DNA of 64,000 nt from Myxococcus dinghuensis. Lineage in GTDB: Bacteria; Myxococcota; Myxococcia; Myxococcales; Myxococcaceae. Below, piece after piece: positions 1-64,000 of the stretch. The translations under genes and the position numbers were made by a program. The notes beneath the pieces were generated by a model, which had not been told where the DNA came from, did no database searches, and was given only the letters and a program-made list of their open reading frames with translations. Each line of letters begins with the position of its first letter. Positions within the stretch are counted from its first letter, which is position 1. The stretch covers positions 1 to 64,000 of the forward strand of contig NZ_JAKCFB010000037.1 in the NCBI RefSeq assembly GCF_024198235.1. Reading direction: 5' to 3'.

Positions 1-477
1 CGCCACCGGGGCGGCGACGGCGGGCGGCGGCTCGGGCGCGGGAGGCGGCTCGGCGACCGGCGACGGCTCGGGCGCGCGCGGGGCGGCCTCCACCGGCGGC
101 TCGGGCGCGCGCGGGGTCTCCGCCACGGCGGCCGCGGACGGCTCGGCGACGAACGACTGGTCGGACACCGAGGTGTCGACCTGGTCGTTGCCCATGGACT
201 CCTGGCCCGCCTCCGAGGAGGCGCCAGTGGAAGGTGAGCCGACCTTGCGGCGCACCACGAACCCCTTCGCCGTCACGGGTGGAGCGGCCTGCTTCGGCTT
301 GCGCTTGTCCAGGATCTTCTGGACGGCGGCGGTCGCCTGGTCGTCATCGAGGGAGGACGAATGGCTCTTGACGTCGTAACCGAGCGCGGAAAGTTCGGTC
401 ACGACCTCCTTGTTGTCGAGCTCAATGCCGTGGCCCTTGAGCTCCTTGGCGATTTCGTGGACGCGCTTCTTCGACAT
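1..477 (-). CDS. infB: translation initiation factor IF-2, N-terminal part (gene cut by window edge)
   Basis: IF-2 is the GTPase that places initiator tRNA on the 30S subunit. Only the first 159 codons lie in the window. The start (ATG, complement of 475-477) gives MSKKRVHEIAKELKGHGIEL, the typical IF2 N-terminal helical subdomain. It is followed by a basic stretch (KILDKRKPKQ) and an Ala/Pro/Glu-rich linker with repeats of the type APEPPVEAAPRAPEP, as in the long IF-2 linkers of myxobacteria. The GTPase domains are outside the window. It is the last visible gene of the rimP-nusA-ylxR-infB cluster, whose order supports the call. Confidence 0.93.
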   Translation of the reverse strand, partial: MSKKRVHEIAKELKGHGIELDNKEVVTELSALGYDVKSHSSSLDDDQATAAVQKILDKRKPKQAAPPVTAKGFVVRRKVGSPSTGASSEAGQESMGNDQVDTSVSDQSFVAEPSAAAVAETPRAPEPPVEAAPRAPEPSPVAEPPPAPEPPPAVAAPVA

Positions 478-593
478 ATTGCCCTTGTTGGCCTGCTGCA
501 CCCGCCGACTCCGGGGCGCAGCACCCTAGCTCAAACCCGAAAATGTGTGCGAGTGGTCCTTAACACCCACTCCCCCCCAACACCCCTTCGCCC

Positions 594-902
594 TCATGGC
601 GCTGGCGCAAGCACCCATGCTTGCCCGAGCTGCGACGGGTCTACCAACCCCGCCTTCCCGCGAAAGCACCTTCCAAAGGCCTTCCGCTTCAGCGCTGCCG
701 TCAGACAACCGACACCGCACAGGTAGGCGCCCCGTCCGGGCAGCCGCCGCTCCCTGTCCACCACCACCGCACCACCGGGCCCTACCACGAACCGGGTGAG
801 CTCCGCCTGCGGTCGCTTGGACCCGCATCCGACGCACGTCCGGACCGGGCCTGACCACGCGCTCTGCTCACCCGGCTCCGAGCGGCCGGTCGGGCGCCCC
901 AC
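594..902 (-). CDS. ylxR: YlxR (RnpM, DUF448) RNA-binding protein
   Basis: A 102-residue protein of the YlxR family, small basic nucleic-acid-binding proteins encoded between nusA and infB and linked in Bacillus to RNase P. The family signature is visible: RTCVGCGSKRPQAELTRFV near residues 21-39 and a second motif GRGAYLC near 57-63, followed by the basic C-terminal segment ALKRKAFGRCFRG. The start is GTG at 902, 23 bases after the nusA stop, so it is probably co-transcribed with nusA and infB. The last codons contain a perfect 6-bp inverted repeat with a 6-base loop (607-624), of unknown meaning. Confidence 0.88.
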   Translation of the reverse strand: MGRPTGRSEPGEQSAWSGPVRTCVGCGSKRPQAELTRFVVGPGGAVVVDRERRLPGRGAYLCGVGCLTAALKRKAFGRCFRGKAGLVDPSQLGQAWVLAPAP

Positions 903-925
903 GTCCTCGCTCCTCTCGTCCTAGC

Positions 926-2626
926 TTACGGCGACTTGGTGGCTTCCGCGCCACCTTCCGAAGTCGCCGCCATGGCGCCGCGCTCGGCGTTCAGCTCCGC
1001 GCGCAGCTTGGCTTCCTCCACCAGGTAGTTTTCCGCCGCGCTCTTGAGCTGGCGGGCCTTCTTGATGCCCACGCCCGGGACGTCGCCCAGCTTCGCGAGG
1101 TCCTTCTCGTTGGCGATGTCCTCCACCGTGCGGTAGCCGGACGCCGCGAGCTGCTCGATGGTCTTCTCCCCAACGCCCCGCACCCGCGCCAGGCGTTCGG
1201 CCTGGGACAGCTCGTCGGGGTGGCGTCGGGCCTCGGCCAGCCGGGCCTGCTCCCTTTCATAATCCATGCGGGACAGCTCCGCCTGATCTTCGACCATCCG
1301 CTTCCGGGCGGCCTCCTGCATGGAGGGGATGCGCGCGGGGTCCATGCCGGGGATCTGCGCCAGCATCTCCGGGTTGGCGTCCGCGATGTCGCGCGCCTGG
1401 CGGAAGCCGTGCGCGTAGAGCGTCTCCACCAGCATCTCGTTGACCCCGGGCAGCGCGCCGAGCGAGCGGTTGGCGAACTCACGCATCTCCCGGACCCGGC
1501 TCTCGCTGTTGATGTCCAGCTTCCAGCCGGTCAGCTGGGCCGCCAGGCGCACGTTCTGGCCGCGCCGGCCGATGGCCAGGCTGAGCTGGTCGTCCGGGAC
1601 GATGAGCTCCATGGCGTGGTTGGCCTCGTCGATGATGACGCGGCTGACCTCCGCGGGGGCCAGGGCGGAGCAGACGAAGCGGGCGGGGTCCTCGTCGTAG
1701 GGGACGATGTCGATCTTCTCTCCGCGCAGCTCCTGCACCACCGCCTGAACGCGGCTGCCCTTCATGCCCACGCACGCGCCCACCGGATCCACGTCCGAGT
1801 CGCGGCTGGACACGGCGATCTTCGCGCGGCCACCCGGCTCGCGCGCCGCCGCCTCGATGACGACGATGCCCTCGGCGATTTCGGGCACCTCCATCTCGAA
1901 CAGCTTGGTGAGCAGGTTCACGGAGGCGCGGCTGAGGACGATCTGGGGACCCTTGGACTCGCGCAGCACGTCCAGCACGTACGCCTGGACGCGGTCGCCG
2001 GGGCGGTAGGTCTCCCGGGGGACCTGCTCGCGCACCGGCAGCACCGCCTCCGCGCGGCCCAGGTCGACGATGATGTTGCCGCGCTCGAACCGGCGGGCGA
2101 TGCCGGTGACGATCTCGTTCTTGCGGTCCTTGTACTCGTTGAAGACGTTCTCGCGCTCCGCGTCGCGCGTGCGCTGCAGGATGACCTGCTTGGCCGTCTG
2201 CGCCGCGATGCGGCCGAAGCCGCGGCGGAAGGTCTTCAGGCGGAGGATGTCGCCGTACTGGTCGTCCTGGGCCTTGGCCTCGTTGGCGTCCTCGTCACGG
2301 TAGAAGATCTGGAACACGAGCTCGTCGCCCGGCTCCACTTCCATGCCCTTCTTGTGGGACTCGGCGAGGGTGATCTGGTTCACCGCCTGGACGGGGTCGG
2401 TGATCTCCTCGACGACGGTGATGGCCTGGAACAACTCCACCACGCCCTTCTCGGGGTCGTACTTGGCCTCGAGGTTGCGGTCCTGGCCAAAGTGCTTCTT
2501 GGCCGCGGTCTTCATCGCGTCCTCGAGGGTGGCAATCAGCACAGCCCGGTCGATGCCCTTGTCCTTGGCGACCTGGTCCAGGACGAGGTTGAGGTTGACG
2601 CTCGGGTTGGCTTGCTGCGTGGGCAT
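926..2626 (-). CDS. nusA: transcription termination/antitermination factor NusA
   Basis: NusA binds RNA polymerase and nascent RNA and modulates pausing, termination and antitermination. The 566-residue protein shows the N-terminal RNAP-binding domain, an S1 domain (about 170-240, with GNIIVDLGRAEAVLP), and two KH domains with the GMKG loop near 287 and the GRRG loop near 355. The C-terminus carries two helix-hairpin-helix units (LPGVNEMLVETLYAHGF and VRGVGEKTIEQLAASGYRT), making it longer than enterobacterial NusA. The ATG start has an AGGAGA Shine-Dalgarno 6 bases upstream. It lies 63 bases after rimP and directly before ylxR. Confidence 0.97.
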   Translation of the reverse strand: MPTQQANPSVNLNLVLDQVAKDKGIDRAVLIATLEDAMKTAAKKHFGQDRNLEAKYDPEKGVVELFQAITVVEEITDPVQAVNQITLAESHKKGMEVEPGDELVFQIFYRDEDANEAKAQDDQYGDILRLKTFRRGFGRIAAQTAKQVILQRTRDAERENVFNEYKDRKNEIVTGIARRFERGNIIVDLGRAEAVLPVREQVPRETYRPGDRVQAYVLDVLRESKGPQIVLSRASVNLLTKLFEMEVPEIAEGIVVIEAAAREPGGRAKIAVSSRDSDVDPVGACVGMKGSRVQAVVQELRGEKIDIVPYDEDPARFVCSALAPAEVSRVIIDEANHAMELIVPDDQLSLAIGRRGQNVRLAAQLTGWKLDINSESRVREMREFANRSLGALPGVNEMLVETLYAHGFRQARDIADANPEMLAQIPGMDPARIPSMQEAARKRMVEDQAELSRMDYEREQARLAEARRHPDELSQAERLARVRGVGEKTIEQLAASGYRTVEDIANEKDLAKLGDVPGVGIKKARQLKSAAENYLVEEAKLRAELNAERGAMAATSEGGAEATKSP

Positions 2627-2689
2627 GGTGTTCTCCTGAATGGGTCCACGGGCCGCCCCCGCGCGGAGGGGGACCCTGTATGTCGACGT

Positions 2690-3175
2690 CTAGAACTCGA
2701 ACTCCAGGTTCGCCTTGGCGATGTCCTTGAAGTGGATGTGGAAGGTACCGGCCCCCTCCACCTCCACCGAGATGCCGTCGCCCGCCACCCCGGTGAGGGT
2801 GCCGGTGAAGTTCTTGCGCGGCGGGTCTCCCACCGGGCCGAACGTCTTCACCTTGACCTTCTGCCCCTTCACTCGCTCGAAGTGCGCCGGCTTCTTCAAC
2901 GGCCGGTCCACCCCGGGGCTGGAGACCTCCAGGCTGTACTCGTGGGGGATGATGTCCTCCACGTCCAGCACCGGATCCACCGCGCGGGAGACCTGACTGC
3001 ACTCGTCCAGTCCCACCCGTCCGCCCGGCTTGTCGATGAAGAGGCGAAGAACCCAACCCTCCCGCTCCCGGACGAACTCCAGGTCCACGAGCTCCAGGCC
3101 TTCACCCGCGACGATGGGGTCGAGCACCGCGCTCGCCCGCTCCTCCACCGTCTGCTTGAGGTTCTTCTCCGACAT
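2690..3175 (-). CDS. rimP: ribosome maturation factor RimP
   Basis: RimP is a cytoplasmic 30S assembly factor. The 162-residue product has the family features: an acidic N-terminal alpha/beta domain (LDPIVAGEGLELVDLEFVRE, LRLFIDKPGGRVGLDECSQVSR), the central motif YSLEVSSPGVDRPL, and a C-terminal SH3-like beta domain ending AKANLEFEF. The frame is open upstream to 3271, but the ATG at 3175 (MSEKNLKQTVEERA) starts exactly where family homology begins, so the upstream extension was not used. It is the first gene of the rimP-nusA-ylxR-infB cluster; its promoter must lie in the 209 bases shared with the divergent hydrolase gene. Confidence 0.95.
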   Translation of the reverse strand: MSEKNLKQTVEERASAVLDPIVAGEGLELVDLEFVREREGWVLRLFIDKPGGRVGLDECSQVSRAVDPVLDVEDIIPHEYSLEVSSPGVDRPLKKPAHFERVKGQKVKVKTFGPVGDPPRKNFTGTLTGVAGDGISVEVEGAGTFHIHFKDIAKANLEFEF

Positions 3176-3372
3176 AACCGGGAAACCAGTCTCCAAAAAC
3201 GCGAAAAGCGGGCACGGCGGCCCACTTTTCGAGATGCACATCGAAAAATGTCGGGCGCGTCCGTAACACACGCCCCAGCGGAGTGTAAAGGAAGGACGCT
3301 CCCTCTAGCGCCCCGTGAAACCTGGACAACAGGTCCAGGAATTCCCAGGGGTTCCGCGCACCGGGCGGGCGT

Positions 3373-3378
3373 TATAAC
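3373..3378 (+). promoter_or_regulatory. -10 element (TATAAC) placed for a leaderless transcript
   Basis: TATAAC, a 5/6 match to the sigma-70 -10 box, ends 6 bases before the ATG at 3385. A transcript starting 7 bases downstream would begin on the A of the start codon. No Shine-Dalgarno sequence is visible between the box and the ATG, which fits a leaderless mRNA. No convincing -35 box is seen. Confidence 0.45.
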
Positions 3379-3384
3379 GGGCCC

Positions 3385-4188
3385 ATGCACCTCATCGCCG
3401 CCGCCCAGATGGTGTCCACCGCGGACAAGGCCCACAACGTGGAAGCCGCTACCCGGCTCGTCCGGCGCGCCGCCGAGCTGGGCGCCCGGCTGGTGGGACT
3501 GCCGGAGAACTTCTCCTGGATGGGGCCGGAGCCCGAGCGCCCCGCGGCGGCGGAGACGTTGGAGGGCCCCACCCTGTCGCGCATGGCGCAGCTGGCGCGC
3601 GAGCTGCGCGTCACCCTGCTCGCGGGCAGCGTGCTCGAATCCGGGGCGCCTGGCGGGCGGCTGTACAACACCAGCGTCCTCTTCGGCCCGGACGGCGCGC
3701 GGCTGGCCACCTACCGGAAGATGCACCTGTTCGACGTGGATGTAGGTGATGGAACCACCTATCAGGAGTCCGCGGCGGTGGCGCCGGGGACGGAGGTGGT
3801 CGCGGCGGAGACGGAGGTGGGACGGCTGGGGCTGTCGGTCTGCTACGACGTGCGGTTCCCGGAGCTGTACCGGCGGCTGTCCCGGGACGGGGCGACGCTC
3901 CTCGCGGTGCCGGCGGCCTTCACGATGATGACGGGCAAGGACCACTGGGAGGTGCTGCTGCGGGCCCGGGCCATCGAGAACCAGGCGTACGTGCTGGCGC
4001 CCGCCCAGGGGGGCCGGCACTCGGCCAACCGGCAGACGTACGGGCACTCCATGGTGGTGGACCCCTGGGGGCTCGTCACGGCACGGGCGTCGGAGGGCGA
4101 GGGGCTGGCGGTGGCGCCGGTGGACCCGGAGCTGCAGGCCCGCGTCCGCCGCAACCTCCCCTGCCTCCAGCACCGCCGTTTGGATTAG
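3385..4188 (+). CDS. nitrilase-superfamily C-N hydrolase (NIT1/deaminated-glutathione amidase-like)
   Basis: A cytoplasmic amidase of 267 residues with the Glu-Lys-Cys triad of the nitrilase superfamily: E41 in GLPENFSWMG, K112 in YRKMHLFDVD and C153 in LSVCYDVRFPELYR. The CYDVRFPELYR context, the HLFDVDVGDG stretch and the length resemble the Nit1/omega-amidase branch, whose members repair deaminated glutathione or hydrolyse alpha-keto acid amides. That substrate is inferred, not shown. The start ATG has no Shine-Dalgarno but sits 6 bases after a TATAAC box. It is divergent from rimP and is followed after 43 bases by the FecR lipoprotein gene. Confidence 0.85.
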   Translation: MHLIAAAQMVSTADKAHNVEAATRLVRRAAELGARLVGLPENFSWMGPEPERPAAAETLEGPTLSRMAQLARELRVTLLAGSVLESGAPGGRLYNTSVLFGPDGARLATYRKMHLFDVDVGDGTTYQESAAVAPGTEVVAAETEVGRLGLSVCYDVRFPELYRRLSRDGATLLAVPAAFTMMTGKDHWEVLLRARAIENQAYVLAPAQGGRHSANRQTYGHSMVVDPWGLVTARASEGEGLAVAPVDPELQARVRRNLPCLQHRRLD

Positions 4189-4231
4189 CATAGGGTCTTC
4201 CTGGATTCCCCTCCTGGACGGACCCCCTCTC

Positions 4232-4705
4232 GTGACTGGACGACGCTGGCTCTCCATGCTGCTCGCGCTCGCACTCACGGCTTCGCCACTCGGCTGCGAC
4301 TCCGAGGACAAGCCGGAGGCGTCGGCCCCGGCCACCGCGCCGCTGCCCGCGCCACGCGCGCACCTGCGGGGGCTCAAGGGCAGCGTGCAGATCAAACGCG
4401 CCACGGCTGACGAGTGGAGCACCGCCAGCGACAACGTCCCCCTGTACGAGAACGACAAGGTGCGCACCGAGGCCGGCGCGGGCGCGGACCTCGTCTTCGC
4501 CGGCAACGGCAGCACCGTTCACCTGGGGGGTGACTCGCTCATCGGCATCGCGGAGACGCGGCCCCGGCCGGGGCGCCCGCGCACGGACCTGACGGTGCTG
4601 CGCGGCCGCATCGACGCGGAGGTCGAGCGACCCGCCACCCAGTCGCTTTCCGTCACCACGCCGGCGGCCACCATCCAGGCGGGAAGGGAGATTGTCTTCC
4701 AATGA
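4232..4705 (+). CDS. FecR-type lipoprotein, domain apparently incomplete
   Basis: A 157-residue exported lipoprotein. The GTG start gives a signal peptide ending in the lipobox SPLGC (Cys22). The mature part, from LRGLKGSVQIKR through LYENDKVRTEAGAGADLVF to VLRGRIDAEVE and VTTPAATIQAG, follows the first half of a FecR domain, a periplasmic beta fold often found next to anti-sigma or cell-wall-sensing modules. It stops at the strand where a FecR domain normally continues (GREIVFQ). The stop overlaps the ATG of the next gene (ATGA), so the two are translationally coupled, and the rest of the fold seems to lie in that next gene. Confidence 0.75.
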   Translation: MTGRRWLSMLLALALTASPLGCDSEDKPEASAPATAPLPAPRAHLRGLKGSVQIKRATADEWSTASDNVPLYENDKVRTEAGAGADLVFAGNGSTVHLGGDSLIGIAETRPRPGRPRTDLTVLRGRIDAEVERPATQSLSVTTPAATIQAGREIVFQ

Positions 4706-5604
4706 GGACGGCACTGCTCCTGGTCGCGTGGCTGGGCCTGACCCCCGCGCAGGACTCCACGGTGGTGGGCGCCAACGAGTCGTTGCGCGAGGTGGCCACG
4801 CGCGTGCTCGGGGACGCGGCGGCGGCGGCCGAGCTGCGCGCGCTCAACAACCTGTCGTCGGACACGGTCGCGGAGGGCACGCGGCTGAAGCTGCCCGGCC
4901 AGGAGCGGGTGCTGGCCCTCAAGGCACTGGAGACCGCGCGCACGCTGCTGGCCCAGGCCAAGGACGCGCCGGGGCTCCCGGAGGCGACCGCCCGGCTCAA
5001 GGCGGCCGAGGAGCACTTCCGCGCCGCGCGCTACCCCCAGGCCTCCGAGGCGGCCAACGCCGCCGGCGCGCAGGTGGCCGCCCCGGGCGCCCCCCAGGCG
5101 TCCGCCTTCACCGTGCAGGTCCACCCGGACGCGGGCACCACCACCGTCACCGTCACCCGCGGCCCTCCGGTGCGCGTCGAGGCCGAGGGTGTCACCCGGC
5201 CCGTGGGCCCGGGTGAGACGGTATCCGTGGAGAAGGGCCACCCGCCCACCGTGCCCCCCTCCCCGCCGGCCATCCCCCGCCCCGAGCAGCCCGCGGAGGG
5301 CGCGCTCCTGAAGCGACGGGCGGACGCCCAGGGGAAGCTGGGGCCCGTGAAGCTCGTCTGGGCGGCGGTGGCCGGGGCGGAGCGTTACGAGGTGGAGGTG
5401 CTGCGCGACGCACAGCCCACGCCCGTCCTCGCCCAGGCGTCGACCGCGCCCGAGCTGAAGCTGCCGCTACTGCCCGCGGGGCGCTACCGGTGGACGGTGC
5501 GCGCGGTGGGCGGCGCGGGCAGGTCGGAGCGCTCGGCGCCACGGCTGTTCGAACTGGCGCCGGACAAGCTCAAACTCGAGGTCCAGAAGGGCCAGTGGCA
5601 GTAG
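4702..5604 (+). CDS. exported LysM protein with FecR-like second half and Fn3-like domain
   Basis: A 300-residue protein with a signal sequence (MRTALLLVAWLGLTPAQ). Residues about 20-65 (VVGANESLREVATRVLGD to RLKLPGQ) match a LysM peptidoglycan-binding module. A helical, TPR-like segment follows (ALKALETARTLLAQAK, AAEEHFRAARYPQASEAANA). Residues about 135-180 (FTVQVHPDAGTTTVTVTRG, RPVGPGETVSVEKG) look like the C-terminal half of a FecR domain. After a Pro-rich linker the end resembles a fibronectin-III/Ig-like sandwich (YEVEVLRDAQP, LPAGRYRWTVRAV). It overlaps the FecR lipoprotein gene by 4 bases and precedes the HD-GYP gene by 19, so the three probably form an operon. Exact function unknown. 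Confidence 0.75.
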   Translation: MRTALLLVAWLGLTPAQDSTVVGANESLREVATRVLGDAAAAAELRALNNLSSDTVAEGTRLKLPGQERVLALKALETARTLLAQAKDAPGLPEATARLKAAEEHFRAARYPQASEAANAAGAQVAAPGAPQASAFTVQVHPDAGTTTVTVTRGPPVRVEAEGVTRPVGPGETVSVEKGHPPTVPPSPPAIPRPEQPAEGALLKRRADAQGKLGPVKLVWAAVAGAERYEVEVLRDAQPTPVLAQASTAPELKLPLLPAGRYRWTVRAVGGAGRSERSAPRLFELAPDKLKLEVQKGQWQ

Positions 5605-5623
5605 TCCCCGGAGGTGTCGCGCC

Positions 5624-7327
5624 GTGAGTCTGTTCAAGGCCATCCTGCTGTTGATGCTGGTGGTCAGCATCGTGCCCACGCTGATGGTGGGGTGGCTGTC
5701 CGTCTCGGACACACGCGAGCTGCTGGTGCGCGACGCGCAGGAGCTGGCGCAGGAGCGCGTGAAACAACTCCGGCTGAAGGCGGAGATCTTCCTGGGCGAG
5801 CCCACCGAGGCGGTGATGGGGCTGGCCCGCGTGCCGGACTTCTTCACCCTCTCCACGACGGCGCAGCAGACACACCTGGGCGCCGTGCTGTCGCAACGGC
5901 GCGAGGTGCTCGCGCTCACCGTCTTCGGCGCCGACGGCAAGCGGCTCCCCGGACTCCAGGCGTTCTCCCGCCACGACGTGTCGCCCTCCGCGCTCGCTGC
6001 GCACGAGGCCCGGGCCCAGGCGCTGCTGAACGGCATGGAGGGACCGCGCTACTCGGACGCGGTGGCCGAGGGCGGCGGCGAGCCGGTGGTGACGCTGGCC
6101 TTCCCCGTGGGCGAGCCGGTCCAGGGCTTCATCGCGGCGGACGTGTCGCTGGCGGGCCTCCGGCAGATGCTGGAGCAGGAGCGCGTGGGCAGCACGGGCT
6201 TCGCGTACCTGGCGGACCCCAGGGGCCACCTCATCGTCGGCGGGGGTGGCGTGGCCGCGCTCGGAGGAGACGTCTCGCAGCGCAGCCCGGTGGCGCACCT
6301 GCTGCGCCAGCGCGCCAGTCCCCTGGGGACGGAGACGTTCCACGTCGGCAACTTCGGCGAGGGGCGGGACGCGGTGGTGGCGGCCTACACGGTGCTGCCG
6401 GAGACGGGCTGGGCCATCGTCTCCGAACAGCCGGTGGAGCACGCCTACCGCCAGGTGGAGACGATGGAGCGCCGCATCTTCGTGGGCCTGGGCGCGGCCA
6501 TCCTCGTGGCGCTGGTGCTCGCCGCGCTCTTCTCGCGCAACCTCACCCGCCCCCTCAAGGTCTTCACCGACGGCGCCATGGAGCTGGCGCGCGGGAAGTT
6601 CGGGGTGGAGGTGAACATCCCGCAGAAGAACGAGCTGGGCGAGCTGGCGCTGACGTTCAACTACATGAGCAAGCAGTTGCTCGCGTACGACATGGAGAAC
6701 CGGGGCCTCTACGAGAGCCTGGAGAAGGGCTACCTGGAGACCATCGTCGCGCTCGCCAACTCCATCGATTCGAAGGACGCGTACACGCGCGGCCACAGCC
6801 AACGCGTGGGCGACATCTCCGTGGAGGTCGGCCGGGAGATGAACCTCACCGAGCGCGAGCTGCGGCAGTTGCAGTACGGCGGCATCCTCCACGACATCGG
6901 CAAGATCGGCATCGTCGAGTCCATCCTCTGCAAGCAGTCGCGGCTGACGGACCAGGAGATGGCCATCATGCGCGAGCACCCGGCCATCGGCGACGCCATC
7001 ATCGGGCCGGTGTCCTTCCTGGGCGCGGTGCGCGCGTGCGTGCGTCACCACCACGAGCGCTGGGACGGGACGGGCTACCCGGACAAGCTCCAGGGCGAGG
7101 GCATCCCCCTGCTCGCCCGCATCGTCGCGTGCGCGGACACCTTCGACGCCTGCACCTCCACCCGCCCGTACCAGAAGGCCATGCCGCTGGAGAAGGCGAT
7201 GGAGATCCTCGACAGCCTGAGCGGCGCGCAGTTGGACCCGCAGGTGGTGCTGGCGCTGCGCAGGGTGCTGGCCAAGAAGGGCATCCGCCTGGAAGGCCAC
7301 CGGCAGCCCGTCAAGCTCGCCTCCTGA
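5624..7327 (+). CDS. membrane sensor cyclic-di-GMP phosphodiesterase (HD-GYP) with HAMP
   Basis: A 567-residue transmembrane signalling protein. Order of domains: TM1 at about 5-25, an extracytoplasmic Cache-like region, TM2 at about 285-305 (FVGLGAAILVALVLAALF), a HAMP linker to about 360, then an HD-GYP domain from about 369 to 560. The catalytic signatures are intact: TRGHSQRVGD, GGILHDIGKIGI, the REHP motif and HHHERWDGTGYPDKL, so hydrolysis of c-di-GMP is expected. The GTG start has a GGAGGT Shine-Dalgarno 8 bases upstream. Its place after a FecR lipoprotein and a LysM protein suggests that it reports cell-wall or periplasmic state; this is inference. Confidence 0.9.
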   Translation: MSLFKAILLLMLVVSIVPTLMVGWLSVSDTRELLVRDAQELAQERVKQLRLKAEIFLGEPTEAVMGLARVPDFFTLSTTAQQTHLGAVLSQRREVLALTVFGADGKRLPGLQAFSRHDVSPSALAAHEARAQALLNGMEGPRYSDAVAEGGGEPVVTLAFPVGEPVQGFIAADVSLAGLRQMLEQERVGSTGFAYLADPRGHLIVGGGGVAALGGDVSQRSPVAHLLRQRASPLGTETFHVGNFGEGRDAVVAAYTVLPETGWAIVSEQPVEHAYRQVETMERRIFVGLGAAILVALVLAALFSRNLTRPLKVFTDGAMELARGKFGVEVNIPQKNELGELALTFNYMSKQLLAYDMENRGLYESLEKGYLETIVALANSIDSKDAYTRGHSQRVGDISVEVGREMNLTERELRQLQYGGILHDIGKIGIVESILCKQSRLTDQEMAIMREHPAIGDAIIGPVSFLGAVRACVRHHHERWDGTGYPDKLQGEGIPLLARIVACADTFDACTSTRPYQKAMPLEKAMEILDSLSGAQLDPQVVLALRRVLAKKGIRLEGHRQPVKLAS

Positions 7328-7402
7328 CGCGTCCTCGCGCCGCTTTGCGTGGGAACGGTGATAGGGAGGCGCGGTACAGTCGAGACCTCGGAAGGTGACA
7401 CG

Positions 7403-7741
7403 TTGAGTTTCTGGGACCGCATCAAGCCCGCCACCCCCACCGCCACCGCGACGGACATCCGTCTGTCCCCGGACGGCTCCCTCCTGGAGCTGTCGTGGGA
7501 CGACGGCGCCCGGACGAGCGCCTCCGCGCAGGTGCTGCGCCAGCAGTGCCCGTGCGCCGGGTGCGTGGACGAGTGGACGAACAAGCGCACGCTCGACCCG
7601 GCGAAGGTGCCCGGCGACCTGCGCATCCGGCAGGTCCACCCGGTGGGCAACTACGCGCTGACGTTCGCCTTCAGCGACGGCCACACCACCGGCATCTACC
7701 CCTGGAAGCTGCTGCGCGAAGTCACCCAGCCCCTCACCTGA
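7403..7741 (+). CDS. DUF971 (gamma-butyrobetaine hydroxylase-like N-terminal) protein
   Basis: A 112-residue protein of the DUF971 family. Typical features are TDIRLSPDGSLLELSWDDG, the cysteine motif CPCAGCVDE, and VHPVGNYALTFAFSDGHTTGIYPWKLLRE. DUF971 is the small domain at the N-terminus of gamma-butyrobetaine hydroxylases; stand-alone copies have been linked to Fe-S protein assembly, and the clustered cysteines fit a metal site. The TTG start was chosen because GGAAGGTG lies 6-8 bases before it; a GTG 54 bases upstream (7349) has no such site. It follows the HD-GYP gene and precedes the kinase gene by 22 bases. Confidence 0.85.
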   Translation: MSFWDRIKPATPTATATDIRLSPDGSLLELSWDDGARTSASAQVLRQQCPCAGCVDEWTNKRTLDPAKVPGDLRIRQVHPVGNYALTFAFSDGHTTGIYPWKLLREVTQPLT

Positions 7742-7763
7742 AGCGCGCCCCCGGAGGCCCGAC

Positions 7764-9584
7764 GTGAACCCTCGCTACCGGCTCGTCAGGCCCCTCGCGT
7801 CCGGAGGCATGGCGGAGCTCTTCCTCGGCGTCGCCCGCGCCGCCGAGGGCTTCGAGCGCGTCGTCGCCATCAAGCGTGTGCTGCCCCACCTGGCGCGCGA
7901 GCCCGACATCGCGCGCATGTTCCTGGCCGAGGCCCGGCTCGCCACGCACCTGCAGCACCAGAACATCGCGACCGTCCACGACGTGGCCCAGGGCCCCGAG
8001 GGGCTCTTCCTGGTGATGGAGCTGGTGGACGGCTGGGACCTGGGCGTGCTGCTGCGCGCGGCCACGCGCCAGGGGCACCGCTTCCCGCCCCACCTGGCGA
8101 CCTTCATCACCCTCCAGACGCTGGCCGGGCTCCACCACGCCTACCGCAAGCGCGTCGACGGGCAACCGCTGCTGATGGCGCACCGGGACGTGTCCCCGTC
8201 CAACATCCTCGTGTCGCGCGAGGGTGAGGTGAAGGTGACGGACTTCGGCATCGCCCGGCTGAGCGGCCTGTCCCACACCGAGCCGGGCCTCTTCAAGGGC
8301 AAGGAGGCCTACACCGCGCCGGAGGTCCTCGAGGGAGCGCCCGCCACCGCGCAGAGCGACCAGTTCTCGCTGGGCCTCGTCTTCCACGAGCTGCTCACCG
8401 GGCGGCACCCGTTCGCCTCCGCCTCGCCGGACGCGCACGCCATCTCCCTGGCCATCCTCACCCAGGCCCCCGCGCCGTTCCCCCCCGATGTCCCCGCCCC
8501 CCTGGCCACCGCCGTCCAGCGCATGCTGGCGCGCGCGCCCGAGCACCGATTCCCCTCGACGGAGTGGCTCGCGGAGGTGCTGGCGCGATGGCTCGCCCAG
8601 TCCGGCGAGCCCGCGAGCACGCACACCCTCGCCGCGTTCCTCGAGTCGCTGGGGCTTCCCCCCACGTTCAAGGAAGTGGGTGATGGCGAGGGAGACGCCC
8701 CGGCCCGCGCGCCAGCTCCGCCATACGGACATGAAGCCGCGCCGGGCCTCGCGGTGGACGTGGACGAGCCGTTCGACATCCCGGGCACCGAGCTGAGCGC
8801 GAGCGGACGACTCGTTCAGCGCTGTGCCCGCTGCGGCACGCCTCGCTCCGGTTCGAATGCGCCGTGCGCCGCGTGCGGCACCGTGGCCAGCGGCGCGGTC
8901 CCACACGTTGCCCGAGGTGCGCGTTCCCAAGCACAGGCAGACACGTCCCCGAGCGCATCGAACGGCCCCCAGGCGCCTCTCCCCTGGAACACGGAGCGCT
9001 TCGCGGCCTTCGGGCCTCGGGAGACCGTCCCGGCGCGCGCGGGGGCCGGCCTCGCCTCCCCCGGGGGACAGGCCCTTTCAGACCTGCCCGCCTCACCGAC
9101 CCTCTCCCTGGCGGACAGCGTGGCGGCGATGGCCGCTCACAGCACCGCGCCGAGCGTGTCGAGCGCCGGCGCGGATGACCTCCAACTGGAGGAGCGCGCG
9201 CCCCGACCCGAGAGCGACTGGGACGCGCCCGTGTCCACGCGACGCCCCTGGGGACGATACGCCGTCGCGCTGCTCGGCGTGGCGTTGGCCGTTGGGGGGA
9301 GCGTGTGGCTCTGGCCTCACCGCCACACCGTGTCGGGGCGGTTGATGGCCTCCATGGACCGCCCCATGGCGATGGCGGCCCCCGTGCTCATGCTGCTGAG
9401 CGAGCCCACCGGCGCGACCGTCCTCGTCGACGGCAAGTCCGTGGGCACGACGCCGCTCGCGCTCGACAACCTCTACCCCGAGGGCACCGTCCCCGTGCAG
9501 GTGAAGCTCAAGGGCTACCGCACGTGGCAGGGGACCTTCCCGGGCGGACAGGCCACGCGGCTCGAGGTGAAGCTCCAGCGCTGA
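7764..9584 (+). CDS. membrane Ser/Thr protein kinase with PEGA domain
   Basis: A 606-residue Hanks-type kinase. The catalytic domain spans about 6-270: glycine loop ASGGMAELFLG, invariant Lys K37 (AIKR), HRDVSPSN with D142, DFG at D160 and the APE motif in YTAPEVLEG, so it should be active. A CxxC-x9-CxxC zinc-ribbon-like motif lies near 353 (CARCGTPRSG), followed by a long low-complexity linker, one TM helix near 500-518 (YAVALLGVALAVGGSVWLW) and a C-terminal PEGA domain (PTGATVLVDGKSVGTTPLAL, PVQVKLKGYRTW). The kinase is cytoplasmic with an external PEGA sensor. The GTG start is 22 bases after the DUF971 gene. Confidence 0.92.
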   Translation: MNPRYRLVRPLASGGMAELFLGVARAAEGFERVVAIKRVLPHLAREPDIARMFLAEARLATHLQHQNIATVHDVAQGPEGLFLVMELVDGWDLGVLLRAATRQGHRFPPHLATFITLQTLAGLHHAYRKRVDGQPLLMAHRDVSPSNILVSREGEVKVTDFGIARLSGLSHTEPGLFKGKEAYTAPEVLEGAPATAQSDQFSLGLVFHELLTGRHPFASASPDAHAISLAILTQAPAPFPPDVPAPLATAVQRMLARAPEHRFPSTEWLAEVLARWLAQSGEPASTHTLAAFLESLGLPPTFKEVGDGEGDAPARAPAPPYGHEAAPGLAVDVDEPFDIPGTELSASGRLVQRCARCGTPRSGSNAPCAACGTVASGAVPHVARGARSQAQADTSPSASNGPQAPLPWNTERFAAFGPRETVPARAGAGLASPGGQALSDLPASPTLSLADSVAAMAAHSTAPSVSSAGADDLQLEERAPRPESDWDAPVSTRRPWGRYAVALLGVALAVGGSVWLWPHRHTVSGRLMASMDRPMAMAAPVLMLLSEPTGATVLVDGKSVGTTPLALDNLYPEGTVPVQVKLKGYRTWQGTFPGGQATRLEVKLQR

Positions 9585-9585
9585 G

Positions 9586-9617
9586 CCGCGAGGCCCCCTC
9601 GAGGAAGGGGCCGCGGC
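9586..9617. terminator. GC hairpin between convergent kinase and sspB genes
   Basis: CCGCGAGGCCCC (9586-9597) pairs with GGGGCCGCGG, with a two-base bulge, starting two bases after the kinase stop codon. No T-run follows on either strand. It sits between two convergent genes and is a plausible bidirectional terminator. Confidence 0.5.
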
Positions 9618-9653
9618 GCCAGGGACATCCGGCGCGGAGGGGAACGCCGCGCC

Positions 9654-10190
9654 TCACTTCACGAGGCGCAGGTGGCCTCGACGGGGCGGAGGCGAGTCGT
9701 CCTTCGGCCCCTCGGGAGGGACCTCCGGCGGAGGCGGCGCGGACGGCGCCTCGTCGTGGGGCTCGCAGGGGACCTCGCGCAGCATCGTGCGGGGCCGCTC
9801 GCCGGCGGCCGCGGGCACCGGGGTGGGCGCCGGCTGCGGCGCGGGACGCGCGCCCGGGGCCTGCTGCAGCAGCTCCGGTGGCATGTCCTCCAGGTACATC
9901 CACGACTCCTTCGTCACGTGGCTGGCGATGGCGAACAGCGCCGACCACGGCACCGCGACCTTGAAGCGCGAGCCGGAGAAGCTCAGCGTGCTGCGCACGC
10001 CCCACTCCCCCACCGTGAGGTCGGGTGGGTCGAAGCGATAGGAGAGGTTCAGGCGCAGGTGCGACTCATTCCGGAGGGAAGCGGGAACGAGCACGCCGGG
10101 CCGGCGCGCATCCAGGTGGATCATCACCATCCCCTGGTCCAGCGCGGCCAACAGCCGCTCTTTCTTGTCGAGATCCTTCTTGTCGTCCAT
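9654..10190 (-). CDS. sspB: ClpXP adaptor SspB
   Basis: SspB delivers ssrA-tagged proteins to ClpXP. The 178-residue product starts with an SspB core (MDDKKDLDKKERLLAALDQG, MIHLDARRPGVLVPASLRNE, LRLNLSYRFDPPDLTVGEWG, VRSTLSFSGSRFKVAVPWSA, FAIASHVTKESWMYLEDMP). It has a Pro/Ala-rich linker from about 115 and a basic C-terminal peptide (RRGHLRLVK) resembling the ClpX-binding tail. It lies 36 bases downstream of smpB on the same strand, placing both halves of the ssrA-tag pathway side by side. Confidence 0.88.
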   Translation of the reverse strand: MDDKKDLDKKERLLAALDQGMVMIHLDARRPGVLVPASLRNESHLRLNLSYRFDPPDLTVGEWGVRSTLSFSGSRFKVAVPWSALFAIASHVTKESWMYLEDMPPELLQQAPGARPAPQPAPTPVPAAAGERPRTMLREVPCEPHDEAPSAPPPPEVPPEGPKDDSPPPRRGHLRLVK

Positions 10191-10226
10191 CCGCGTTCCC
10201 GCGAGGAGCGCCAGGCCACTCGCCGC

Positions 10227-10715
10227 TCAACGGCGACGCATGGCCCGGTCCATCTCCCGCTTCGTCTCCCGCTCCTTGATGTCGTGGCGCCGGTCTTCGT
10301 GCGTCTTGCCCCGGCAGAGCCCGAGCTCCACCTTGGCGCGCCCCTTCTTGAAATACAGCAGCAGCGGGATGATGGAATACCCGCGTTCCCGCACCTTGGT
10401 GGTCCACCGGTCGATTTCCGCCCGGTGCATCAACAGCTTCCGGCCCCGGGTGGGCAGGTGGTCGAACACGCTGGCGGCGCGGTAGGAGCCGATGTGGGCA
10501 TTGAGCAGGAACAGCTCACTGCCCTTGGGGAGCGCATAGGCGTCCGAGAGGTTGGCCACCCCTTCTCGCAGCGACTTCACCTCGCTCCCCGTGAGCTCCA
10601 GACCCGCCTCCAGCTTCTCGTCGACGGTGTAGTCGAAGCGCGCACGCCGGTTCTCGGCGATGACCCTCACGCCGGACTCTCCGCCCGGTCCCTTCGACTT
10701 TCCACCCGATGCCAT
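10227..10715 (-). CDS. smpB: SsrA-binding protein SmpB
   Basis: SmpB brings tmRNA to stalled ribosomes for trans-translation. The 162-residue protein shows the canonical motifs: AENRRARFDYTVDEKLEAGL, LTGSEVKSLREGVANLSDAY, the oligonucleotide-binding strands, KKGRAKVELGLCRGKTHEDR and the basic C-terminal helix ERETKREMDRAMRRR that enters the ribosome. The ATG at 10715 (MASGGKSKG) was chosen over upstream in-frame codons that run back into panC. It begins 16 bases after the panC stop and is followed by sspB. Confidence 0.96.
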   Translation of the reverse strand: MASGGKSKGPGGESGVRVIAENRRARFDYTVDEKLEAGLELTGSEVKSLREGVANLSDAYALPKGSELFLLNAHIGSYRAASVFDHLPTRGRKLLMHRAEIDRWTTKVRERGYSIIPLLLYFKKGRAKVELGLCRGKTHEDRRHDIKERETKREMDRAMRRR

Positions 10716-10731
10716 ACGTGTCCTGGGTCTC

Positions 10732-11586
10732 CTAACCGCCGAGTTGCATGTTGTCGATGAGGCGTGTGGCGCCGCTGAAGGCAGCCACCAGCAGGCGCGC
10801 CGCCTGCCCGGGAGCCACCGAGGCGAGCGGGGTGAGCCGCTCCGCGTCGACCAGCTCCACATAGTCCTCGCGAAGTCCCGCCTGCGACAGCTCGTGTCGG
10901 ACGGCGCCCACCAACGCCTGGGCGTCCCGGGTCCCTCCTTGGAGCAGCATCACCGCGGCGCGCAGCCCCCGAGAGAGCGAGAGCGCCCGCTGCCGTTCCT
11001 CGGCGGACAGGTAGGCATTCCGGCTGCTCATCGCCAGACCGTCGGCCTCGCGAATCGTCGGCATCCCGACGATTTCCGCGCCCAGGTGCAGGTCCCGGTT
11101 GAGGGCGCGGATGACCTGGAGCTGCTGGTAGTCCTTCTCCCCGAAGAGGGCCACGTCGGGCCGGAAGAGGGACAGGAGCTGGGTGACGATGGTGGCCACG
11201 CCCCGGAAGTGGCCGGGACGCCGGGCGCCGCACAGCCCCTGGCTCACCTCCGTCACCTCCACGTACGTCTGGTAGCCAGAGGGGTACATCACCTCCGGCG
11301 TGGGCGCGAAGACGGCCTCGGCGCCCGCGGAGGCGCACTTGGCCAGGTCCCCCTCGAAGTCGCGCGGGTAGCGCGACAGGTCCTCCCGGGGACCGAACTG
11401 GGTGGGGTTGACGAAGATGGAAGCCGCCACCGCGTCCACACGACGGCGCCCCTCGCGGATGAGCGAGAGGTGCCCTTCGTGCAGGTACCCCATGGTGGGC
11501 ACCAGCGCGAGCCGGCGCCCCTCACGGCGCAAGCCCGTCGCCCACGCCTTCACTTCCTCCACACTGCGCAGGACGACGGGCGCCAT
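10732..11586 (-). CDS. panC: pantothenate synthetase PanC
   Basis: Condenses pantoate and beta-alanine with ATP to give pantothenate, the coenzyme A precursor. The 284-residue protein has the nucleotidyl-transferase signatures PTMGYLHEGHLSLIREG (HxGH-type site), the pantoate-binding region, GEKDYQQLQVIRALNRDLHL, and SSRNAYLSAEERQRA (KMSKS-equivalent). The ATG lies two bases after the panB stop codon, so panB and panC are co-transcribed and probably coupled. Confidence 0.96.
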   Translation of the reverse strand: MAPVVLRSVEEVKAWATGLRREGRRLALVPTMGYLHEGHLSLIREGRRRVDAVAASIFVNPTQFGPREDLSRYPRDFEGDLAKCASAGAEAVFAPTPEVMYPSGYQTYVEVTEVSQGLCGARRPGHFRGVATIVTQLLSLFRPDVALFGEKDYQQLQVIRALNRDLHLGAEIVGMPTIREADGLAMSSRNAYLSAEERQRALSLSRGLRAAVMLLQGGTRDAQALVGAVRHELSQAGLREDYVELVDAERLTPLASVAPGQAARLLVAAFSGATRLIDNMQLGG

Positions 11587-11588
11587 GC

Positions 11589-12506
11589 TCAGACCGGAAT
11601 CCCGTAGATGGGGCCGACCTTCTCCTTCTCACCCTCGGCCGCGGCCTCCGGCGCGGGGAGCTTGGCCCCCCCCTCCGGCGTCAGCAGGCGGATGCCCTTG
11701 GTCGCCTTGAAGGAGTGGTCCTCGTCCGGGAACACGCCGTCGCGGACCTCGGAGAAGTACGCGCCCGCCGCGTCGGTGATGGCGCCGTGCAGGTTGGCGA
11801 AGCGCTTGACGAACTTCGGCTTGAAGTCCGGGTTCATGCCCAGCAGGTCGTAGCAGACCAGCACCTGCCCGTCGCAGTGACGCCCCGCGCCGATGCCGAT
11901 GGTGGGGATGCTCAGGCTCTGGGTGATGGTGCGCGCCAGCTCCAGCGGCACGCCCTCGAGCACCAGCGCGTAGGCCCCGGCGGCCTCCAGGGCGAGCGCG
12001 TCGTCGAGAATCTTGCGCGCCTGCTCCTCGTCACGGCCCTGGACGACGTAGCCGCCCATCTTGTGCACCGACTGGGGCGTCAGGCCCAGGTGCCCCATGA
12101 CGGGGATGCTCGCGCGGACGATGGCCCGCACCGTGTCCGCGAACTCGGCGCCACCCTCCAGCTTCACGCTTCCGGCGCCGCCCTCGCTCACCAGGCGACC
12201 CGCGTTGCGCACCGCATCCTGGACGGAGACCTGGTAGCTCATGAACGGCAGGTCCGCCACGACGTGGGCCCGGCGCGAACCGCGGGCGACCATGGCCGTG
12301 TGGTAGACCATCTGGTCCATCGTCACCGGGAGCGTGGATTCGTGGCCCTGGATGACCATGCCCAGCGAGTCCCCCACGAGCAGGACGTCCGCCCCCGACT
12401 GGTCGAGGATGTGGGCGAACGTGGCGTCGTAGGCAGTGACCATGCAGATCTTCTGACCGATCTGCTTGAAGCGCTTCAGCGTGTGGATGGTGACCTTGTC
12501 CTTCAC
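11589..12506 (-). CDS. panB: 3-methyl-2-oxobutanoate hydroxymethyltransferase PanB
   Basis: Transfers a hydroxymethyl group from methylene-tetrahydrofolate to ketoisovalerate, the first step of pantothenate synthesis. Motifs include [40 protein letters not shown] with the metal-binding Asp, [17 protein letters not shown] with the catalytic Glu, and [20 protein letters not shown]. The 305-residue length is slightly above the family average because of an Ala/Glu-rich C-terminal tail. The GTG start has a strong AGGAGGTG Shine-Dalgarno. The gene is followed directly by panC. Confidence 0.96.
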
Positions 12507-12670
12507 GGTTCACCTCCTGAGGGTAAGGGTGGAACGGCATCGCCGGTCCCATGCCCCTCGCCGTCCCCTGCCGGGGATCGCCGGAGGCCATGCGACCGAC
12601 GCCCGCACTCTAACGCCCTCGCGACGCGCATGGGGCGACTTCGAGCGGACGACCCGCCAGGAGCCTGGAA

Positions 12671-13315
12671 TCAGGCCCGGCGGGACCCCTTCGGCACGTA
12701 GTGCTGGACCCCGGACGTCGCCTTCGAGATGGCCGTCAGCAGGTCTTCCCGATCTGCCTCGTTGTTCACGAAGTCGATGTCGGAGGTGTCCACCACGAGG
12801 AGGGGGGTCTCCGTGTAGTGGGAGAAGAAGGTGTTGTACGCGTGGACGAGCCCCTCCAGATACGCGGAGTCGAACTTGCGCTCGAACTCGCGGCCGCGCT
12901 TCTTGATGCGCGACAGGAGCACGTCGAGGCGGGCCTGGAGGTAGACGACGACGTCCGGCTTGGTGACGCGGGGCCCGAGCGCCTCGAAGACGCGCTCGTA
13001 GAGGGCCAGCTCGTGGGCGTCGAGGTTGAGGTGGGCGAAGATGCGGTCCTTGGCGAACAGGTAGTCGCTGACCGTGACGGAGCGGAAGAGGTCCTGCTGG
13101 AACAGCTCCTGCTGCTGCCGGAAGCGCGACAGGAGGAAGAAGATCTGCGTCTGGAACGCGAACTTCTGCCGGTCCGTGTAGAAGCTGGAGAGGAACGGGT
13201 TCTCCTCCACCACCTCCAGGACGCGCCGGGCACTCAGGCGCTCGGAGAGGATGTTGGAGAGAGACGTCTTGCCCACGCCGATGGGCCCCTCGACCACGAT
13301 GTAGCGGTAGTCCAT
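12671..13315 (-). CDS. deoxynucleoside kinase (dGK/dAK family)
   Basis: A 214-residue cytosolic salvage kinase that phosphorylates deoxynucleosides with ATP. The N-terminus MDYRYIVVEGPIGVGKTSLS carries the P-loop GPIGVGKT; further signatures are EENPFLSSFYTDRQKFAFQT, VSDYLFAKDRIFA, and the LID-type arginines in IKKRGREFERKFD. Substrate (dA, dG or dC) cannot be read from the sequence. The ATG at 13315, with GGGAGG 9-10 bases upstream, was chosen over an open frame to 13486. It lies 164 bases upstream of panB on the same strand. Confidence 0.88.
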   Translation of the reverse strand: MDYRYIVVEGPIGVGKTSLSNILSERLSARRVLEVVEENPFLSSFYTDRQKFAFQTQIFFLLSRFRQQQELFQQDLFRSVTVSDYLFAKDRIFAHLNLDAHELALYERVFEALGPRVTKPDVVVYLQARLDVLLSRIKKRGREFERKFDSAYLEGLVHAYNTFFSHYTETPLLVVDTSDIDFVNNEADREDLLTAISKATSGVQHYVPKGSRRA

Positions 13316-13538
13316 CCGCCGAGGCCTCCCGACCCGGAATGCACAGTGCGACCCGCCGCGCGCGTTCGTGTCGCGCGGCCTCGCGGACGCGCGGATAACA
13401 CAACATGGACCGCGCGCGTCCGGCAATTTTCCACGGACCTCCCGGGACGTGAAACCCCAGGGCTCGCTTGACGCTCCGGAGGGCATCCCCTACGGTCCGC
13501 CGCGATTCCATGGCGTGTGCGCGGGGTGGTCTCCGGAC

Positions 13539-13817
13539 ATGAGCGGCAGGCAGCGGGTGAAGACGGTGGTGCGCCTCGAAGAGGCCCGCCAGAGCACCAC
13601 GCCCAAGGCGCCGGCCGCACCCGTCGTGGAGCCGGACCCGCTCTATGGCGTGGTCCTCCTCAAGACGGCCCTCGAGCTCAAGCGTCGCAAGGACGGCACC
13701 GTGGACGACATCCTCCGCGGCGTGCTCGCCCGGATGCGCATCCCGGAGGCGGAGTTCCGCGCCTACCTGGAGCAGCAGGGTGGGCTGCTCCAGGCGCTCG
13801 GGCAGCGCGGCCGGTAG
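13539..13817 (+). CDS. small protein of unknown function
   Basis: A 92-residue protein I do not recognise. It starts MSGRQRVKTVVRLEEARQST, continues with a Pro/Ala linker, and has a probable helical half (LYGVVLLKTALELKRRKDGT, VDDILRGVLARMRIPEAEF, RAYLEQQGGLLQALGQRGR). It has no signal peptide or TM segment and is rich in Arg and Lys. Third-position GC and the helical second half suggest that it is real. It is divergent from the deoxynucleoside kinase gene (223 bases) and convergent with rsmA (18 bases). Confidence 0.65.
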   Translation: MSGRQRVKTVVRLEEARQSTTPKAPAAPVVEPDPLYGVVLLKTALELKRRKDGTVDDILRGVLARMRIPEAEFRAYLEQQGGLLQALGQRGR

Positions 13818-13835
13818 GGCCCGCGCGCCCCTCCC

Positions 13836-14708
13836 CTACTCCTCCGCGTCCTCCGTCCGGGCCTCCGGCGCGGGCGCGCCCGGCACCACGGAACCGAGCG
13901 CGCGCTCGATGGCGGCGAACTCCTCCGGCGCGAGCGTCTCCGCGCGGCGCTGCGGGTCGATGCCCGCCGTCTCCAGCGCGGCGAGCAGCACGTCCGGCGG
14001 CGCCAGCGTCTTGTCGGACTTGAGGGAGTTGAGCAGCGTCTTGCGGCGCTGGGCGAACGACGCCTTCACGACGCGGGTGAAGCGCGCCTCGTCGACGATG
14101 GGCGCGCGCGGCGCGGCGCGGCGGGTGAGCGACAGCACCGCGGAGTCCACCTTCGGCGGCGGGTGGAAGCGCCACGCCTCCAGCGTGAGGACGTTCTCCG
14201 CGTCGAAGTGCAGGCCGAGCAGCACCGTGAGCAGGCCGTAGTCGCGCGAGCCCGGCGCAGCGGCCAGCCGCTCCACGACCTCCTTCTGGAGCGTGAACAC
14301 CGCGCGCGAGACGTGCGCGCGCTGCTCCAGCACCCGGAAGAGGATGGGGCTCGTCAGGTGGTACGGCAGGTTGCCCGCGACGGCGACGTCGGGCGCGCCC
14401 GCGACCTGCGCGAAGTCCACGGTGGCCGCGTTGCCGGCCACCACGCGCACGCCGGGGATGGCCTCCTTCTCCAGCACCGTCACCATGTCCCGGTCGCGCT
14501 CCACCGCGGTGACGCGGGCGCCGGTGGCGGCGAGGAAGCGCGTCAGGTGGCCCAGGCCGGGGCCCAGCTCCACCACGGGCTCGCCCTCGCGCAGGTGCAG
14601 CGCGTCCGCGATGGCCTCCAGCGCGTCCTCGTCCCCGAGGAAGTTCTGGCCCCAACTGTACTTGGCGCGCAGGCCGTGCCGCTTGAGGATGTCTCTTGGC
14701 GATTCCAC
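13836..14708 (-). CDS. rsmA: 16S rRNA dimethyladenosine transferase RsmA (KsgA)
   Basis: Dimethylates A1518/A1519 of 16S rRNA late in 30S assembly. Motifs: SPRDILKRHGLRAKYSWGQN, NFLGD, the SAM-binding VVELGPGLGHLTRFLA, and the catalytic NLPYHLTSPILFR. The C-terminal domain KASFAQRRKTLLNSLKSDKT is typical. The GTG at 14708 was preferred because GAGGGA lies 6-7 bases upstream and the product begins at the family start (VESPRDILKRHG). An alternative GTG at 14726 overlaps the tsaD stop as GTGA. Either way it is coupled to tsaD. Confidence 0.95.
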   Translation of the reverse strand: MESPRDILKRHGLRAKYSWGQNFLGDEDALEAIADALHLREGEPVVELGPGLGHLTRFLAATGARVTAVERDRDMVTVLEKEAIPGVRVVAGNAATVDFAQVAGAPDVAVAGNLPYHLTSPILFRVLEQRAHVSRAVFTLQKEVVERLAAAPGSRDYGLLTVLLGLHFDAENVLTLEAWRFHPPPKVDSAVLSLTRRAAPRAPIVDEARFTRVVKASFAQRRKTLLNSLKSDKTLAPPDVLLAALETAGIDPQRRAETLAPEEFAAIERALGSVVPGAPAPEARTEDAEE

Positions 14709-14722
14709 CGGATGTCCCTCGC

Positions 14723-15718
14723 TCACATGCGCCACGCGGGGTCCGCCGCCAGGCGGAAGTCCCCACGAAGGCCCCGTCGCCACGCCTCATACCCCGCCAC
14801 GGCGATCATCGCGCCATTGTCCGTGCACAACCGCACGGGCGGCAGGAACATCCGCAGCCCCCGCTCCTCCGCGCGCTGCTTGCACAGCGCCCGCAGCCGG
14901 GAGTTGGCCGCCACGCCGCCGCACAGCACCAGGTGCTTGTGGCCCAGCCGGCGCGCGGCGGCGACGAGCTTCTTGGACAGCACGTCCGCCACCGCCTCCT
15001 GGAAGGACGCGCACAGGTCCGACAGCGCCTGCCCCTGCGGCACGCCGTGCTTCTGCACGTGGTGCAGCACCGCCGTCTTCAGGCCGGAGAAGGACACGTC
15101 GAAGTTGTCGCCCGGCAGCGCGCGAGGGAACCGGATGGCCTCCGGGTCCCCCTGCTGCGCCAACTGGTCGATGGGCAACCCGCCGGGGTACGGCAGCCCG
15201 AGGATGCGCGCCGTCTTGTCGTACGCCTCGCCGGCCGCGTCGTCGCGGGTGCTGCCCACCAGCCGGTACTGACCGAAGGCCTTCACCTCGTAGAGGCTGG
15301 TGTGGCCCCCGGAGACCACCAGCCCCAGGAACGGCGGCTCCGGCGCGTCCTCCAGCAGGCGGATGGCCAGCAGGTGGCCCTCCAGGTGGTTGGCGCCGAC
15401 GAAGGGCTTGCCGGTGGCGAGGCTCAGCCCCTTGGCCACCTGCAGCCCCACGAGCAGCGCGCCGATGAGGCCGGGGCCGGACGTGACGGCGATGAGGTCG
15501 ATGTCGTCGAGCGTCTTGCCCGCGCGTGACAGGGCTTCGTGGACGACCGGCATCACCTGGACGATGTGGTTGCGGGAGGCCAGCTCCGGCACCACCCCGC
15601 CCCAGCGACGGTGGATGTCCACCTGGGTGGAGACGACGTCCGACAGCGCGCGACGGCCGTCCTCGACGACGGCGGCGGCGGTCTCATCACAGGAGGTTTC
15701 CAGACCGAGGACGAGCAA
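14723..15718 (-). CDS. tsaD: tRNA threonylcarbamoyladenosine biosynthesis protein TsaD
   Basis: Catalytic subunit for t6A37 formation on ANN-decoding tRNAs. The 331-residue protein matches the Kae1/TsaD family: LVLGLETSCDETAAAVVEDG, ELASRNHIVQVMPVVHEAL, the metal-binding HLEGHLLA, GLVVSGGHTSLYEV, and LCGGVAANSRLRALCKQ. Start is TTG at 15718, giving the conserved MLVLGLETSCD N-terminus. Its stop overlaps or abuts rsmA. Upstream lies the DUF4388/TPR gene, separated by a hairpin. Confidence 0.95.
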   Translation of the reverse strand: MLVLGLETSCDETAAAVVEDGRRALSDVVSTQVDIHRRWGGVVPELASRNHIVQVMPVVHEALSRAGKTLDDIDLIAVTSGPGLIGALLVGLQVAKGLSLATGKPFVGANHLEGHLLAIRLLEDAPEPPFLGLVVSGGHTSLYEVKAFGQYRLVGSTRDDAAGEAYDKTARILGLPYPGGLPIDQLAQQGDPEAIRFPRALPGDNFDVSFSGLKTAVLHHVQKHGVPQGQALSDLCASFQEAVADVLSKKLVAAARRLGHKHLVLCGGVAANSRLRALCKQRAEERGLRMFLPPVRLCTDNGAMIAVAGYEAWRRGLRGDFRLAADPAWRM

Positions 15719-15746
15719 GGCGACTCACTTCACTTCCAGAGACGGG

Positions 15747-15762
15747 GGCGGACCGCTCCGCC
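15747..15762. terminator. hairpin between DUF4388/TPR gene and tsaD
   Basis: GGCGGA (15747-15752) and TCCGCC (15757-15762) form a perfect stem with loop CCGC, a few bases after the stop of the receiver-DUF4388-TPR gene on the minus strand. There is no T-run. It could attenuate read-through into tsaD. Confidence 0.35.
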
Positions 15763-15768
15763 GCCTGC

Positions 15769-18495
15769 TCACTTTCCGATGGTATCCAGAATCGAGCGGA
15801 CCTCTTTGGCGGAAGCCCCCGTGGGTTCCAGCAACAGATACTTCTTATAGGCCTCCGCCGCCTGGGTATTCCGCCCGGTGGACTGGAAGGCCATGCCCAG
15901 CGACAGCCAGGCGCGGGAGTTCTTGTCGTCCTCCCGGACGACGTCGCCCAGCAGCTTCGCCGCCTCCCGGAACGCGCCCTCCGACTCGAAGCCGTTCACC
16001 AGCGCGATGCCCAGGCCCTCCTTGGCCTCGATCGACGCGGGCTTGAGCTTGAGGGCCTCGCGGTAGTTGGACGCCGCGGCCTTGTGGCGGTTGCCCACCG
16101 TGGCGCTGCGCGCCTGCTTCATGAGCTGGGCGAAGCGCTCCTCCGGATTGACCTGGGGCGGCGCCTCGACGACCGCGCCCCCGGCGTCCGCGCTCGCCGT
16201 GGGCAGCGCCTGGACCCCGGCCGTCCCCGAGTCCGCCCCCGTGGCGACGGGCGCCTCGACGATGGCCGCCCCCGAGTCCGGGCTCGACGTGGTGGGCGGC
16301 GGCTGGGCCACGGCCTGCCCCGCGTCCGGCTCCGGTGCGGCGGTCGTTCCTTCCGGCGTCTTCACCGACTCCGGCGGCGTGGGTGTCTTCGTGTTCGTGG
16401 AGGACGCCTGCGACCCGGGCGCCGCGACGTTCGAGCTCTGGACGGGCGCGGCGTCGGCGGGCGGCTCCCCCCGGCCGAACATCAGCACCGCGGCGACGGC
16501 GGCGATGAGGACGAGCCCCACGCCGACATAGAGCCCCGTGCGCTTCGGACGCACGGCCGCCACGTCCTCCGCGACCGTGGGCGCCGGCTGGGGCGCGGGC
16601 TGTGGAGACGGGGTGACCCCGGGCGTCGGCGCGACCACGGGCGTCGGCGCGGCGGACACGGGGGCCGGGACCGGAGCCAGGGTCAGCGGGGCCGTCGGCG
16701 TCGGCGGCTCCTCGGTGACGACCGGCGCGGGGCGCTCTGGTGCGCCGTGCCCCGGATAGGGCGGCAGCGCGAGCTGCTGCGGCGCGGGGACCGGGACCTC
16801 CTCGACCTCGGCGACCGGGTCGATGTCCACGGCCGGCCCTTCCTGGCCACTCACCAGCGTCACCTCGGACGAGGGCGGTGCCGGCGTCGGCGGGGGCACG
16901 GGCGGGAACGGATTGGGGCCCACGGCGGCGCCGCCGAAGATGGGCGCGCGCGGGGACGACGTCGGCTCGGGGGCGAACGCGCTCGCGGCGGGAACCCCGA
17001 CCGGCTGCGCTCCGGACGCCTGGAAGGCACGCGGGCCCGGGGCCCACCCGGACGCGGGGCCCCACGTGGTGGGCGCGCTGATGCCCTCGGTGTCGACCCG
17101 GCTCCAGTCGAGCAACAGGCTGCGGTGCGCGTGCTCCACCGCGCGGTGGGCCGGAGGCGGCTCGACGAGGAACGACGACCCCTCCGCCACGGTGGGCGGC
17201 AGCGTGGGGGCCTCCGGATCCTCCTCCGCGTTGCCTCCGCCAAGGAAGCGCTTGGGACGCGCCGGGAAGACGACCACGGCGGCCGGCGCCACCGGGCGGG
17301 GCTCGACCGGGGCCTCGACGGGTTCGACCGGCTCCTCCTCCACTCCCGCGGGCGGAGCGAGGACACTCGGCGGCATGGGGCGCGCGGGCGGCGCCTCGAC
17401 GGCGACGACGGCGGGCGGCGGCTCCGGCTCCACGGGCGCGGCGACGGGCTGCGGCGCGACCGGGGCGGGCTCCACGGGCGCGCTCGGCGGCGGAGAGGCG
17501 TTGAGCCACTGCTCGATACCGGGCTTGCTGCTCTGCACCGGCTCCAGCGGGGCATTGCCCAGCTCGCGGATGAGGCCCTCGAAGTAGAGCTTGCTGATGA
17601 TGCCCAGCGCGGCCAGGTCCTCGAAGTCCGAGTCCTCCACCACGCGGCTCAGCGCGCGCTTGCCGTCGAACAGGCGCAAGAGGCCGTTCACCTCGTCCGG
17701 AATCTCCGAGAGCCGGTCGGCGAGCTGGTGGTAGTCGATCTCGAACACCGTCTCCAGCGGAGGCAACTGCTCGAGCATGCGGCCCCACTCGTCGAGGCGC
17801 CGCATGCCCTCCATCAACAGGCCCTGCGTGGAGATCTCGATGCGCTCGGGCCGGTCCAGCGAGGTGAACTGGACGTCGAACTGTCCCTCGAAGGTATTGA
17901 GCAGCCGGTAGAAGGCGTTCTCGCCCTTGAGCCGGCCCAGCTCCGCGTCGATGACGCGACCCTCCTTGAAATAGACGGTGCCGGTGCGCTCGCCCTGGAT
18001 GGAGATGACGCCCGTCTTGCGGCCGATCTCGAACGTCTGGACCAGGTCCACGACGCCCATGTCCGCGAGGCTGCCGCCGAAGCCGCCCTTGGTCGTCTCC
18101 CGCTTCTCGATCCTCTCCTTCTCCGCCTTCTGGAGGATCATCTTCACGCGGGTGACGATCTCTTTGATGTAGATCGGCTTCGTCAGGTAGTCGTCGCCAC
18201 CGAGTTCCAGGCCGCGCACCTTGAACTCGACGGACTTCTGGCTGGTCAGGAAGACGAACGGGATGAACTTGAAGCGCTCATCCGACTTGAGCGCCTTGCA
18301 CAGCTCGAAGCCGTCCATCTCCGGCATCTTGGTGTCCGCGAGCACCAGATCCGGCGGGCTGATCTGCACCTTCTCGATCGCATCCTTGCCGTGAATGGCC
18401 GTCGTCACGGAGAAGCCAGCCTTCTTGAGGCTGACCTCCATGACGCGGAGGCTCTTCGCGTCTCCATCCACCAGGAGCAGGTGCTGCTTGGCCAC
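15769..18495 (-). CDS. receiver-DUF4388 protein with TM segment and periplasmic TPR
   Basis: A 908-residue signalling protein. Residues 1-125 form a CheY-like receiver ([20 protein letters not shown], phospho-acceptor Asp in [26 protein letters not shown]). Residues about 140-250 form a DUF4388 domain ([40 protein letters not shown]). A long Pro/Ala/Val-rich region (350-650) leads to a TM helix near 655-675 ([18 protein letters not shown]), then another low-complexity segment and C-terminal TPR units (about 790-908; [33 protein letters not shown]). The GTG start has AAAGG upstream; an ATG at 18552 is less likely. It is 215 bases downstream of the giant DnaJ gene, which also begins with a DUF4388-like domain. 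Confidence 0.85.
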
Positions 18496-18710
18496 GGTTA
18501 CTTGCCTTTCATCACGGAAGACGACTCGCGAAGAGCCCGGCGCGGGGAGCATCCTGCCCGCTTTCCAGGCATGTCAATGGGTTGGAGCGCGGCGGGAGCA
18601 GGCTGGCCTCCCGCCAGCCGGGAGGTCCCCGGGCGCCCCTGGGGTATGTCCCACTCGGGTCGCTTCGAGCCTCGAGGAGGGGGTCGCATGACGCGGAGCG
18701 GGAGCGGCCC

Positions 18711-21700
18711 TCAGCGGAAGAAGCCGCCCTTCTTGGGTGGGTTCTTCTTCCGCATGTCGATCAGCCGCAGCTCCTGGTTCGCCTCCAGGTGCTTGGAATT
18801 GGCGCGCACCGCTTCCCGGAAGTGCTTCTCCGCCCGGTCCATGTCGCCCTCGACCCGCGCGATGACCCCGAGCTGATAGTGCGCCCGGTCGCAGTTGGGG
18901 TCGGCCCGCACCGCGTCCAGCATCATCTGCTTGGCCTTGGCCATGTCCGCCTTGCGGGCCGGATCCATGTAGATGGCCCAGGCGCGAGCCGCCAGGTAGG
19001 TGGCCTTCGGATCCAGGGCGTGGGCGCGCTCGTAGTGATCCGACGCGGTCAGGAAGTCGCGCTTGCGGAAGTAGACCTCGCCCATCTTGTACAGGTCGTC
19101 CGCGCTGCTCTCCGGGCGCCCCGGAGCCGGGCGGCCACCGGAAGACGCGGCCGGAGCGGCGGTGGCCACGGGGGCCTTGGGCAGCGACTGCTGGGCCTGG
19201 AGGGTCTGGATGTAGGCCTTGCGCCGGGCGTCGTCGTAGAGGACCTCGTAGGCCTCGCGGATCCCCTCGAAGACGGAGGTGATCTTCTGCGACAGGTGCG
19301 GCAGCGTGGGCGGGAGGCGATCCGGGTGGAACACCTTCGCGAGGCTGAGGAAGGCGGCCTTCACCTGCTCGCGCGTGGCGTCCTGGGAGACGCCGAGCAC
19401 GTAGAAGTGGTCGCGCCGGGCCTGGACGTCGGCGTAGCGCTGCTCGATCTGCTGGGCGTGGCGCGCCTCGTCCGGCTTGGGCGGCTCGGTGGGGGCGGCG
19501 GGCTGGGTGGCCGCGGCGGCGGGGGTCGTCGGCACGGCGCCCACCGGGGCCGTGGCCGGAGCGGCGCGGGCGCCCAGCACGCCCATGTTCTCCATCGCAC
19601 GGCGCAGCAGGCGCTGTCGCCGGAGCTTCGCTGCCTCGTCGGGGTTGGAGGGATCTGCCGCCACGTCGTCCTCGTCGAAGTCCCAGTCGTCCAGGTCTCC
19701 GGACGGCTCGGCCCACGCAGTGTCTCCAGTTGGCTCCCCGTTGTCACCGGGGAAGGGGTCGAAGCTGGACTCGATCGTCGCTTCGACGATGGCCTCGACT
19801 GGCGGCTCGTCGCCGCCGACGTTCGCCTGATTGACATCCGAGCGGACGAGCGTTTCCAGGTGGGCATCCACCTGCTGGAGCGCCGCCTCGAAGGAGGCGG
19901 TCAGGTTTTCGGCGGCCTCGTCCTTGTCGAAGGAGACGATGCGCCAGAGGTCTTCGTCGCTGGCCCGGGGAGCCGCCGGGCCCAGTCGCAAGGGCGGCGG
20001 CGCGGCGACGGGCGCGGGCTTCGCGGTCCAGAGGCTGTCGGAGGGCTCCGCGCGGGCAGGCTCGGCGCGCGGCGGAGGGCCCACGGGCGAGAGCACCGGG
20101 GGGCCGGCCTTCGGCACGGAGGGCTGGCGTGCCACGGGCGTGAGCACCGGGGGGCCCGAGCCAGGACGCGACGGGAGGGCGGGCGGCGTCGGCAGTGGCT
20201 CCGACTCCGGCATGGCCTCGGCCCAGAATTCGGGCTCGGGCTCCGCCTCCAGCAGCGGGAGCTCCGACTCCACCTCGTCGGCAGACGTGAGCGCCGTCTC
20301 CTTCGCCCGCCATGATTCGATCTGCACCGGGACCTGGTCCTTGGTCCGGGTGGGCGGAGTCGTGCGCGGTGGCTCGTCGGCCAGCCAGGACTCCAGCGGC
20401 TGGGTCCGCGAACGGCGCCGGACCTCTTCCAGGTCATGCGCGAACTCGGCCTGGGCCTTCTCGCGTGCGGAGCGCAGCGCGTCGCGGCTCTCGGTCTGGA
20501 ACGAGAGCCCCCCCTGCGGGGAGGACGCGAGCGGCGGAACGTTGGTGGACCAGGAGGACGACTCCGATGGGGATGGCTCCTCGGAGTCCGCGAGGAGGAT
20601 GTCGCCGACATCGAGCGTGAGGGCCTCGGCGTCGTCGCTGACAGGGCCGATGGCCGGCGGGGACTGGCGAGCCTCCGCCTCGAGTCGGGCGGCCTCGACC
20701 AGACGCGCCTCTTCCGCCTGGCGCGCCTGCGCCTCGGCCATGAGCCGAGCCTCCTCGGCCTGACGCGCCTGCTCCGCGAGACGCGCCTCCTTCGCGCGAC
20801 GTACCGCCTCCGCGCGACGCCGCTCGATCTCGAGGCGGATCTCCTCGGCGTGTCGTGCTTCCTCAGCGCGATGGCGCTCCTCTGCGAGGCGGGCTTCGTC
20901 GACTAGCCGGGCCTCTTCGGCGAGTCGTGCCTCTTCCGCAGCCTGCCGAGCCTCTTCGGCGAGTCGAGCTTCTTCAACAAGCCGGGCCTCTTCCGCGAGT
21001 CGACGCTCCTCCGCGAGCCGAGCCTCTTCCTCCGCACGCAGACGGGCCTCTTCCGCCAGCCGAGCCTCTTCAGCCAGCCGAGCCTCTTCCGCGAGGCGGG
21101 CCTCCTCGGCCAGTCGAGCCTCTTCCGCGAGGCGGGCCTCCTCCTCTTCTCGCAGTCGCGCCTCTTCGGCCAGCCGTGCTTCTTCTGCGCGCAGTCGCGC
21201 TTCCTCGGCGAGGCGGGCCTCTTCGGCCAGCCGCGCCTCCTCCGCTGCTCGCAGACGGGCCTCTTCGGCGAGGAGGGCCTCCTTCGCAAGTCGTGCCTCT
21301 TCGGCGAGGCGTGCCTCTTCCTCCGCACGCAGCCGAGCCTCTTCCGCAAGTCGAGCCTCTTCCGCGAGGCGGGCCGCCTCCGCAAGTCGAGCCTCTTCGG
21401 CCAGACGTGCCTCTTCTGCAAGGCGAGCCGCTTCCGCGAGGCGGGCCGCCTCCTCTTCGGCCAGTCGCGCCTCTTCGGCCAGTCGCGCCTCTTCGGCGAG
21501 CCGACGCTCCTCCGCGAGTCGGGCCTCTTCCTCCGCGCGGAGTCGCGCCTCTTCAGCGAGCCGAGCCTCCTCCGCCAGCCGACGCTCCTCCGCGAGTCGG
21601 GCCTCTTCCGCCAGCCGAGCCTCTTCCGCGAGGCGGGCCGCCTCCGCCAGCCGAGCCTCTTCGGCCAGTCGTGTCTCTTCGGCGAGTCGAGCCTCTTCCG

Positions 21701-24602
21701 CGAGGCGACGCTCCTCCGCGAGTCGGCCCTCTTCGGCCAGTCGCGCCTCTTCGGCGAGACGACGCTCCTCTGCGAGCCGGGCCTCTTCCTCCGCACGCAG
21801 CCGGGCTTCTTCGGCCAGTCGGCGTTCTTCCGCTAGGCGCGCTTCCTCCGCTATCCGAGCTTCCTCCTCTGCTCGCAGCCGGGCCTCTTCGGCTAGGCGA
21901 CGCTCTTCGGCCAGACGCGCCTCTTCTTCAGCACGAAGTCGAGTCTCTTCAGCGAGACGCGCCTCCTCAGCGAGGCGACGCTCTTCGGACAAGCGTTCTT
22001 CCTCGGCAAGACGTGCCTCCTCTGCAAGGCGACGTTCCTCTTCCTGTCGTGCCTCTTCTTCTGCACGCTGTCGGGCTTCTTCGACGAGTCGTGCCTCTTC
22101 TTCTGCGCGGATCCGAGCCTCTTCCTCCGCACGAAGCCGAGCCTCTTCTGCAAGGCGACGCTCCTCAGCGAAACGGGCCTCCTCTGCCAGCCGAGCCTCT
22201 TCCGCGAGGAGTGCTTCTTCCTCCGCACGCAGCCGGGCTTCTTCCGCCAGGCGGGCCTCCTCCGCCAGCCGAGCTTCTTCAGCGAGACGACGCTCCTCAG
22301 CCAGTCGAGCCTCTTCGGCGAGGCGGGCCTCTTCGGCAAGTCGTGCCTCTTCCTCCGCACGCTGCCGGGCCTCCTCAGCCAGTCGAGCCTCTTCGGCGAG
22401 ACGACGCTCCTCCGCGAGCCGAGCCTCCTCCTCCGCACGCAGCCGGGATTCTTCAGCGAGCCGAGCCTCTTCCTCCGCACGCAGCCGAGCTTCTTCCTCC
22501 AGCCGGCGTTGTTCGGCCAGTCGCGCCTCTTCTTCGGCGCGAAGCCGATCTTCCTCCGCCAGCCGAGCGTCTTCCTCAGCACGGAGCCGGGCTTCTTCCG
22601 CTAGCCGAGCTTCTTCGGCGAGACGGCGTTCCTCCGCGAGTCGGGCCTCCTCTGCCAACCGACGCTCTTCCGCGAGTCGGGCCTCTTCCGCCAGCCGAGC
22701 CGCTTCAGCGCGACGGGCCTCCTCCGCGAGACGGGCCTCCTCCGCCAACCGATGCTCTTCGGCGAGTCGTGCCTCTTCCGCAGCCTGCCGAGCCTCTTCG
22801 GCGAGTCGAGCTTCTTCAACAAGCCGGGCCTCTTCCGCGAGTCGACGCTCCTCCGCGAGCCGAGCCTCTTCCTCCGCACGCAGCCGGGCCTCTTCCGCGA
22901 GTCGACGCTCCTCCGCGAGCCGAGCCTCTTCCTCCGCACGCAGCCGGGCCTCTTCCGCCAGCCGAGCCTCTTCCGCGAGGCGGGCCTCCTCCTCTGCACG
23001 AAGTCGAGCCTCTTCGGCCAGCCGAGCCTCCTCGGCCAGTCGAGCCTCTTCGGCCAGCCGAGCCTCCTCGGCCAGTCGAGCCTCTTCCGCGAGGCGGGCT
23101 TCCTCGGTGAGGCGGGCCTCTTCGGCCAGCCGCGCCTCCTCCGCTGCTCGCAGACGGGCCTCTTCGGCGAGGCGGGCCTCCTTCGCAAGTCGTGCCTCTT
23201 CGGCGAGGCGTGCCTCTTGCTCCGCACGCAGCCGAGCCTCTTCCTTGAGACGGGCCTCTTCCGCGACACGCGCCTCTTCTGCGAGGCGAGCCGCCTCCTC
23301 TGCACGAAGTCGAGCCTCTTCGGCCAGACGTGCCTCTTCTGCAAGGCGAGCCGCTTCCGCGAGGCGGGCCGCCTCCTCTTCGGCCAGTCGCGCCTCTTCG
23401 GCCAGTCGCGCCTCTTCGGCGAGCCGACGCTCCTCCGCGAGTCGGGCCTCTTCGGCCAGTCGCGCCTCTTCGGCGAGCCGACGCTCCTCCGCGAGTCGGG
23501 CCTCTTCGGCCAGTCGCGCCTCTTCGGCGAGCCGACGCTCCTCCGCGAGTCGGGCCTCTTCCGCCAGCCGAGCCTCTTCCGCGAGTCGCGCCTCTTCAGC
23601 GAGCCGAGCCTCCTCCGCCAGTCGCGCCTCTTCAGCGAGCCGGGCCTCCTCCGCCAGCCGACGCTCCTCCGCGAGCCGAGCCTCTTCCGCCAGCCGAGCC
23701 TCTTCGGCTAGACGACGCTCCTCCTCGAGTCGTGCCTCTTCGGCGAGCCGACGCTCCTCCTCGAGCCGGGCCTCTTCGGCCAGCCGCGCCTCTTCGGCCA
23801 GTCGCGCCTCTTCGGCGAGCCGACGCTCGTCCGCGAGCCGGGCCTCCTCCTCCGCACGCAGCCTGGCGTCTTCCGCCAGTCGCGCCTCTTCCGCGCGTCG
23901 AGCCTCTTCCTCCGCACGCAGCCGGGCCTCTTCCTCGCGTCGAGCCTCCTCCTCCCTCCGTGCCCGCTCCCGCGCCTCCCACTCCTCGACCGTCAGGGAC
24001 TCGACACAGCCCTCGCGCTCGAGCACGAGCAGCAGGGCCTCCCGCGCAGGCGTGAGCGCCCCGGGCATCCGGAACGACTCCAGCGTCGCGAGCAGCTCCC
24101 GCTCCGAGGCATCCGTCAGCCACGGCTCGCACGCCGCCATGTCGACACAGCGATACACCCGCGCCCCGGAACTCCGCGCCCTCGGCCGCTCCAGCGCCGC
24201 GCGCACCACCCGCGAGCCGGCGATGGGACGGAACTCCTCCTCCACGCTCCCCGGCTCGAACGCGGCCACCTCGGCCAGCTCACTCAACCGCCGCACGTGG
24301 GCCAGCACCTGCTGCTCGGCCACCGTGTCGGGTCGGAGCCCGTGAGCCTCCAGCAGATCCTCGTCCGGCTCCCCCGTCCCGCCCCGTGCCCACAGCGCGT
24401 CCAGCGCCTCCGCGCTCAACAACCCGCTCTGCAGGAGCGCCTGCGCCGGACTCTGGAACCCGAACCCCAGCCGCGTCCCCACCAGGTCGCCGCCGCGCAA
24501 CGTCAGCCGCGATTGCCGCCCCCCGGCGGACAACGTCAGCCATCCGGTGGCTCGGGACTTGTGGGCGGAGTACAGCGCTTCGGCGGCCTGCGACGGGGTC
24601 AT
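18711..24602 (-). CDS. giant DUF4388-like/helical-repeat/DnaJ/TPR protein
   Basis: A 1963-residue protein. Residues 1-95 ([40 protein letters not shown]) resemble DUF4388. From about 206 to 1312 there is an uninterrupted repeat built from six-residue units ([12 protein letters not shown], with LRAEEEAR insertions), almost only E, A, R and L. A Pro/Ser/Ala-rich region follows (1315-1720). A J-domain lies at about 1725-1795 ([20 protein letters not shown], with HPD in [10 protein letters not shown]), so it could stimulate a DnaK partner. TPR units occupy 1837-1950. The six-residue period does not give a heptad; arginines can pair with glutamates at i-3, i+3 and i+4, suggesting a long single alpha helix. 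It has no signal peptide. ATG at 24602; trmL lies 34 bases upstream on the same strand. Role unknown. Confidence 0.88.
20665..23985 (-). repeat. degenerate 18-bp tandem repeat encoding LAEEAR-type hexapeptides
   Basis: About 3.3 kb of near-continuous 18-base units (on the plus strand, variants of gcctcttcggccagtcg), interrupted by units carrying tcctccgcacgcag. Several blocks of more than 100 bases recur almost exactly: for example, the stretch near 20920-21020 reappears near 22765-22870, and that near 21410-21500 near 23330-23430. This points to segmental duplication by unequal recombination. The reading frame is kept throughout. Copy number is likely variable between strains and error-prone in assembly. 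Confidence 0.95.
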
Positions 24603-24636
24603 CCTGCCGCGCAGTGTAGTCCCTCCCGAGGTCCCC

Positions 24637-25140
24637 TCAACTTGCCGGGGGCCCACGCCCGCCTGCCCCCGTGAAACATACCTGTCGCAGGGCCTCGTAC
24701 GTCCCAATCCCCACCGCCGTGGACAGGTTCAGGCTCCGACGCTCCTCCAACATGGGAATCGTCACCGGCGTCCCCGTCCCCCCCTCCATCACCTCCGGCA
24801 GGAGCCCCGTCACCTCCGAGCCGAACACCAGGTGGTCCCCCGCCTCGAAGCGCGCCTCGAACAGCGACGTCTCCGCCCGGGCGGAGAACAGCCACCGCCG
24901 GGCCTCCGGGTACTCCGCCACGTAGGCCGAATAGGTGGGATACAGCCGCAGGAAGACCTTGTCCCAGTAGTCCAGCCCCGCGCGCTTCAAGTGCCGGTCG
25001 TCGATGGAGAAACCCAGGGGCTCCACCAGGATGAGCCGACACCCCGTCACGGCGCACAGCCGGGCCACGTTGCCCGTGTTGGGGGGAATCTGGGGGGACA
25101 CCAGGACCAGATGCAGAGGACGCGCCAGGGGCTCGAGCAT
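24637..25140 (-). CDS. trmL: tRNA (cytidine/uridine-2'-O-)-methyltransferase TrmL
   Basis: SPOUT-family enzyme that 2'-O-methylates the wobble base of tRNA-Leu. The 167-residue protein has the small single-domain TrmL layout: [50 protein letters not shown], the knot motif [15 protein letters not shown] and the SAM-binding [22 protein letters not shown] at 25140. Only 17 bases separate it from the divergent DUF192 gene. Downstream, 34 bases away, is the giant DnaJ gene. Confidence 0.93.
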
Positions 25141-25157
25141 GGGGTAGAACGCGCTAC

Positions 25158-25520
25158 ATGCGCTGGAAGGTGATCAACGAGACGCGACAGAAGCCGCTGG
25201 CGGACCAGGCCGAACGGGCCACCACGTTCGCCCGCCGCTTCAAGGGGTTGATGGGGGTGACCCGGCTCGACATGGGCCAGGGGCTCCACATCCAGCCCTG
25301 CAACTCCATCCATACCTTCTTCATGCGGATCCCCATCGACGTCGCCTTCCTGGACGCCCAGGGGCGCATCGTCAAGCAGATGATGGCCCTGCCCCCCTGG
25401 CGGACCACCTCCGTGTATTTCCAGGCACGCTCCGTCCTGGAGCTGCCCGCGGGGGTGCTGGCCGCCAGCGGCACCCAGGAGGGCGACCGCCTGAGCTTCG
25501 AGCCCGCTCCCCCGGCCTGA
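25158..25520 (+). CDS. DUF192 family protein
   Basis: A 120-residue protein with the DUF192 pattern: ATTFARRFKGLMGVTRLD (RxxGLM), the SIHTFFMRIPIDVAFLDAQG strand pair with the MRIPID motif, VLELPAGVLAA and the closing GDRLSFE. DUF192 proteins are small beta-rich proteins of unknown function, often with a signal peptide; this copy has none. The ATG at 25158 has no Shine-Dalgarno, and TAGAAC lies 7 bases before it, so a leaderless mRNA is possible. Divergent from trmL. Confidence 0.88.
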   Translation: MRWKVINETRQKPLADQAERATTFARRFKGLMGVTRLDMGQGLHIQPCNSIHTFFMRIPIDVAFLDAQGRIVKQMMALPPWRTTSVYFQARSVLELPAGVLAASGTQEGDRLSFEPAPPA

Positions 25521-25541
25521 AAGCCCCGACCCGCACGTCTT

Positions 25542-25571
25542 TTGACCGATTTCCGAGCGCTTTGGTAACTT
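25542..25571 (+). promoter_or_regulatory. sigma-70-like promoter for the PP2C gene
   Basis: TTGACC (25542-25547) is followed after 18 bases by TAACTT (25566-25571). The stretch is clearly AT-richer than its surroundings and lies about 40 bases before the PP2C ATG. The -35 box matches consensus at 5 of 6 positions; the -10 match is weaker. Confidence 0.45.
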
Positions 25572-25611
25572 CCGCCCCGAGTTTCTCGCCCCTTTGGAAG
25601 AGTCCCCGCGC

Positions 25612-26376
25612 ATGCGCATCGAGGTAGCCGGCAGCACCCACGTCGGGATGAAGCGGAATCACAACGAGGACAACTTCCTCATGCTGCCCGAGGAGCACCT
25701 CTTCATCGTCGCGGACGGGATGGGTGGCCACTCCTCGGGGGAGATCGCCAGCCGCATCGCCGTGGACGAGCTGGGTGAGTTCTACAAGATGACGTCCAAG
25801 GACCAGGACAGCACCTGGCCCTTCAAGATGGACAAGCAGCGCAACTACGACGAGAACCGGCTGGCCACGGGCATCAAGCTCGCCAACGCGCGCATCTTCG
25901 AGCGGGCCAGCAGCGAGTCGAAGTACAAGGGCATGGGGACGACCATCGTCAGCGTGCACTTCGCCTCGGACGTGGCCTACGTCGGGCACGTGGGCGACAG
26001 CCGCGTGTACTTCTTCCGGTCCGGGACGCTGAAGCAGATCACCGAGGACCACTCGCTGCTCAACGACTACCTCAAGGCGAAGAAGCTCTCGCCCGAGGAG
26101 GTCGAGAACTTCCCGCACAAGAACGTCATCGTCCGCGCCCTGGGCATGAAGGAGTCCGTCCAGGTCGACGTGTCGCGCGTCGAGCCGCAGGTGGGCGACG
26201 TCTTCCTGCTGTGCTCGGACGGCCTGAGCGGCATGGTGACGGACGCGCAGATGCAGGAGATCCTCGCGCGCACCCCGGAGCTGGACAAGGCCTGCTCGCA
26301 GCTCATCGACATGGCCAACGCCGCGGGCGGCAACGACAACGTCACCTGCATCCTGGCGCGCTACCACGCCAACTGA
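25612..26376 (+). CDS. PP2C-type Ser/Thr protein phosphatase
   Basis: A 254-residue cytosolic metal-dependent phosphatase that would oppose Hanks-type kinases such as the one at 7764. The conserved PPM motifs are present: MKRNHNEDN, FIVADGMGGHSSGEIAS (metal-binding Asp and Gly), KGMGTTIVS, YVGHVGDSRVYFF, LLCSDGLSGMV and GGNDNVTCILAR. An in-frame TTG at 25594 exists, but the ATG at 25612 has GGAAGAG at the right distance and begins at the beta-strand (MRIEVAGSTHVGMKRNHNED) that opens the fold. Convergent with murU across a strong hairpin. Confidence 0.93.
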   Translation: MRIEVAGSTHVGMKRNHNEDNFLMLPEEHLFIVADGMGGHSSGEIASRIAVDELGEFYKMTSKDQDSTWPFKMDKQRNYDENRLATGIKLANARIFERASSESKYKGMGTTIVSVHFASDVAYVGHVGDSRVYFFRSGTLKQITEDHSLLNDYLKAKKLSPEEVENFPHKNVIVRALGMKESVQVDVSRVEPQVGDVFLLCSDGLSGMVTDAQMQEILARTPELDKACSQLIDMANAAGGNDNVTCILARYHAN

Positions 26377-26381
26377 AGCCC

Positions 26382-26407
26382 CGGGGCCCGCCTCACCGCG
26401 GGCCCCG
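26382..26407. terminator. bidirectional GC hairpin between PP2C and murU genes
   Basis: A perfect 10-bp stem, CGGGGCCCGC paired with GCGGGCCCCG, with the 6-base loop CTCACC, begins 5 bases after the PP2C stop and ends 12 bases before the murU stop. There is no T-run on either side. Position between convergent genes supports bidirectional termination. Confidence 0.65.
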
Positions 26408-26418
26408 TGAAGGCCCCC

Positions 26419-27450
26419 TCATCGCCCCGTCAGCGGCGCGGGCACACGGTGCGCGCCCCAGGCGAGCACCTCGGTGAGCACCTCGCCCGGAGCCACCCGC
26501 GTCCCCTCGAAGACGGCGGCGCGCTCCAGCCGGGCTCCCGCGCCCACCTCCACGCCCGCCTCCAGCGCCACGGACGCACCCACGACGGCGCCCGCCGCCA
26601 CGCGGACTCCCCGCCCCAGGTACGCCGGCCCCTCCACCCGCGCCTCGCCCGCGTGCGCCCCTGGCGCCACCCACGACGTGCCTGGCCCGCGAGCCAGGCC
26701 CGCCAGCGGCGAGTCCGCCCCCAGCCACTCCAGGCGCACCCGACCGGCGAGCACGTCCTGCACCGTGGCCAGGTAGCGCGACGGCGTGCCCAGGTCGGAC
26801 CAGTACCCGTCCACGCGGACGCCGCGCACCACCTGCCCCTCGGTGAGCGCGCGCACGTAGACCTCGCGGTTGATGTCCTCGGGGCCCTCCGCGCGCATGA
26901 AGTCGAAGACGCGCGGCGACATCACGTGCACACCCGTGAAGTGCCACGGCGTCAGCCCGTCCCCGCCGGGACCGTGCCCGGCGATGCGCCGCACCCGCCC
27001 GGCCGCGTCCAGCTCCACCGCGGCGTACTTCTCCGCCTCCGGCATGGGCTGGAGCACCATGGTGGCCACCGCGCCGGAGGCCCGGTGCATGGCCACCACC
27101 GGTCGCAGGTCCACGGGGTAGAGGATGTCGCCGTTGAAGACGATGAAGTCGTCGTCGCCCAGGAACGACCGCAGCCCCCGGATGCCGCCGCCCGTGCCCT
27201 GGATGACGGGCTCGTGCACGACGTGCAGCGGCAGCCCCGCGCGCTCGCACTCCACGCGGGCCACGTCCGCCATGGTGTCCGGCAGGTGGTGGGTGTTGAT
27301 GCCCACCGCGCCGACGCCCGCCGCCTTCAACACCGCCAGGTGGTAGCGCAGGAGCGGCTGGCCCAGCAGCGGCAGCGCCGGCTTGGGCCAGCGCTCGGTG
27401 AGTGGCCGCAGGCGGGTTCCCAACCCCGCGCAGAGCACCATCGCCTTCAT
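26419..27450 (-). CDS. murU: NDP-sugar nucleotidyltransferase, MurU-like
   Basis: A 343-residue nucleotidyltransferase. The N-terminal pyrophosphorylase domain shows MVLCAGLGTRLRPLTERWPK, the sugar-site GTGGGIRGLRSFL and the metal site VFNGDILY. The C-terminal third is a hexapeptide-repeat (left-handed beta helix) region, longer than in Pseudomonas MurU. It follows an AmgK-like kinase gene by 43 bases. In the AmgK-MurU bypass the kinase makes MurNAc-1-phosphate and MurU converts it to UDP-MurNAc, recycling peptidoglycan. A mannose- or glucose-1-phosphate enzyme is the alternative. ATG with GGGGAG upstream. Confidence 0.8.
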   Translation of the reverse strand: MKAMVLCAGLGTRLRPLTERWPKPALPLLGQPLLRYHLAVLKAAGVGAVGINTHHLPDTMADVARVECERAGLPLHVVHEPVIQGTGGGIRGLRSFLGDDDFIVFNGDILYPVDLRPVVAMHRASGAVATMVLQPMPEAEKYAAVELDAAGRVRRIAGHGPGGDGLTPWHFTGVHVMSPRVFDFMRAEGPEDINREVYVRALTEGQVVRGVRVDGYWSDLGTPSRYLATVQDVLAGRVRLEWLGADSPLAGLARGPGTSWVAPGAHAGEARVEGPAYLGRGVRVAAGAVVGASVALEAGVEVGAGARLERAAVFEGTRVAPGEVLTEVLAWGAHRVPAPLTGR

Positions 27451-27493
27451 CGTCGTCTCCCCTCTCGCGGCGTTGGACTGGACGAGGCCCGGC

Positions 27494-28534
27494 TCAGGGC
27501 GCCAGTTCGGGGACGTACTTCGCCACCAGCGCCTGGAGGCCCTTCAGCTCCGGCCTGCGGCGGAACGCCTCGCGCACGTAGCGCAGCGACGCGGGGATGG
27601 ACACGAGGAAGCCCGGGTTGCCCTTCACGCGGTGGATGAACTCGAAGCGGCCGGCGTCCTTCAGCTTGCGCTGCACGGTGAGCAGGTCGAAGAACGCCTT
27701 GAACTCCACCGCGTCGATGCGCTCACCGCTCGCCTCCTGGAACGTGGCGATGTAGCGGTCGAGCATCGCGTCCACGAACTCGCGGTCCAGCTCCACGTAG
27801 CTGTCCCGCAGCAGGGCCACCAGGTCGTACTGGCGGGGCCCCTGGAGCGCGTCCTGGAAGTCGATGACGACCAGCTCGCCCTCCTTCACCATGATGTTGC
27901 GGCTCTGGTAGTCGCGGTGGGTGAAGCCCCGGGGCGCGGCGGCCAGCTGCTTCGCGATGTCGCGGAAGGTGCGGTCCAGCTCCGCGCGCTCGGCGTCGGT
28001 GGGCTGCTTCCCGCTCCAGGCCTCCAGGCCCCACTCGCGGAAGTGGTGCAGCTCCCAGTCGTAGAGGTCCTCGTCGAAGGCGCGCGTGAAGGCCAGGCAG
28101 TCCGGGTCCAGGTGCTTCTCCGCCTGGGCGCGCAGCCGGGCCAGCAGGTCCACCGCGCGGGTGTAGAGCGCGTGGTTGTGCTTGCCGCCCTCGAGCGCGG
28201 ACTCGAAGGTGATGTCACTCAGGTCCTCCAGCACCATCATCCCCGCCGGCTCGTCGTAGCGCAGGATGGTGGGCACGCGCACGCCCAGCTTGTGCAGGTA
28301 GCGGTGGACGTTGACGAAGGGCAGCTCCTTCGGCGGCTCGCCCTTGGTGGCCTCCTCGCTCTTCTTCGTCGCGTCGAGCGGCATCACCATCACCACCCAG
28401 CTCTCCGGGGACGCGCCGACGCGGTAGTACGAGCGGTTGCTCGCGTCACCCTTCAGCTTCTTGATGGGGGCCTGGGGAACGGGACGGCCAATGGCCTGTC
28501 CCACCTGGTCGCGCAGGGCGGCCTCGAGTTCCAT
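27494..28534 (-). CDS. amgK: aminoglycoside phosphotransferase-fold sugar kinase, AmgK-like
   Basis: A 346-residue kinase of the APH/choline-kinase fold. Motifs: KKLKGDASNRSYYRVG at the N-terminus, equivalent to the AmgK GDASFRRYFR signature; the catalytic FTHRDYQSRNIMV; and the metal-binding VVIDFQDALQG. AmgK phosphorylates the anomeric carbon of MurNAc and GlcNAc during peptidoglycan recycling. The adjacent nucleotidyltransferase makes this assignment likely, but the substrate is inferred. ATG at 28534 with GGAGA upstream; the frame is open to 28606 without a better start. Confidence 0.82.
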   Translation of the reverse strand: MELEAALRDQVGQAIGRPVPQAPIKKLKGDASNRSYYRVGASPESWVVMVMPLDATKKSEEATKGEPPKELPFVNVHRYLHKLGVRVPTILRYDEPAGMMVLEDLSDITFESALEGGKHNHALYTRAVDLLARLRAQAEKHLDPDCLAFTRAFDEDLYDWELHHFREWGLEAWSGKQPTDAERAELDRTFRDIAKQLAAAPRGFTHRDYQSRNIMVKEGELVVIDFQDALQGPRQYDLVALLRDSYVELDREFVDAMLDRYIATFQEASGERIDAVEFKAFFDLLTVQRKLKDAGRFEFIHRVKGNPGFLVSIPASLRYVREAFRRRPELKGLQALVAKYVPELAP

Positions 28535-28893
28535 ATCGACGGGGTTCTCCAAAGGGGGTTTGGGAGGAGAGGGCCCGAGTATGGGAGGCGCGTCCCCCCG
28601 CGTCAAAGGTCACACGCCGCGCATGGCCCCCGGCTCGCCGGGCTGTCGCGTAGGCGACGGGGGTGTCCGGAGCCTGGGCGCACCGCGTCGCGACCCGGCC
28701 CTCCCGCCGGGCCGACGAGCCCCACCCCCGTCGGACGCACCCGGCGGCTGGAGGACGCCCTCGGCGTGGATGGGTCGAGGGGCGGACGCTGTTGCCCACC
28801 ATGGACCCGCGGTCCGGGCGATGGGCGCTGGTGACCGGGCCCCGGCGGCGACATATAAGACGCGCCGCGAACCCCCTTTTTCTGGAAGCCGCG
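28535..28893. other. 359-base divergent intergenic region amgK/CBS
   Basis: No gene is supported here. The left end holds the amgK Shine-Dalgarno (GGAGA in complement). The right end holds the CBS promoter and its Shine-Dalgarno (GGAAG, 28884-28888). The middle is plain GC-rich sequence in which I see no clear repeat or RNA structure. Confidence 0.6.
28831..28859 (+). promoter_or_regulatory. sigma-70-type promoter for the CBS gene
   Basis: GTGACC (28831-28836), a 17-base spacer and TATAAG (28854-28859) match the -35 and -10 consensus at 4/6 and 5/6. A start near 28866 would leave a leader of about 28 bases with GGAAG before the ATG. Confidence 0.6.
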
Positions 28894-30261
28894 ATGGACA
28901 TCCACGACAACATCCTCACCGCCATTGGCGACACGCCGCTGGTCAAGCTCAACAAGCTCGTCGGGCCGAACGACGCGACCGTGCTGGTCAAGTGCGAGTT
29001 CATGAACCCGGGCGCGTCCATCAAGGACCGCATGGCGCTCTACATCATCGAAAAGGCGGAGCGGGAGGGGAAGCTCAAGCCGGGCGGCACCATCGTCGAG
29101 AACACGTCCGGCAACACCGGCATGGGCGTGGCGCTGGCCGCGGCGGTGAAGGGCTACAAGTGCATCTTCACCATGCCGGACAAGATGTCCCTGGAGAAGA
29201 TCAACCGCCTGAAGGCGCTGGGCGCGCAGGTGGTGGTGACGCCGACCAACGTCCCCGCCGAGGACCCGCGCAGCTACTACGAGACGGCCAAGCGCCTGCA
29301 CCGCGAGACGCCCGGCGCGTTCATGCTCAACCAGTACCACAACCCGGACAACATCGAGGCGCACTACAGCCTCACCGGTCCGGAGATCTTCGAGCAGACG
29401 CAGGGGAAGATCGACTACTTCGTCTCCGGCCTGGGCACCGGCGGCACGATGAGCGGCGCCGGCAAGTACCTCAAGGAGAAGATCCCCGGCCTGAAGAACG
29501 TGGGCGTGGACCCGGTGGGCTCCGTCTACGAGGGCTACTTCAAGACGGGCAAGCTGACCGAGCCGCACGTCTACAAGGTCGAGGGCATCGGCGAGGACAT
29601 GCTGTGCGGCGCCATGGACTTCAAGGTCGTGGACGACGTGCGGCAGGTGGATGACCGCCAGTGCTTCGTGGCGGCGCGGCGGCTGGCGCGCGAGGAGGGC
29701 ATCTTCGCGGGTGGCTCCTCCGGCGCGGCGCTGCACGTGGCCGTCCAGCTGGCGAAGGAGGTGGGCAAGGGCAAGACCATCGTCGTCATCCTCCCCGACT
29801 CCGGCAGCAGCTACATCAGCAAGTTCCACTCCGACGAGTGGATGCGCGACAACGGCTTCCTCGAGGACAAGGGCGCCGGCACGGTGCGCGACATCATCGG
29901 GAGCAAGCGCGGCGAGGTGAAGACGGCGCGCAAGGGTGACCGCGTCGACCACGTGGTGGAGACGATGCGCGGTCACGGCATCAGCCAGATGCCGGTGGTC
30001 TCCGAGGACGGCCGCGCGGTGGGCATGGTGCACGAGTACGACCTGCTCAACGCCCTCGTCGCGGGGAAGGTGAAGTTCGCCGACACCATCGACGCCATCG
30101 TCGCCCCGCTGCAGGGCGCGCTGTCGCCGGACACCAGCATCGCCCGCCTGCGTGAGATCTTCGCGCAGGACAACGTGGCCGTCGTGAAGGAGGGCGAGAA
30201 GGTCGTCGCCATCGTCACGAAGATCGACCTCATCGACTTCCTGCACCGCAGCGGGGCCTGA
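28894..30261 (+). CDS. cbs: cystathionine beta-synthase with CBS-domain pair
   Basis: PLP enzyme that condenses serine and homocysteine to cystathionine, the first step of reverse transsulfuration. The 455-residue protein has the type II fold: K44 in NPGASIKDRMALYII binds PLP, ENTSGNTGMGVALAA binds substrate, and the glycine loop is in VSGLGTGGTMSGAGKYL. Residues about 340-455 are two CBS domains (RVDHVVETMRGHGISQMPVV, SIARLREIFAQDNVAVVKEG) that usually bind adenosyl ligands and regulate activity. There is no N-terminal haem segment. A cystathionine gamma-lyase/synthase homologue is encoded at 43808. It is convergent with the MocR gene. Confidence 0.9.
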   Translation: MDIHDNILTAIGDTPLVKLNKLVGPNDATVLVKCEFMNPGASIKDRMALYIIEKAEREGKLKPGGTIVENTSGNTGMGVALAAAVKGYKCIFTMPDKMSLEKINRLKALGAQVVVTPTNVPAEDPRSYYETAKRLHRETPGAFMLNQYHNPDNIEAHYSLTGPEIFEQTQGKIDYFVSGLGTGGTMSGAGKYLKEKIPGLKNVGVDPVGSVYEGYFKTGKLTEPHVYKVEGIGEDMLCGAMDFKVVDDVRQVDDRQCFVAARRLAREEGIFAGGSSGAALHVAVQLAKEVGKGKTIVVILPDSGSSYISKFHSDEWMRDNGFLEDKGAGTVRDIIGSKRGEVKTARKGDRVDHVVETMRGHGISQMPVVSEDGRAVGMVHEYDLLNALVAGKVKFADTIDAIVAPLQGALSPDTSIARLREIFAQDNVAVVKEGEKVVAIVTKIDLIDFLHRSGA

Positions 30262-30269
30262 GCCAGCGG

Positions 30270-30287
30270 CCTCGGACGTGAGCGAGG
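30270..30287. terminator. short hairpin between convergent CBS and MocR genes
   Basis: CCTCG and CGAGG form a 5-bp stem with an 8-base loop in the 33-base gap between two convergent genes. It is weak and has no T-run; its position is the main argument. Confidence 0.3.
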
Positions 30288-30294
30288 ACCCGCG

Positions 30295-31725
30295 CTAGGA
30301 CGGGCGGGCCCTCGCGAGCGTGGTCGCCAGGCGCCCCAACCGCGTCAGCCCCTGCTCCAGTTTCGGGGACCAGACGTTGCCGCAGTTGAGCCGGATGTAG
30401 TGGCGGTAGAGGTCCCGCGTGGAGAACAGCGTCCCCGGGGAGAGGGAGATGCCCTCCGCCAGGGCCCGGCGGTACAGCTCCACGGAGTCCACCCGCTTCG
30501 GCAGCTCCACCCAGAGCACGAACCCGCCCTTCGGTTGCGAGGTGCGCGTGCCCTCGGGGAAGTGGTCCAGGAGGTGCCGGGAGAAGCGCTCCACCTGCAC
30601 CGAGCAGTGCAGCCGCAGCTCCCTCAGGTTCCGCTCGTACTCCTTCGAGGCCAGGTAGCTGGCCATCACCCGCTGCGACACGGGGCTGCCGCCCATGGAG
30701 GAGGCGAGCTGGAGCGCCTGCACCTTCTCCAGATGTCGTCCCGGCGCGAGCCACCCCACCTTGAGCCCCGGGGAGACCGTCTTGGAGAACGACGCGCAGG
30801 TCAGCACGCCGCCCCGGGTGTCGAAGGCCCTCAGCGGCCTGGGGCGCAACTGCTGGAACGACAGCTCCGCGTAGATGTCGTCCTCGATGAGCGGCACGTC
30901 GTGTCGCGCGAAGAGCGCGACGAGCGCGGCCTTCTTCTCGTCGCTCATCAGCGTCCCCATGGGGTTGCTGAAGTTGGGCGTGAAGAGCCCCGCGGCGATG
31001 TCCCTGCGAGAGAGGACCTCCTCGACCTGCTCCAGCCGGATGCCCTCGACCGGGTGCGCGGGGAGCTCCACCACCTTCAACCGCAGGTGCTGGAGCGCCT
31101 GGAGGATGCCGAAGTACTGCGGTGACTCGATGAGCACCGTGTCACCCGGCGCACAGGTCGCGCGCAGCGCCAGGCCGAGCGACTCCATGGCGCCATTCGT
31201 GGCGACGATGTCGGCGGGCGCGACGAAGGTGCCGAACCGCTCCAGCCTGCGCGACACCTGTCGGCGGTACTCGAAGTCTCCCGGCGGCAGCGCATAGCTG
31301 CCCATCAGGCGAGGCTGCTCACGGACCACCCGGCGCGTCATCCGGTTGATGGCCTCGTTGGGGTACAGCTCGGCGGAGAGGCAGGCAGCGCCCAGGGGGA
31401 GGACCTCCCGGTTCTTCGCCGACTCGAAGAGGGTGGAGACCAGCTCCGGCACCTGCACCGCCTGCGGGACACTCAGGCGCATGGGGGGCGAGCTGACGCC
31501 CGGGGGCGTACGCGGCCCCAACACGTAGAAGCCAGATTGGGGCTTGGACACGATGAGCCCCCGGTCCTCCAGGAGCGCGAGCGCGCGGACCGCCGTGTTC
31601 AGCCCCACCCGCTTCACGCGGCTGAGCTCGCGGACGGAGCTCAGCCGCTCGCCGGGCTTCACCAGGTTGCTGGAGATCTGCCGCTCGAGCTCGGCGGCCA
31701 GTCGCTCGTACTTCGTCCGGGCCAT
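30295..31725 (-). CDS. MocR-family regulator (GntR HTH fused to aminotransferase-like domain)
   Basis: A 476-residue transcription factor. The N-terminal winged helix (MARTKYERLAAELERQISSN, GERLSSVRELSRVKRVGLNT, ALALLEDRGLIVSKPQSGFY) is joined by a linker to a fold-type I aminotransferase domain with the PLP-lysine motif CASFSKTVSPGLKVGWLAPG. MocR proteins sense PLP-linked amines or amino acids and usually control a neighbouring PLP or vitamin B6 gene. Here the divergent neighbour is a PLP decarboxylase. The ATG at 31725 was chosen because AGGA lies 7 bases upstream; ATGs at 31731 and 31749 are also in frame. Two direct repeats lie just upstream. Confidence 0.88.
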   Translation of the reverse strand: MARTKYERLAAELERQISSNLVKPGERLSSVRELSRVKRVGLNTAVRALALLEDRGLIVSKPQSGFYVLGPRTPPGVSSPPMRLSVPQAVQVPELVSTLFESAKNREVLPLGAACLSAELYPNEAINRMTRRVVREQPRLMGSYALPPGDFEYRRQVSRRLERFGTFVAPADIVATNGAMESLGLALRATCAPGDTVLIESPQYFGILQALQHLRLKVVELPAHPVEGIRLEQVEEVLSRRDIAAGLFTPNFSNPMGTLMSDEKKAALVALFARHDVPLIEDDIYAELSFQQLRPRPLRAFDTRGGVLTCASFSKTVSPGLKVGWLAPGRHLEKVQALQLASSMGGSPVSQRVMASYLASKEYERNLRELRLHCSVQVERFSRHLLDHFPEGTRTSQPKGGFVLWVELPKRVDSVELYRRALAEGISLSPGTLFSTRDLYRHYIRLNCGNVWSPKLEQGLTRLGRLATTLARARPS

Positions 31726-31738
31726 GGGCATCCTGGAA

Positions 31739-31776
31739 CTGTATCCCACGGGATTCCGTTTTCTGCATCTGTATCC
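31739..31776. promoter_or_regulatory. candidate MocR operator: direct repeats CTGTATCC
   Basis: CTGTATCC occurs at 31739-31746 and 31769-31776, exactly 30 bases apart, so both copies face the same side of the helix. They lie in the 71-base divergent intergenic region between the MocR gene and the decarboxylase. MocR dimers such as GabR and PdxR are known to bind spaced direct repeats, so these are good operator candidates. Confidence 0.6.
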
Positions 31777-31796
31777 TCCCGGAGGACGGCTCTACC

Positions 31797-33245
31797 GTGA
31801 GGGGCATGACGCTCGACCTCGACCTCCCCCGCTTCCGCCAGTTGCTGGAGCGCTCCTGCGAACAGGTGCTCTCGCTCTATGCCGGCCTGGACCAGAAACG
31901 GGTCACCCACTCCAGCGCGCCCCGGCTCGTCGCGGACCGGTTCTCCGGCCCCCTGCCCACGGAAGGCCGCGCCCCCGAGGAGGTGCTGGCCCGGGACATC
32001 CCCTTCATCTTCGAGCACTCCACCCTGAACATCAGCCCGCGCTTCTTCGCCTACGTGATGTCCGGTGGAAGTCAGGTGGGCATCCTGGCGGAGCTGCTCT
32101 GCGCCGCGCTGAACGTGAACCACGCGAAGTGGCACCTCGCCTCCGCCGCGGCCGAAATCGAGCGCACCACCCTGCGCTGGCTGTCGGAGTTCATCGGCTA
32201 CCGCGACGAGGCGGGAGGCGCCCTGGTGAGCGGCGGCAGCGAGGCGAACCTGTACTGCCTGCGCGTCGCGCGGGACGCCCAGGCGCCCGAGACCCGCGAG
32301 GAGGGCTGCCAGGCCGGGCGTCCGCTGACGCTCTATGCCTCCGCGGAGACGCACTCGTGCGTGATGAAGTCCGTGGAGATGCTCGGCATCGGGAGCCGGT
32401 ATCTGCGGCGGATTCCGGTCGACGCCCACTACCGCGTCGACGTGGCGGCGCTGGAGGCGCGCATCGTCCAGGACCAGCGCGACGGCCTGCGCCCCTTCTG
32501 CGTGGTGGGCAACGCCGGCACCGTCAACACCGGGAGCGTGGACGACCTCGACGCGCTCGCGGACGTGGCCGCGCGCCATGGCCTCTGGTTCCACGTCGAC
32601 GGAGCCTACGGCGCCGCGGCGGCGTCGGTGGACCTCACGCGGGAGTCGTTCCGAGGCATGCGGCGCGCGGACTCCATCGCGCTCGACCCGCACAAATGGC
32701 TCCAGGTCCCCTTCGAGGCGGGCTGTGCCCTCGTCCGGGACTGGACGAGCCTCCGGAACGCGTTCGGCTATGCCGCGCCCTACCTGCGAGCGAAGAGCGA
32801 CAGCGCGGAGCGCTGGGATTGGATGGGCCACACGTTCCAGTTGTCGCGCAGCTTCCGCGCCCTCAAGGTCTGGATGCAGTTCCAGGTCTACGGCAGCCGC
32901 AAGCTGGCGGCGGTCATCGAGGAGAACGTGCGGCTCATGCGACAGCTCGCGGCGGACGTCGAACGGTCCCCGGACTTCGAGCTGATGGCCCCCGCCCCAC
33001 TCTCCATCGTGTGCTTCCGCTACGCCCCGGCGAAGCTGCGCGCCCTGGGCGAGGACGCGGTGGACGCGCTGAACGACCGGCTCCTGGAGGAATGCGAGCG
33101 ACGCGGGACGTACTTCCTGACCGGGACGAAGCTGAAGGGACACACCGCGCTCAGGGCCTGCCTCGTCAACCACCGCGCGACGGCCGCGGAGACCCAGGGG
33201 TTGCTCGCCCACCTGCGCGCGCTGGGAGAAGCGCTCTCGGGCTGA
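31797..33245 (+). CDS. PLP-dependent group II amino acid decarboxylase
   Basis: A 482-residue decarboxylase of the aromatic-L-amino-acid/glutamate/diaminobutyrate class. PLP-binding K300 is in SIALDPHKWLQVPFEAG, the cofactor-contacting Asp in WFHVDGAYGAAAA, and substrate-side motifs include LVSGGSEANLYCLRVARD and the ETHSC stretch. The C-terminal small domain ends HLRALGEALSG. Substrate cannot be assigned; L-2,4-diaminobutyrate, tryptophan or tyrosine are possibilities. GTG at 31797 has GGAGGA 10 bases upstream; ATG at 31806 is an alternative. Expression is probably controlled by the divergent MocR. Confidence 0.88.
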   Translation: MRGMTLDLDLPRFRQLLERSCEQVLSLYAGLDQKRVTHSSAPRLVADRFSGPLPTEGRAPEEVLARDIPFIFEHSTLNISPRFFAYVMSGGSQVGILAELLCAALNVNHAKWHLASAAAEIERTTLRWLSEFIGYRDEAGGALVSGGSEANLYCLRVARDAQAPETREEGCQAGRPLTLYASAETHSCVMKSVEMLGIGSRYLRRIPVDAHYRVDVAALEARIVQDQRDGLRPFCVVGNAGTVNTGSVDDLDALADVAARHGLWFHVDGAYGAAAASVDLTRESFRGMRRADSIALDPHKWLQVPFEAGCALVRDWTSLRNAFGYAAPYLRAKSDSAERWDWMGHTFQLSRSFRALKVWMQFQVYGSRKLAAVIEENVRLMRQLAADVERSPDFELMAPAPLSIVCFRYAPAKLRALGEDAVDALNDRLLEECERRGTYFLTGTKLKGHTALRACLVNHRATAAETQGLLAHLRALGEALSG

Positions 33246-33364
33246 TGGGCCGCCTCCTCTCCAGGGCGCCAGGAGACAAGTGGCCCTCACGGGTTCGGAG
33301 GGGTCCATGATGGATGTCCGAAAACCGCGAGCGCCCGTCGCGGGGGGATGACACTGTCTGGCGC

Positions 33365-34852
33365 ATGGACCTGCTCGACACCGACGCCTGCTATCGCGCG
33401 CTGACCACGCGAGACACCCGCTTCGACGGTCGCCTGTTCGTGGCGGTGACGTCCACGGGCGTCTACTGCCGCCCTGTCTGCCCGGCGCGCACGCCCAAGC
33501 GGGAGAACTGCCAGTTCCACGCCTCCGCGGCCTCCGCCCAGGAGGCGGGCTTCCGCCCCTGCCTGCGCTGCCGGCCCGAGACGGCTCCCGACCTCGCGTC
33601 CTGGCGGGGCACGTCCAACACCGTGTCGCGCGCGCTGGCGCTCATCGCGGAGGGCGCGCTGGACGGCGGCGAATCCGGCGTGGAGGCGCTCGCCGAGCGG
33701 CTGGGCGTGGGCGACCGTCAGCTCCGACGGCTGTTCCGCCAACACCTGGGCGCCACGCCGGTCGCCGTCGCCCAGACGCGCCGCGTGCTCTTCGCGAAGC
33801 AGCTCATCCAGGAGACGCGCATGCCCCTGTCGCAGGTGGCGCTCGCGTCCGGCTTCGGCAGCATCCGCCGCTTCAACGAGACGTTCCAGGCCCTCTACGC
33901 CCGCCCACCAGGGGCACTGCGCCGCAAGCAGACCGCCACGCCAGGAGAAGGGGTCGCGGGCGTGACGCTGCGCCTGCGCTACCGGCCTCCGTACGACTGG
34001 AGGTCGATGCTCGCCTACCTGGCCGCGCGCGCCATCGACGGCGTGGAGGAGGTCTCCGACACGCGCTACCGCCGCACCGTGGCGCAGGACGGCGACGTGG
34101 GCACGGTGGAGGTCACCCACGAGCCCGCGCGCAACAACCTGGTGGTGACGGTCCACCTCCCCCGCGTCGAGGCCCTGCCGACGGTCGTCGCCCGGGTGCG
34201 GCGCGTCTTCGACGTGGGAGCGGACATCGAGACGATTGGTGAACACCTGTCGAGAGACCCGTTCCTCGCGCCGATGGTGGCCCTGCGCCCGGGGCTGCGC
34301 GCGCCGGGGGCCTGGGATGGGTTCGAGCTGGCGGTCCGCGCCGTCCTCGGGCAGCAGGTGACGGTGGAGGCTGCGCGGCGGCTCGCGGGGAGGCTCGTCG
34401 CGCTGTGCTCGACGACGAAGGCGGACGACACGCCCCTCTCGCGGGTCTTCCCCTCCCCGGAGCGCGTCGCGGCCACGGACCTGGGGCCCCTGGGGATGCC
34501 CACCGCGAGGAAGACCGCGCTCAAGGCGTTGGCGGAGGCGGCCCTGGCCGACCCGCTGCTGTTCCACCCCTTCGGCACCATCGAAGAGGGCGTCGCGCGA
34601 CTGCGCGCCATCCGCGGCGTGGGCGAATGGACGGCGCAGTACATCGCCCTGCGCGCGCTGAGGGAGACCGACGCGTTCCCCGCCAGCGACGTGGCCCTGC
34701 TTCGCAGCGCGGCCACCGACGCCGGCACGCGCCCCACCCCCGAAGCCCTGCTGACACGCGCGGAGCCCTGGAGGCCCTGGCGCGCCTACGCCGCACAACA
34801 TCTCTGGGCCGCGGACCCTGGCACGCGCCCGCTGGAGACCCGCCATGGCTGA
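33365..34852 (+). CDS. Ada-type methyl-sensor/AraC regulator fused to AlkA DNA glycosylase
   Basis: A 495-residue alkylation-damage protein. Residues 1-85 form the Ada methylphosphotriester-accepting zinc domain with C35, C39, C66 and C69 (GVYCRPVC and PCLRCRPET). Residues about 90-180 are an AraC-type HTH (LAERLGVGDRQLRRLFRQHL, LSQVALASGFGSIRRFNETF). Residues about 195-495 are an AlkA 3-methyladenine glycosylase with HhH motif AIRGVGEWTAQYIALRAL and the catalytic Asp in FPASDVALLRS. It can therefore sense, regulate and excise. The ATG at 33365 starts at the domain boundary; the frame runs back to 33314. Its stop overlaps the start of ogt by 8 bases. Confidence 0.92.
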   Translation: MDLLDTDACYRALTTRDTRFDGRLFVAVTSTGVYCRPVCPARTPKRENCQFHASAASAQEAGFRPCLRCRPETAPDLASWRGTSNTVSRALALIAEGALDGGESGVEALAERLGVGDRQLRRLFRQHLGATPVAVAQTRRVLFAKQLIQETRMPLSQVALASGFGSIRRFNETFQALYARPPGALRRKQTATPGEGVAGVTLRLRYRPPYDWRSMLAYLAARAIDGVEEVSDTRYRRTVAQDGDVGTVEVTHEPARNNLVVTVHLPRVEALPTVVARVRRVFDVGADIETIGEHLSRDPFLAPMVALRPGLRAPGAWDGFELAVRAVLGQQVTVEAARRLAGRLVALCSTTKADDTPLSRVFPSPERVAATDLGPLGMPTARKTALKALAEAALADPLLFHPFGTIEEGVARLRAIRGVGEWTAQYIALRALRETDAFPASDVALLRSAATDAGTRPTPEALLTRAEPWRPWRAYAAQHLWAADPGTRPLETRHG

Positions 34853-35393
34853 CCCCTTGAAGCTGCTCATCGACAGGACGCAGACCCCCATCGGCGAGCT
34901 CATCGTCGTGGCCGACACGGAGGGCCATCTGCGCGCCGTCGACTGGACGGAGTACGAAGAGCGGATGCGGCGCCTGCTGCGTCAGCACTATGGCGAGGGC
35001 GGCTACACGCTCGAGCCCGCACGAGACCCCGGAGGCCTCACCGGGAGGATGCGCGACTACTTCACCGGCCGGCTCGACATCATCGACGCGATGCCCACGC
35101 GCACCGCGGGCACCGCGTTCCAACGCGAGGTCTGGACGGCGCTGCGCGACATCCCCTGTGGCGCCACCATCACCTACTCGGAGCTGGCGCGGCGCATCGG
35201 TCGCCCCGCCGCCGTGCGCGCCGTCGGCCTCGCCAATGGCGCGAACCCCGTGGGCATCGTCGTCCCATGCCATCGCGTGGTGGGCGCCAATGGTACGCTG
35301 ACGGGCTACGGCGGCGGACTCGAACGAAAGCGCTGGCTGCTCGCCCACGAGTCCCGCGCGAGCCTCGGTCCGCTCCTCTCCTCCGCGCGCTGA
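34845..35393 (+). CDS. ogt: methylated-DNA-protein cysteine methyltransferase Ogt
   Basis: Suicide repair protein that moves the methyl group of O6-methylguanine to its own cysteine. The 182-residue protein has the active site GIVVPCHRVVGANG with acceptor C142, the HTH region TITYSELARRIGRPAAVRAV and the glycine loop LTGYGGGLERKRWLL. It overlaps the Ada-AlkA gene by 8 bases, so the pair splits and rearranges the domains found fused in E. coli Ada. It is likely translated with its upstream partner and induced by methylation damage. Confidence 0.95.
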   Translation: MADPLKLLIDRTQTPIGELIVVADTEGHLRAVDWTEYEERMRRLLRQHYGEGGYTLEPARDPGGLTGRMRDYFTGRLDIIDAMPTRTAGTAFQREVWTALRDIPCGATITYSELARRIGRPAAVRAVGLANGANPVGIVVPCHRVVGANGTLTGYGGGLERKRWLLAHESRASLGPLLSSAR

Positions 35394-35430
35394 CCCCACC
35401 CTCCACACCCCACGAAGAAAGGCAGCTCCC

Positions 35431-36246
35431 ATGTCGACTCCCCACGCAACCCGGGCCCAGGCCTTCCGTCAGCTCCACGCCAGCGGGCTCCTGCTCCTCG
35501 CCAACACCTGGGACGCGGGGACGGCCCGTGTCGTGGAGAGCCTGGGTGCCCCGGCGCTCGCCACCAGCAGCGCGGGCGTCGCCTGGGCCCGGGGCTATCC
35601 GGACGGCGACGCGCTCCCCGTGAAGGTCCTGCTGGACGTCCTCGCCTCCATCACCCGCGTGGTGGAGGCCCCGCTCACCGCGGACATCGAGGGCGGCTAC
35701 TCGGACGACCCCGAGGCGGTGGGCGAGGTGGTGGAGGGCGTCCTGCGCGCGGGCGCGGTGGGCATCAACCTGGAGGACGGCACCAGCCCCGTGGAGCTGC
35801 TCGCCGCGAAGATCCAGGCCGCGCGGCGGGCCTCCCAGCGGGTGGGACTCGACGTCTTCGTGAACGCGCGCACCGACGTCTACCTGCAGAAGCTCGTCCC
35901 CGAGGAGCGCCGGCTGGAAGAGACGCTCGCGCGGGCGGAGCGCTACCGCGCGGCGGGCGCGGATGGCCTGTTCGTCCCTGGGCTGACCGCGGCAAACGAC
36001 ATCCGGACCCTCGCCGCGTCGGTGGGGCTGCCGCTGAACCTCATGGCGGATCCGGCGCTGCCAGCGCTCGAGGAGTTGCAGGCGCTGGGCGTCCGCCGCC
36101 TCAGCGCGGGGGCCACGCTCGCCAAGGCCATCTTCGGGCGCGTCGCGGCGCTGGCCACGGGCTTCCTCCGCGACGGCAGCGCCGCGCCGCTCGTCCCGGG
36201 CGCGATGCCCTACCCCACGCTCAACACGCTGATGAAGGCGCGCTGA
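35431..36246 (+). CDS. isocitrate lyase/PEP-mutase superfamily protein
   Basis: A 271-residue TIM-barrel enzyme of the PEP mutase/isocitrate lyase superfamily. Signatures: LLANTWDAGTARVVESLGAP, LATSSAGVAWARGYPDG, the metal-binding LTADIEGGYSDDPE and AVGINLEDGTSPV. This branch (often annotated as carboxyvinyl-carboxyphosphonate phosphorylmutase-like) has no lysine/cysteine lyase motif of true isocitrate lyase, so the reaction is unknown; C-C or P-C bond chemistry on a 2-oxo acid is likely. The ATG follows GAAAGG. It lies 37 bases after ogt and may be in the same transcript. Confidence 0.8.
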   Translation: MSTPHATRAQAFRQLHASGLLLLANTWDAGTARVVESLGAPALATSSAGVAWARGYPDGDALPVKVLLDVLASITRVVEAPLTADIEGGYSDDPEAVGEVVEGVLRAGAVGINLEDGTSPVELLAAKIQAARRASQRVGLDVFVNARTDVYLQKLVPEERRLEETLARAERYRAAGADGLFVPGLTAANDIRTLAASVGLPLNLMADPALPALEELQALGVRRLSAGATLAKAIFGRVAALATGFLRDGSAAPLVPGAMPYPTLNTLMKAR

Positions 36247-36269
36247 GCGGCGCGAACCGCGGGGTTGGT

Positions 36270-36284
36270 GGCGACTACGTCGCC
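36270..36284. terminator. hairpin across the MaoC stop codon
   Basis: GGCGAC (36270-36275) and GTCGCC (36279-36284) pair around the loop TAC, which with its neighbour contains the MaoC stop codon (complement of 36275-36277). An outer GGCGCG/CGCGCC pairing (36249-36254 with 36284-36289) could extend it. It lies in the 28-base gap between convergent genes and is a possible terminator. Confidence 0.35.
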
Positions 36285-36733
36285 GCGCCGTCCTGGGGCT
36301 TGCGCGAGAACAGGGCGTTGGCGATCTCCGACATCACCACCTCGCCCTTCTGGTTGCGGACCTCGAAGCGGAACTTGATGGCGCCCCGGTCCGGCTTGCT
36401 CTTGGACGGAGTGGTGGAGAGGACCTCGAAGCGCGCGGTCAACGCGTCGCCCGGACGAACGGGCTTGAGCCAGCGCAGCTCGTCCAGGCCAGGCGAGCCC
36501 AGGCTCGCGGTCTTGCTCAGGAGGTGCTCCACCGCGAGCTTGTGGCAGATGGAAGCGGTGTGCCACCCGCTCGCGACGAGGCCGCCGAAAATGCCTTCGC
36601 GCCCTCCTTCGTCACTCAGATGGAAGGGCTGCGGGTCGAACTGCTTCGCGAAGGCGATGATCTCCTCGCGCGTGACCACATAGGGCCCAGCCTCGCTCGA
36701 CTCACCCGGCTGGAAGTCATCGAAGTAGCGCAT
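36275..36733 (-). CDS. MaoC-like hot-dog dehydratase
   Basis: A 152-residue single hot-dog protein of the MaoC/(R)-specific enoyl-CoA hydratase family. The hydratase-2 motif is visible: EIIAFAKQFDPQPFHLSDEG with catalytic Asp and His, followed by GLVASGWHTASICHKLAVEH. Such enzymes hydrate enoyl-CoA in fatty-acid or polyhydroxyalkanoate metabolism. The true substrate is not known here. The ATG has AGG upstream. It is convergent with the PEP-mutase-like gene and lies downstream of the secreted-protein operon, from which it is separated by two hairpins. Confidence 0.85.
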   Translation of the reverse strand: MRYFDDFQPGESSEAGPYVVTREEIIAFAKQFDPQPFHLSDEGGREGIFGGLVASGWHTASICHKLAVEHLLSKTASLGSPGLDELRWLKPVRPGDALTARFEVLSTTPSKSKPDRGAIKFRFEVRNQKGEVVMSEIANALFSRKPQDGAAT

Positions 36734-36797
36734 GGTCCGACCTCAATAGGTCGGCCGCCGCCTCCTCGCAACGCATTGACACGGCCGCGCGGCGTTT

Positions 36798-36837
36798 TGC
36801 CCGGCGGGCAGTCCCCCGCACTTCGGGTCCGGGGGAC
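36798..36837. terminator. double hairpin after the 718-residue protein gene
   Basis: On the minus strand two stems follow the stop codon at 36854: GTCCCCCG/CGGGGGAC (36811-36818 with 36830-36837, 8 bp, 11-base loop), and directly after it the 13-base palindrome TGCCCGGCGGGCA (36798-36810). Together they form a likely terminator for the three-gene operon, insulating maoC. Confidence 0.55.
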
Positions 36838-36853
36838 GCTTTCCCGAGAGTGC

Positions 36854-39010
36854 TCAGAACGACAGCAGCGTCAGGTCCATCGACAGGAAGACGGAGATGC
36901 GGAAGGCGTTGCGTTCGTCGACCGTGACCACGGCGCTGCCATCCGGCAGCGTCTCCGTCGTGGAGACCTTCCGCAACGCGGGCACCATCGACACGCCGCC
37001 ACCGAACACGACCGGCGACCTGAACAGGCCGAAGGTCACGAAGGCGCCTGGCGAGAGCACCTGCGCGAAGCCGATGTTCGGCTCCGCGAGCACCTTCTCC
37101 GTCACGCCCTCCTGCACCGTCTGCGTCTCCGACTTCAGCCGGGGGGACACCACCGCCCCCAGGTCCAGCACCGAGAGCATGCCGCCGATGTAGAACTTGG
37201 GAGAGAGCGGGCCACTGAGCTGGAACCCGATGGGCGCGAACACGGAGAGGGCGCTCCCGTTCGTCTTCCCCGTCACGTCGTCCAGCAGCTCGTAGGAGTA
37301 GGCTGCACCCAGCAGCGCGTTGAGCGTCAACTGCGTCCCTTCATACTTGGTCCGATAGCTGCCCACGGGCGCGGCGGCGGCCTCGAGCGTGCGTGCCACG
37401 GTGTCGCTGTCCTTCGCGTTGGCCAGCTCGACCACGAGCGGCAACCCCTTGAGCACGACGGGCGGAAGCTGGCCGTCGAGTCCTGGGATGGTCCTGGACA
37501 AGTTCGCCGAGAGGTCCAGCATCGCCATGACCAGCGCTCCGGAGTCCGTGGACTCCGTCAGCCGCTGCCCCACCTCCGAGATGGCGCCCAACGCCGTCAT
37601 CACATTCGCCACCACGGAGTCACTGCCAGGGTCGAACTCTCGTGCGAACGAGGCACCCACGGTCGCCACCACCTGAACGGATTGGGCGACCAGGGCGAGC
37701 CGATCTCGCGACGTGAAGCGCTCCGGACGGCCATCCGCGTTCAGCTTCTCGTCGCGCATCTGCGTCAGCAGCTCCTGAATGCGGTGCGCCTCGCGTGCGG
37801 CGGTGGTGATTCCGGAAACGAGCTTGGAGAAGCTGCTGGCGGCAACGGGCGTCTTCATCGCCTTCTCCACGGAGAGCACGACGGACACCGTCAGGTAGCC
37901 CCACTTGGGGTTGTCGTGCGGCAGCGCCACCACCTGCGTCCAGCCGTCCTCGCGCAAGATGGCATCGACGACCGCCGAGCCACGCTTCACTGCACCCACC
38001 GTCTTCTGGCACGTCAGGGTCCCTTGGACGTTTCCCTTGAAGCGGACCTGGCCCGGGGTCTCGCATTCGAGCGTCGCGAACTGGAGGTTCCGCGCCAACT
38101 CCAACGGGGAGCGGCCGTCCCGGGCCTCGCGGTAGAACGACAGCCCCAGGCGCGCCGCGGACAGCGGTTCGGCCGTCGTCTCGTTCACGCAGCTCGCACC
38201 GGCCAGCGCCAGTTCGGGCAGCCGCTGCAGGTCCCTCGACGCCGCGGCCCGCAGATAGATGCCCATGCTGCTGAGCGGCAGCTTCACCTCCAGGGAACTG
38301 AACGCGGTGCAGAAGTTCCGGAAGTAGTCGCGTCCCTCGCCCGAGCAGAGCTGGGCCTCGAGCTTCTCGGACAGGAACAACAAGGCCTCGGCCTTCGCGC
38401 GGGTGACCAGGAACTCCGCCAGACCGTTGATGACGGCGGACTGCACCGCGTCGATCGGGTTCGCCACAGTGGGCACGGTGGATTGCAGGGCCCCGCTTCC
38501 TGGTGCCCCGGAGAACCAGGACTCAACCGTGTTGGCAGCCCCGGGGGCTGGCACGTGGAGCCTGGCGAGCGCGCCACGCACCTCGAGAATCGCCTGGTCC
38601 GTGTCGAGCGCCCGAAGCGTTGAGACATCCACCTCGGTGAGCCCACCTCCAGTGCCCATTCGATGCACGTTCGAGCAGGTTTCCCCCAGGGACTTCAGGG
38701 AGGCGACTGCGCTTGCCCGAAGCGCCGTCGTCTCCGCCGCAAGACGGCCGCCCACGGCAGGCGCCATCGCAGCGTCGATGCGCTCCTTGTCGAGGCTCTC
38801 CGTCGAGAAGGGCCCCGGCTGGCTCACCACGCTCTCCACATGCAGCTCCGCGACCCTTCGGCAGAGCATCTCCAGCTGGACCATGAAGTCCCGCTGCTCC
38901 AGATGGCGCGCGGGGATGGTCGGCAACGCGGGTTGGATGCGCGTCCGGCACTCCGGCGGTTCGGCGGACAGGGACACCACGAGCACAACCGCGAGACTGG
39001 TCAGAGTCAT
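36854..39010 (-). CDS. large exported protein of unknown function with possible C-terminal beta-barrel
   Basis: A 718-residue protein I do not recognise. The N-terminus MTLTSLAVVLVVSLSAEPPE is a signal peptide. The first 450 residues are mainly helical with scattered cysteines (MLCRRVAEL, GETCSNVH, AQLCSGEGRDYFRNFC). The C-terminal 230 residues are beta-rich with alternating hydrophobic strands (LLGAAYSYELL, FQLSGPLSPKFYIGGMLSVL, SPGAFVTFGLF, SPVVFGGGVS, NAFRISVFLSMDLTLLSF) and the protein ends in Phe, as outer-membrane beta-barrels do. Its ATG overlaps the S8 protease stop by 4 bases (ATGA), so it is the third gene of a coupled operon. Confidence 0.75.
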   Translation of the reverse strand: MTLTSLAVVLVVSLSAEPPECRTRIQPALPTIPARHLEQRDFMVQLEMLCRRVAELHVESVVSQPGPFSTESLDKERIDAAMAPAVGGRLAAETTALRASAVASLKSLGETCSNVHRMGTGGGLTEVDVSTLRALDTDQAILEVRGALARLHVPAPGAANTVESWFSGAPGSGALQSTVPTVANPIDAVQSAVINGLAEFLVTRAKAEALLFLSEKLEAQLCSGEGRDYFRNFCTAFSSLEVKLPLSSMGIYLRAAASRDLQRLPELALAGASCVNETTAEPLSAARLGLSFYREARDGRSPLELARNLQFATLECETPGQVRFKGNVQGTLTCQKTVGAVKRGSAVVDAILREDGWTQVVALPHDNPKWGYLTVSVVLSVEKAMKTPVAASSFSKLVSGITTAAREAHRIQELLTQMRDEKLNADGRPERFTSRDRLALVAQSVQVVATVGASFAREFDPGSDSVVANVMTALGAISEVGQRLTESTDSGALVMAMLDLSANLSRTIPGLDGQLPPVVLKGLPLVVELANAKDSDTVARTLEAAAAPVGSYRTKYEGTQLTLNALLGAAYSYELLDDVTGKTNGSALSVFAPIGFQLSGPLSPKFYIGGMLSVLDLGAVVSPRLKSETQTVQEGVTEKVLAEPNIGFAQVLSPGAFVTFGLFRSPVVFGGGVSMVPALRKVSTTETLPDGSAVVTVDERNAFRISVFLSMDLTLLSF

Positions 39011-39912
39011 GACGACAAGGCCCCCAGTAGCGCCAGCGCGGCCTTGACCAACGGAAGAGGCGCGAGCCTTCCGAAGGGCATCTCAGGAGATATCTGAGAG
39101 GACGTGGAGCGGATGAGACCGGGCAGGGCTTGCCCCATCTTGCGAAGCTCGTCCTGCGTGTCACACAGCCCCAGCGCGAGCGCGGCTGCGCCCGCGGTGA
39201 TGGCGGCGGCGCCCGAGGTCAGTCCATTCCAGGTCGTCCATCGCCCGTCGGGCTGCACCACGCGCAGCGCCTCCCCGGGTGCCGCGACGTCGACCCAGTC
39301 ATCGAGGCTCGCGGTCGGGAGCACGCGCCCCGTGGAGCCGAGCGCCGTCGCGGTGAAGATGCCCTGCACCTGCTCCGGAAAGGCCGCCGTGGTGTCCGGC
39401 GTGTTGCCCGCGGCGCCCACCACGAACACGCCGGCCTGGGACAGGAGCTGCACCGCGTGCTGGAGCCGGGGCGTCACCGCGTCGAGCAGGAAGCTGCACG
39501 ACACGACCTGCGCACTGGCCGCGAAGCACCCCACCGCGAGCGCCTCCTCCACCGCATCCAGCGAAGGCCGCCCGTCTGGACCGACGATGGGGAAGTTCAG
39601 CACCGTGGCGCCAGGAGCGAGCCCGGGGCTGCGCGCGTGGCTCGACGCGATGAGGCCCGCGCAATACGTCCCATGCGCCTGTCCGAAGGGAGGGTTCGCC
39701 CACGGCGTCCCATCCGGGCGGAAATGCTCCACGCGCGTCGCGGGCAACCCACCGACGGAGGCCACGCCATTGTCGAGCACCGCCACGCGGATTCCGGCGC
39801 CCGTGGAAGCGCGCCAGGCCTCGCGGACCCGGAGCGCGGTCAGGTGCCACGGGACATCGCCAGGGACGGGCTGGGCGTCTCTCGGAGCCCAACGAGGTCG
39901 GTCGGGAGGCAT
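39007..39912 (-). CDS. subtilisin-like (S8) serine protease without signal peptide
   Basis: A 301-residue S8 protease with the full catalytic set: D47 in RVAVLDNGVAS, H80 in QAHGTYCAGLIASS, oxyanion N170 in VVGAAGNTPDT and S233 in NGLTSGAAAITAG. The Ser motif is TSG rather than the usual TSM. No signal peptide or prodomain is visible from the ATG at 39912 (MPPDRPRWAPRDAQP), so it may act in the cytoplasm or leave by an unknown route; the frame runs upstream to 40053 without a signal sequence. It lies 37 bases after a metalloprotease-like lipoprotein gene and overlaps the next gene by 4 bases. Confidence 0.85.
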   Translation of the reverse strand: MPPDRPRWAPRDAQPVPGDVPWHLTALRVREAWRASTGAGIRVAVLDNGVASVGGLPATRVEHFRPDGTPWANPPFGQAHGTYCAGLIASSHARSPGLAPGATVLNFPIVGPDGRPSLDAVEEALAVGCFAASAQVVSCSFLLDAVTPRLQHAVQLLSQAGVFVVGAAGNTPDTTAAFPEQVQGIFTATALGSTGRVLPTASLDDWVDVAAPGEALRVVQPDGRWTTWNGLTSGAAAITAGAAALALGLCDTQDELRKMGQALPGLIRSTSSQISPEMPFGRLAPLPLVKAALALLGALSS

Positions 39913-39949
39913 GTGCGGTCCCCTTCGGTCAGTCGGACGAGAACGAAGC

Positions 39950-40789
39950 TCAAGGGCTGGGAGACCGGCAGAGGGAGCGCGCGTGCCGGAGCGTCTGTTC
40001 GCACTCCCGCTCCGCGTCTGGCGCCATCTCCCGGGCCGCCACCATGCAGGCATCGAACGAGGCGCGCCCCTCCTTCGTGTCCACGCGCTGCCCCTGCTGT
40101 CGCAGCTCGTAGTAGCACCCCGTCATGTCCCCGAGCCGGTAGCTGACGAGCTGACGCTCGGTGCATCGCGTGTGGTCGGAGTCCGTGTAGCGGAAGCGCT
40201 CGCCGTGGTACTTGTCGCATCGGGTGCGCGCCGCGTCCGAGAAGACACAGCGGTCGTCGTGCGGCTCCGGCACGAGATGGGTGAGCTCGTGCGCGAGGGT
40301 GTTGATGAACTCCGCGCGGGTGGAGACCTTCGAGTCCCGCCACTTCTCGACCTGCCAGGGATTGAAGGCGGTTCCGTGGCGGCCCAGGTTCGTGGTGGCG
40401 ATGGCTCCGAAGTGACGATTGACGAGGTAGTGGACGCCGACGAACGACCGCGCGAGGACGTTGGTGACGACCGCCTCGCCGTCGGTGGCGTACTCGACGG
40501 GCTCCGTCATCCCCTTGCAGGTCTCCACGCCCACGATCCACCCCGAGGCCTCACGCACCAGCCCCCGGAAGGCCTCGTCGGCGAAGATGGCCCGGACCTC
40601 CGTGAGCCCCTCCTTCAACGCGGTCACGTCCTTCGCTTTGGGTTGGTAGAAATACACCGAGACGTCGGAAGCGCCCGCCGAGGGCACCGCCCACAATGCG
40701 TCCGCAGCAGGCGTGGATTGATAGCCACGAAACGGGCACCCCGTCGTCGACACCAGGAGCACCACGGACAGAAGAAAACGCGAGCGCAT
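39950..40789 (-). CDS. HELTH-motif metallopeptidase-like lipoprotein
   Basis: A 279-residue lipoprotein: signal peptide MRSRFLLSVVLLVSTTG then lipobox Cys18. A gluzincin/metzincin-type zinc motif HELTH lies at 167-171 in FINTLAHELTHLVPEPHDDR. The downstream acidic and Cys/His-rich region (CVFSDAARTRCDKYHGERFR, YTDSDHTRCTERQ) may supply a third ligand and disulfides. The family is unknown to me. A strong AGGGGGAG Shine-Dalgarno precedes the ATG. It is the first gene of the operon with the S8 protease and the large exported protein. Confidence 0.75.
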   Translation of the reverse strand: MRSRFLLSVVLLVSTTGCPFRGYQSTPAADALWAVPSAGASDVSVYFYQPKAKDVTALKEGLTEVRAIFADEAFRGLVREASGWIVGVETCKGMTEPVEYATDGEAVVTNVLARSFVGVHYLVNRHFGAIATTNLGRHGTAFNPWQVEKWRDSKVSTRAEFINTLAHELTHLVPEPHDDRCVFSDAARTRCDKYHGERFRYTDSDHTRCTERQLVSYRLGDMTGCYYELRQQGQRVDTKEGRASFDACMVAAREMAPDAERECEQTLRHARSLCRSPSP

Positions 40790-41051
40790 GAACTCCCCCT
40801 GACAACCGTTGAACGTGGTGACGGCGAATTCCTTACGGCGATTCTCCAATGGCTCGCATGTGACGCAAACGGGGTCGTCTCCACCCCCCAGGTCACGCCG
40901 CCCACGTCGAGGAGCAGGGGTGCGTCGACGCCATGGGGGAGCGGGGGTGGCGGGGCGGGTGCCGGCCCGCTCCGTCCCCGCCCGTCCCGGGGGCCGAGCC
41001 GGTCACCTCCGCGCCCCATAGCTTCACCGCGAGCCCGCCGCGAGGTGCGTC

Positions 41052-42218
41052 TTGCCCGACCCCCACTCCCTGCTGAGCCGACCGGAGCTGCTCACGCGTC
41101 ACATCATCGAGTACGGCGCCACGCAGGAGGAGCAACCCTGGGCCGAGGCGGAGGCGGTCCACCTCGGCCTCGATTGGCCGCCAGGGCTGGAGCCTCACCC
41201 GGCGCCGCGGGTGCCCCATCCCGCCCCCGGCGACCTCCTGCCCCAGGTGGACTTCCTCGTCGTCACCTGGACGGTGGCCGAAGCCGAGGCGCTCGCGGAT
41301 ACGCTCACGCCGGGCGTGCGACGCACCGCCTGGCATCCCTACGACCGGAACCTCCGGGACCACTACCTCCCGCGCCTCCGACCCTCCGCGCCCGCGCGAC
41401 GCGTCCAGCGGCTGGGGAGCTGGTGCATCACGCGCATCGGCGGATGGCGGGTGCTGTGCTTCAAGTCGGAGCTCCACCTCGACCAGGACGGCCTCCGCAC
41501 CCGCGAGGGCACGACCACCCTGCCCGTGAAGGACCTGCTCCACCAACTGCTGCGCGAGACGACGCCACGCATGGTCCTCACCATGGGCACCGCGGGCGCC
41601 ACCTTCCCGGACCATGCGCTGGGCGACGTCATCATCACCCGCGCCGCGCGCTTCTGGCTGTCCCAGCAATACCGTGACGAACCCTTCAACGGCGCCACCT
41701 ACCGCTGCGACCTGGAGGTGCCCACCCGCTACTTCAGCGACGCACAGCGCATGATGCAGTCCCACGCCGGCCGACTGGCCGAGCCCGACTTCGGCCCCCC
41801 CACGAAGCGCTACGCGTTCGACGGACCGCGGCTCCAGGCGCCGCGCCACTCGCCGGACATCCGGCTCGACGGGCGCGACATGCCCGCCTTCCACCCCATG
41901 CTCACGACGGACGCCTTCGCGTTCGGGACCTCGCGCAACGGCCTGGAGTCCCAGGGGGCGGGTGTGGAGATGAGCGACGCCGTGCTGGGACTCGTCGCCG
42001 AGGAGCTGGGCAACCTCTCCCCGTCGTGGCTCGTCGTCCGCGACGCCTCCGACCCACGACTCGACGGCGACCTGCCCGACGCACCGGGCCGGCCGGACCT
42101 GCAGGCGCACTGGGCCGTCCGGTACTACGAGGCCTATGGCTACTGGGCGAGCGTGAACAGTGCCCTCGCCACCTGGGCCGTCATCGCCGGCCACGAGGTC
42201 GCTGTACGACACTGGTAG
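41052..42218 (+). CDS. nucleoside phosphorylase/nucleosidase-fold protein of unknown role
   Basis: A 388-residue protein with a phosphorylase-superfamily core. Residues about 175-205 show TPRMVLTMGTAGATFPDHAL then GDVIITRAARFW, the MTAN/PNP pattern. Near 305-340 it has GVEMSDAVLGLVAEEL and WLVVRDASDP, equivalent to the substrate-binding Glu and catalytic Asp strands. The N-terminal 100 residues and the insert at 230-290 are unfamiliar. It has no signal peptide. The TTG start has GAGGTG 4-5 bases upstream. It is divergent from the protease operon (262 bases) and upstream of the S74 lipoprotein gene. Salvage enzyme or nucleotide-depleting effector are both possible. Confidence 0.7.
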   Translation: MPDPHSLLSRPELLTRHIIEYGATQEEQPWAEAEAVHLGLDWPPGLEPHPAPRVPHPAPGDLLPQVDFLVVTWTVAEAEALADTLTPGVRRTAWHPYDRNLRDHYLPRLRPSAPARRVQRLGSWCITRIGGWRVLCFKSELHLDQDGLRTREGTTTLPVKDLLHQLLRETTPRMVLTMGTAGATFPDHALGDVIITRAARFWLSQQYRDEPFNGATYRCDLEVPTRYFSDAQRMMQSHAGRLAEPDFGPPTKRYAFDGPRLQAPRHSPDIRLDGRDMPAFHPMLTTDAFAFGTSRNGLESQGAGVEMSDAVLGLVAEELGNLSPSWLVVRDASDPRLDGDLPDAPGRPDLQAHWAVRYYEAYGYWASVNSALATWAVIAGHEVAVRHW

Positions 42219-42316
42219 CCGGTCGCTCCCGACTCGTCGACGAATCCTCTTCGCGACGCAGACGACCTGGCGCGTAGGTCGCTAGACTCTCCCTACTTTC
42301 CACCTGGAGGATTCGC

Positions 42317-43738
42317 ATGAAGGTCAGGGCACTGCTGGCCACGCTGGGACTCGTCACCATGGGAGGCACGGCCTGCAGCGGCTCGGACGGCTCCAACGGT
42401 GTCGATGGGAGACAGGGCACACAGGGTGTGCAGGGGCCCACCGGTCCCCAAGGACCACAGGGCCCCGTGGGCCCCTCCTGGGACGTCGGCACGGGCCTGC
42501 TCCTGCAGGACAATGTCCTGAGCGTCCGGTACGGCGAGGGCGAGAACTCCGCGGTGGCGAGCGGAGATCCCCGGCTCGCCAACGCGCGCATCCCCCTTCC
42601 TGGCAGCGACGACTACATCCAGAACGGGACCACGACCCAGGCGGGCTCCTTCGCGCTGTCCGGAACGGGGCAGACCCAGGGGCGGCTGACGACGAAATCC
42701 GACCTGCGCGTGGACGCCACCTCCGACCCGGCGAAGGCCACGCCCCTGCTCCAGGTCCTCTCGACCTCCACCACGCCCTCCTGGACGGGGTTCCCGCTCC
42801 TCACGGTGGACTCCGCGGGAGGCCTGCTGGCGCGGGGTGAGCAGATGGTGGGGCGAGTGCCCATGAGCGGCGCTGGCATCCGCATGATGTGGCTGCCACA
42901 CCTGGGCGCGTTCCGCGCCGGCTACGCCGACACGCAGTGGAACGACGGCAACATCGGCACGTACTCCTTCGCGGTCGGCAACCTCAACACCGCCAGCGGC
43001 CAGGGCGCCACCGCGTTCGGAGAGAGCTGCTCCGCCAGCGGCACCAACGCGACGTGCCTGGGCGTGTCGAACAACGCCTCGGGCTCCGCGTCGCTGGCGT
43101 CGGGCACCGTGGCCACGGCCGCGGGGCGCGCCGCGGTGGCGATGGGCGGGCTGGTCACCGCGAACGGCGACTACAGCATCGCCATGGGCCGCGCGGTCTC
43201 CACGAAGGGGTACGCCGGCACGTTCATCTGGGGTGACAACTCCACCGCGACCGTCGCGGAGTCCACCGAGGCCAACCAGTTCACCGTTCGCGCCATCGGC
43301 GGCATCCGGCTGCGGACCAGCTCCTCGCTCTCCACCGGCTGCAACCTGTATCCCAACTCGGGCGCGTTCGAGTGCACGTCGGACCGTGACGTGAAGGAGG
43401 ACTTCCGGCCCGTCGACCGCGAGGCCCTGCTGCGCAAGGTGGCGAAGATTCCCGTCGAGACGTGGCGCTTCAAGGGCACGGAGGGCGGGGTGCGCCACCT
43501 GGGTCCCGTCGCGCAGGACTTCCACGAGGCCTTCGGCCTGGGCTCGAGCGACCGGAGCATCGGCATGCTCGACATCAACGGCGTGAACATGGCCGCCATC
43601 CAGGCGCTGGAGCTGCGCACGCGCGAGCTGGCCGCGAAGACGGCCGAGGTGGACGCGCTCAAGGCCGAGATGGCCGAGCTGCGCCAGGGCCTGTCGGAGC
43701 TGCGGCAGGCCCTGGGGCAGAAGGCGCCGCGCCCCTGA
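42317..43738 (+). CDS. collagen-like/YadA-head lipoprotein with S74 intramolecular chaperone
   Basis: A 473-residue exported lipoprotein (lipobox Cys20 in GGTAC). Residues 21-55 contain Gly-X-Y collagen-like triplets (GPTGPQGPQGPVGPS). Residues about 205-300 carry YadA-head-type repeats (ATAAGRAAVAMGG, GDYSIAMGRAVSTKGYAGTF). From about 350 a peptidase S74/endosialidase chaperone domain begins; the Ser-Lys pair five residues apart is visible in CTSDRDVKEDF (Ser near 355), followed by HLGPVAQDFHEAFGLG and LDINGVNMAAIQALELR, ending in a coiled coil. S74 domains fold trimers and then cut themselves off. GGAGG lies 7 bases before the ATG. Confidence 0.85.
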   Translation: MKVRALLATLGLVTMGGTACSGSDGSNGVDGRQGTQGVQGPTGPQGPQGPVGPSWDVGTGLLLQDNVLSVRYGEGENSAVASGDPRLANARIPLPGSDDYIQNGTTTQAGSFALSGTGQTQGRLTTKSDLRVDATSDPAKATPLLQVLSTSTTPSWTGFPLLTVDSAGGLLARGEQMVGRVPMSGAGIRMMWLPHLGAFRAGYADTQWNDGNIGTYSFAVGNLNTASGQGATAFGESCSASGTNATCLGVSNNASGSASLASGTVATAAGRAAVAMGGLVTANGDYSIAMGRAVSTKGYAGTFIWGDNSTATVAESTEANQFTVRAIGGIRLRTSSSLSTGCNLYPNSGAFECTSDRDVKEDFRPVDREALLRKVAKIPVETWRFKGTEGGVRHLGPVAQDFHEAFGLGSSDRSIGMLDINGVNMAAIQALELRTRELAAKTAEVDALKAEMAELRQGLSELRQALGQKAPRP

Positions 43739-43746
43739 CGGACGAA

Positions 43747-43787
43747 GGGCCTCCCCTCGCGCCCGGACTCAGGCGGCGGGGAGGCCC
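43747..43787. terminator. bidirectional hairpin between S74 lipoprotein and Cys/Met PLP genes
   Basis: A perfect 10-bp stem, GGGCCTCCCC with GGGGAGGCCC, encloses a 21-base loop in the 69-base gap between convergent genes. It starts 8 bases after the stop of the plus-strand gene. There is no T-run. Confidence 0.6.
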
Positions 43788-43807
43788 TGGACATCCCGAC
43801 CCACGAC

Positions 43808-44956
43808 CTACTTCTTCACGACCTCGAGCGCCTGGGAGAGGTCGTCGATGAGGTCCTGCGCGTCCTCGATGCCCACGGACAGGCGGATGAAGCCGTCGGC
43901 GATGCCCAGCTTCTCGCGCGTCTCCTTGGGGACGGAGGCGTGGGTCATGATGGCCGGGTGCTCGATGAGCGACTCGACGCCACCGAGCGACTCGGCGCAG
44001 GCGAACACCTTCACCGTCTTGAGGAAGGTGCGCGCCGCCTCCAGCCCGCCGTGGATGTCGAAGGTCAGCATGCCGCCGAAGCCCTTCATCTGCTGGCGCG
44101 CGAGCTGGTGCTGCGGGTGGGTCTCCAGGCCCGGGTAGGTGACCTTCTTCACCTTCGGGTGCGTGGCCAGGAACTGCGCCACCTTCATCGCGTTCTGCGC
44201 GTGGCGGTCCATGCGCACGTGCAGCGTCTTCACGCCGCGCAGCACGAGGAAGCTGTCGAACGCGCCGGACACGCCGCCCACCGCGTTCTGGAGGAAGTAC
44301 ATCCGCTCGGCGACGTCATCGCGGCTGGTGCAGACGAAGCCGCCCACCACGTCGCTGTGGCCGTTGAGGTACTTGGTGGTGGAGTGCGCCACCACGTCGA
44401 AGCCGAGGTCCAGCGGGCGCTGGAAGTACGGCGTCATGAAGGTGTTGTCCGCGACGGACAGGATGCCGTGCTTCTTGGCGACCTCGGCGATGCGCGCCAG
44501 GTCGATGAGCTTGAGCATCGGGTTGGTGGGCGTCTCCACCCACACCATCTTCGTCTTCGGGGTGATGGCCGCCTCGAAGGCCCCCGGCTGGGACAGGTCG
44601 ACGAAGGAGTAGCTCAGGCCGCAGCGCTTGAAGACCTTGTCGAAGATGCGGAAGGTGCCGCCGTACACGTCGTCGGAGACGACGACGTGGTCGCCGTGCT
44701 CCAACATGTGCATCAGCATGTCCGTGCCCGCGAGGCCGGAGGCGAAGGCGGCGCCGTACTTCGCGCCCTCGAGCGCGGCCAGACAGTCCTGGAGCGCCTT
44801 GCGGGTGGGGTTCTGCGTCCGGCTGTACTCGTAGCCCTTGTGCTCCCCGGGCCCGTCCTGGACGTAGGTGGAGGTCAGGTAGACGGGGGTCATGATGGCG
44901 CCCGTCGTGGGGTCCGGCTCCTGACCGGCATGAATGGCGAGGGTGTCGAAGCGCAT
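43808..44956 (-). CDS. cystathionine gamma-lyase/synthase (Cys/Met metabolism PLP enzyme)
   Basis: A 382-residue fold-type I PLP enzyme of transsulfuration. The PLP lysine is K195 in VVAHSTTKYLNGHSDVVGG; other signatures are YEYSRTQNPTRKALQDCLAA, FASGLAGTDM, VWVETPTNPMLKLID and SLGGVESLIEHPAIMTHAS. Lyase and synthase cannot be told apart safely from sequence. With CBS in the same window, the gamma-lyase role (cystathionine to cysteine) is the simpler reading. The ATG at 44956 gives the conserved MRFDTLAIHAGQEPDP; the open frame to 45445 is not used. Confidence 0.88.
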   Translation of the reverse strand: MRFDTLAIHAGQEPDPTTGAIMTPVYLTSTYVQDGPGEHKGYEYSRTQNPTRKALQDCLAALEGAKYGAAFASGLAGTDMLMHMLEHGDHVVVSDDVYGGTFRIFDKVFKRCGLSYSFVDLSQPGAFEAAITPKTKMVWVETPTNPMLKLIDLARIAEVAKKHGILSVADNTFMTPYFQRPLDLGFDVVAHSTTKYLNGHSDVVGGFVCTSRDDVAERMYFLQNAVGGVSGAFDSFLVLRGVKTLHVRMDRHAQNAMKVAQFLATHPKVKKVTYPGLETHPQHQLARQQMKGFGGMLTFDIHGGLEAARTFLKTVKVFACAESLGGVESLIEHPAIMTHASVPKETREKLGIADGFIRLSVGIEDAQDLIDDLSQALEVVKK

Positions 44957-45015
44957 GGGCGTGGGACTAACACAGGGCCCCCGGCCGCGCATCAGCCCGG
45001 CCGCCCCACCCGCCC

Positions 45016-45777
45016 CTATTCGAACGAACCGTGCCGCCCCGCCCCCTTCGCGAAGCGGGTCGCCCCGGCGATGGACTCCGACTCCAGCACCCGGACGCCC
45101 CCCACGAACTCCTGACGCAGCGCTTCCTCCTGCGACAGGCCCGCCTGGGCGTAGGCGGAGGCCCGGTCCGCGTTCATGCAGGCCTGGGGGAAGGCGGCCA
45201 CCTCGCGGGCGAGCGCCTCGGCCGCCGCGCGCGCCTGCCCCCGGGGAACCACGCGGTTGACCAGTCCCATGGCCAGGGCCTCCTCGGCGGACACCGGCCG
45301 GCCGGTGAGGATGAGGTCCATGGCGCGCGACAGGCCGATGAGCCGGGGCAGGCGCACCGTCCCGCCGTCGATGAGGGGCACGCCCCAGCGCCGGCAGAAG
45401 ACGCCCAGCACCGCGTCCTCCTCCGCCACGCGCAGGTCGCACCACAGCGCCAGCTCCAGCCCACCCGCCACCGCGTGGCCGCCGATGGCCGCGATGACGG
45501 GCTTGCCCAGCACCATGCGCGACGGGCCCATGGGCCCATCGCCATCCACCTGGAGCCGGGGCATGCGCCCCTCCGACACGGCCTTCAGGTCCGCGCCGGC
45601 GCAGAAGGTGCCGCCGTCGCCGGCCAACACACCCACGCGCGCGTCCGGGTCCGCGTCGAAGGCGCGGAAGGCGTCCGCAAGCGCCTGCGCGGTGGGGCCG
45701 TCCACCGCGTTGCGGACGTCCGGCCGCTGGAGGATGACGGTGGTCACGGGGCCGCTCTTCTCGACGCGCACGTTCAT
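45016..45777 (-). CDS. enoyl-CoA hydratase/isomerase (crotonase) family protein
   Basis: A 253-residue crotonase. Oxyanion-hole segments are GGTFCAGADLKAVSEG and AIGGHAVAGGLELALWCDLR. The region that carries the catalytic glutamate in true hydratases reads RRWGVPLIDGGTVRLPRLIG, so hydratase activity is uncertain. The C-terminal helices (AEEALAMGLVNRVVPRGQAR, QEEALRQEFVGGVRVLESES) are typical. The ATG at 45777 was chosen over an open frame to 45828 because homology begins there (MNVRVEKSGPVTTVILQRPD). Its neighbours are udgX upstream (55 bases) and the PLP enzyme downstream. Confidence 0.87.
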   Translation of the reverse strand: MNVRVEKSGPVTTVILQRPDVRNAVDGPTAQALADAFRAFDADPDARVGVLAGDGGTFCAGADLKAVSEGRMPRLQVDGDGPMGPSRMVLGKPVIAAIGGHAVAGGLELALWCDLRVAEEDAVLGVFCRRWGVPLIDGGTVRLPRLIGLSRAMDLILTGRPVSAEEALAMGLVNRVVPRGQARAAAEALAREVAAFPQACMNADRASAYAQAGLSQEEALRQEFVGGVRVLESESIAGATRFAKGAGRHGSFE

Positions 45778-45832
45778 GGGGCGCGAGTCTTCCCCTTCCC
45801 GGGTCGCCGCCGCAACGCCGGCCTTCATCCGC

Positions 45833-46525
45833 TCAGGGCGAGGCGTGGGCCCCTTCCCCCGAGGCGCCCAGGCCGTGGATGAGCCGGGCCACCGCGCGCA
45901 GGTCGTCGATGAAGGCGTCGAGCTGGCGCTCGCGCGCCTCCGGGTCCGGCGCGCGGAGGATGGAGGACGGGTGCACGGTGGCCACGACGATGCGCGCCCA
46001 GTCGGAGTCGACGGGCTCGCCGCGCTGCCTCGTCACCCGGAAGTCCTTGCCCAGGAGGGCCTGCGCCGCGGTGGCGCCCAGACACACGAGGACGTCCGGG
46101 CGGAAGACGCGGAGCTCCGCGGCCAGCCACGGCAGGCACGCGCGAATCTCCGTCGTGGTGGGCTTGGCGTGGAGGCGCCGGCCCCCCTCCTCGCCCTTCC
46201 ACTTGAAGTGCTTCACCGTGTTGGTGACGTAGACCTGCGAGCGGTCGATGCCGGCCGCCTCCAGCGCCTCGTCCAGCAACCGGCCGGAGGGCCCCACGAA
46301 GGGCCTGCCCTCGCGGTCCTCCTGGTCTCCCGGCTGCTCCCCCACCAACATCACCCGAGGCCCCCCATGCGGGCGCCCCACGGGCTCGCCGAAGACCGTC
46401 CGCGTGGCCGTCTCCCACAGGGGACAGGCCCGACAGCCGGCGGCGGCATCTCGGAGCTTGTCGTACGTCGGAGACTCGGGGATGAGTGGGGCCGCGGTGG
46501 TCTGGACGGAGGGACGCTTGGGCAT
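45833..46525 (-). CDS. UdgX-type uracil-DNA glycosylase
   Basis: A 230-residue Fe-S uracil-DNA glycosylase. The iron-sulfur cysteines start with C31 and C34 (GCRACPLWETATRTVFGE). The active-site motif is GEQPGDQEDREGRPFVGPSG (63-80), and motif 3 is VATVHPSSILRAP. The inserted loop HFKWKGEEGGRRLHAKP (106-121, His119) corresponds to the KRRIH loop of mycobacterial UdgX, in which the histidine forms a covalent bond to the abasic sugar after uracil release. This places it in the UdgX subgroup rather than the ordinary family 4. The ATG at 46525 overlaps the start of the divergent methyltransferase gene. Confidence 0.88.
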   Translation of the reverse strand: MPKRPSVQTTAAPLIPESPTYDKLRDAAAGCRACPLWETATRTVFGEPVGRPHGGPRVMLVGEQPGDQEDREGRPFVGPSGRLLDEALEAAGIDRSQVYVTNTVKHFKWKGEEGGRRLHAKPTTTEIRACLPWLAAELRVFRPDVLVCLGATAAQALLGKDFRVTRQRGEPVDSDWARIVVATVHPSSILRAPDPEARERQLDAFIDDLRAVARLIHGLGASGEGAHASP

Positions 46526-47522
46526 GGCTGACCCACAAGGTATGCACGACGGAGACGGCGACGAGGCGGCGGGAGGAGCGACCGGCGCGTTCGCCAACCG
46601 CCTGCGAAAGGGAGCGAAGCACTTCCGCAGGTGGGCCCGCGCCGAGGGGCTGACGGCCTTCCGCGTCTACGACCGGGACATCCCCGAGTACCCCTTCGCC
46701 GTGGACCTCTACGGCGACCGGGCGCACGTCACCGAGTACCCGCGCCGCCGCGCCATCAAGTCCGGCGCGGCCGAGGCCCAACGCGAGGAGGTGCTGGCGG
46801 CGGTGACCCAGGTGCTGGGCATCCCCGCCGAGCACGTCTTCGTGAAGACGCACACCCCCCAGCCCTGGGGCAAGGCCCAGTACGGCCGCGTGGGCGAGGG
46901 CAGCGGACGGCTCGTCGTCGAGGAGCAGGGCCTGAAGTTCTGGGTCAACCTGGGTGACTACCTGGACACCGGGCTGTTCATGGACCACCGCCTCACCCGC
47001 GCGCGCGTGCGCGAGGAGGCCAAGGGCAAGCGCTTCCTCAACCTCTTCGCGTACACGGGCGCCTTCACCGTCTACGCCGCCGCGGGCGGCGCCCGGAGCA
47101 CGGTGACGGTGGACCTGTCCAACACGTACCTGGACTGGGCCGAGGACAACCTCGACCTGAACGGGCTGGCGGACGCGCGGCACGAGCTCATCCGCGCGGA
47201 CGCCAAGGCGTGGGTCGAGGCGCAGGCGGGGGGCCCCGAGCGCTTCGACCTCATCGTCTGCGACCCGCCCTCGTTCTCCACGTCGAAGAAGATGACCGGC
47301 TCCTTCAACGTGCAGCGCGACCACGTGCGGCTGTTGGACGCCCTCCGGACGCTGCTGACGCCCGGGGGCGTGCTCTACTTCTCCAACAACTTCCTCGGCT
47401 TCCAACTGGACGCACGCGTCCCTCGCGCCTGGAAGTCCGTGGAGGAGCTCACCCCCCGCTCCCTCCCCGAGGACTTCCAGCGCAAGGACATCCACCGCTG
47501 CTGGCGCCTGGTGGCTCCCTGA
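46524..47522 (+). CDS. RlmK/RlmI-like SAM-dependent 23S rRNA methyltransferase
   Basis: A 332-residue class I methyltransferase resembling the C-terminal (RlmK) half of RlmKL. Signatures: FWVNLGDYLDTGLFMDHRLT, RARVREEAKGKRFLNLFAYT, GAFTVYAAAGGA (SAM site), VDLSNTYLDWAEDNLDLNG, and LIVCDPPSFSTSKKM with the catalytic DPPSF. Target is probably m7G2069 of 23S rRNA; another rRNA base is possible. The ATG at 46524, with GAGGGA 9 bases upstream, shares two bases with the start codon of the divergent udgX. Convergent with the Cys-rich lipoprotein gene. Confidence 0.87.
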   Translation: MADPQGMHDGDGDEAAGGATGAFANRLRKGAKHFRRWARAEGLTAFRVYDRDIPEYPFAVDLYGDRAHVTEYPRRRAIKSGAAEAQREEVLAAVTQVLGIPAEHVFVKTHTPQPWGKAQYGRVGEGSGRLVVEEQGLKFWVNLGDYLDTGLFMDHRLTRARVREEAKGKRFLNLFAYTGAFTVYAAAGGARSTVTVDLSNTYLDWAEDNLDLNGLADARHELIRADAKAWVEAQAGGPERFDLIVCDPPSFSTSKKMTGSFNVQRDHVRLLDALRTLLTPGGVLYFSNNFLGFQLDARVPRAWKSVEELTPRSLPEDFQRKDIHRCWRLVAP

Positions 47523-47549
47523 AGCAGGGCGCCACCGGACGCACGCGGA

Positions 47550-48743
47550 CTACAGCCAGCAGACGTTGTCCTGGCAGTGCTCGCCAGCGGGGCACTCGCA
47601 GTTGGCCACGCAGGCCTTGCCGCTGCCCTGGTTGACGGGCTTGCACGCGCCCTCCGCGCACTGCTGACCGGAGGGGCACTCGCAGTTGGCGCGGCACACG
47701 GTGGGCGTCGTCCCCGCGTCCTCCGGCGGAGGCGGCGCCTTGCAGTAGCCGCTGTTGCACACCTGGCCCGACGGGCAGTCGCAGTTGGCCAGGCACGTCT
47801 TGCCCGAGCCCGTGCCCGCGTCCTGGGGCTGCGGCGGAGGCGGCGCCTTGCAGTAGCCCCCGGTGCAGACCTGGCCGGAGGGGCAGTCACACGTGGCGAG
47901 GCACGTCTGCCCGGGCTCCGGCTCCGTGGAGCGACACTGGCCGTTGGCGCACACCTGGCCCGACGGGCACTCGCAGTTGGCCCGGCACTGGCCGCCCTGG
48001 GGAATGGGCATGCAGTAGCCGATCTGACACGTGGCCTCCGCCGGGCACTGGGTGGTGGACCCGCAGGGCGCGCGGCACTGGCCATCCACGCAGTCCTTGC
48101 CCGCCACGCAGTCGGTGGCCCAGGTGCAGGCGTTCGGGTCCGGGGGCCGCGGGCGGCACACGCCGAACACGCACGAGTCGGTGCTGGCGCACTGCGTGTC
48201 GGTGGCGCAGCCGCGGAAGCACTGGTTGTTGATGCAGTAGTTGCCGGTGCCGCAGTCCGCGTTCACGCGGCACTGGAGCGGAGCGCCGCCGTCCGACCCG
48301 CCGTCCGGGCGGGTACCACCGTCGCTGCCCCCGTCGGGACGCGTGCCGCCATCGCTGCCACCGTCCGGGCGCGTGCCACCGTCCGACCCGGCGTCCGGGC
48401 GCGTGCCACCGTCGCTCCGGGAGGTGGGCTCGCAGAAGGCGTCCTTGCACCGGCGGCCGTCACCGCAGTCGCGATCCTTCGCGCAGGGCTGGCTGCAGAC
48501 GGAGTTGATGCAGAACTCGCTGCCGGCGCACTCGAACGAGCTGGAACAGCCGCGAGAGTCCGGGGACAGGTCCCGACATGTTCCGGCGCGACAGTACTGG
48601 TTCGTGCCGCAGTCCGCGCTCGTCACGCAGGAGCACTCGTCCTCATCCAGCCAGTCGTCATCGCTCTCGCGGATGACGCAGGACGAAGTCATGGCGCAAA
48701 GCACCAGGAGCGGCCACCATAGGCCGCGTGCGGGGGAAGTCAT
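47550..48743 (-). CDS. cysteine-rich lipoprotein with tandem disulfide repeats and DGGTRPD linker
   Basis: A 397-residue exported lipoprotein (lipobox Cys22 in MTSSC). Residues about 35-112 contain EB/Dickkopf-like Cys units (CVTSADCGTNQYCRAGTC, CAKDRDCGDGRRCKDAFC). A linker of about four and a half copies of SDGGTRPDGG follows. The rest is a series of Cys modules, the last of the form TCLANCDCPSGQVCNSGYC joined by APPPP linkers. It resembles adhesive or matrix proteins common in Myxococcota; function unknown. ATG with GGAG 9 bases upstream. It is divergent from the ECF sigma gene, with a palindrome between them. Confidence 0.8.
   Translation of the reverse strand: MTSPARGLWWPLLVLCAMTSSCVIRESDDDWLDEDECSCVTSADCGTNQYCRAGTCRDLSPDSRGCSSSFECAGSEFCINSVCSQPCAKDRDCGDGRRCKDAFCEPTSRSDGGTRPDAGSDGGTRPDGGSDGGTRPDGGSDGGTRPDGGSDGGAPLQCRVNADCGTGNYCINNQCFRGCATDTQCASTDSCVFGVCRPRPPDPNACTWATDCVAGKDCVDGQCRAPCGSTTQCPAEATCQIGYCMPIPQGGQCRANCECPSGQVCANGQCRSTEPEPGQTCLATCDCPSGQVCTGGYCKAPPPPQPQDAGTGSGKTCLANCDCPSGQVCNSGYCKAPPPPEDAGTTPTVCRANCECPSGQQCAEGACKPVNQGSGKACVANCECPAGEHCQDNVCWL
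48288..48420 (-). repeat. 30-bp tandem repeat coding SDGGTRPDGG linker
   Basis: Units of the type ccgtccgggcgcgtgccacc, 30 bases long, repeat about four and a half times inside the Cys-rich lipoprotein gene, each encoding ten residues. Copies differ by a few synonymous or Ala/Gly changes. Such in-frame repeats change length easily. Confidence 0.85.
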
Positions 48744-48833
48744 GAACGGAGACTCCAACAAGTCAGGGACCGGTCCGGCCACCGGGTGGGTTGTCCGGTT
48801 TCTTCCGCCTTCGTCGCCGCGGCGCTGACGCCT

Positions 48834-48854
48834 GATCAAAAATATTCTTTGATC
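48834..48854. promoter_or_regulatory. AT-rich palindrome between lipoprotein and ECF sigma genes
   Basis: GATCAAA (48834-48840), spacer AATATTC, TTTGATC (48848-48854): a perfect 7-bp inverted repeat of 21 bases in strongly GC-rich surroundings, in the 235-base divergent region. It has the size and symmetry of a dimeric repressor or activator site. The cognate protein is unknown. Confidence 0.5.
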
Positions 48855-48978
48855 GCCGCGCGTCGCTGCGGCGACCCAGGGGCACGGAGCGAGTGTGCTG
48901 ACCTGGACCTTTCACATGGACGGTGGGGTGTTCCCAAAGGGGGGGACCTCTCGGCGCGTCCCAGAGGAAGAGCGTCCG

Positions 48979-49644
48979 GTGATTTTCCGTGAAGCGCCAT
49001 CGCTGGTGTCGGCGGCCTCGCCCGAGGAGCGCTCCGGCACGGGCTCCCCCCCGCCCCCTCCCGCGGACGAGGTGCGCCTGCACCTGCTGGTACGCCGCAT
49101 CCAGGAGGGGGACCTGACCGCGTTCGATCAGCTCTACGAGCTGACCCGGGTGGACGCCGCACGCACCTTGCGCCATCTGGTGGGCAACCGCGTGGACGTG
49201 GAGGACCTGCTGCAGGAGACCTATCTGCGGCTGCTGACGGCGGTGAAGAACTACCGGGGCGAGTCCCGGTTCCGGACGTTCTTCTATCGCGTCTGCGCCA
49301 ACGTGGCCCTGTCGCACCTGCGCTGGAAGCGGCGGCGGCCGGAGGACCCCTTCGCGGAGCCGCCGGACCAGGTGTCGTCCGAGGAGGACCCGGAGCGCGC
49401 CGCCGAGCGACGCCAGGCGGCGCGGCTCGTGGAGACGGCGCTGGAGAAGCTCAAGCCCAAGAAGCGCATCGTCTTCGTGTACTACGAGCTGTGCGGCATG
49501 GGCCCGGACGAGATCGCCGAGGCTGTGGGAAGCTCGCCCAACACCGTCCGAAGCCGTCTCCACCACGCGCGGCTGGAGTTCAACGTCGCCATGCAGCGCC
49601 TGCTCGCACACCGCCGCCCTGGAGGTCCCCATGGCGCACCTTGA
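48979..49644 (+). CDS. ECF-type RNA polymerase sigma factor
   Basis: A 221-residue sigma-70-family factor with only regions 2 and 4. Region 2: LTAFDQLYELTRVDAARTLR, VDVEDLLQETYLRLLTAVKN, YRGESRFRTFFYRVCANVAL. Region 4: LEKLKPKKRIVFVYYELCGM, GPDEIAEAVGSSPNTVRSRL. GTG at 48979 was chosen because GAGGAAGAG precedes it; the frame is open to 48895 with no ribosome site there. Its 3' end overlaps the anti-sigma gene by 14 bases, so the two are coupled. Target genes may include the divergent Cys-rich lipoprotein. Confidence 0.9.
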   Translation: MIFREAPSLVSAASPEERSGTGSPPPPPADEVRLHLLVRRIQEGDLTAFDQLYELTRVDAARTLRHLVGNRVDVEDLLQETYLRLLTAVKNYRGESRFRTFFYRVCANVALSHLRWKRRRPEDPFAEPPDQVSSEEDPERAAERRQAARLVETALEKLKPKKRIVFVYYELCGMGPDEIAEAVGSSPNTVRSRLHHARLEFNVAMQRLLAHRRPGGPHGAP

Positions 49645-51391
49645 AGCCGGGGGATTGTGGGCGCTCGCCGCGGACGAGCTGCCCGGCCGGGTACGCGAGG
49701 AGATGGAGGCGCATCTGGCGCGGTGCTCCGCGTGCTCCACGGCGCTGGAGCAGGTGAAGGCCCAGCGCGCCCTGCTCCAGGACGCGCGCGCGGCGACGCC
49801 CGAGGTGCACTGGGACGACGTGGGGGCGCGGATCCGGAGCGCGGCGGCCGCGCACCTGGAGCGCCGTGCGCCCAGGACCCGCTGGACCTGGGGGGTGGCG
49901 CTCGCGGGCGCCGTCGCGGCCGTGCTCGTGCTGTGGTGGGTGAGGCTCCAGCCGGTGGGCTCCGCGGGGAGCCCCGTCATCGGCGCGGAGACAGTGGTGG
50001 TGACGGGCTCCGTGCCCCCACCGGATGACGCCGTGGAGGCGATTCGCGCGGAGGATGCCGCGGGGGCGCTGGTGACGGCGCGGACGGGGGAGGAGCAACC
50101 GCTGCGCACCGGCATGAAGCTGCGCTCCGGGGTCGCGGTGAAGACGCCGTCGCGAGCCTCCGCGATGCTGCGCCTGCCCGACGCCAGCCACGTGCGGGTG
50201 TCGGCGGACTCGGAGGTGGAGCTGTCCCGAGCCGAAGCGCGCGACGTGCACCTCACCGTGCGACAGGGGCGACTGTCGGTCCAGGCCTCGCATGCGGAGC
50301 GGAAGGCCTTCCTCGTGGAGGCCGCGGGGCTGCGCGTGTCCGTGGTGGGGACGGTGTTCACGGTGGAGCGCACCGCGCACGGTGCCTCCGTGGCGGTGTC
50401 CGAGGGCCGCGTCCGGGTGGAGGTCGCCGGACACCCCGCGCGCCTCGTCGGCGCGGGAGAGCGCATGGAGCTGCACGAGGAGACAGGCGCCCTCCAGGTG
50501 GAGCAGACGGCGCTGTCCGAGCCCGACCGCGAAGCCATCGCTGCGATGGAGGCCCTGGCGAGCACGTCCGTGCAGACGCAGCACGAGGAGGGCCCCGAGG
50601 GTTCCTCCGTCGCGGGGGCTCCGGCACCGGAGGGAACTCCGGCTCCGTGGGTTGGAACCACGGAGCCGCCGGTCGATGCGCGACCCCAGGTGAGGGGGAC
50701 CGCCGAAGTCGCGCCCCCGGCGTCCGTCGCGCCGCTCCACCCCTCGGGCCTCCAGAAGATGGAGGCGAGGCCCCTCGCGGCACAGAAGCCGGTGGCGCGC
50801 TCCAACGCGGAGAAGGCGTCCCCCCCGGGCTCACCCGTGGGTACGGACCTCGCCCACTCGGGAAACGTCCAACACACGCCTCAGGTGGTCGCCATGGCGA
50901 CACAGCCTGTTCCCTCCAGCACCGCGCAGGCACAGCCTCCCGTGACGCCCGTCCCCACCGGAGGCACTGCGACGACGGACCCTCGGCCCGACTTGTCGCA
51001 AGAGTTCGAACCGTACCCGGCGACTTCCGTCACGGAGCATCTGCCGCCCACGCCTCCATCCGAACAGGTGGCCGAGCAGCCGCAGCCCAAGAAGAAGCGG
51101 GGGCCCCTCATCCCCATGGCGCTGATGTCGAAGGACGCGGATGAGCGCTTCCTCGGCTACGTGAGGCTCCAGTTGGGTCCCCGCACGTGCGAGGGCTTCC
51201 TCACGGGGCTGGAGGAGATCGCCGTCAAGAGTCCGCGCGCGGACCACCGGGAGCAGGCCCGCTACCTGAAGGCGCGCTGCTTCGAGGAGCGCCTCCAGGG
51301 CACCGACGCGAAGCTCGAATATCGCCAGTACCTGAACGACTTCCCGCGTGGACGCTACGTGCGCGAGGCGACCTCCGCGCTGCTGCCGTGA
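49631..51391 (+). CDS. membrane anti-sigma factor with FecR domain and C-terminal TPR-like tail
   Basis: A 586-residue single-pass protein. Residues 1-40 form a zinc-binding anti-sigma motif (EEMEAHLARCSACSTALEQV, HxxxCxxC). A TM helix lies near 87-105 (TWGVALAGAVAAVLVLWWV). Residues about 140-280 are a complete FecR domain (SGVAVKTPSRASAMLRLPDA, EAAGLRVSVVGTVFTVERTA, VAVSEGRVRVEVAG). A long Pro/Thr/Ala-rich linker leads to a C-terminal helical repeat (LLPMALM-like segment to about 586; CEGFLTGLEEIAVKSPRADH, EYRQYLNDFPRGRYVREATS). It should hold the upstream ECF factor inactive until a periplasmic signal acts on the FecR part. Confidence 0.86.
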   Translation: MAHLEAGGLWALAADELPGRVREEMEAHLARCSACSTALEQVKAQRALLQDARAATPEVHWDDVGARIRSAAAAHLERRAPRTRWTWGVALAGAVAAVLVLWWVRLQPVGSAGSPVIGAETVVVTGSVPPPDDAVEAIRAEDAAGALVTARTGEEQPLRTGMKLRSGVAVKTPSRASAMLRLPDASHVRVSADSEVELSRAEARDVHLTVRQGRLSVQASHAERKAFLVEAAGLRVSVVGTVFTVERTAHGASVAVSEGRVRVEVAGHPARLVGAGERMELHEETGALQVEQTALSEPDREAIAAMEALASTSVQTQHEEGPEGSSVAGAPAPEGTPAPWVGTTEPPVDARPQVRGTAEVAPPASVAPLHPSGLQKMEARPLAAQKPVARSNAEKASPPGSPVGTDLAHSGNVQHTPQVVAMATQPVPSSTAQAQPPVTPVPTGGTATTDPRPDLSQEFEPYPATSVTEHLPPTPPSEQVAEQPQPKKKRGPLIPMALMSKDADERFLGYVRLQLGPRTCEGFLTGLEEIAVKSPRADHREQARYLKARCFEERLQGTDAKLEYRQYLNDFPRGRYVREATSALLP

Positions 51392-51406
51392 CGAGGGCCC
51401 TCGTCA
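51389..51406. terminator. 18-base perfect palindrome over the anti-sigma stop codon
   Basis: TGACGAGGGCCCTCGTCA is perfectly self-complementary and begins with the TGA stop of the anti-sigma gene. As RNA it would fold into a hairpin directly behind the stop. Terminator or protein-binding site are both possible. Confidence 0.45.
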
Positions 51407-51600
51407 GGGCAGGAGTGGAGGGTGATGGCCGCGCTGGAACGTCCTTGGTTCGGCACACCCATCAGCATTGGGGTGCCGCCACCATCAGCATGACCATCGA
51501 TGACGGCCTCCGGTCATGAGCGCCCAACGCCGCGCCGAGGAAGGCCATGCGCTCCCCGGCTGTATCTGGCGACGTCGCTCCACGACATCCTCCCACCAGC

Positions 51601-51632
51601 GCTCGCGAGCAACGACACGAGCCATTGGCTCG
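51601..51632. terminator. two small palindromes after the TapT gene
   Basis: GCTCGCGAGC (51601-51610) and CGAGCCATTGGCTCG (51618-51632) lie 12-44 bases downstream of the DTW-domain gene on its strand. They are candidate termination structures. The rest of 51407-51600 shows no gene, only short direct copies of CATCAGCAT. Confidence 0.3.
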
Positions 51633-51644
51633 GAAGACCGTCCG

Positions 51645-52841
51645 TCAGCCCTCGGTCCCCGTCCGCGCCGGCTGCTTGACGCGCTTCATCGGCTCAAGCG
51701 CCAATCCACGCTCCACCAGCACGCGCACCACGGACTCCAGCGCGCGGATGCGCACGCCCGCGCGGCCGGGCGCCCACAGGGGCACGTCCGGTCCGCCGAG
51801 CAATTCCATCGCGTGCTCCACGCCGCCCGCCTTGCCCTCCAGCGCGCGCGCCGTGGCCAGCCGCACGTTGCGCGCCGTCCGCCGCGCCACCCCACCCTCC
51901 CACAGCAGGTCCAGCGCGAACGTCGTCCACACCGCCAGCTCGTCGTCCGGCCGCAGGAACGCCTCGAAGCGCGCCATCGCCCGCGCCCGGGGCTCCCCCG
52001 CGTGCAGCGCCTCCTCCGACAGCTCGACATGCAACGGCGTGCTGCGCGCCAGCGGCTGCTCCGGGGCGATGACCGCCTCGAACCGCTCCCCCGTCGCCAG
52101 ACGGCTCGCCACCACGTGCACCAGTTCGGAAGGGATGTCCGTCCCCGTCGGGTGCGCGTTCGCCTCGCCGTAGAACACGACCAGGTTCTGGAAGCGCTCC
52201 GCCAGCGTGCGCAGCTCCAACGGCGGACGCCACGGACCGAAGTGGATGCGCCGCCGGTGTGGCGTGGTGCGCGAGGACTGGCGATCCAACTGCGTGTCCA
52301 CCATGTACTCGAACGCGCGCAGCATCGTGTCGAACTTCTCCGGCTGCCCCTCCAGCAGTCCCAGGATCTCCACCACCGCCTCGATGGTGGACACGCAGTG
52401 GTCCGCGGGCTCCGCCCGGATGCGGTAGTTGCTCGGCCGGCGCGGCACGAAGCCGATGCGCGGCAGCCCCGCGAGCACCGGGTTGCGCATCACGACCTTC
52501 TTCGCCTGGGGCCACGTGCCGTCCACGACGATGAGCGTCTCCGGCGGCTTCGCGCGCGCATCCTCCACGGAGATGGCGTCCTCCCCCGGGAAGAGCACCG
52601 CCACGGACTCCGGCCGCGCCGCCAGCGCCTCCAGCCGCGCGTGCCCCGTGAAGTCCACCCCGACATGGAGTTCGGAGTTGGACAGCGCCAGGTGCGCCAT
52701 GCGCGCCGTGCCGATGGCCACGCGCCGCTCACGCGGGTGCTGCAGGAAGACGACGCGGGTCCGCGTGTCCAACTGGGGCGGCAGTTGCGAGCAGTAGCAG
52801 GCGCTCTCGGGGCGGTGGCAGCGAAGACAAAGGGAACGCAC
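51645..52841 (-). CDS. tRNA-uridine aminocarboxypropyltransferase (DTW domain, TapT-like) with C-terminal extension
   Basis: A 398-residue protein. Residues 1-200 are a DTW domain: zinc cysteines in RSLCLRCHRPESACYCSQLP, TRVVFLQHPRERRVAIGTAR, the name-giving motif IVVDGTWPQAKKV, and STIEAVVEILGLLEG. TapT adds the acp group to U47 of tRNA. Residues about 200-398 are an extension not expected in the family (ordinary length 200-240), containing LRTLAERFQNLVVFYGEANA and VWTTFALDLLWEGGVARRTA; I do not recognise it. GTG start, divergent from rsmE. Confidence 0.85.
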   Translation of the reverse strand: MRSLCLRCHRPESACYCSQLPPQLDTRTRVVFLQHPRERRVAIGTARMAHLALSNSELHVGVDFTGHARLEALAARPESVAVLFPGEDAISVEDARAKPPETLIVVDGTWPQAKKVVMRNPVLAGLPRIGFVPRRPSNYRIRAEPADHCVSTIEAVVEILGLLEGQPEKFDTMLRAFEYMVDTQLDRQSSRTTPHRRRIHFGPWRPPLELRTLAERFQNLVVFYGEANAHPTGTDIPSELVHVVASRLATGERFEAVIAPEQPLARSTPLHVELSEEALHAGEPRARAMARFEAFLRPDDELAVWTTFALDLLWEGGVARRTARNVRLATARALEGKAGGVEHAMELLGGPDVPLWAPGRAGVRIRALESVVRVLVERGLALEPMKRVKQPARTGTEG

Positions 52842-52988
52842 GCCCCGGCTTTACGGCACGGCCCCGGGCCGGGCAAGCACTCCCGGTGGAAGGCCCGCAC
52901 GGCGGCCCGGGAACCGGGCGGCACACGCCCCGTCCCCTGTCGGAAACCGTCTCCCACCCCACCCCGCCTTGGGAGTACAGAGACGGAC

Positions 52989-53753
52989 GTGAACCTGCTG
53001 CTGCTCTTCGACGAGGACTTCCTGCCGGACGGCACCGCCCGTCTCACCGGCCGACGCGCCCAGCACGCGCGCGAGGTGTTGCGCGCCGAACCCGGCGAAT
53101 CCCTCCGGGTGGGCAGGCTGGACGGCCTCACCGGCGCGGGAGAGGTGCTGGAGAACACCCCCGGCGTGCTCCACCTGCGCGTCACCCTCACCGACCCCCC
53201 TCCCCCCCGCGCGGGCATCGACCTGCTGCTCGCCATCCCCCGCCCCAAGGCCCTCAAGAAGGTGCTGCCCGCGGTGGCCTCGCTCGGCGTGGACCGCGTG
53301 GTGCTCGTCAACGCGGCCCGCGTGGAGAAGAGCTACTTCGACTCCAAGGTGCTCGACGCGGACTTCGTGAAGGACCTCCTCCTCCAGGGCCTGGAACAGG
53401 CCCGTGACACCCACCTCCCCGAGGTCCTCGTCCGCGAGCGCTTCCGCCCCTTCGTCGAGGACGAGCTCGACAGCCTGTTCCCCCCCACCGCGCGACGCCT
53501 GCTCCCCCATCCCCCGGCGACCCAGCCCTTGCGCACCGCGGCGGCCGACCTGCCCGAGCGCGTCGTGCTCGCCATCGGCCCCGATGGCGGCTGGGTTTCC
53601 TTCGAGGCCCAACTGTTGGAATCCCACGGCTTCCGGCCTTTCTCGTTGGGGCCGCGAATCCTGCGCGTGGAGACGGCTGTTCCCGTGCTCGTCGGGCAAG
53701 TAGCCCTTCTCAAGGAAGACACCGCTTCGCGTCACGGTGCATCTCGGACTTGA
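52989..53753 (+). CDS. rsmE: 16S rRNA (uracil1498-N3)-methyltransferase RsmE
   Basis: SPOUT enzyme that methylates U1498 of 16S rRNA. The 254-residue protein has an N-terminal PUA-like part (LTGRRAQHAREVLRAEPGES, LRVGRLDGLTGAGEV) and a C-terminal trefoil knot: AIPRPKALKKVLPAVASLGV, EKSYFDSKVLDADFVKDLL, QARDTHLPEVLV, LAIGPDGGWVSFEAQLLESH and FSLGPRILRVETA. The GTG at 52989 begins at the family start (VNLLLLFDEDFLP); a much longer open frame upstream is spurious. It lies 33 bases before the aminopeptidase gene. Confidence 0.93.
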   Translation: MNLLLLFDEDFLPDGTARLTGRRAQHAREVLRAEPGESLRVGRLDGLTGAGEVLENTPGVLHLRVTLTDPPPPRAGIDLLLAIPRPKALKKVLPAVASLGVDRVVLVNAARVEKSYFDSKVLDADFVKDLLLQGLEQARDTHLPEVLVRERFRPFVEDELDSLFPPTARRLLPHPPATQPLRTAAADLPERVVLAIGPDGGWVSFEAQLLESHGFRPFSLGPRILRVETAVPVLVGQVALLKEDTASRHGASRT

Positions 53754-53786
53754 AGGGGGACGGGGCGCTGGCCAAAGTGGGCCGCC

Positions 53787-55424
53787 ATGGCCACGTCCAT
53801 CTCATCGTCCGGTGTCTCCGACAGCACGCAACCGGCTGTCGGTGAGCAGCAGTCCCTCGTCACCTCCGAGCCCCAGGCTCCCGCGGCGAAGCCCGCGAGC
53901 CACGACTCCCTGCCGCCGCAGGCACTGCTCGACTTCATGCTGACGCAGTGGAAGCCGCAGTCGCAGAAGCTGCCGCCGAAGCACAAGTTCGCCGCGGCCT
54001 TCAAGGCGCGCCGCAAGGCCCTGTCGAAGGCGTTCCCCGGCGAGACGCTGGTCATCCCCACCGGCCACGAGAAGGTGCGCGCCAACGACACCTTCTTCCG
54101 CTTCCGTCCCGGCACGGACTACTACTACCTCACCGGCGGCATGGAGCCGGACTGCGTGCTGGTGCTGGAGCCCAAGGCCGACGGCGGCCACACGGACATC
54201 CTCTTCGTGGAGCCCAACCCCGGCCGCAGCAACTCGACGTTCTTCACGGACCGCGTGAAGGGCGAGCTGTGGGTGGGGCCGCGCATGGGCGTGCCGGAGA
54301 GCCGCGCGTACCACGACATCGACGAGGTGCGTGGCCTGGACACGCTCGCGGACTACCTGGCGAAGCTCCAGGGCGCGGCGGCGAAGTCCACCCGCGTGCT
54401 GCGGAGCTTCTCCGCCAAGGTGGACGACAGCGTGCCCGCGGGCGGCGAGCGCGACAAGGCGCTGGCCACCACGCTGTCGGAGATGCGCCTCGTCAAGGAC
54501 GCACAGGAGCTGCGCGAGCTGCAGGTGAGCATCGACGCCACGCAGCGCGGCTTCGAGGACGTCATCCGCAGCCTGAAGCAGCAGGCCAAGAGCGAGCGCT
54601 ACGTGGAGGGCGTCTTCAACCTGCGCGCGCGCGTGGAAGGCAACGACGTGGGCTACAACACCATCGCCGCCAGCGGCTCGCACGCGTGCGTGCTCCACTG
54701 GACGCGCAATGACGGCCCGCTGGTGCCCGGCGACCTGCTGCTGCTCGACGCGGGCGTGGAGGGCCACTCGCTCTACACCGCGGACATCACCCGCACGCTG
54801 CCCATCTCCGGCCGCTTCTCCCCGGAGCAGAAGGCCATCTACGAGGTGGTGTACGCCGCGCAGGAGGCCGCGTTCGCCGCGGCCAGGCCGGGCAACGACT
54901 TCATGGAGCCCAACCGCCACGCCATGCGCGTGCTGGCCCAGGGCCTGGAGAAGCTGGGCATCCTCGAGGACGCCGAGGAGGCGCTCCAGGACGAGCACCA
55001 GTTCTACAAGCGCTACTCGCTGCACAACGTCAGCCACATGCTCGGCCTGGACGTGCACGACTGCGCGCAGGCGCGCCAGGAAGCGTACAAGTACGGAAAG
55101 CTCCAGGCGGGCATGGTGCTCACGGTGGAGCCCGGCCTGTACTTCCAGAAGGACGACCTCACGGTGCCCGCGCGCTACCGCGGCATCGGCGTGCGCATCG
55201 AGGACGACATCGTCATCACCGCGCGCGGCTGCAAGGTGCTGTCCGGCAACATCCCCCGCACGGTGAAGGACGTCGAGGCGTGGATGAGCGGCCTGTGGAA
55301 GGGTGACAAGGCCACCGGCGCGAAGAAGGCCGCCCCCGCCAAGGCGAAGACCGCATCCAAGGTGAAGGCCCAGGCGAAGAAGGCCGCCAAGGCCCCCGCG
55401 AAGAAGACCGGCAAGCGCAAGTAG
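53787..55424 (+). CDS. Xaa-Pro aminopeptidase (M24B) with histone-H1-like Lys/Ala tail
   Basis: A 545-residue metallopeptidase that removes N-terminal residues before proline. An AMP_N domain (GETLVIPTGHEKVRANDTFF, RFRPGTDYYYLTGGMEPDCV) precedes the pita-bread domain with metal ligands in LLLDAGVEGHSLYTADITRT, HNVSHMLGLDVHD, MVLTVEPGLYF and GVRIEDDIVI. The last 40 residues (about 505-545) are made of Lys, Ala and Pro (KKAAPAKAKTASKVKAQAKK, then AAKAPAKKTGKRK), like histone H1 tails and unusual for this family. An extra N-terminal Ser/Ala-rich stretch precedes the first domain. Confidence 0.9.
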   Translation: MATSISSSGVSDSTQPAVGEQQSLVTSEPQAPAAKPASHDSLPPQALLDFMLTQWKPQSQKLPPKHKFAAAFKARRKALSKAFPGETLVIPTGHEKVRANDTFFRFRPGTDYYYLTGGMEPDCVLVLEPKADGGHTDILFVEPNPGRSNSTFFTDRVKGELWVGPRMGVPESRAYHDIDEVRGLDTLADYLAKLQGAAAKSTRVLRSFSAKVDDSVPAGGERDKALATTLSEMRLVKDAQELRELQVSIDATQRGFEDVIRSLKQQAKSERYVEGVFNLRARVEGNDVGYNTIAASGSHACVLHWTRNDGPLVPGDLLLLDAGVEGHSLYTADITRTLPISGRFSPEQKAIYEVVYAAQEAAFAAARPGNDFMEPNRHAMRVLAQGLEKLGILEDAEEALQDEHQFYKRYSLHNVSHMLGLDVHDCAQARQEAYKYGKLQAGMVLTVEPGLYFQKDDLTVPARYRGIGVRIEDDIVITARGCKVLSGNIPRTVKDVEAWMSGLWKGDKATGAKKAAPAKAKTASKVKAQAKKAAKAPAKKTGKRK

Positions 55425-55436
55425 CCGTCCCCGAGC

Positions 55437-55467
55437 CCGCGCGCCCTCCCTGTCGAGGAGCGCGCGG
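55437..55467. terminator. hairpin between aminopeptidase and winged-helix genes
   Basis: CCGCGCGC (55437-55444) pairs with GCGCGCGG (55460-55467), 8 bp, across a 15-base loop in the 96-base gap between convergent genes. No T-run. Likely bidirectional terminator. Confidence 0.5.
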
Positions 55468-55520
55468 CGCCGCGCCGAGGACGTGACTCCTGGCGCGGCA
55501 GATGGAAGCTGCCGTCCCGC

Positions 55521-56693
55521 TCAGGACACGCGGGAGAAGCGCACGTCGTGCGTCGGGGCGTCGGCGGCGACACACGAGAGCAGCCGGAGCCCCTCCTCCG
55601 TCAGGGCCGCGCGGTCCTCTCGTGAGATGCGGGCGAACGGTTCGATACAGAGCGTGGCGCCCGTCTTCTCGCGCTCGACCCGCCACATCCCCCGCACGAA
55701 GCCATCCACCAACACCGTCGCGCGGATGATGCCGTTGACGGTGAAGACGCGGCGACGGTGCTCCTCGGAGATGATGCGCGAGCGGTCCGTGTGAGACAGC
55801 AGCACGTTGTCGAACTCGGGAAGGAACCGCACGGGCGCGGGCGTATCTCCGTCCGGTCGCGGGGCATCGGGCACATCGAACAACTCGCGGCCCTTCTCGT
55901 CCCGGAACATCCGCAGCCGCCCACCGAGCCTCGCCACGACCTCGCGCAGCCCGGACAGTCCGGACCAGGTCTGCATGTCCTTCACGCTCGCGGGGCCGAA
56001 GGCGCGCAGGTAGCGCAGCACCACATCCTCCTCGGAGAGGGCCGGCCCCATGGGGCGACCGAGCCAGGCTTCGGCCGGCGTGAACTCGACCTCGCCCCCC
56101 ACGCCCCACGTGCCGAACGGAGGCACGGTGACGAGCGGCTCGGAGAGGGAGCGCACCAGGAAGCCCAGGCCGCGTGCGTCGTGCTCGGGCCACCGCGCGT
56201 GGAGCCGCCGACCGAGCTCCACGTTGCTCAAGGGCCCATCCGAGAGCAGCCGCCGCCCCTCCGCGAGGACCGCCTCCAGGTCCACCCCCTCCAGCGCGCG
56301 TCGGTGGGGGCTGTACTGGAAGCCCCGGTCCAGCACCGGCTGGAGCGCGGGCCGCAGCCCCAGGAAGTCGCTTGCCGTGACGAGGTGCTGCGTGGCGCGC
56401 ATCAGCGTCGCGCGGACCACACGACGCGACGTGTACAACCGGGTCAGGTCCTCGAGCTGGAAGCGCGCCAGGCGAGTCCACAGCCCCACGTAGGGGGCGT
56501 TCCCGGCCTGGGCCTGGAGGCCGACGAGCTGCTCCAGCACCTCCGGCACCCCACGAGAGGTCCGCTCCAACAGGAACTGCCGTTGGAGCAGGGCCCGGTT
56601 CAATTCTCGCGACGAGAGAACCGGGACGGGACCCCTCGAGGCCTTCCGACGCGGCGCGCTGGCCGGCGTGACTCGCTTGCGCCGTGACACCAC
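55521..56693 (-). CDS. winged-helix DNA-binding domain protein (HTH_42, YcaQ/AlkX-like)
   Basis: A 390-residue protein of the winged-helix family typified by PF06224. Typical stretches: VLSSRELNRALLQRQFLLER, LEQLVGLQAQAGNAPYVGLW, VVRATLMRATQHLVTASDFL, VVLRYLRAFGPASVKDMQTW and RIISEEHRRRVFTVNGIIRA TVL-type end. Relatives such as YcaQ unhook interstrand crosslinks, but others have no known role; the catalytic motif of YcaQ is not clearly seen. GTG at 56693 was chosen because AAGGAGGT lies exactly 7 bases upstream; upstream ATGs at 56816 and 56834 have no ribosome site and would add a basic 41-47-residue leader. Confidence 0.8.
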   Translation of the reverse strand: MVSRRKRVTPASAPRRKASRGPVPVLSSRELNRALLQRQFLLERTSRGVPEVLEQLVGLQAQAGNAPYVGLWTRLARFQLEDLTRLYTSRRVVRATLMRATQHLVTASDFLGLRPALQPVLDRGFQYSPHRRALEGVDLEAVLAEGRRLLSDGPLSNVELGRRLHARWPEHDARGLGFLVRSLSEPLVTVPPFGTWGVGGEVEFTPAEAWLGRPMGPALSEEDVVLRYLRAFGPASVKDMQTWSGLSGLREVVARLGGRLRMFRDEKGRELFDVPDAPRPDGDTPAPVRFLPEFDNVLLSHTDRSRIISEEHRRRVFTVNGIIRATVLVDGFVRGMWRVEREKTGATLCIEPFARISREDRAALTEEGLRLLSCVAADAPTHDVRFSRVS

Positions 56694-56929
56694 GGGAGCA
56701 ACCTCCTTCACCTCGCGGAGTGGGGCCACCACCCGGAGGCGACGTGATGGGTCCTTCGCCGCCCGTCGGCGGGAAGCCGTCCGCTCCACGGGGATGACGG
56801 AAAATGGCAGCAACATCCAAGAGATAGGGAACATGGGGCCTGGGTTTTCAGGGGGACGGCAGGTCACAACGGCTTCGTGTGACGGACCCTGACACCCAGG
56901 TGTGACAGCCATCTGTCAGGTATCGAGAG

Positions 56930-56967
56930 GGCCCTTCCCCTCCTTCGCGGAAGGACCGGGGAGGGCC
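56930..56967. other. large nested GC hairpin
   Basis: Outer stem GGCCCTTCCCC with GGGGAGGGCC (10 bp, one bulged T) and inner stem TCCTTC/GAAGGA with loop GCG, separated by a two-base bulge. It lies between divergent genes, so it is not a terminator for either neighbour; a 5'-leader structure or a small RNA is possible. Confidence 0.55.
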
Positions 56968-57031
56968 GTGCTCGGAGTGACGTCATCGAAATGTGCATTG
57001 CACACGAGATGAGAAAAAGCTCCCATATCCG

Positions 57032-57053
57032 ATGTCCGGGATGACCCGGACAT
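57032..57053. promoter_or_regulatory. 22-base inverted repeat before the lipoprotein gene
   Basis: ATGTCCGGG (57032-57040), spacer ATGA, CCCGGACAT (57045-57053) is a perfect 9-bp inverted repeat ending 17 bases before the ATG at 57071. It could be an operator, or a leader hairpin next to the ribosome site. Confidence 0.5.
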
Positions 57054-57070
57054 TCTTCCCGAGGACATCA

Positions 57071-57601
57071 ATGCGTTCTTCCCTGCGTCTCTCCGCGTTC
57101 ATCATCATGGGTTCCCTCGTGGGTCTGGGGTGCGACGGCGCCACCCGGCAGGATCCGATGTCGGCGACGGAGGTCATTCCCGAGACGACCGAGGTGAAGC
57201 AGGGCGCGGTGGGCGACGTGCTCCTGCGCTGTGACGAGCCGCGCGACGGCACCTACGTCGAGGTCGTCCAGACGGCGACGGGCTACGAGGCCGCCTACTA
57301 TTCCGAGGTGAACGACCCGTGGGACTGCCGCTGCACGTACACGCAGCGCACCGTGTTGGGCCAGTACACCCAGTGCCGCAAGTCCACCGTCGACCCGCGC
57401 ATCATGAACTGCTTCCGCATCGAGCCCAACGGCACGACGGGCAAGGTGGTGCTCTCCACCACGCGCGTGGAGCGGACGCAGATGGTCATCGGCAGCAGCC
57501 AGACCGTCTCCTACCAGGAGCTGAACATCGCGGCCATCAACCAGGACCCGGGCCAGACGCCGCGCAAGGACTTCAACTACGACATGGACAACTGCCAGTA
57601 A
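57071..57601 (+). CDS. lipoprotein of unknown function
   Basis: A 176-residue lipoprotein (MRSSLRLSAFIIMGSLVGLGC, lipobox Cys21). I do not recognise the mature part. It is predicted mostly beta, with six cysteines (LLRCDEPRDG, DPWDCRCTYTQ, YTQCRKSTVD, IMNCFRIE, DMDNCQ at the very end) that could form disulfides. The ATG follows GAGGA. The upstream region carries several palindromes and a 22-base inverted repeat; a hairpin follows the gene. It is divergent from the winged-helix gene. Confidence 0.72.
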   Translation: MRSSLRLSAFIIMGSLVGLGCDGATRQDPMSATEVIPETTEVKQGAVGDVLLRCDEPRDGTYVEVVQTATGYEAAYYSEVNDPWDCRCTYTQRTVLGQYTQCRKSTVDPRIMNCFRIEPNGTTGKVVLSTTRVERTQMVIGSSQTVSYQELNIAAINQDPGQTPRKDFNYDMDNCQ

Positions 57602-57611
57602 TCGCAGTCAC

Positions 57612-57641
57612 CCGGGCGGGGGCCACGGCGCTCCCGCCTGG
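57612..57641 (+). terminator. hairpin after the lipoprotein gene
   Basis: CCGGGCGGG-type arm (57612-57620) pairs with CCCGCCTGG (57633-57641), 9 bp with one G-U, 12-base loop, starting 10 bases after the stop. No T-run. Confidence 0.45.
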
Positions 57642-57762
57642 AAGTGCCACCGCCAACGGGTAGTCCAGGACTCGTGGCGGACACCCGCCCGCGTCGCCTT
57701 TCATGGTCCGCATGCAGGCTCCCACGAGCGGAGCCGCATCCACGCGGAACAGGAGGCTGCAC

Positions 57763-58002
57763 ATGGGGAAGTCCTTGTTGGCGGTGGCCGTCATCGCAGG
57801 CGGTCTGATGGGCTGTGGTGGACCGGAGGCCCTCGACACGTCGTCCGACCTCGGAGTGGACGAGCATGCCCAGACGGCCCGCGAGGCCTGTCTGGAGGCG
57901 TGCGCCGTGCAGAGCAGCCGCTGCTGGCAGAACGCCACCACGCCGGAGCAGCAGCTCCGGTGTGAGCGGCTCGAGCAGAGCTGCCCCCAGAAGTGTGAGT
58001 AG
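57763..58002 (+). CDS. small cysteine-rich lipoprotein
   Basis: A 79-residue protein with lipobox Cys18 (MGKSLLAVAVIAGGLMGC) and a mature part of about 61 residues containing six further cysteines in a CxxxC...C...C...CxxxC order (ACLEACAVQSSRCWQNA, LRCERLEQSCPQKCE). This suggests a small helical disulfide hairpin. Unknown function. ATG at 57763 has a strong AGGAGG 6-7 bases upstream, which decides the start over the frame opening at 57703. Confidence 0.72.
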   Translation: MGKSLLAVAVIAGGLMGCGGPEALDTSSDLGVDEHAQTAREACLEACAVQSSRCWQNATTPEQQLRCERLEQSCPQKCE

Positions 58003-58027
58003 CCCCAGCCTCCACGGCGCGAAGGGA

Positions 58028-58049
58028 GCGGCCCACCCGGAGGGGCCGC
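58028..58049 (+). terminator. hairpin after the small Cys-rich lipoprotein gene
   Basis: GCGGCCC (58028-58034) pairs with GGGCCGC (58043-58049), 7 bp, 8-base loop, 25 bases after the stop. No T-run follows. Confidence 0.4.
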
Positions 58050-58131
58050 GTCCCGGGCCGGTCCGAATGAGGGCCGGAAGTGTCCGCATTGGCCCTTACG
58101 GTGGCGCGCATCCCCCAGGACTGGAGACTGG

Positions 58132-58956
58132 ATGCGCGCGTCGCTCGTGTTGATGTCGTCGTTGGTGCTGCTGACAACGGAGGCGGAGGCAAGCGCCCCG
58201 GCCTCACCCGCCGCGAAGGCCACGGCGCCCGGCTGCTGTGCCGTCCTCGAACTGAGGCAATACACGCTGCGTCCCGGTCAGCGAGACGTCCTCATCGAGT
58301 TGTTCGACCGGGAGTTCGTGGAGAGCCAGGAGGAGCAGGGCGCGACGCTCGTGGGCCAGTTCCGCGACACCGAGCGCCCCGACCGCTTCGTCTGGCTGCG
58401 CGGCTTCACGGACATGCGCTCGCGCGAGGAGATGCTGAAGCGCTTCTACGGCGGCCCTGTGTGGAAGCTGCACCGGGAAGCAGCCAACGCGACGATGCAG
58501 GACTCGACGAACGTCCTGCTGCTGCGCCCCGTCCCCGGCGGGCCGACCTTCACCACCTCCGGAGTGACTCGCCCCCCGGTAGGAACGTCCGAGCGCCCCC
58601 CGTCCGTGGTGCACGTCACCCTCCTCCACCGGAGCGCCCCCGTGGACGACGCGTTCCTCCGGTTCGTGCGGCGGCGGCTCCTGCCCGTCCTCGCCGAGAC
58701 GGGCGCCACGCCGCTGGCCCTGTTCCAGAGCGAGTACGCCCAGAACACCTTCCCCGCCCTCCCCGTGCGGGAGGGAGAGCACGTGCTCGTCCTGTTCACG
58801 CTGTTCCCCAGCCGCGAACACGCCACCGAGCACGTGGCGAAGCTGGCGCGCTCCCGAAAGTGGACGATGGAGGTCCAGCCCGCGCTGCGCGCCCTGCTCG
58901 ACGCCGCCCCGGAGACACTCCTGCTCGAGCCCACCGCCCGCTCGCTGCTGCGCTGA
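58132..58956 (+). CDS. exported NIPSNAP-family protein
   Basis: A 274-residue protein with a probable signal peptide (MRASLVLMSSLVLLTTEAEA). The first NIPSNAP half is clear: CAVLELRQYTLRPGQRDVLI, LFDREFVESQEEQGATLVGQ, FRDTERPDRFVWLRGF, FYGGPVWKLHREAANATMQD. The second half (VVHVTLLHRSAPVDDAFLRF, EYAQNTFPALPVREGEHVLV) repeats the ferredoxin-like fold more weakly. NIPSNAP domains are dimeric alpha/beta-barrel proteins of unclear chemistry. An exported version is less usual. No partner gene is obvious. Confidence 0.8.
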   Translation: MRASLVLMSSLVLLTTEAEASAPASPAAKATAPGCCAVLELRQYTLRPGQRDVLIELFDREFVESQEEQGATLVGQFRDTERPDRFVWLRGFTDMRSREEMLKRFYGGPVWKLHREAANATMQDSTNVLLLRPVPGGPTFTTSGVTRPPVGTSERPPSVVHVTLLHRSAPVDDAFLRFVRRRLLPVLAETGATPLALFQSEYAQNTFPALPVREGEHVLVLFTLFPSREHATEHVAKLARSRKWTMEVQPALRALLDAAPETLLLEPTARSLLR

Positions 58957-59053
58957 AGCCCTTCCCACCGCGCCGTCCCGGATGCTCGCCCGACGGCCCC
59001 AGCCGAATGACAACTCAGTTGCCACAGCCTCCTGGACACATGAGGATGCCGCC

Positions 59054-59806
59054 ATGAATCGTTACGGGGTGGTGTTGCTGGTCCTGCTGGGTTGCGGTTC
59101 GTCGGTCTCGGAGCAGCGGGCCCTGCTCCAAGCGGGGTACGCGCAGAACCATCGCGGCGGGGAGGGCTTCCAGGCCACCCGCTGGGGGATGACGCCCGAC
59201 GAGGTGCGCGCATTGCACCCGGAGGTCCAGCCCACGACGCGAGGCGACCTCTTCATGCCCACCGAGCTGGCCGGGCTGCAAGGCATGGTGCTCTTCGTCT
59301 TCACGGACGGGCACCTGGGCAACGTGCTGGTGCGCTTCACGGAGACGTTCGACGTCCGGCAGGAGCACCAGGTGCTGGTGGACGCCATGGTGGCGAAGTA
59401 CGGGCGGCCGCGCGGGTACAGGACGCTGTTGAACGAGGAGGCGAGCCACGCCAACCGGCGGAAGGTGGGGACGGACCTCTCCTGGACGCTCGCCTTCTTC
59501 ACGGACACCCTCCCCCAGTCGCGCCCCGGACCCGGTGAGCCCATCCCCACCTACGCGGTCGCCGTTCCGCCGGACGCGGTCGCTCGCGCAGACGGCTTCG
59601 TCCGCCGCCTCCACGCGCTCGTGACGGCCACCTGGCGCACGGACGAGACGTCCGTCTACCTGATGGGCGGCGAGGGCCTGAACGAGGGCCGCAACGAGCG
59701 GATGCTGACCCTCCACTACGAGGGACGCGACTTCGCCCAGGTCATCCGCGCCGACGTGTTCGAGGACCTCGCCACCCGGCGCCGCGCCCAGGCGGACGCG
59801 TTCTGA
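59054..59806 (+). CDS. lipoprotein of unknown function, paralogue A
   Basis: A 250-residue lipoprotein with a short signal (MNRYGVVLLVLLGC, Cys14). The mature part starts with RALLQAGYAQNHRGGEGFQA then TRWGMTPDEVRALHPE, followed by beta-strands (MVLFVFTDGHLGNVLVRFTE) and a helix (VDAMVAKYGRPRGYRTLL). It aligns by eye with the product of the convergent gene at 59826 (EGFQAARWGMPLEEVRAAIP, LLTRKYGTPRHP), so the two are paralogues of a family I do not recognise. ATG preceded by GAGGA. Confidence 0.75.
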   Translation: MNRYGVVLLVLLGCGSSVSEQRALLQAGYAQNHRGGEGFQATRWGMTPDEVRALHPEVQPTTRGDLFMPTELAGLQGMVLFVFTDGHLGNVLVRFTETFDVRQEHQVLVDAMVAKYGRPRGYRTLLNEEASHANRRKVGTDLSWTLAFFTDTLPQSRPGPGEPIPTYAVAVPPDAVARADGFVRRLHALVTATWRTDETSVYLMGGEGLNEGRNERMLTLHYEGRDFAQVIRADVFEDLATRRRAQADAF

Positions 59807-59825
59807 CGCGCGCGCGGCGCCCCCG

Positions 59826-60518
59826 CTACAGCTCCTTCACCAGCTCCTCGCGCGCCTCGTTGAAGGTGCGCCGGTCCAGGTCCGTCCGGCCGGGCGCGTA
59901 GAAGGCGCTCTCGTACTGGATGGACATGACACCGGAGTCGGGCAGCCGCCACTGGCCCAGGTTCACCAGGCTCTCACCGGTGACCCAGCGGTCGACGAGC
60001 TTGAAGGCGCCCTTCGCCGCGAGCGTGCCCTCCAGCGTCTCGGGAGTGGGCGCCTGCGGCGCGAGGTCCGCGGCGAAGCGCTGGGGGATGAGGCCCCGCT
60101 TGACCTCGCGGCGCACCTCCCGGGGATGCCGGGGCGTGCCGTACTTGCGCGTCAGCAGGTCCTTCAGCAGCCCGCGGAACGCGAGCTCGTCCTTCACCTC
60201 GGGGAAGAACACGTCCACCGCCGCCAGGCGCTCCTTCAAAAAGCCGAAGGAGACCTCCGCCGGCGCGTCCGCGATGGTCGTCTTCAGCCGGAGTACGCCA
60301 TCCACCCCCAGCTCGGCCTCGGGAATCGCGGCGCGGACCTCCTCGAGCGGCATCCCCCACCGGGCCGCCTGGAATCCCTCCGCGCCCCGGTAGGTCTTCG
60401 AATACGCGTCGCGGATCGCCGCCCGCCGCTCCTGCATGGTGGGCCCCTTCGGAGCCGACGAGCACCCCAGCGCCAGCGCGCCCACGCACACCCATCCGCA
60501 GACCACCCACCGCTTCAA
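59826..60518 (-). CDS. lipoprotein of unknown function, paralogue B
   Basis: A 230-residue lipoprotein (MKRWVVCGWVCVGALALGC, Cys19) that mirrors the convergent gene ending 19 bases away: RRAAIRDAYSKTYRGAEGFQ, AARWGMPLEEVRAAIPEAEL, FGFLKERLAAVDVFFPEVKD, LLTRKYGTPRHPREVRREVK. No enzyme motif is visible. TTG at 60518, with GGAG 9 bases upstream, gives the cleanest signal peptide; a TTG at 60533 with GAGGA upstream is also possible. No ATG or GTG fits. Confidence 0.72.
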   Translation of the reverse strand: MKRWVVCGWVCVGALALGCSSAPKGPTMQERRAAIRDAYSKTYRGAEGFQAARWGMPLEEVRAAIPEAELGVDGVLRLKTTIADAPAEVSFGFLKERLAAVDVFFPEVKDELAFRGLLKDLLTRKYGTPRHPREVRREVKRGLIPQRFAADLAPQAPTPETLEGTLAAKGAFKLVDRWVTGESLVNLGQWRLPDSGVMSIQYESAFYAPGRTDLDRRTFNEAREELVKEL

Positions 60519-60648
60519 GCCCTTGTTCTCCAAGACACGATCCTCTTCTCGAAAGCCAGTCACGTGCACGGCAATCCCGAGGAGCCCGGGCGTCCGGCGC
60601 GCGCGAGTGACATACGCACGCACCGGAGGCGATGGGTCGCGGCGGGGC

Positions 60649-62103
60649 TCAGGGTGTCGACGGAACCGCCTGGGGCGCCACCGGGGCGGCCTCGTCGGCG
60701 GGCAGCGGCGCGGGCGACCCGGGCGTGGGAGCCCCTGGCGTCGTGCTCGCGGGCGCGTCCTTGCGCGTCTTCTCCCAGGCCTCCGCGCTCAACGGCAGCA
60801 GCTCCTTGAGCGTGGAGTACTCCACCTTCAGCTCACGGGGCTCGGTTCGCGCGTCCGCGCCGGCGGTGAAGGACAGGCGGTTGATTTCATGCCCGTCCTC
60901 CGTCTCCAGCACCACGCGCCAGTGGCCCGGCTTCAGGTTGGAGGTGGTGGCGTAGTAGCGGTAGCCCCCGTCCGTGCCGTTGCTGCTGACGTTGGCGACG
61001 AAGCCGCTGCCGTTGGTCGTCCAGCCCTTCTCGGGGTGGTCGTAGTACCAGCGCACCCGCACCTTGTAGGGGGCGAAGTTCTTCGGCGCGAAGATGCGGA
61101 AGAAGTAGTACGGCTTGTCGCCGGGCCGGATGACGAAGTCCGGGCCGAACCACGTCCACGGCTTGTACCAGACGGAGTCATCCACCGACGTGAGCTGGTA
61201 CACGCCGGGGCTGACGCGCTTCACGTCGTGGAAGACGCCGGAGTACTGCACCGCCAGCGGGATGGGCGGGATGACGCCCATCAGGTAGCAGCCCAACAGC
61301 GCGGCCTGGACGCCGAAGCCCGGCAACGCCACCCTGCGCACCAGGTACTCCAGGTCCGGGCGCCAGCGCTCCATCAACCGCATCAACCCGAAGACGCTCG
61401 CGCACCCCAGCGCCACGGCCAGCAGGAACACCCAGAGGCCGATACGGCCGAACACCACCGGCAGCAGGCACGCGAAGTACATCGTCACGCACAGGCTGAG
61501 CAGCGCGATGCGGACCACGGGCCCCAACTGGCGGAAGCGTGGCAGCTCGTTCGCCACCAGCAGCGCGAACATGCCCACCACGAAGAAGTACGGCAGGATG
61601 CCCGACGTGCTCTTGAAGAGCAGCAGCATGAACACGCTGAGGAGGCTGCCGAAGAAGAAGTGGATGGCGTCCTCGCGCCAACGCCACACCTTGGCCAGGA
61701 ACCTCGGCGGCTCCACACCCTCCGGGTAGCGCTGCTCCAACAGCAGCAGCGACGCCAGGATGAGCAGGTACGCGAAGCTCTGCACCATCGTCAGCGTGTC
61801 GTCGATGCGGCTGAGCGAGAGGATGTCGTAGAGGAAGCCGCCGAAGAAGAAGGCGGCCATCTCCCACTTCTCGTAGCGGGTACGGAACGCCTGCACCTTG
61901 TCCATCAGGGTGGGCGTCTTCGCCGTGGCGACCAGGTCGTCCGGGTCCACCGCCACGGGCGTCGCGCCCGTCAGCGGGGAGTCCGTCAGGGCGACGGCGG
62001 CGTTCGTCTCGGCGGCGTTCGGGCCCGCGGCGGCCGGTGTCCCCGGCGCGTCCGCGGTCTCATCCTGCTTCTGGGAAGTATCGGGCGGGGTGGCGTTGAC
62101 CAC
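60649..62103 (-). CDS. multi-pass membrane protein with C-terminal DUF2914 domain
   Basis: A 484-residue integral membrane protein. After an Ala/Thr-rich soluble N-terminus (1-75), about seven TM helices lie between 80 and 290 (for example FAYLLILASLLLLE, FGSLLSVFMLLLF, LPYFFVVGMFALLVA, VFLLAVALGCASVFGL). Residues about 320-430 form a beta-rich extracytoplasmic DUF2914 domain (YYFFRIFAPKNFAPYKVRVR, GHWRVVLETEDGHEINRLSF). A Pro/Ala tail ends it. The role is unknown. GTG start, preceded by GAGGAG. It lies downstream of the glutaredoxin gene by 79 bases and upstream of the paralogue B lipoprotein. Confidence 0.8.
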   Translation of the reverse strand: MVNATPPDTSQKQDETADAPGTPAAAGPNAAETNAAVALTDSPLTGATPVAVDPDDLVATAKTPTLMDKVQAFRTRYEKWEMAAFFFGGFLYDILSLSRIDDTLTMVQSFAYLLILASLLLLEQRYPEGVEPPRFLAKVWRWREDAIHFFFGSLLSVFMLLLFKSTSGILPYFFVVGMFALLVANELPRFRQLGPVVRIALLSLCVTMYFACLLPVVFGRIGLWVFLLAVALGCASVFGLMRLMERWRPDLEYLVRRVALPGFGVQAALLGCYLMGVIPPIPLAVQYSGVFHDVKRVSPGVYQLTSVDDSVWYKPWTWFGPDFVIRPGDKPYYFFRIFAPKNFAPYKVRVRWYYDHPEKGWTTNGSGFVANVSSNGTDGGYRYYATTSNLKPGHWRVVLETEDGHEINRLSFTAGADARTEPRELKVEYSTLKELLPLSAEAWEKTRKDAPASTTPGAPTPGSPAPLPADEAAPVAPQAVPSTP

Positions 62104-62182
62104 TGCTGCGGCTCCTCGCGGGTGCGGCCGCCCATCCTATCCGGGAGCGGGGAGCGGGTCTCCCCTCCTCCTCCGGCCCGAC

Positions 62183-62503
62183 TCAGGCGGGTGACTTGCC
62201 GGCGACCAGGTCCGCCAGCTCACCGCGCTCGGCCAGCTCCATGAGGATGTCCGAGCCCCCCACGAACTGCCCGCGGATGAAGATCTGCGGAATGGTGGGC
62301 CAGTTCGTGTAGTCCTTGATGCCCTGCCGGACCTCCGGGTCCGCGAGCACGTCCACGGTGAAGATCTCACCGTAGGGCCTGAGCAGCTCCAGGGCGCGCG
62401 CGGAGAAGCCGCACTGCGGGAACAGGGCGTTGCCCTTCATGAAGAGGACGATGGGGTGCGACTGGGTGATCTGGTCGAACCGGGACTTGAGCTCGGGGGT
62501 CAT
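62183..62503 (-). CDS. grxD: monothiol glutaredoxin (Grx4/GrxD type, CGFS)
   Basis: A 106-residue CGFS glutaredoxin that carries and transfers [2Fe-2S] clusters. Motifs: SHPIVLFMKGNALFPQCGFS (active-site CGFS), ARALELLRPY, the cis-Pro segment NWPTIPQIFIRGQFVGGSDI and LMELAERGELADLV. ALFPQ replaces the common TPxxPQ. ATG with AAGGAG 8 bases upstream. It follows a BolA gene by 16 bases; Grx4 and BolA proteins form heterodimers that bridge an Fe-S cluster, so the pairing is functionally sensible. Confidence 0.95.
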   Translation of the reverse strand: MTPELKSRFDQITQSHPIVLFMKGNALFPQCGFSARALELLRPYGEIFTVDVLADPEVRQGIKDYTNWPTIPQIFIRGQFVGGSDILMELAERGELADLVAGKSPA

Positions 62504-62519
62504 GAGCAGTGCTCCTTCT

Positions 62520-62777
62520 CTAGCGGTTCCCGAGCTTCTTCCACTGCTCGGGAGAATAGGTCTTCAGCGCCAGCGCGTGCAGCTCGCCGGACTTCAGCCA
62601 CTCTTGGAGCGGCGCATACACGAGCTGGTGCTGCTGCACCATCGCCTTGCCGGCGAAGTCCGGGCTCACCACGCGTGCCTCGAAGTGGTCACCCGTCCCG
62701 GTCGTGTCCCGCACCTCCACCTCGGAGCCCGGCAGGGCCCCCAGGATGCGGCCGCGGATGAATTCTGGATCCAACAT
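62520..62777 (-). CDS. bolA: BolA-family protein
   Basis: An 85-residue BolA/IbaG-type protein. Features: EFIRGRILGALPGSEVEVRD, the histidine in GTGDHFEARVVSPDFAGK that can ligate an Fe-S cluster, VQQHQLVYAPLQEWLKSGEL (signature with RHR-like loop replaced by QQHQ) and LHALALKTYSPEQW. Partner of the monothiol glutaredoxin encoded next. The ATG shares one base with the algH stop (TGATG), implying coupled translation. Confidence 0.92.
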   Translation of the reverse strand: MLDPEFIRGRILGALPGSEVEVRDTTGTGDHFEARVVSPDFAGKAMVQQHQLVYAPLQEWLKSGELHALALKTYSPEQWKKLGNR

Positions 62778-63322
62778 CAGTTCATTCCCCTTCCCATCAC
62801 CAGCATGGCCGGGTCGACGCCCATGCCACGCAACGTGGTCTCCCACAACTTGCCGGGCTCCTGGCCCAGCACCGCCTCCGCCGTGGCCTCCGTGAACAAC
62901 CACGAGCCCGCGGCGATCTCACTCTCCAGCTGACGGGGGCCCCAGCCCGCATACCCCAGGCAGAAGCGCAGCCGGGGCGCGGTGCGCTCCAGGAGCGGCC
63001 CCAGCGCGTCGAGCGTCACGCTCAGGAACAGCCCTGGCAGCACGGCGTGCTTCTCCGTCAGCTCGCGGTCGTCATGCAGCACGAAGCCGCGCTGCGGCTC
63101 CACGGGCCCTCCGATGAACACCGGATGGCTCTCGCGCTCGGAGGCGATGTCCATCTTCTGCCCGCGAGCCAGCTCTCCCAGCGTCAGCGGCGCGCCCCGG
63201 TTGACGACGAGCCCCATGGAACCCGACTCCCCGTGTTCGATCATCAAGATGACCGAGCGGTAGAAGTTCGGGTCCCCGAGCTGAGGCATGGCCAACAGGA
63301 AGCCGGGAGCGAGGTTCTTCAC
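62777..63322 (-). CDS. YqgE/AlgH family protein
   Basis: A 181-residue cytosolic protein of the UPF0301 (YqgE/AlgH) family. Signatures: GFLLAMPQLGDPNFYRSVIL, MIEHGESGSMGLVVNRGAPL, VFIGGPVEPQRGFVLHD, RFCLGYAGWGPRQLESEIAA and GSWLFTEATAEAV. AlgH affects exopolysaccharide genes in Pseudomonas, but its biochemical function is not settled. GTG start. It opens the algH-bolA-grxD set, whose members overlap or lie within 16 bases. Confidence 0.93.
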   Translation of the reverse strand: MKNLAPGFLLAMPQLGDPNFYRSVILMIEHGESGSMGLVVNRGAPLTLGELARGQKMDIASERESHPVFIGGPVEPQRGFVLHDDRELTEKHAVLPGLFLSVTLDALGPLLERTAPRLRFCLGYAGWGPRQLESEIAAGSWLFTEATAEAVLGQEPGKLWETTLRGMGVDPAMLVMGRGMN

Positions 63323-63386
63323 GACTGGAGCATCGACCGTTCACGGGGGGCGGCGCAACCTGCAACCGCCCCTCGCGCCACGCGTG

Positions 63387-63848
63387 CTAGTGCCAGCTGG
63401 TGTGGCGGGACTGGAGCGCCTCGGAGAGCCGCTCCGGGTTGAGCGGCTTGCCGATGAAGAGGTCCGCGCCCAGGCCCTTGCACTTGCGCGCCATGGCCGC
63501 GTCGCTCATCGCGCTCACGCCGATGAGCACCGCCTGTGGGAAGCGCTCGCGCAGCCGCGACATCAGCGTGGCGCCGCTGCGGCCGGGGAGGAACACGTCG
63601 ACGATGGCGGCGTCCATGCGCTTGTTGCGCACGGCGAACTCCGCCTCCTCCGCGCTGCCCACGGGCAGCGGCTCGTAGCCCCACCCCGCGAGCATCTCCA
63701 CCAGGATCTCCCGGTGCGTGGGGTCATCCTCGACGACGAGCACCGCGCCACGCACGGTTTCCAGCTTCAGCTCGTCCGTGCGTTCGGCTCGCTCGCGCGT
63801 CTCGGTACCCAGGGACGTGGACAGCTCTTCGATGGTCGGCAGGGACAT
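63387..63848 (-). CDS. single-domain response regulator (CheY-like) with N-terminal extension
   Basis: A 153-residue protein. After 33 non-conserved polar residues (MSLPTIEELSTSLGTETRER), a receiver domain starts (GAVLVVEDDPTHREILVEML): acidic D41/D42, phospho-acceptor D84 in DAAIVDVFLPGRSG, the Ser of GVSAMSD and the Lys of DLFIGKPLNPERL are all present. No output domain is attached, so it must act by protein contact. No strong ribosome site is visible at the ATG. The partner kinase is not identified in the window. It is upstream of algH by 64 bases. Confidence 0.87.
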   Translation of the reverse strand: MSLPTIEELSTSLGTETRERAERTDELKLETVRGAVLVVEDDPTHREILVEMLAGWGYEPLPVGSAEEAEFAVRNKRMDAAIVDVFLPGRSGATLMSRLRERFPQAVLIGVSAMSDAAMARKCKGLGADLFIGKPLNPERLSEALQSRHTSWH

Positions 63849-63942
63849 GGAGTTCACCGATGCGGGCAAAAGGTTTCCGTGTGATGGGAACCCACATGCC
63901 GTCGTTGGGAATTCCACAGCCAACGCGCCCCGGAGGCCCTCC

Positions 63943-64000
63943 TCAGGAGGCCTTGCGAGGGCTCGCCGAGAGCGCCTGGGAGGCGAGCGACGCGCCGAGC
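63943..64000 (-). CDS. C-terminal end of a protein cut by the window edge
   Basis: The complement of 63943-64000 reads LGASLASQALSASPRKAS and a TGA stop, in a frame open to the edge. Nineteen codons are too few to name a family. Reality is suggested only by position (94 bases before the next minus-strand gene) and by codon usage. Confidence 0.35.
   Translation of the reverse strand, partial: LGASLASQALSASPRKAS

Follow-up and report, generated by a model that had tools for sequence, protein, structure and literature searches.

A gene on the minus strand of the window (the whole 64,000-nucleotide stretch of DNA analysed here) encodes a J-domain protein whose head and tail are set apart by a charged repeat of 1,108 residues, which, judging from its residue pattern, very probably folds as one single alpha helix. 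We propose that this helix, together with the disordered linker that would follow it, joins a DUF4388-type head to a J-domain and TPR tail as a semi-flexible tether, an explanation that we regard as moderately probable as a whole, while for the tethering function taken by itself the balance is even. Held more tentatively, as a possibility falling somewhat short of even, is the broader proposition that a monomeric single helix of ~1,000 residues, several times the described lengths, exists in living myxobacteria and tethers an Hsp70 co-chaperone, having grown from zero within one family. The initial annotation had placed a J-domain protein gene at 18711-24602, with a repeat of ~1100 Glu, Arg, Ala and Leu residues; its coordinates, strand and open reading frame are right, and the repeat found differs little from that estimate, with the hexad dominant. 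The minus-strand frame extends without a stop from 24707 to 18711, and translation likely begins at the ATG at 24602, 34 nt past the trmL stop. The gene, its parts and its neighbours are as follows.

18711..24602, minus strand: whole gene, 1,963 aa, 221 kDa, pI 4.8, comprising head, repeat, linker, J-domain and TPR
23988..24602, minus strand: divergent DUF4388-type head (PF14332), aa 1-205, from orthologous heads and AlphaFold
20664..23987, minus strand: charged repeat, aa 206-1313, 1,108 aa, of LAEEAR hexads and LRAEEEAR octads, a predicted continuous single alpha helix
19413..20663, minus strand: Pro/Ala/acid-rich linker from repeat to J-domain, ~400 residues, by composition
19212..19412, minus strand: J-domain (PF00226), aa 1731-1797, Pfam E 3.2e-12
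19320..19328, minus strand: HPD motif, aa 1759-1761, inside the J-domain and identical in all 22 sequences aligned
18792..18887, minus strand: best TPR unit (PF00515), aa 1906-1937, inside the conserved C-terminal TPR region, Pfam 3e-9
24637..25140, minus strand: trmL-like tRNA methyltransferase immediately upstream, synteny kept
15769..18552, minus strand: next gene downstream, a response regulator with DUF4388 and TPR and without the repeat, synteny kept
14723..15718, minus strand: tsaD, the end of the conserved block, E 5.9e-128, synteny kept
25594..26376, plus strand: divergent PP2C-type phosphatase beside the block, synteny kept

The layout of DUF4388-like head, J-domain and TPR tail, also put forward earlier, is borne out by profile searches. 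The window protein's own head matches DUF4388 weakly (E 0.003, 18.0 bits, under the 25-bit cut-off); every one of the 27 heads from orthologues matches it, with 1e-12 as the best E value, and on these matches the DUF4388-like identity of the head is real. The fold of the head is predicted with high confidence (AlphaFold, pLDDT 90), and a Foldseek search with it returned no convincing solved fold (best E 0.3). In structural comparison, aa 49-104 weakly resemble the c-di-GMP-binding GSPIIB domains of PilF and MshE (Z ~3) and aa 142-205 weakly resemble winged-helix-like domains (Z up to 4.9), matches on which no conclusion is built. At the other end, the J-domain scores 46.8 bits against the PF00226 cut-off of 27.8 (Pfam 3e-12, with 3e-9 for the TPR), full-length DnaJ models match the protein solely over the J-domain stretch, and by Pfam the DnaJ zinc-finger and C-terminal domains are absent, TPR alone following the J-domain. 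Downstream of the J-domain, none of the parts that would mark a classical DnaJ of class A or B (zinc fingers, C-terminal beta domains, a Gly/Phe region) was found either, and with nothing but TPR in their place the protein is a class C J-domain protein. The linker, rich in Pro (54), Ala (52) and Glu (39) over aa 1314-1690, is by this composition probably mostly disordered, and the protein contains no transmembrane stretch (top 19-residue hydropathy 0.94). The same genome encodes a second very long J-domain protein (L084:1673-8671, contig C36), a 2,333-aa frame with a DUF4388-like region, a C-terminal J-domain bearing HPL in place of HPD, and a long Ala/Glu/Arg/Ser-rich region whose charge period of 7.04 is heptad-like. 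Myxococcus xanthus possesses 16 J-domain proteins and 15 Hsp70s (PMC10313047; PMC8265645), and our search of the literature found no study of the present protein, nor of DUF4388 in Myxococcus.

The case for a single alpha helix rests principally on how charges are arranged. Residues 206-1313 comprise 364 Glu, 312 Ala, 232 Arg and 156 Leu, with 4 Lys, 1 Gly and 0 Pro, such that Ala makes up 28% of the repeat, Lys is almost absent and the net charge is -133. Hydrophobic residues stand 6 apart in 117 instances and 8 apart in 25 (LRAEEEAR), with a mean of 6.56; the hexad is dominant, yet not pure. The hexad geometry described in the initial annotation holds, in that each Arg pairs with Glu at i-3, i+3 and i+4, and the leucines turn by ~240 degrees from one hexad to the next. 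Opposite charges occur 343 times at i+3 and 278 times at i+4, where ~156 would be expected at either spacing; for like charges the counts are 9 and 8, with ~172 expected. Of the 236 basic residues, 233 have Glu or Asp at i+-3 or i+-4, most of them with three acidic partners. The pairing is kept in the octads (134 opposite vs 3 like pairs) and in other irregular units (88 vs 2), which indicates that the alpha-helical pairing rule is conserved and not the unit length, and it recurs in about 30 orthologues of differing repeat sequence and length. The charge spectrum peaks at a period of 6.4 (power 23.7 vs a maximum of 5.6 over 500 shuffles), and periodicity is significant in all 131 of 131 64-residue windows, at periods of ~6.0-6.75. 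Under FT_CHARGE, a single alpha helix (SAH) is recognised by a regular charge period of ~6-9 residues along the segment, a range that includes the median of 6.35 found here. The hydrophobic moment (0.32) is below that of the repeat's own shuffles (0.46), in contrast to tropomyosin (0.56 vs shuffle 0.34), and leucines are about equal in all six 60-degree sectors round the helix. The repeat thus combines the sequence marks of an SAH, namely opposite charges at i+3 and i+4, few like charges and no hydrophobic seam, and its helix propensity is 1.31, with a beta propensity of 0.78. Given a 300-residue piece as a single sequence, AlphaFold drew one helix over residues 2-299 (pLDDT 89.5), which is weak support and weighs little, because charged repeats are readily drawn as helices. 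A phmmer search of the repeat against PDB chains gave zero matches up to E 10, probably owing to composition filters. The single-helix pattern claimed at the outset gains backing from charge pairing, the lack of a hydrophobic stripe, the orthologues and, to this lesser degree, AlphaFold. Designed Glu-Arg helices containing Arg only (ER3) formed aggregates at neutral pH, and designs rich in Ala formed dimers (PMC5347031); by analogy this may count against a monomeric helix, the repeat being near Lys-free and rich in Ala, while its strongly negative net charge and even Ala distribution would argue against self-association.

As a helix, the repeat has a contour of about 166 nm, and the ~165 nm expected earlier stands as a contour length. 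The rigid ruler envisaged with it is not supported: for an SAH persistence length of ~15 nm (PMC5347031), the calculated mean end-to-end distance is ~67 nm. Repeat length differs between close relatives and varies freely above a few hundred residues; among complete genes of the window's genus it ranges from 658 to 1,161 residues (mean 989), and this comparison of relatives goes against a ruler. A span of ~67 nm together with freely drifting length suggests a wormlike tether, and we infer that the exact length of the helix is unimportant once it is long enough. The predicted helix does lie between the head and the J-domain and TPR tail, and the ~400-residue Pro/Ala-rich linker further separates it from the J-domain.

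The drift in length among close relatives, the net charge of -133 across the repeat and the tendency of Arg-rich designed helices to self-associate (PMC5347031) can be cited for a single helix that serves as bulk or charge, whether as an acidic brush for solubility, for exclusion from nucleoid or membrane, or as a condensate scaffold. We consider such a role unlikely, if worth keeping in view, in that strict i+3/i+4 pairing and a continuous helix have been kept, though a brush needs neither. An ordinary two- or three-stranded coiled-coil rod of unusual register, along which the protein would dimerise, is distinctly improbable. The composition resembles that of many proteins annotated as coiled coil, the leucines are regularly spaced, and coiled-coil predictors are known to mix up coiled coils and single helices (PMC5378345). 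However, no orthologue shows spectral power at 3.5, 3.6 or 7 residues, the best hydrophobic occupancy of a/d positions is below shuffle (0.25 vs 0.30; tropomyosin, 0.56 vs 0.41), the leucines are isotropic round the helix, and alignment gaps between close relatives, as far as an uncertain repeat alignment allows, come in every residue count with no preference for 7. The earlier reading left out two rivals that are specific to hexads. One is an alpha/beta coiled coil of the type described in PMC4786415, a trimer with a beta-layer per hexad and all leucines in the core. Hexad periodicity makes beta-layers, and Leu-Ala at positions 1-2 fits the hydrophobic-then-small preference (PMC4786415), but that same work neither found nor managed to build a protein whose beta-layers follow one another at uninterrupted hexad spacing; moreover, the 25 octads are at odds with units of 6 or 9 residues, a true helix is needed for the i+4 charge rule, which is kept across octads, and beta propensity falls well below helix propensity (0.78 vs 1.31), leaving this fold a very slender prospect. 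Least credible is a left-handed beta-helix, in which LAEEAR would act as an LpxA/LpxD-type hexapeptide in a short stiff prism of ~30 nm: the pattern [LIV]-[GAED]-X2-[STAV]-X formally fits 73% of window hexads and NCBIfam models of YdcK and LpxD give sub-threshold matches across the repeat, but these reach 85.8 of 350 and 49.1 of 207 bits with single domains all below pass, Pfam returns no hexapeptide family, the inward position 5 is charged, nearly always Arg, in 20% of hexads, Gly/Asn/Pro amount to 0.3% and V/I/T/F/Y/W to 1.8%, charges of the same sign would lie above one another at i+18 (297 like against 106 opposite pairs, and as many as 513 against 9 in orthologues), octads interrupt the hexads, and AlphaFold draws a helix.

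The favoured reading, a semi-flexible tether built on a single helix, may be set out as follows. J-domains carrying the HPD motif recruit DnaK and stimulate it, and TPRs bind proteins. The protein would be a cytoplasmic J-domain co-chaperone, docked by its head to a partner or site. The repeat, as a lone helix stiff over ~15 nm and wormlike beyond, would act as a non-sticky semi-flexible spacer; in series with the disordered linker it could let the TPR/J end reach distant clients and pass them on to a partner DnaK at a distance of tens of nanometres. Any connection with type IV pili or social motility via DnaK homologues (PMC9239167, PMC8265645) is no more than an analogy.

Across relatives, the head is matched in 76 of 100 genomes and 34 of 46 genera; the genome collection was scanned with the J/TPR tail, an alignment of all heads being too diverse. 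About 30 complete orthologues carry repeats of 468-1,161 residues, including 846 in Myxococcus xanthus AM003 and 1,130 in Citreicoccus inhibens. The long frame is also present in single-contig (closed) genomes, so an assembly artefact, the concern raised initially, is removed; draft assemblies often stop within or beside the repeat, as expected of a repeat this size. Orthologues lie mostly in the same gene order, and the block of trmL, J-domain gene, response-regulator-DUF4388-TPR gene and tsaD, with the divergent PP2C gene, is conserved family-wide and partly in other families. In L082 and L083, two outgroup genomes from a different family, head, J-domain and TPR are joined by a Pro/Ala-rich linker alone, without the repeat; early-branching family members have a charged helix of ~70-210 residues and later ones 468-1,161. 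By eye, the heads of those two outgroup proteins show two LGxxLLxxGLI-like motifs in succession. An orthologue from another family of the same order (L091) has, at the position of the charged repeat, an Arg/Glu-rich REEAERVARETAE-like repeat of its own in which opposite charges are in excess at i+4 and not at i+3, perhaps an independent extension. Record BNCN01000011.1 (L125), deposited as Comamonas sp. KCTC 72670, is as long as a contig of a genome of the window's genus (G024), and the Comamonas label is probably wrong.

At the sequence level, a degenerate 10-residue repeat pattern has 49 sites in the 10.4-Mb genome, all within this gene, and a three-hexad pattern, looked for in 195 genomes of the phylum, occurs in 74, which belong to a single family, with 0 for the reversed control. 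Third codon positions of the hexads are 5-6 times more divergent than first and second positions, which implies that the protein sequence of the repeat is under selection while its DNA diverges. The repeat is far richer than the other parts of the gene in codons ending in A or T (for Ala, 0.32 against 0.09; for Arg, 0.52 against 0.11; for Glu, 0.38 against 0.11), a shift common to nearly every orthologue. That such codons had been selected so as to limit DNA recombination was rejected, as the real DNA has more repeated 20-mers than recoded versions. Exact DNA matches of at least 120 nt inside the repeat, spaced 1842-1923 nt apart (~614-641 codons), suggest a large internal duplication or gene conversion.

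If folded as predicted, the repeat would rank with the longest known single alpha helices, and selection would have held the charge rule over ~1,000 residues while unit length, register and total length drifted. It would also lend physical reach to an Hsp70 system, and we know of no other bacterial case of comparable reach. The progression from no repeat through ~70 and ~200 to over 1,100 residues constitutes a natural series for testing the role of such helices.

Among known systems, trichohyalin, an animal structural protein, contains a very long Glu/Arg-rich region that has been proposed as an elongated helical rod. Closer to hand, other myxobacterial proteins combine DUF4388, J-domain and TPR; one of these, in the same genome (L088, 631 aa), shares the three modules, but lacks the long charged repeat and has an extra receiver domain. 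The SAH or ER-K helices of myosins VI, VII and X and of drebrin resemble the myxobacterial repeat in being Glu/Arg-rich and Pro/Gly-poor, in their i+3/i+4 opposite-charge networks, in having no seam and in bridging two domains. However, they extend to ~40-200 residues (PMC5347031), the longest in myosins being about 200 (PMC5378345), whereas the myxobacterial repeat reaches 468-1,161, is near Lys-free and carries Leu at about every sixth residue. Zuotin (Zuo1) is likewise a J-domain protein with one long alpha helix, which spans two ribosomal subunits (PMC8060413); that helix is much shorter, the other domains differ, there is no DUF4388 head and no homology is claimed. TolA domain II is also a long helical spacer of variable length in a bacterial protein (110-335 residues; PMC12204202), but TolA, unlike the myxobacterial protein, is periplasmic, membrane-anchored and not a chaperone. 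Neither single alpha helices nor long-helix J-domain proteins are new as kinds; what is new is the length of the repeat, its Leu-containing near-Lys-free hexad, its family-wide conservation, and its combination with a DUF4388 head and a J/TPR tail.

What the first reader, a model, noticed from the sequence alone, without database searches (positions are those of the whole stretch)
36854..40789. Coupled operon: metallopeptidase-like lipoprotein, S8 protease, large exported protein with barrel-like end
Three genes in tight order encode an HELTH lipoprotein, a serine protease with a full D-H-N-S set but no export signal, and a 718-residue exported protein whose last 230 residues look like an outer-membrane barrel ending in Phe. 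The 4-base overlap of the last two implies fixed stoichiometry. A double hairpin closes the unit. No described system with this composition comes to mind; surface processing, predation or self/non-self conflict are possible roles.
Basis: partly seen in the sequence, partly recalled or inferred. Interest (0 to 1): 0.7.

Follow-up and report, generated by a model that had tools for sequence, protein, structure and literature searches.

The report
Outer-membrane protein with swappable protease partner
A myxobacterial gene pair, a protease and a large exported protein ending in an outer-membrane barrel, belongs to an undescribed module of Myxococcota and Bacteroidota in which the barrel protein is kept while the protease beside it is swapped among at least eight protease families, a pattern typical of cell-defence or cell-death systems.

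Summary
Three minus-strand genes encode an HELTH lipoprotein, an intact S8 protease with no signal peptide or prodomain, and a 718-residue exported protein. The last two overlap by 4 bases. The final ~160 residues are predicted as an 8-strand outer-membrane barrel; the rest is helical.

The finding is larger than reported. The 718-residue family has no Pfam, NCBIfam or PDB relative, but profile searches find it in Myxococcota, a deltaproteobacterial MAG, and many Bacteroidota (35 of 294 Chitinophagaceae genomes sampled). In 38 of 64 loci a peptidase lies within two genes, and its family changes: S8, S1, C14 caspase, C11 clostripain, C1, C70/C39-like, M48, M12B-like. Lysozymes, CHAP amidases and a patatin also occur. 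S8/trypsin genes are 25 of 112 direct neighbours and 0 of 335 genes four or more away (p~1e-16). The 4-base overlap recurs. An undescribed three-helix inner-membrane protein accompanies most signal-less peptidases and none of the exported ones; the window's S8 is an exception. The HELTH lipoprotein does not travel with the pair.

Best reading: an exported envelope component controlling a swappable hydrolase effector, probably a conflict or cell-death module. Association: strong. Function: inferred, unproven.

The parts
36854..39010 (-). 718-aa exported protein, core of the module: short N-terminal signal sequence, helical middle, C-terminal predicted 8-strand outer-membrane barrel
   Evidence: no Pfam/NCBIfam/PDB relative
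36854..37333 (-). C-terminal barrel domain (residues ~560-718), the best conserved part of the family
39007..39912 (-). S8 subtilase partner, 301 aa, D47-H80-N170-S233, no prodomain, no signal peptide; overlaps the 718-aa gene by 4 bases
39950..40789 (-). HELTH lipoprotein (putative zinc metallopeptidase), first gene of the unit; not conserved with the pair
36734..36853 (-). intergenic stretch with two predicted stem-loops between the 718-aa gene and the MaoC-like gene; weak terminator evidence
41052..42218 (+). divergent gene with a weak nucleoside-phosphorylase-like match; in sister genome G011 only a 54-codon remnant of the 718-aa gene was recognised between the S74 and MaoC genes, so this gene appears to be lost there with the trio
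   Evidence: link to the module not established

Best explanation
The S8 protease and the 718-aa protein form the minimal version of a widespread, undescribed two- to four-part module. The constant part is an exported protein, helical and then anchored in the outer membrane by a small barrel. The variable part is a hydrolase effector, nearly always a peptidase, encoded in tight co-directional order with it. I propose that the exported protein monitors or scaffolds the cell envelope and controls the partner: when the envelope is breached (phage, predator or competitor) the peptidase is released or activated and damages the cell's own or the intruder's proteins, a conflict or cell-death response. 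Where the peptidase stays in the cytosol, a dedicated three-helix inner-membrane protein usually connects it to the outer component; where it is exported, no such protein is needed. Shown by computation: the pairing, the swapping of peptidase families, the predicted barrel, and the inner-membrane protein's restriction to loci with signal-less peptidases. Inferred: sensing, control and the conflict role.
For: Unrelated peptidases beside the same family: S8 (window; many Chitinophagaceae), C14 caspase (Corallococcus exercitus L043; L176), C11 clostripain (Hyalangium L044), S1 (L059, L106, L111, L121, L181, L182), C1 (L061, L062), C70/C39-like (L116, L128), M48 (L132, L177), weak M12B-like (L190). 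38 of 64 loci have a peptidase within two genes (hand tally). S8/trypsin: 25 of 112 direct neighbours versus 0 of 335 distant genes, p~1e-16; S8 genes number only 4-16 per genome. Short gaps or 4-base overlaps between peptidase and 718-family gene in most loci. Other partners attack envelopes: GH25 and phage-type lysozymes, CHAP, patatin. The inner-membrane protein is present with 21 of 27 signal-less and 0 of 9 exported peptidases (p~5e-5; ~2e-4 with close relatives collapsed) and was not found genome-wide in seven of the exported-peptidase genomes searched; an eighth (G674) has only a short fragment. Effector swapping around a constant core, and patchy presence with loss (G011 remnant), are typical of conflict systems.
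Against: No functional data exist. The window's S8 has no signal peptide, and no inner-membrane partner was found anywhere in its genome, so how it meets the exported protein is unexplained. 26 of 64 loci, mostly long or distant family members, have no peptidase within two genes. PADLOC gives only generic subtilase and caspase matches. Co-divergence of S8 and 718-family proteins is not significant (Mantel r 0.29, p 0.07). The helical region has no reliable model. Topology and signal peptides were judged from hydropathy and charge only.
Confidence: 0.45

Rival explanations
1. Secretion or surface display: the 718-family protein, with the inner-membrane protein where present, exports or anchors the signal-less hydrolases at the cell surface for predation or macromolecule digestion.
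For: Many partners lack signal peptides yet are typical envelope-degrading enzymes. The myxobacterial protease PopC also lacks a signal peptide, reaches the periplasm and is secreted with the outer-membrane barrel Oar (PMC6434023). The hosts are known degraders or predators (general knowledge).
Against: An 8-strand barrel is too narrow for a protein; partners that carry their own signal peptide (C14, C11, S1, M48) would not need an exporter, yet keep the family; trypsin domains fused to the inner-membrane protein are membrane-tethered; by the charge pattern they face the cytosol.
Confidence: 0.25
2. Proteolytic activation: the partner peptidase cleaves the 718-family protein and frees its helical part or barrel to permeabilise membranes, the logic of bacterial gasdermins and nuclease-protease pairs.
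For: Exchange of protease class around one substrate is known for bacterial gasdermins (caspase-like and trypsin-like; PMC9079055) and gated nucleases (trypsin or caspase; PMC12799240). The gene coupling fits an enzyme-substrate pair.
Against: In many loci the protease is predicted cytosolic while the 718-family protein is exported; no conserved linker or cleavage site was identified; lysozyme and patatin partners do not fit a cleavage role.
Confidence: 0.17
3. Regulatory or developmental signalling proteolysis specific to myxobacteria, like PopC, with the Bacteroidota loci a different use of the same parts.
For: Myxobacteria use signal-less subtilases in development (PMC6434023); the window unit is isolated and lacks the inner-membrane protein.
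Against: Present intact in one of 27 genomes of the genus and reduced to a remnant in another, unlike a developmental core gene.
Confidence: 0.08
4. Chance neighbours: generic protease next to an unrelated exported protein.
For: 26 of 64 loci have no nearby peptidase.
Against: p~1e-16 for S8/trypsin adjacency alone, repeated in two phyla with further peptidase families.
Confidence: 0.02

Closest known systems
Bacterial gasdermin operons (bGSDM plus caspase-like or trypsin-like proteases)
   Same: one constant membrane-acting protein coupled to exchangeable protease classes in one operon
   Different: the 718-family protein is exported, large, helical plus outer-membrane barrel, with no gasdermin match; S8, C11, C1 and metallopeptidase partners also occur; cleavage not shown
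Nuclease-protease pairs (Hachiman/AVAST-associated, canu; PMC12799240)
   Same: protease swapped between trypsin and caspase type around a constant partner
   Different: no nuclease; the partner is an envelope protein
PopC-Oar secretion in Myxococcus xanthus (PMC6434023)
   Same: subtilase without signal peptide linked to an outer-membrane barrel protein in a myxobacterium
   Different: Oar is a TonB-dependent transporter with a predicted 22-strand barrel; the 718-aa protein has no such domain, its barrel is small and the two genes are adjacent and overlapping
Multi-peptidase conflict systems (Kaur et al. 2020, PMC7159879, System 3)
   Same: trypsin, S8, papain-like and lysozyme effectors, some fused to membrane segments
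   Different: those centre on a NucA nuclease with EAD1 domains; no exported barrel component is described there (no mention of outer membrane or barrel)
Small outer-membrane barrels (OmpA, OmpW, OmpX, NspA)
   Same: predicted 8-strand barrel fold of the C-terminal domain
   Different: no sequence relation; about 500 helical residues lie in front of the barrel

Membership tests
Peptidase S8 subtilases | Pfam S8 domain above cut-off with Asp-His-Asn-Ser set | tested here: met
Outer-membrane beta-barrel proteins | signal sequence plus C-terminal barrel ending in an aromatic residue | tested here: met
   signal-like N-terminus (without positive charge), predicted barrel, terminal Phe; prediction only
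Bacterial gasdermins | gasdermin fold in a cytosolic protein | tested here: inconclusive
   no sequence match in Pfam or PDB and a signal-like N-terminus; the barrel domain matches OM barrels, but the helical part has no reliable model
TonB-dependent transporters (Oar-like) | TonB_dep_Rec domain and plug | tested here: not met
   no Pfam match; small barrel predicted
Known anti-phage defence systems (PADLOC) | match of the core protein to a listed defence family | tested here: not met
   only generic subtilase/caspase models match the peptidases; core protein none
Conflict systems in general | constant core with exchangeable toxic effectors, patchy distribution | tested here: met
   that the partners are toxic effectors is not tested
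Conflict systems in general | protects against phage or rivals, or kills the host cell when triggered | not testable with these tools
   needs bench work

The most novel reading that the evidence does not exclude
A new class of envelope-guarding system: an outer-membrane-anchored, periplasmic sensor linked, through an inner-membrane transducer when the enzyme is cytosolic, to an interchangeable hydrolase effector drawn from at least eight peptidase families plus lysozymes and phospholipases, triggering lysis or shutdown when the envelope is attacked.
Probability: 0.4. Interest if true: 0.88.

Novelty: categorically new. Interest (0 to 1): 0.72.

Why it matters
Two protein families without Pfam entries (the 718-aa family and its inner-membrane partner) define a recurrent module in two phyla. 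Known bacterial protease-effector systems act in the cytosol; this one places its constant component in the outer envelope. If true it would be a distinct way for bacteria to couple surface damage to proteolysis, and it gives a simple rule (inner-membrane protein only with signal-less peptidases) that can be tested at the bench.

Tried and rejected
The HELTH lipoprotein as a conserved member: rejected (neighbours). Plasmid or phage carriage of the 718-aa family: no match. PDB profile hits of the helical part are designed bundles and coiled coils, taken as chance. Common origin of the partner S8 proteases: they cluster apart from background S8s (16 partner rows needing 2 changes against 13 in shuffles, one of the rows being a mislabelled GH25 protein), but in the cleaned set support is only 68/92 with long branches, so neither shown nor rejected. 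Co-divergence test not significant. L130 (trypsin piece fused to the barrel) judged an internal deletion, not a true fusion. Gasdermin, TonB-dependent and PADLOC membership considered and not supported.

Full report
What is there. The minus strand at 40789-36854 carries three genes: a 279-aa probable lipoprotein with HELTH at residue 167, a 301-aa S8 subtilase with an intact D47-H80-N170-S233 set, and a 718-aa exported protein. S8 and the 718-aa gene overlap by 4 bases (ATGA); the lipoprotein-S8 gap is 37 bases. The S8 has no signal peptide, and its match to subtilisins starts at the mature domain, so it has no prodomain. The 718-aa protein has no match in Pfam, NCBIfam or PDB sequences.

Barrel. 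AlphaFold2 on six family members gives a poor whole model (mean pLDDT 44) but predicts beta strands from residue 560 to 717. The C-terminal domain alone (mean pLDDT 68, barrel strands mostly 70-90) matches small outer-membrane barrels: OmpA Z 6.8, NspA 6.5, OmpW 6.3, OmpX 5.5, PagL 5.3, Ail 5.2. The Z-scores are modest, but nearly all of the top 15 rows are outer-membrane barrels, and the protein ends in Phe. I accept an 8-strand barrel of about 160 residues behind about 500 helical residues. The signal sequence is hydrophobic but lacks positive charges; relatives have ordinary ones.

Family search. By sequence the protein is rare near home: intact in one of 27 genomes of the genus, and as a 54-codon C-terminal remnant (74% identical) in G011, between the same MaoC and S74 genes. 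In G019 the next gene (CGS) directly abuts MaoC, an empty site. The site is variable in the genus. Profile searches widened the family to Corallococcus exercitus, Hyalangium versicolor and further Myxococcota, a deltaproteobacterial MAG, 35 of 294 Chitinophagaceae genomes and 16 of 395 sampled Bacteroidota genomes. Not found in plasmid or phage collections.

Partner swapping. Beside the same family lie different peptidases. Window: S8. Corallococcus: C14 caspase, 110 bits, with signal peptide. Hyalangium: C11 clostripain, 163 bits, with signal peptide. Deltaproteobacterial MAG: trypsin-like lipoprotein, 69 bits, 15 bases downstream. Chitinophagaceae: S8 or trypsin-like proteins without signal peptides, many with an N-terminal SH3-like segment; papain C1 in two loci. 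Other Bacteroidota: caspase (L176), exported trypsins (L181, L182), M48 (L132, L177), C70/C39-like (L116, L128). One myxococcal locus has a weak M12B-like match (L190). GH25 and phage-type lysozymes, CHAP, NlpC/P60 and a patatin also occur beside the family. By hand tally, 38 of 64 loci have a peptidase within two genes, 33 of 46 among Bacteroidota.

Chance. With profiles built from the partners, S8/trypsin proteins make up 25 of 112 genes directly adjacent to the family gene and 0 of 335 genes at least four away (Fisher p 1e-16). Some loci are related, so the p-value overstates independence, but swapping between unrelated peptidase families cannot be inherited by descent. S8 genes number only 4-16 per genome. 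The distance from upstream peptidase to family gene is short, and a 4-base overlap recurs in eight other loci.

Inner-membrane protein. Most Bacteroidota loci with a signal-less peptidase start with an undescribed protein with three predicted membrane helices (no Pfam or PDB match). It is fused to the trypsin domain in four loci. The charge pattern suggests a cytosolic C-terminus (inference). It accompanies 21 of 27 signal-less and none of 9 exported peptidases (p 5e-5; 2e-4 with close relatives collapsed). A profile search found no copy in seven of the exported-peptidase genomes; an eighth, G674, has only a short fragment. It also found none in the window's own genome. The window's S8 is therefore an exception to the rule: signal-less, without this partner. 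The M. xanthus precedent PopC shows that a signal-less subtilase can reach the periplasm and leave the cell (PMC6434023).

What did not hold. The HELTH lipoprotein is not part of the conserved pair: two weak homologues in 100 relatives, not beside a family gene. The partner S8s form a loose cluster apart from other S8s, but a single origin is only weakly supported (one search contains one mislabelled row), and their divergence does not track the 718-family. The hairpins are weak as a terminator.

Interpretation. A constant exported outer-membrane component with exchangeable peptidase or other hydrolase partners, an inner-membrane link mainly when the peptidase is cytosolic, patchy presence and visible loss: this is how conflict systems with swappable effectors look. 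I favour an envelope-monitoring module whose output is the partner enzyme (0.45). Export/display (0.25) and proteolytic activation of the barrel protein (0.17) are live rivals. Nothing here measures function.

Novelty. Gasdermin-protease and nuclease-protease systems share the swapping logic but not the compartment or core protein; the peptidase-rich conflict systems of Kaur et al. have a different core. Six full-text searches found no description of this module, but only open-licence papers could be searched.

Noticed in passing
window 41052-42218 (+): Divergent neighbour with a sub-threshold nucleoside-phosphorylase match (PNP_UDP_1, E 1e-3); no trace of it was seen between the S74 and MaoC genes in G011, so it may belong to the same island. 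Phosphorylase-like domains are effectors in some conflict systems (recalled, not tested).
   Followed up: partly
window 42317-43738 (+): Surface-type protein with lipoprotein-like start, collagen-like repeats, YadA head repeats and a C-terminal S74 endosialidase-chaperone domain; retained with divergence in G008, G009, G011 and G015 at the same site.
   Followed up: no
L174:8564-11260: An 898-aa membrane-spanning patatin-like protein directly downstream of a 718-family gene in a Bacteroidota genome: a non-peptidase partner.
   Followed up: partly
L130:7756-8730: Decayed locus: start of a trypsin-like partner joined to the barrel domain with the middle missing; like G011, a sign that these modules are lost by internal deletion.
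   Followed up: partly
L054:5538-7886, L055:7148-9487, L056:6640-9063: Distant 718-family members in another genus of the same family, with no recognised peptidase neighbour.
   Followed up: partly
L186:6354-7325 and L193:9689-10903: DsbA/thioredoxin-like lipoproteins directly upstream of distant 718-family genes in two myxococcal genomes.
   Followed up: no
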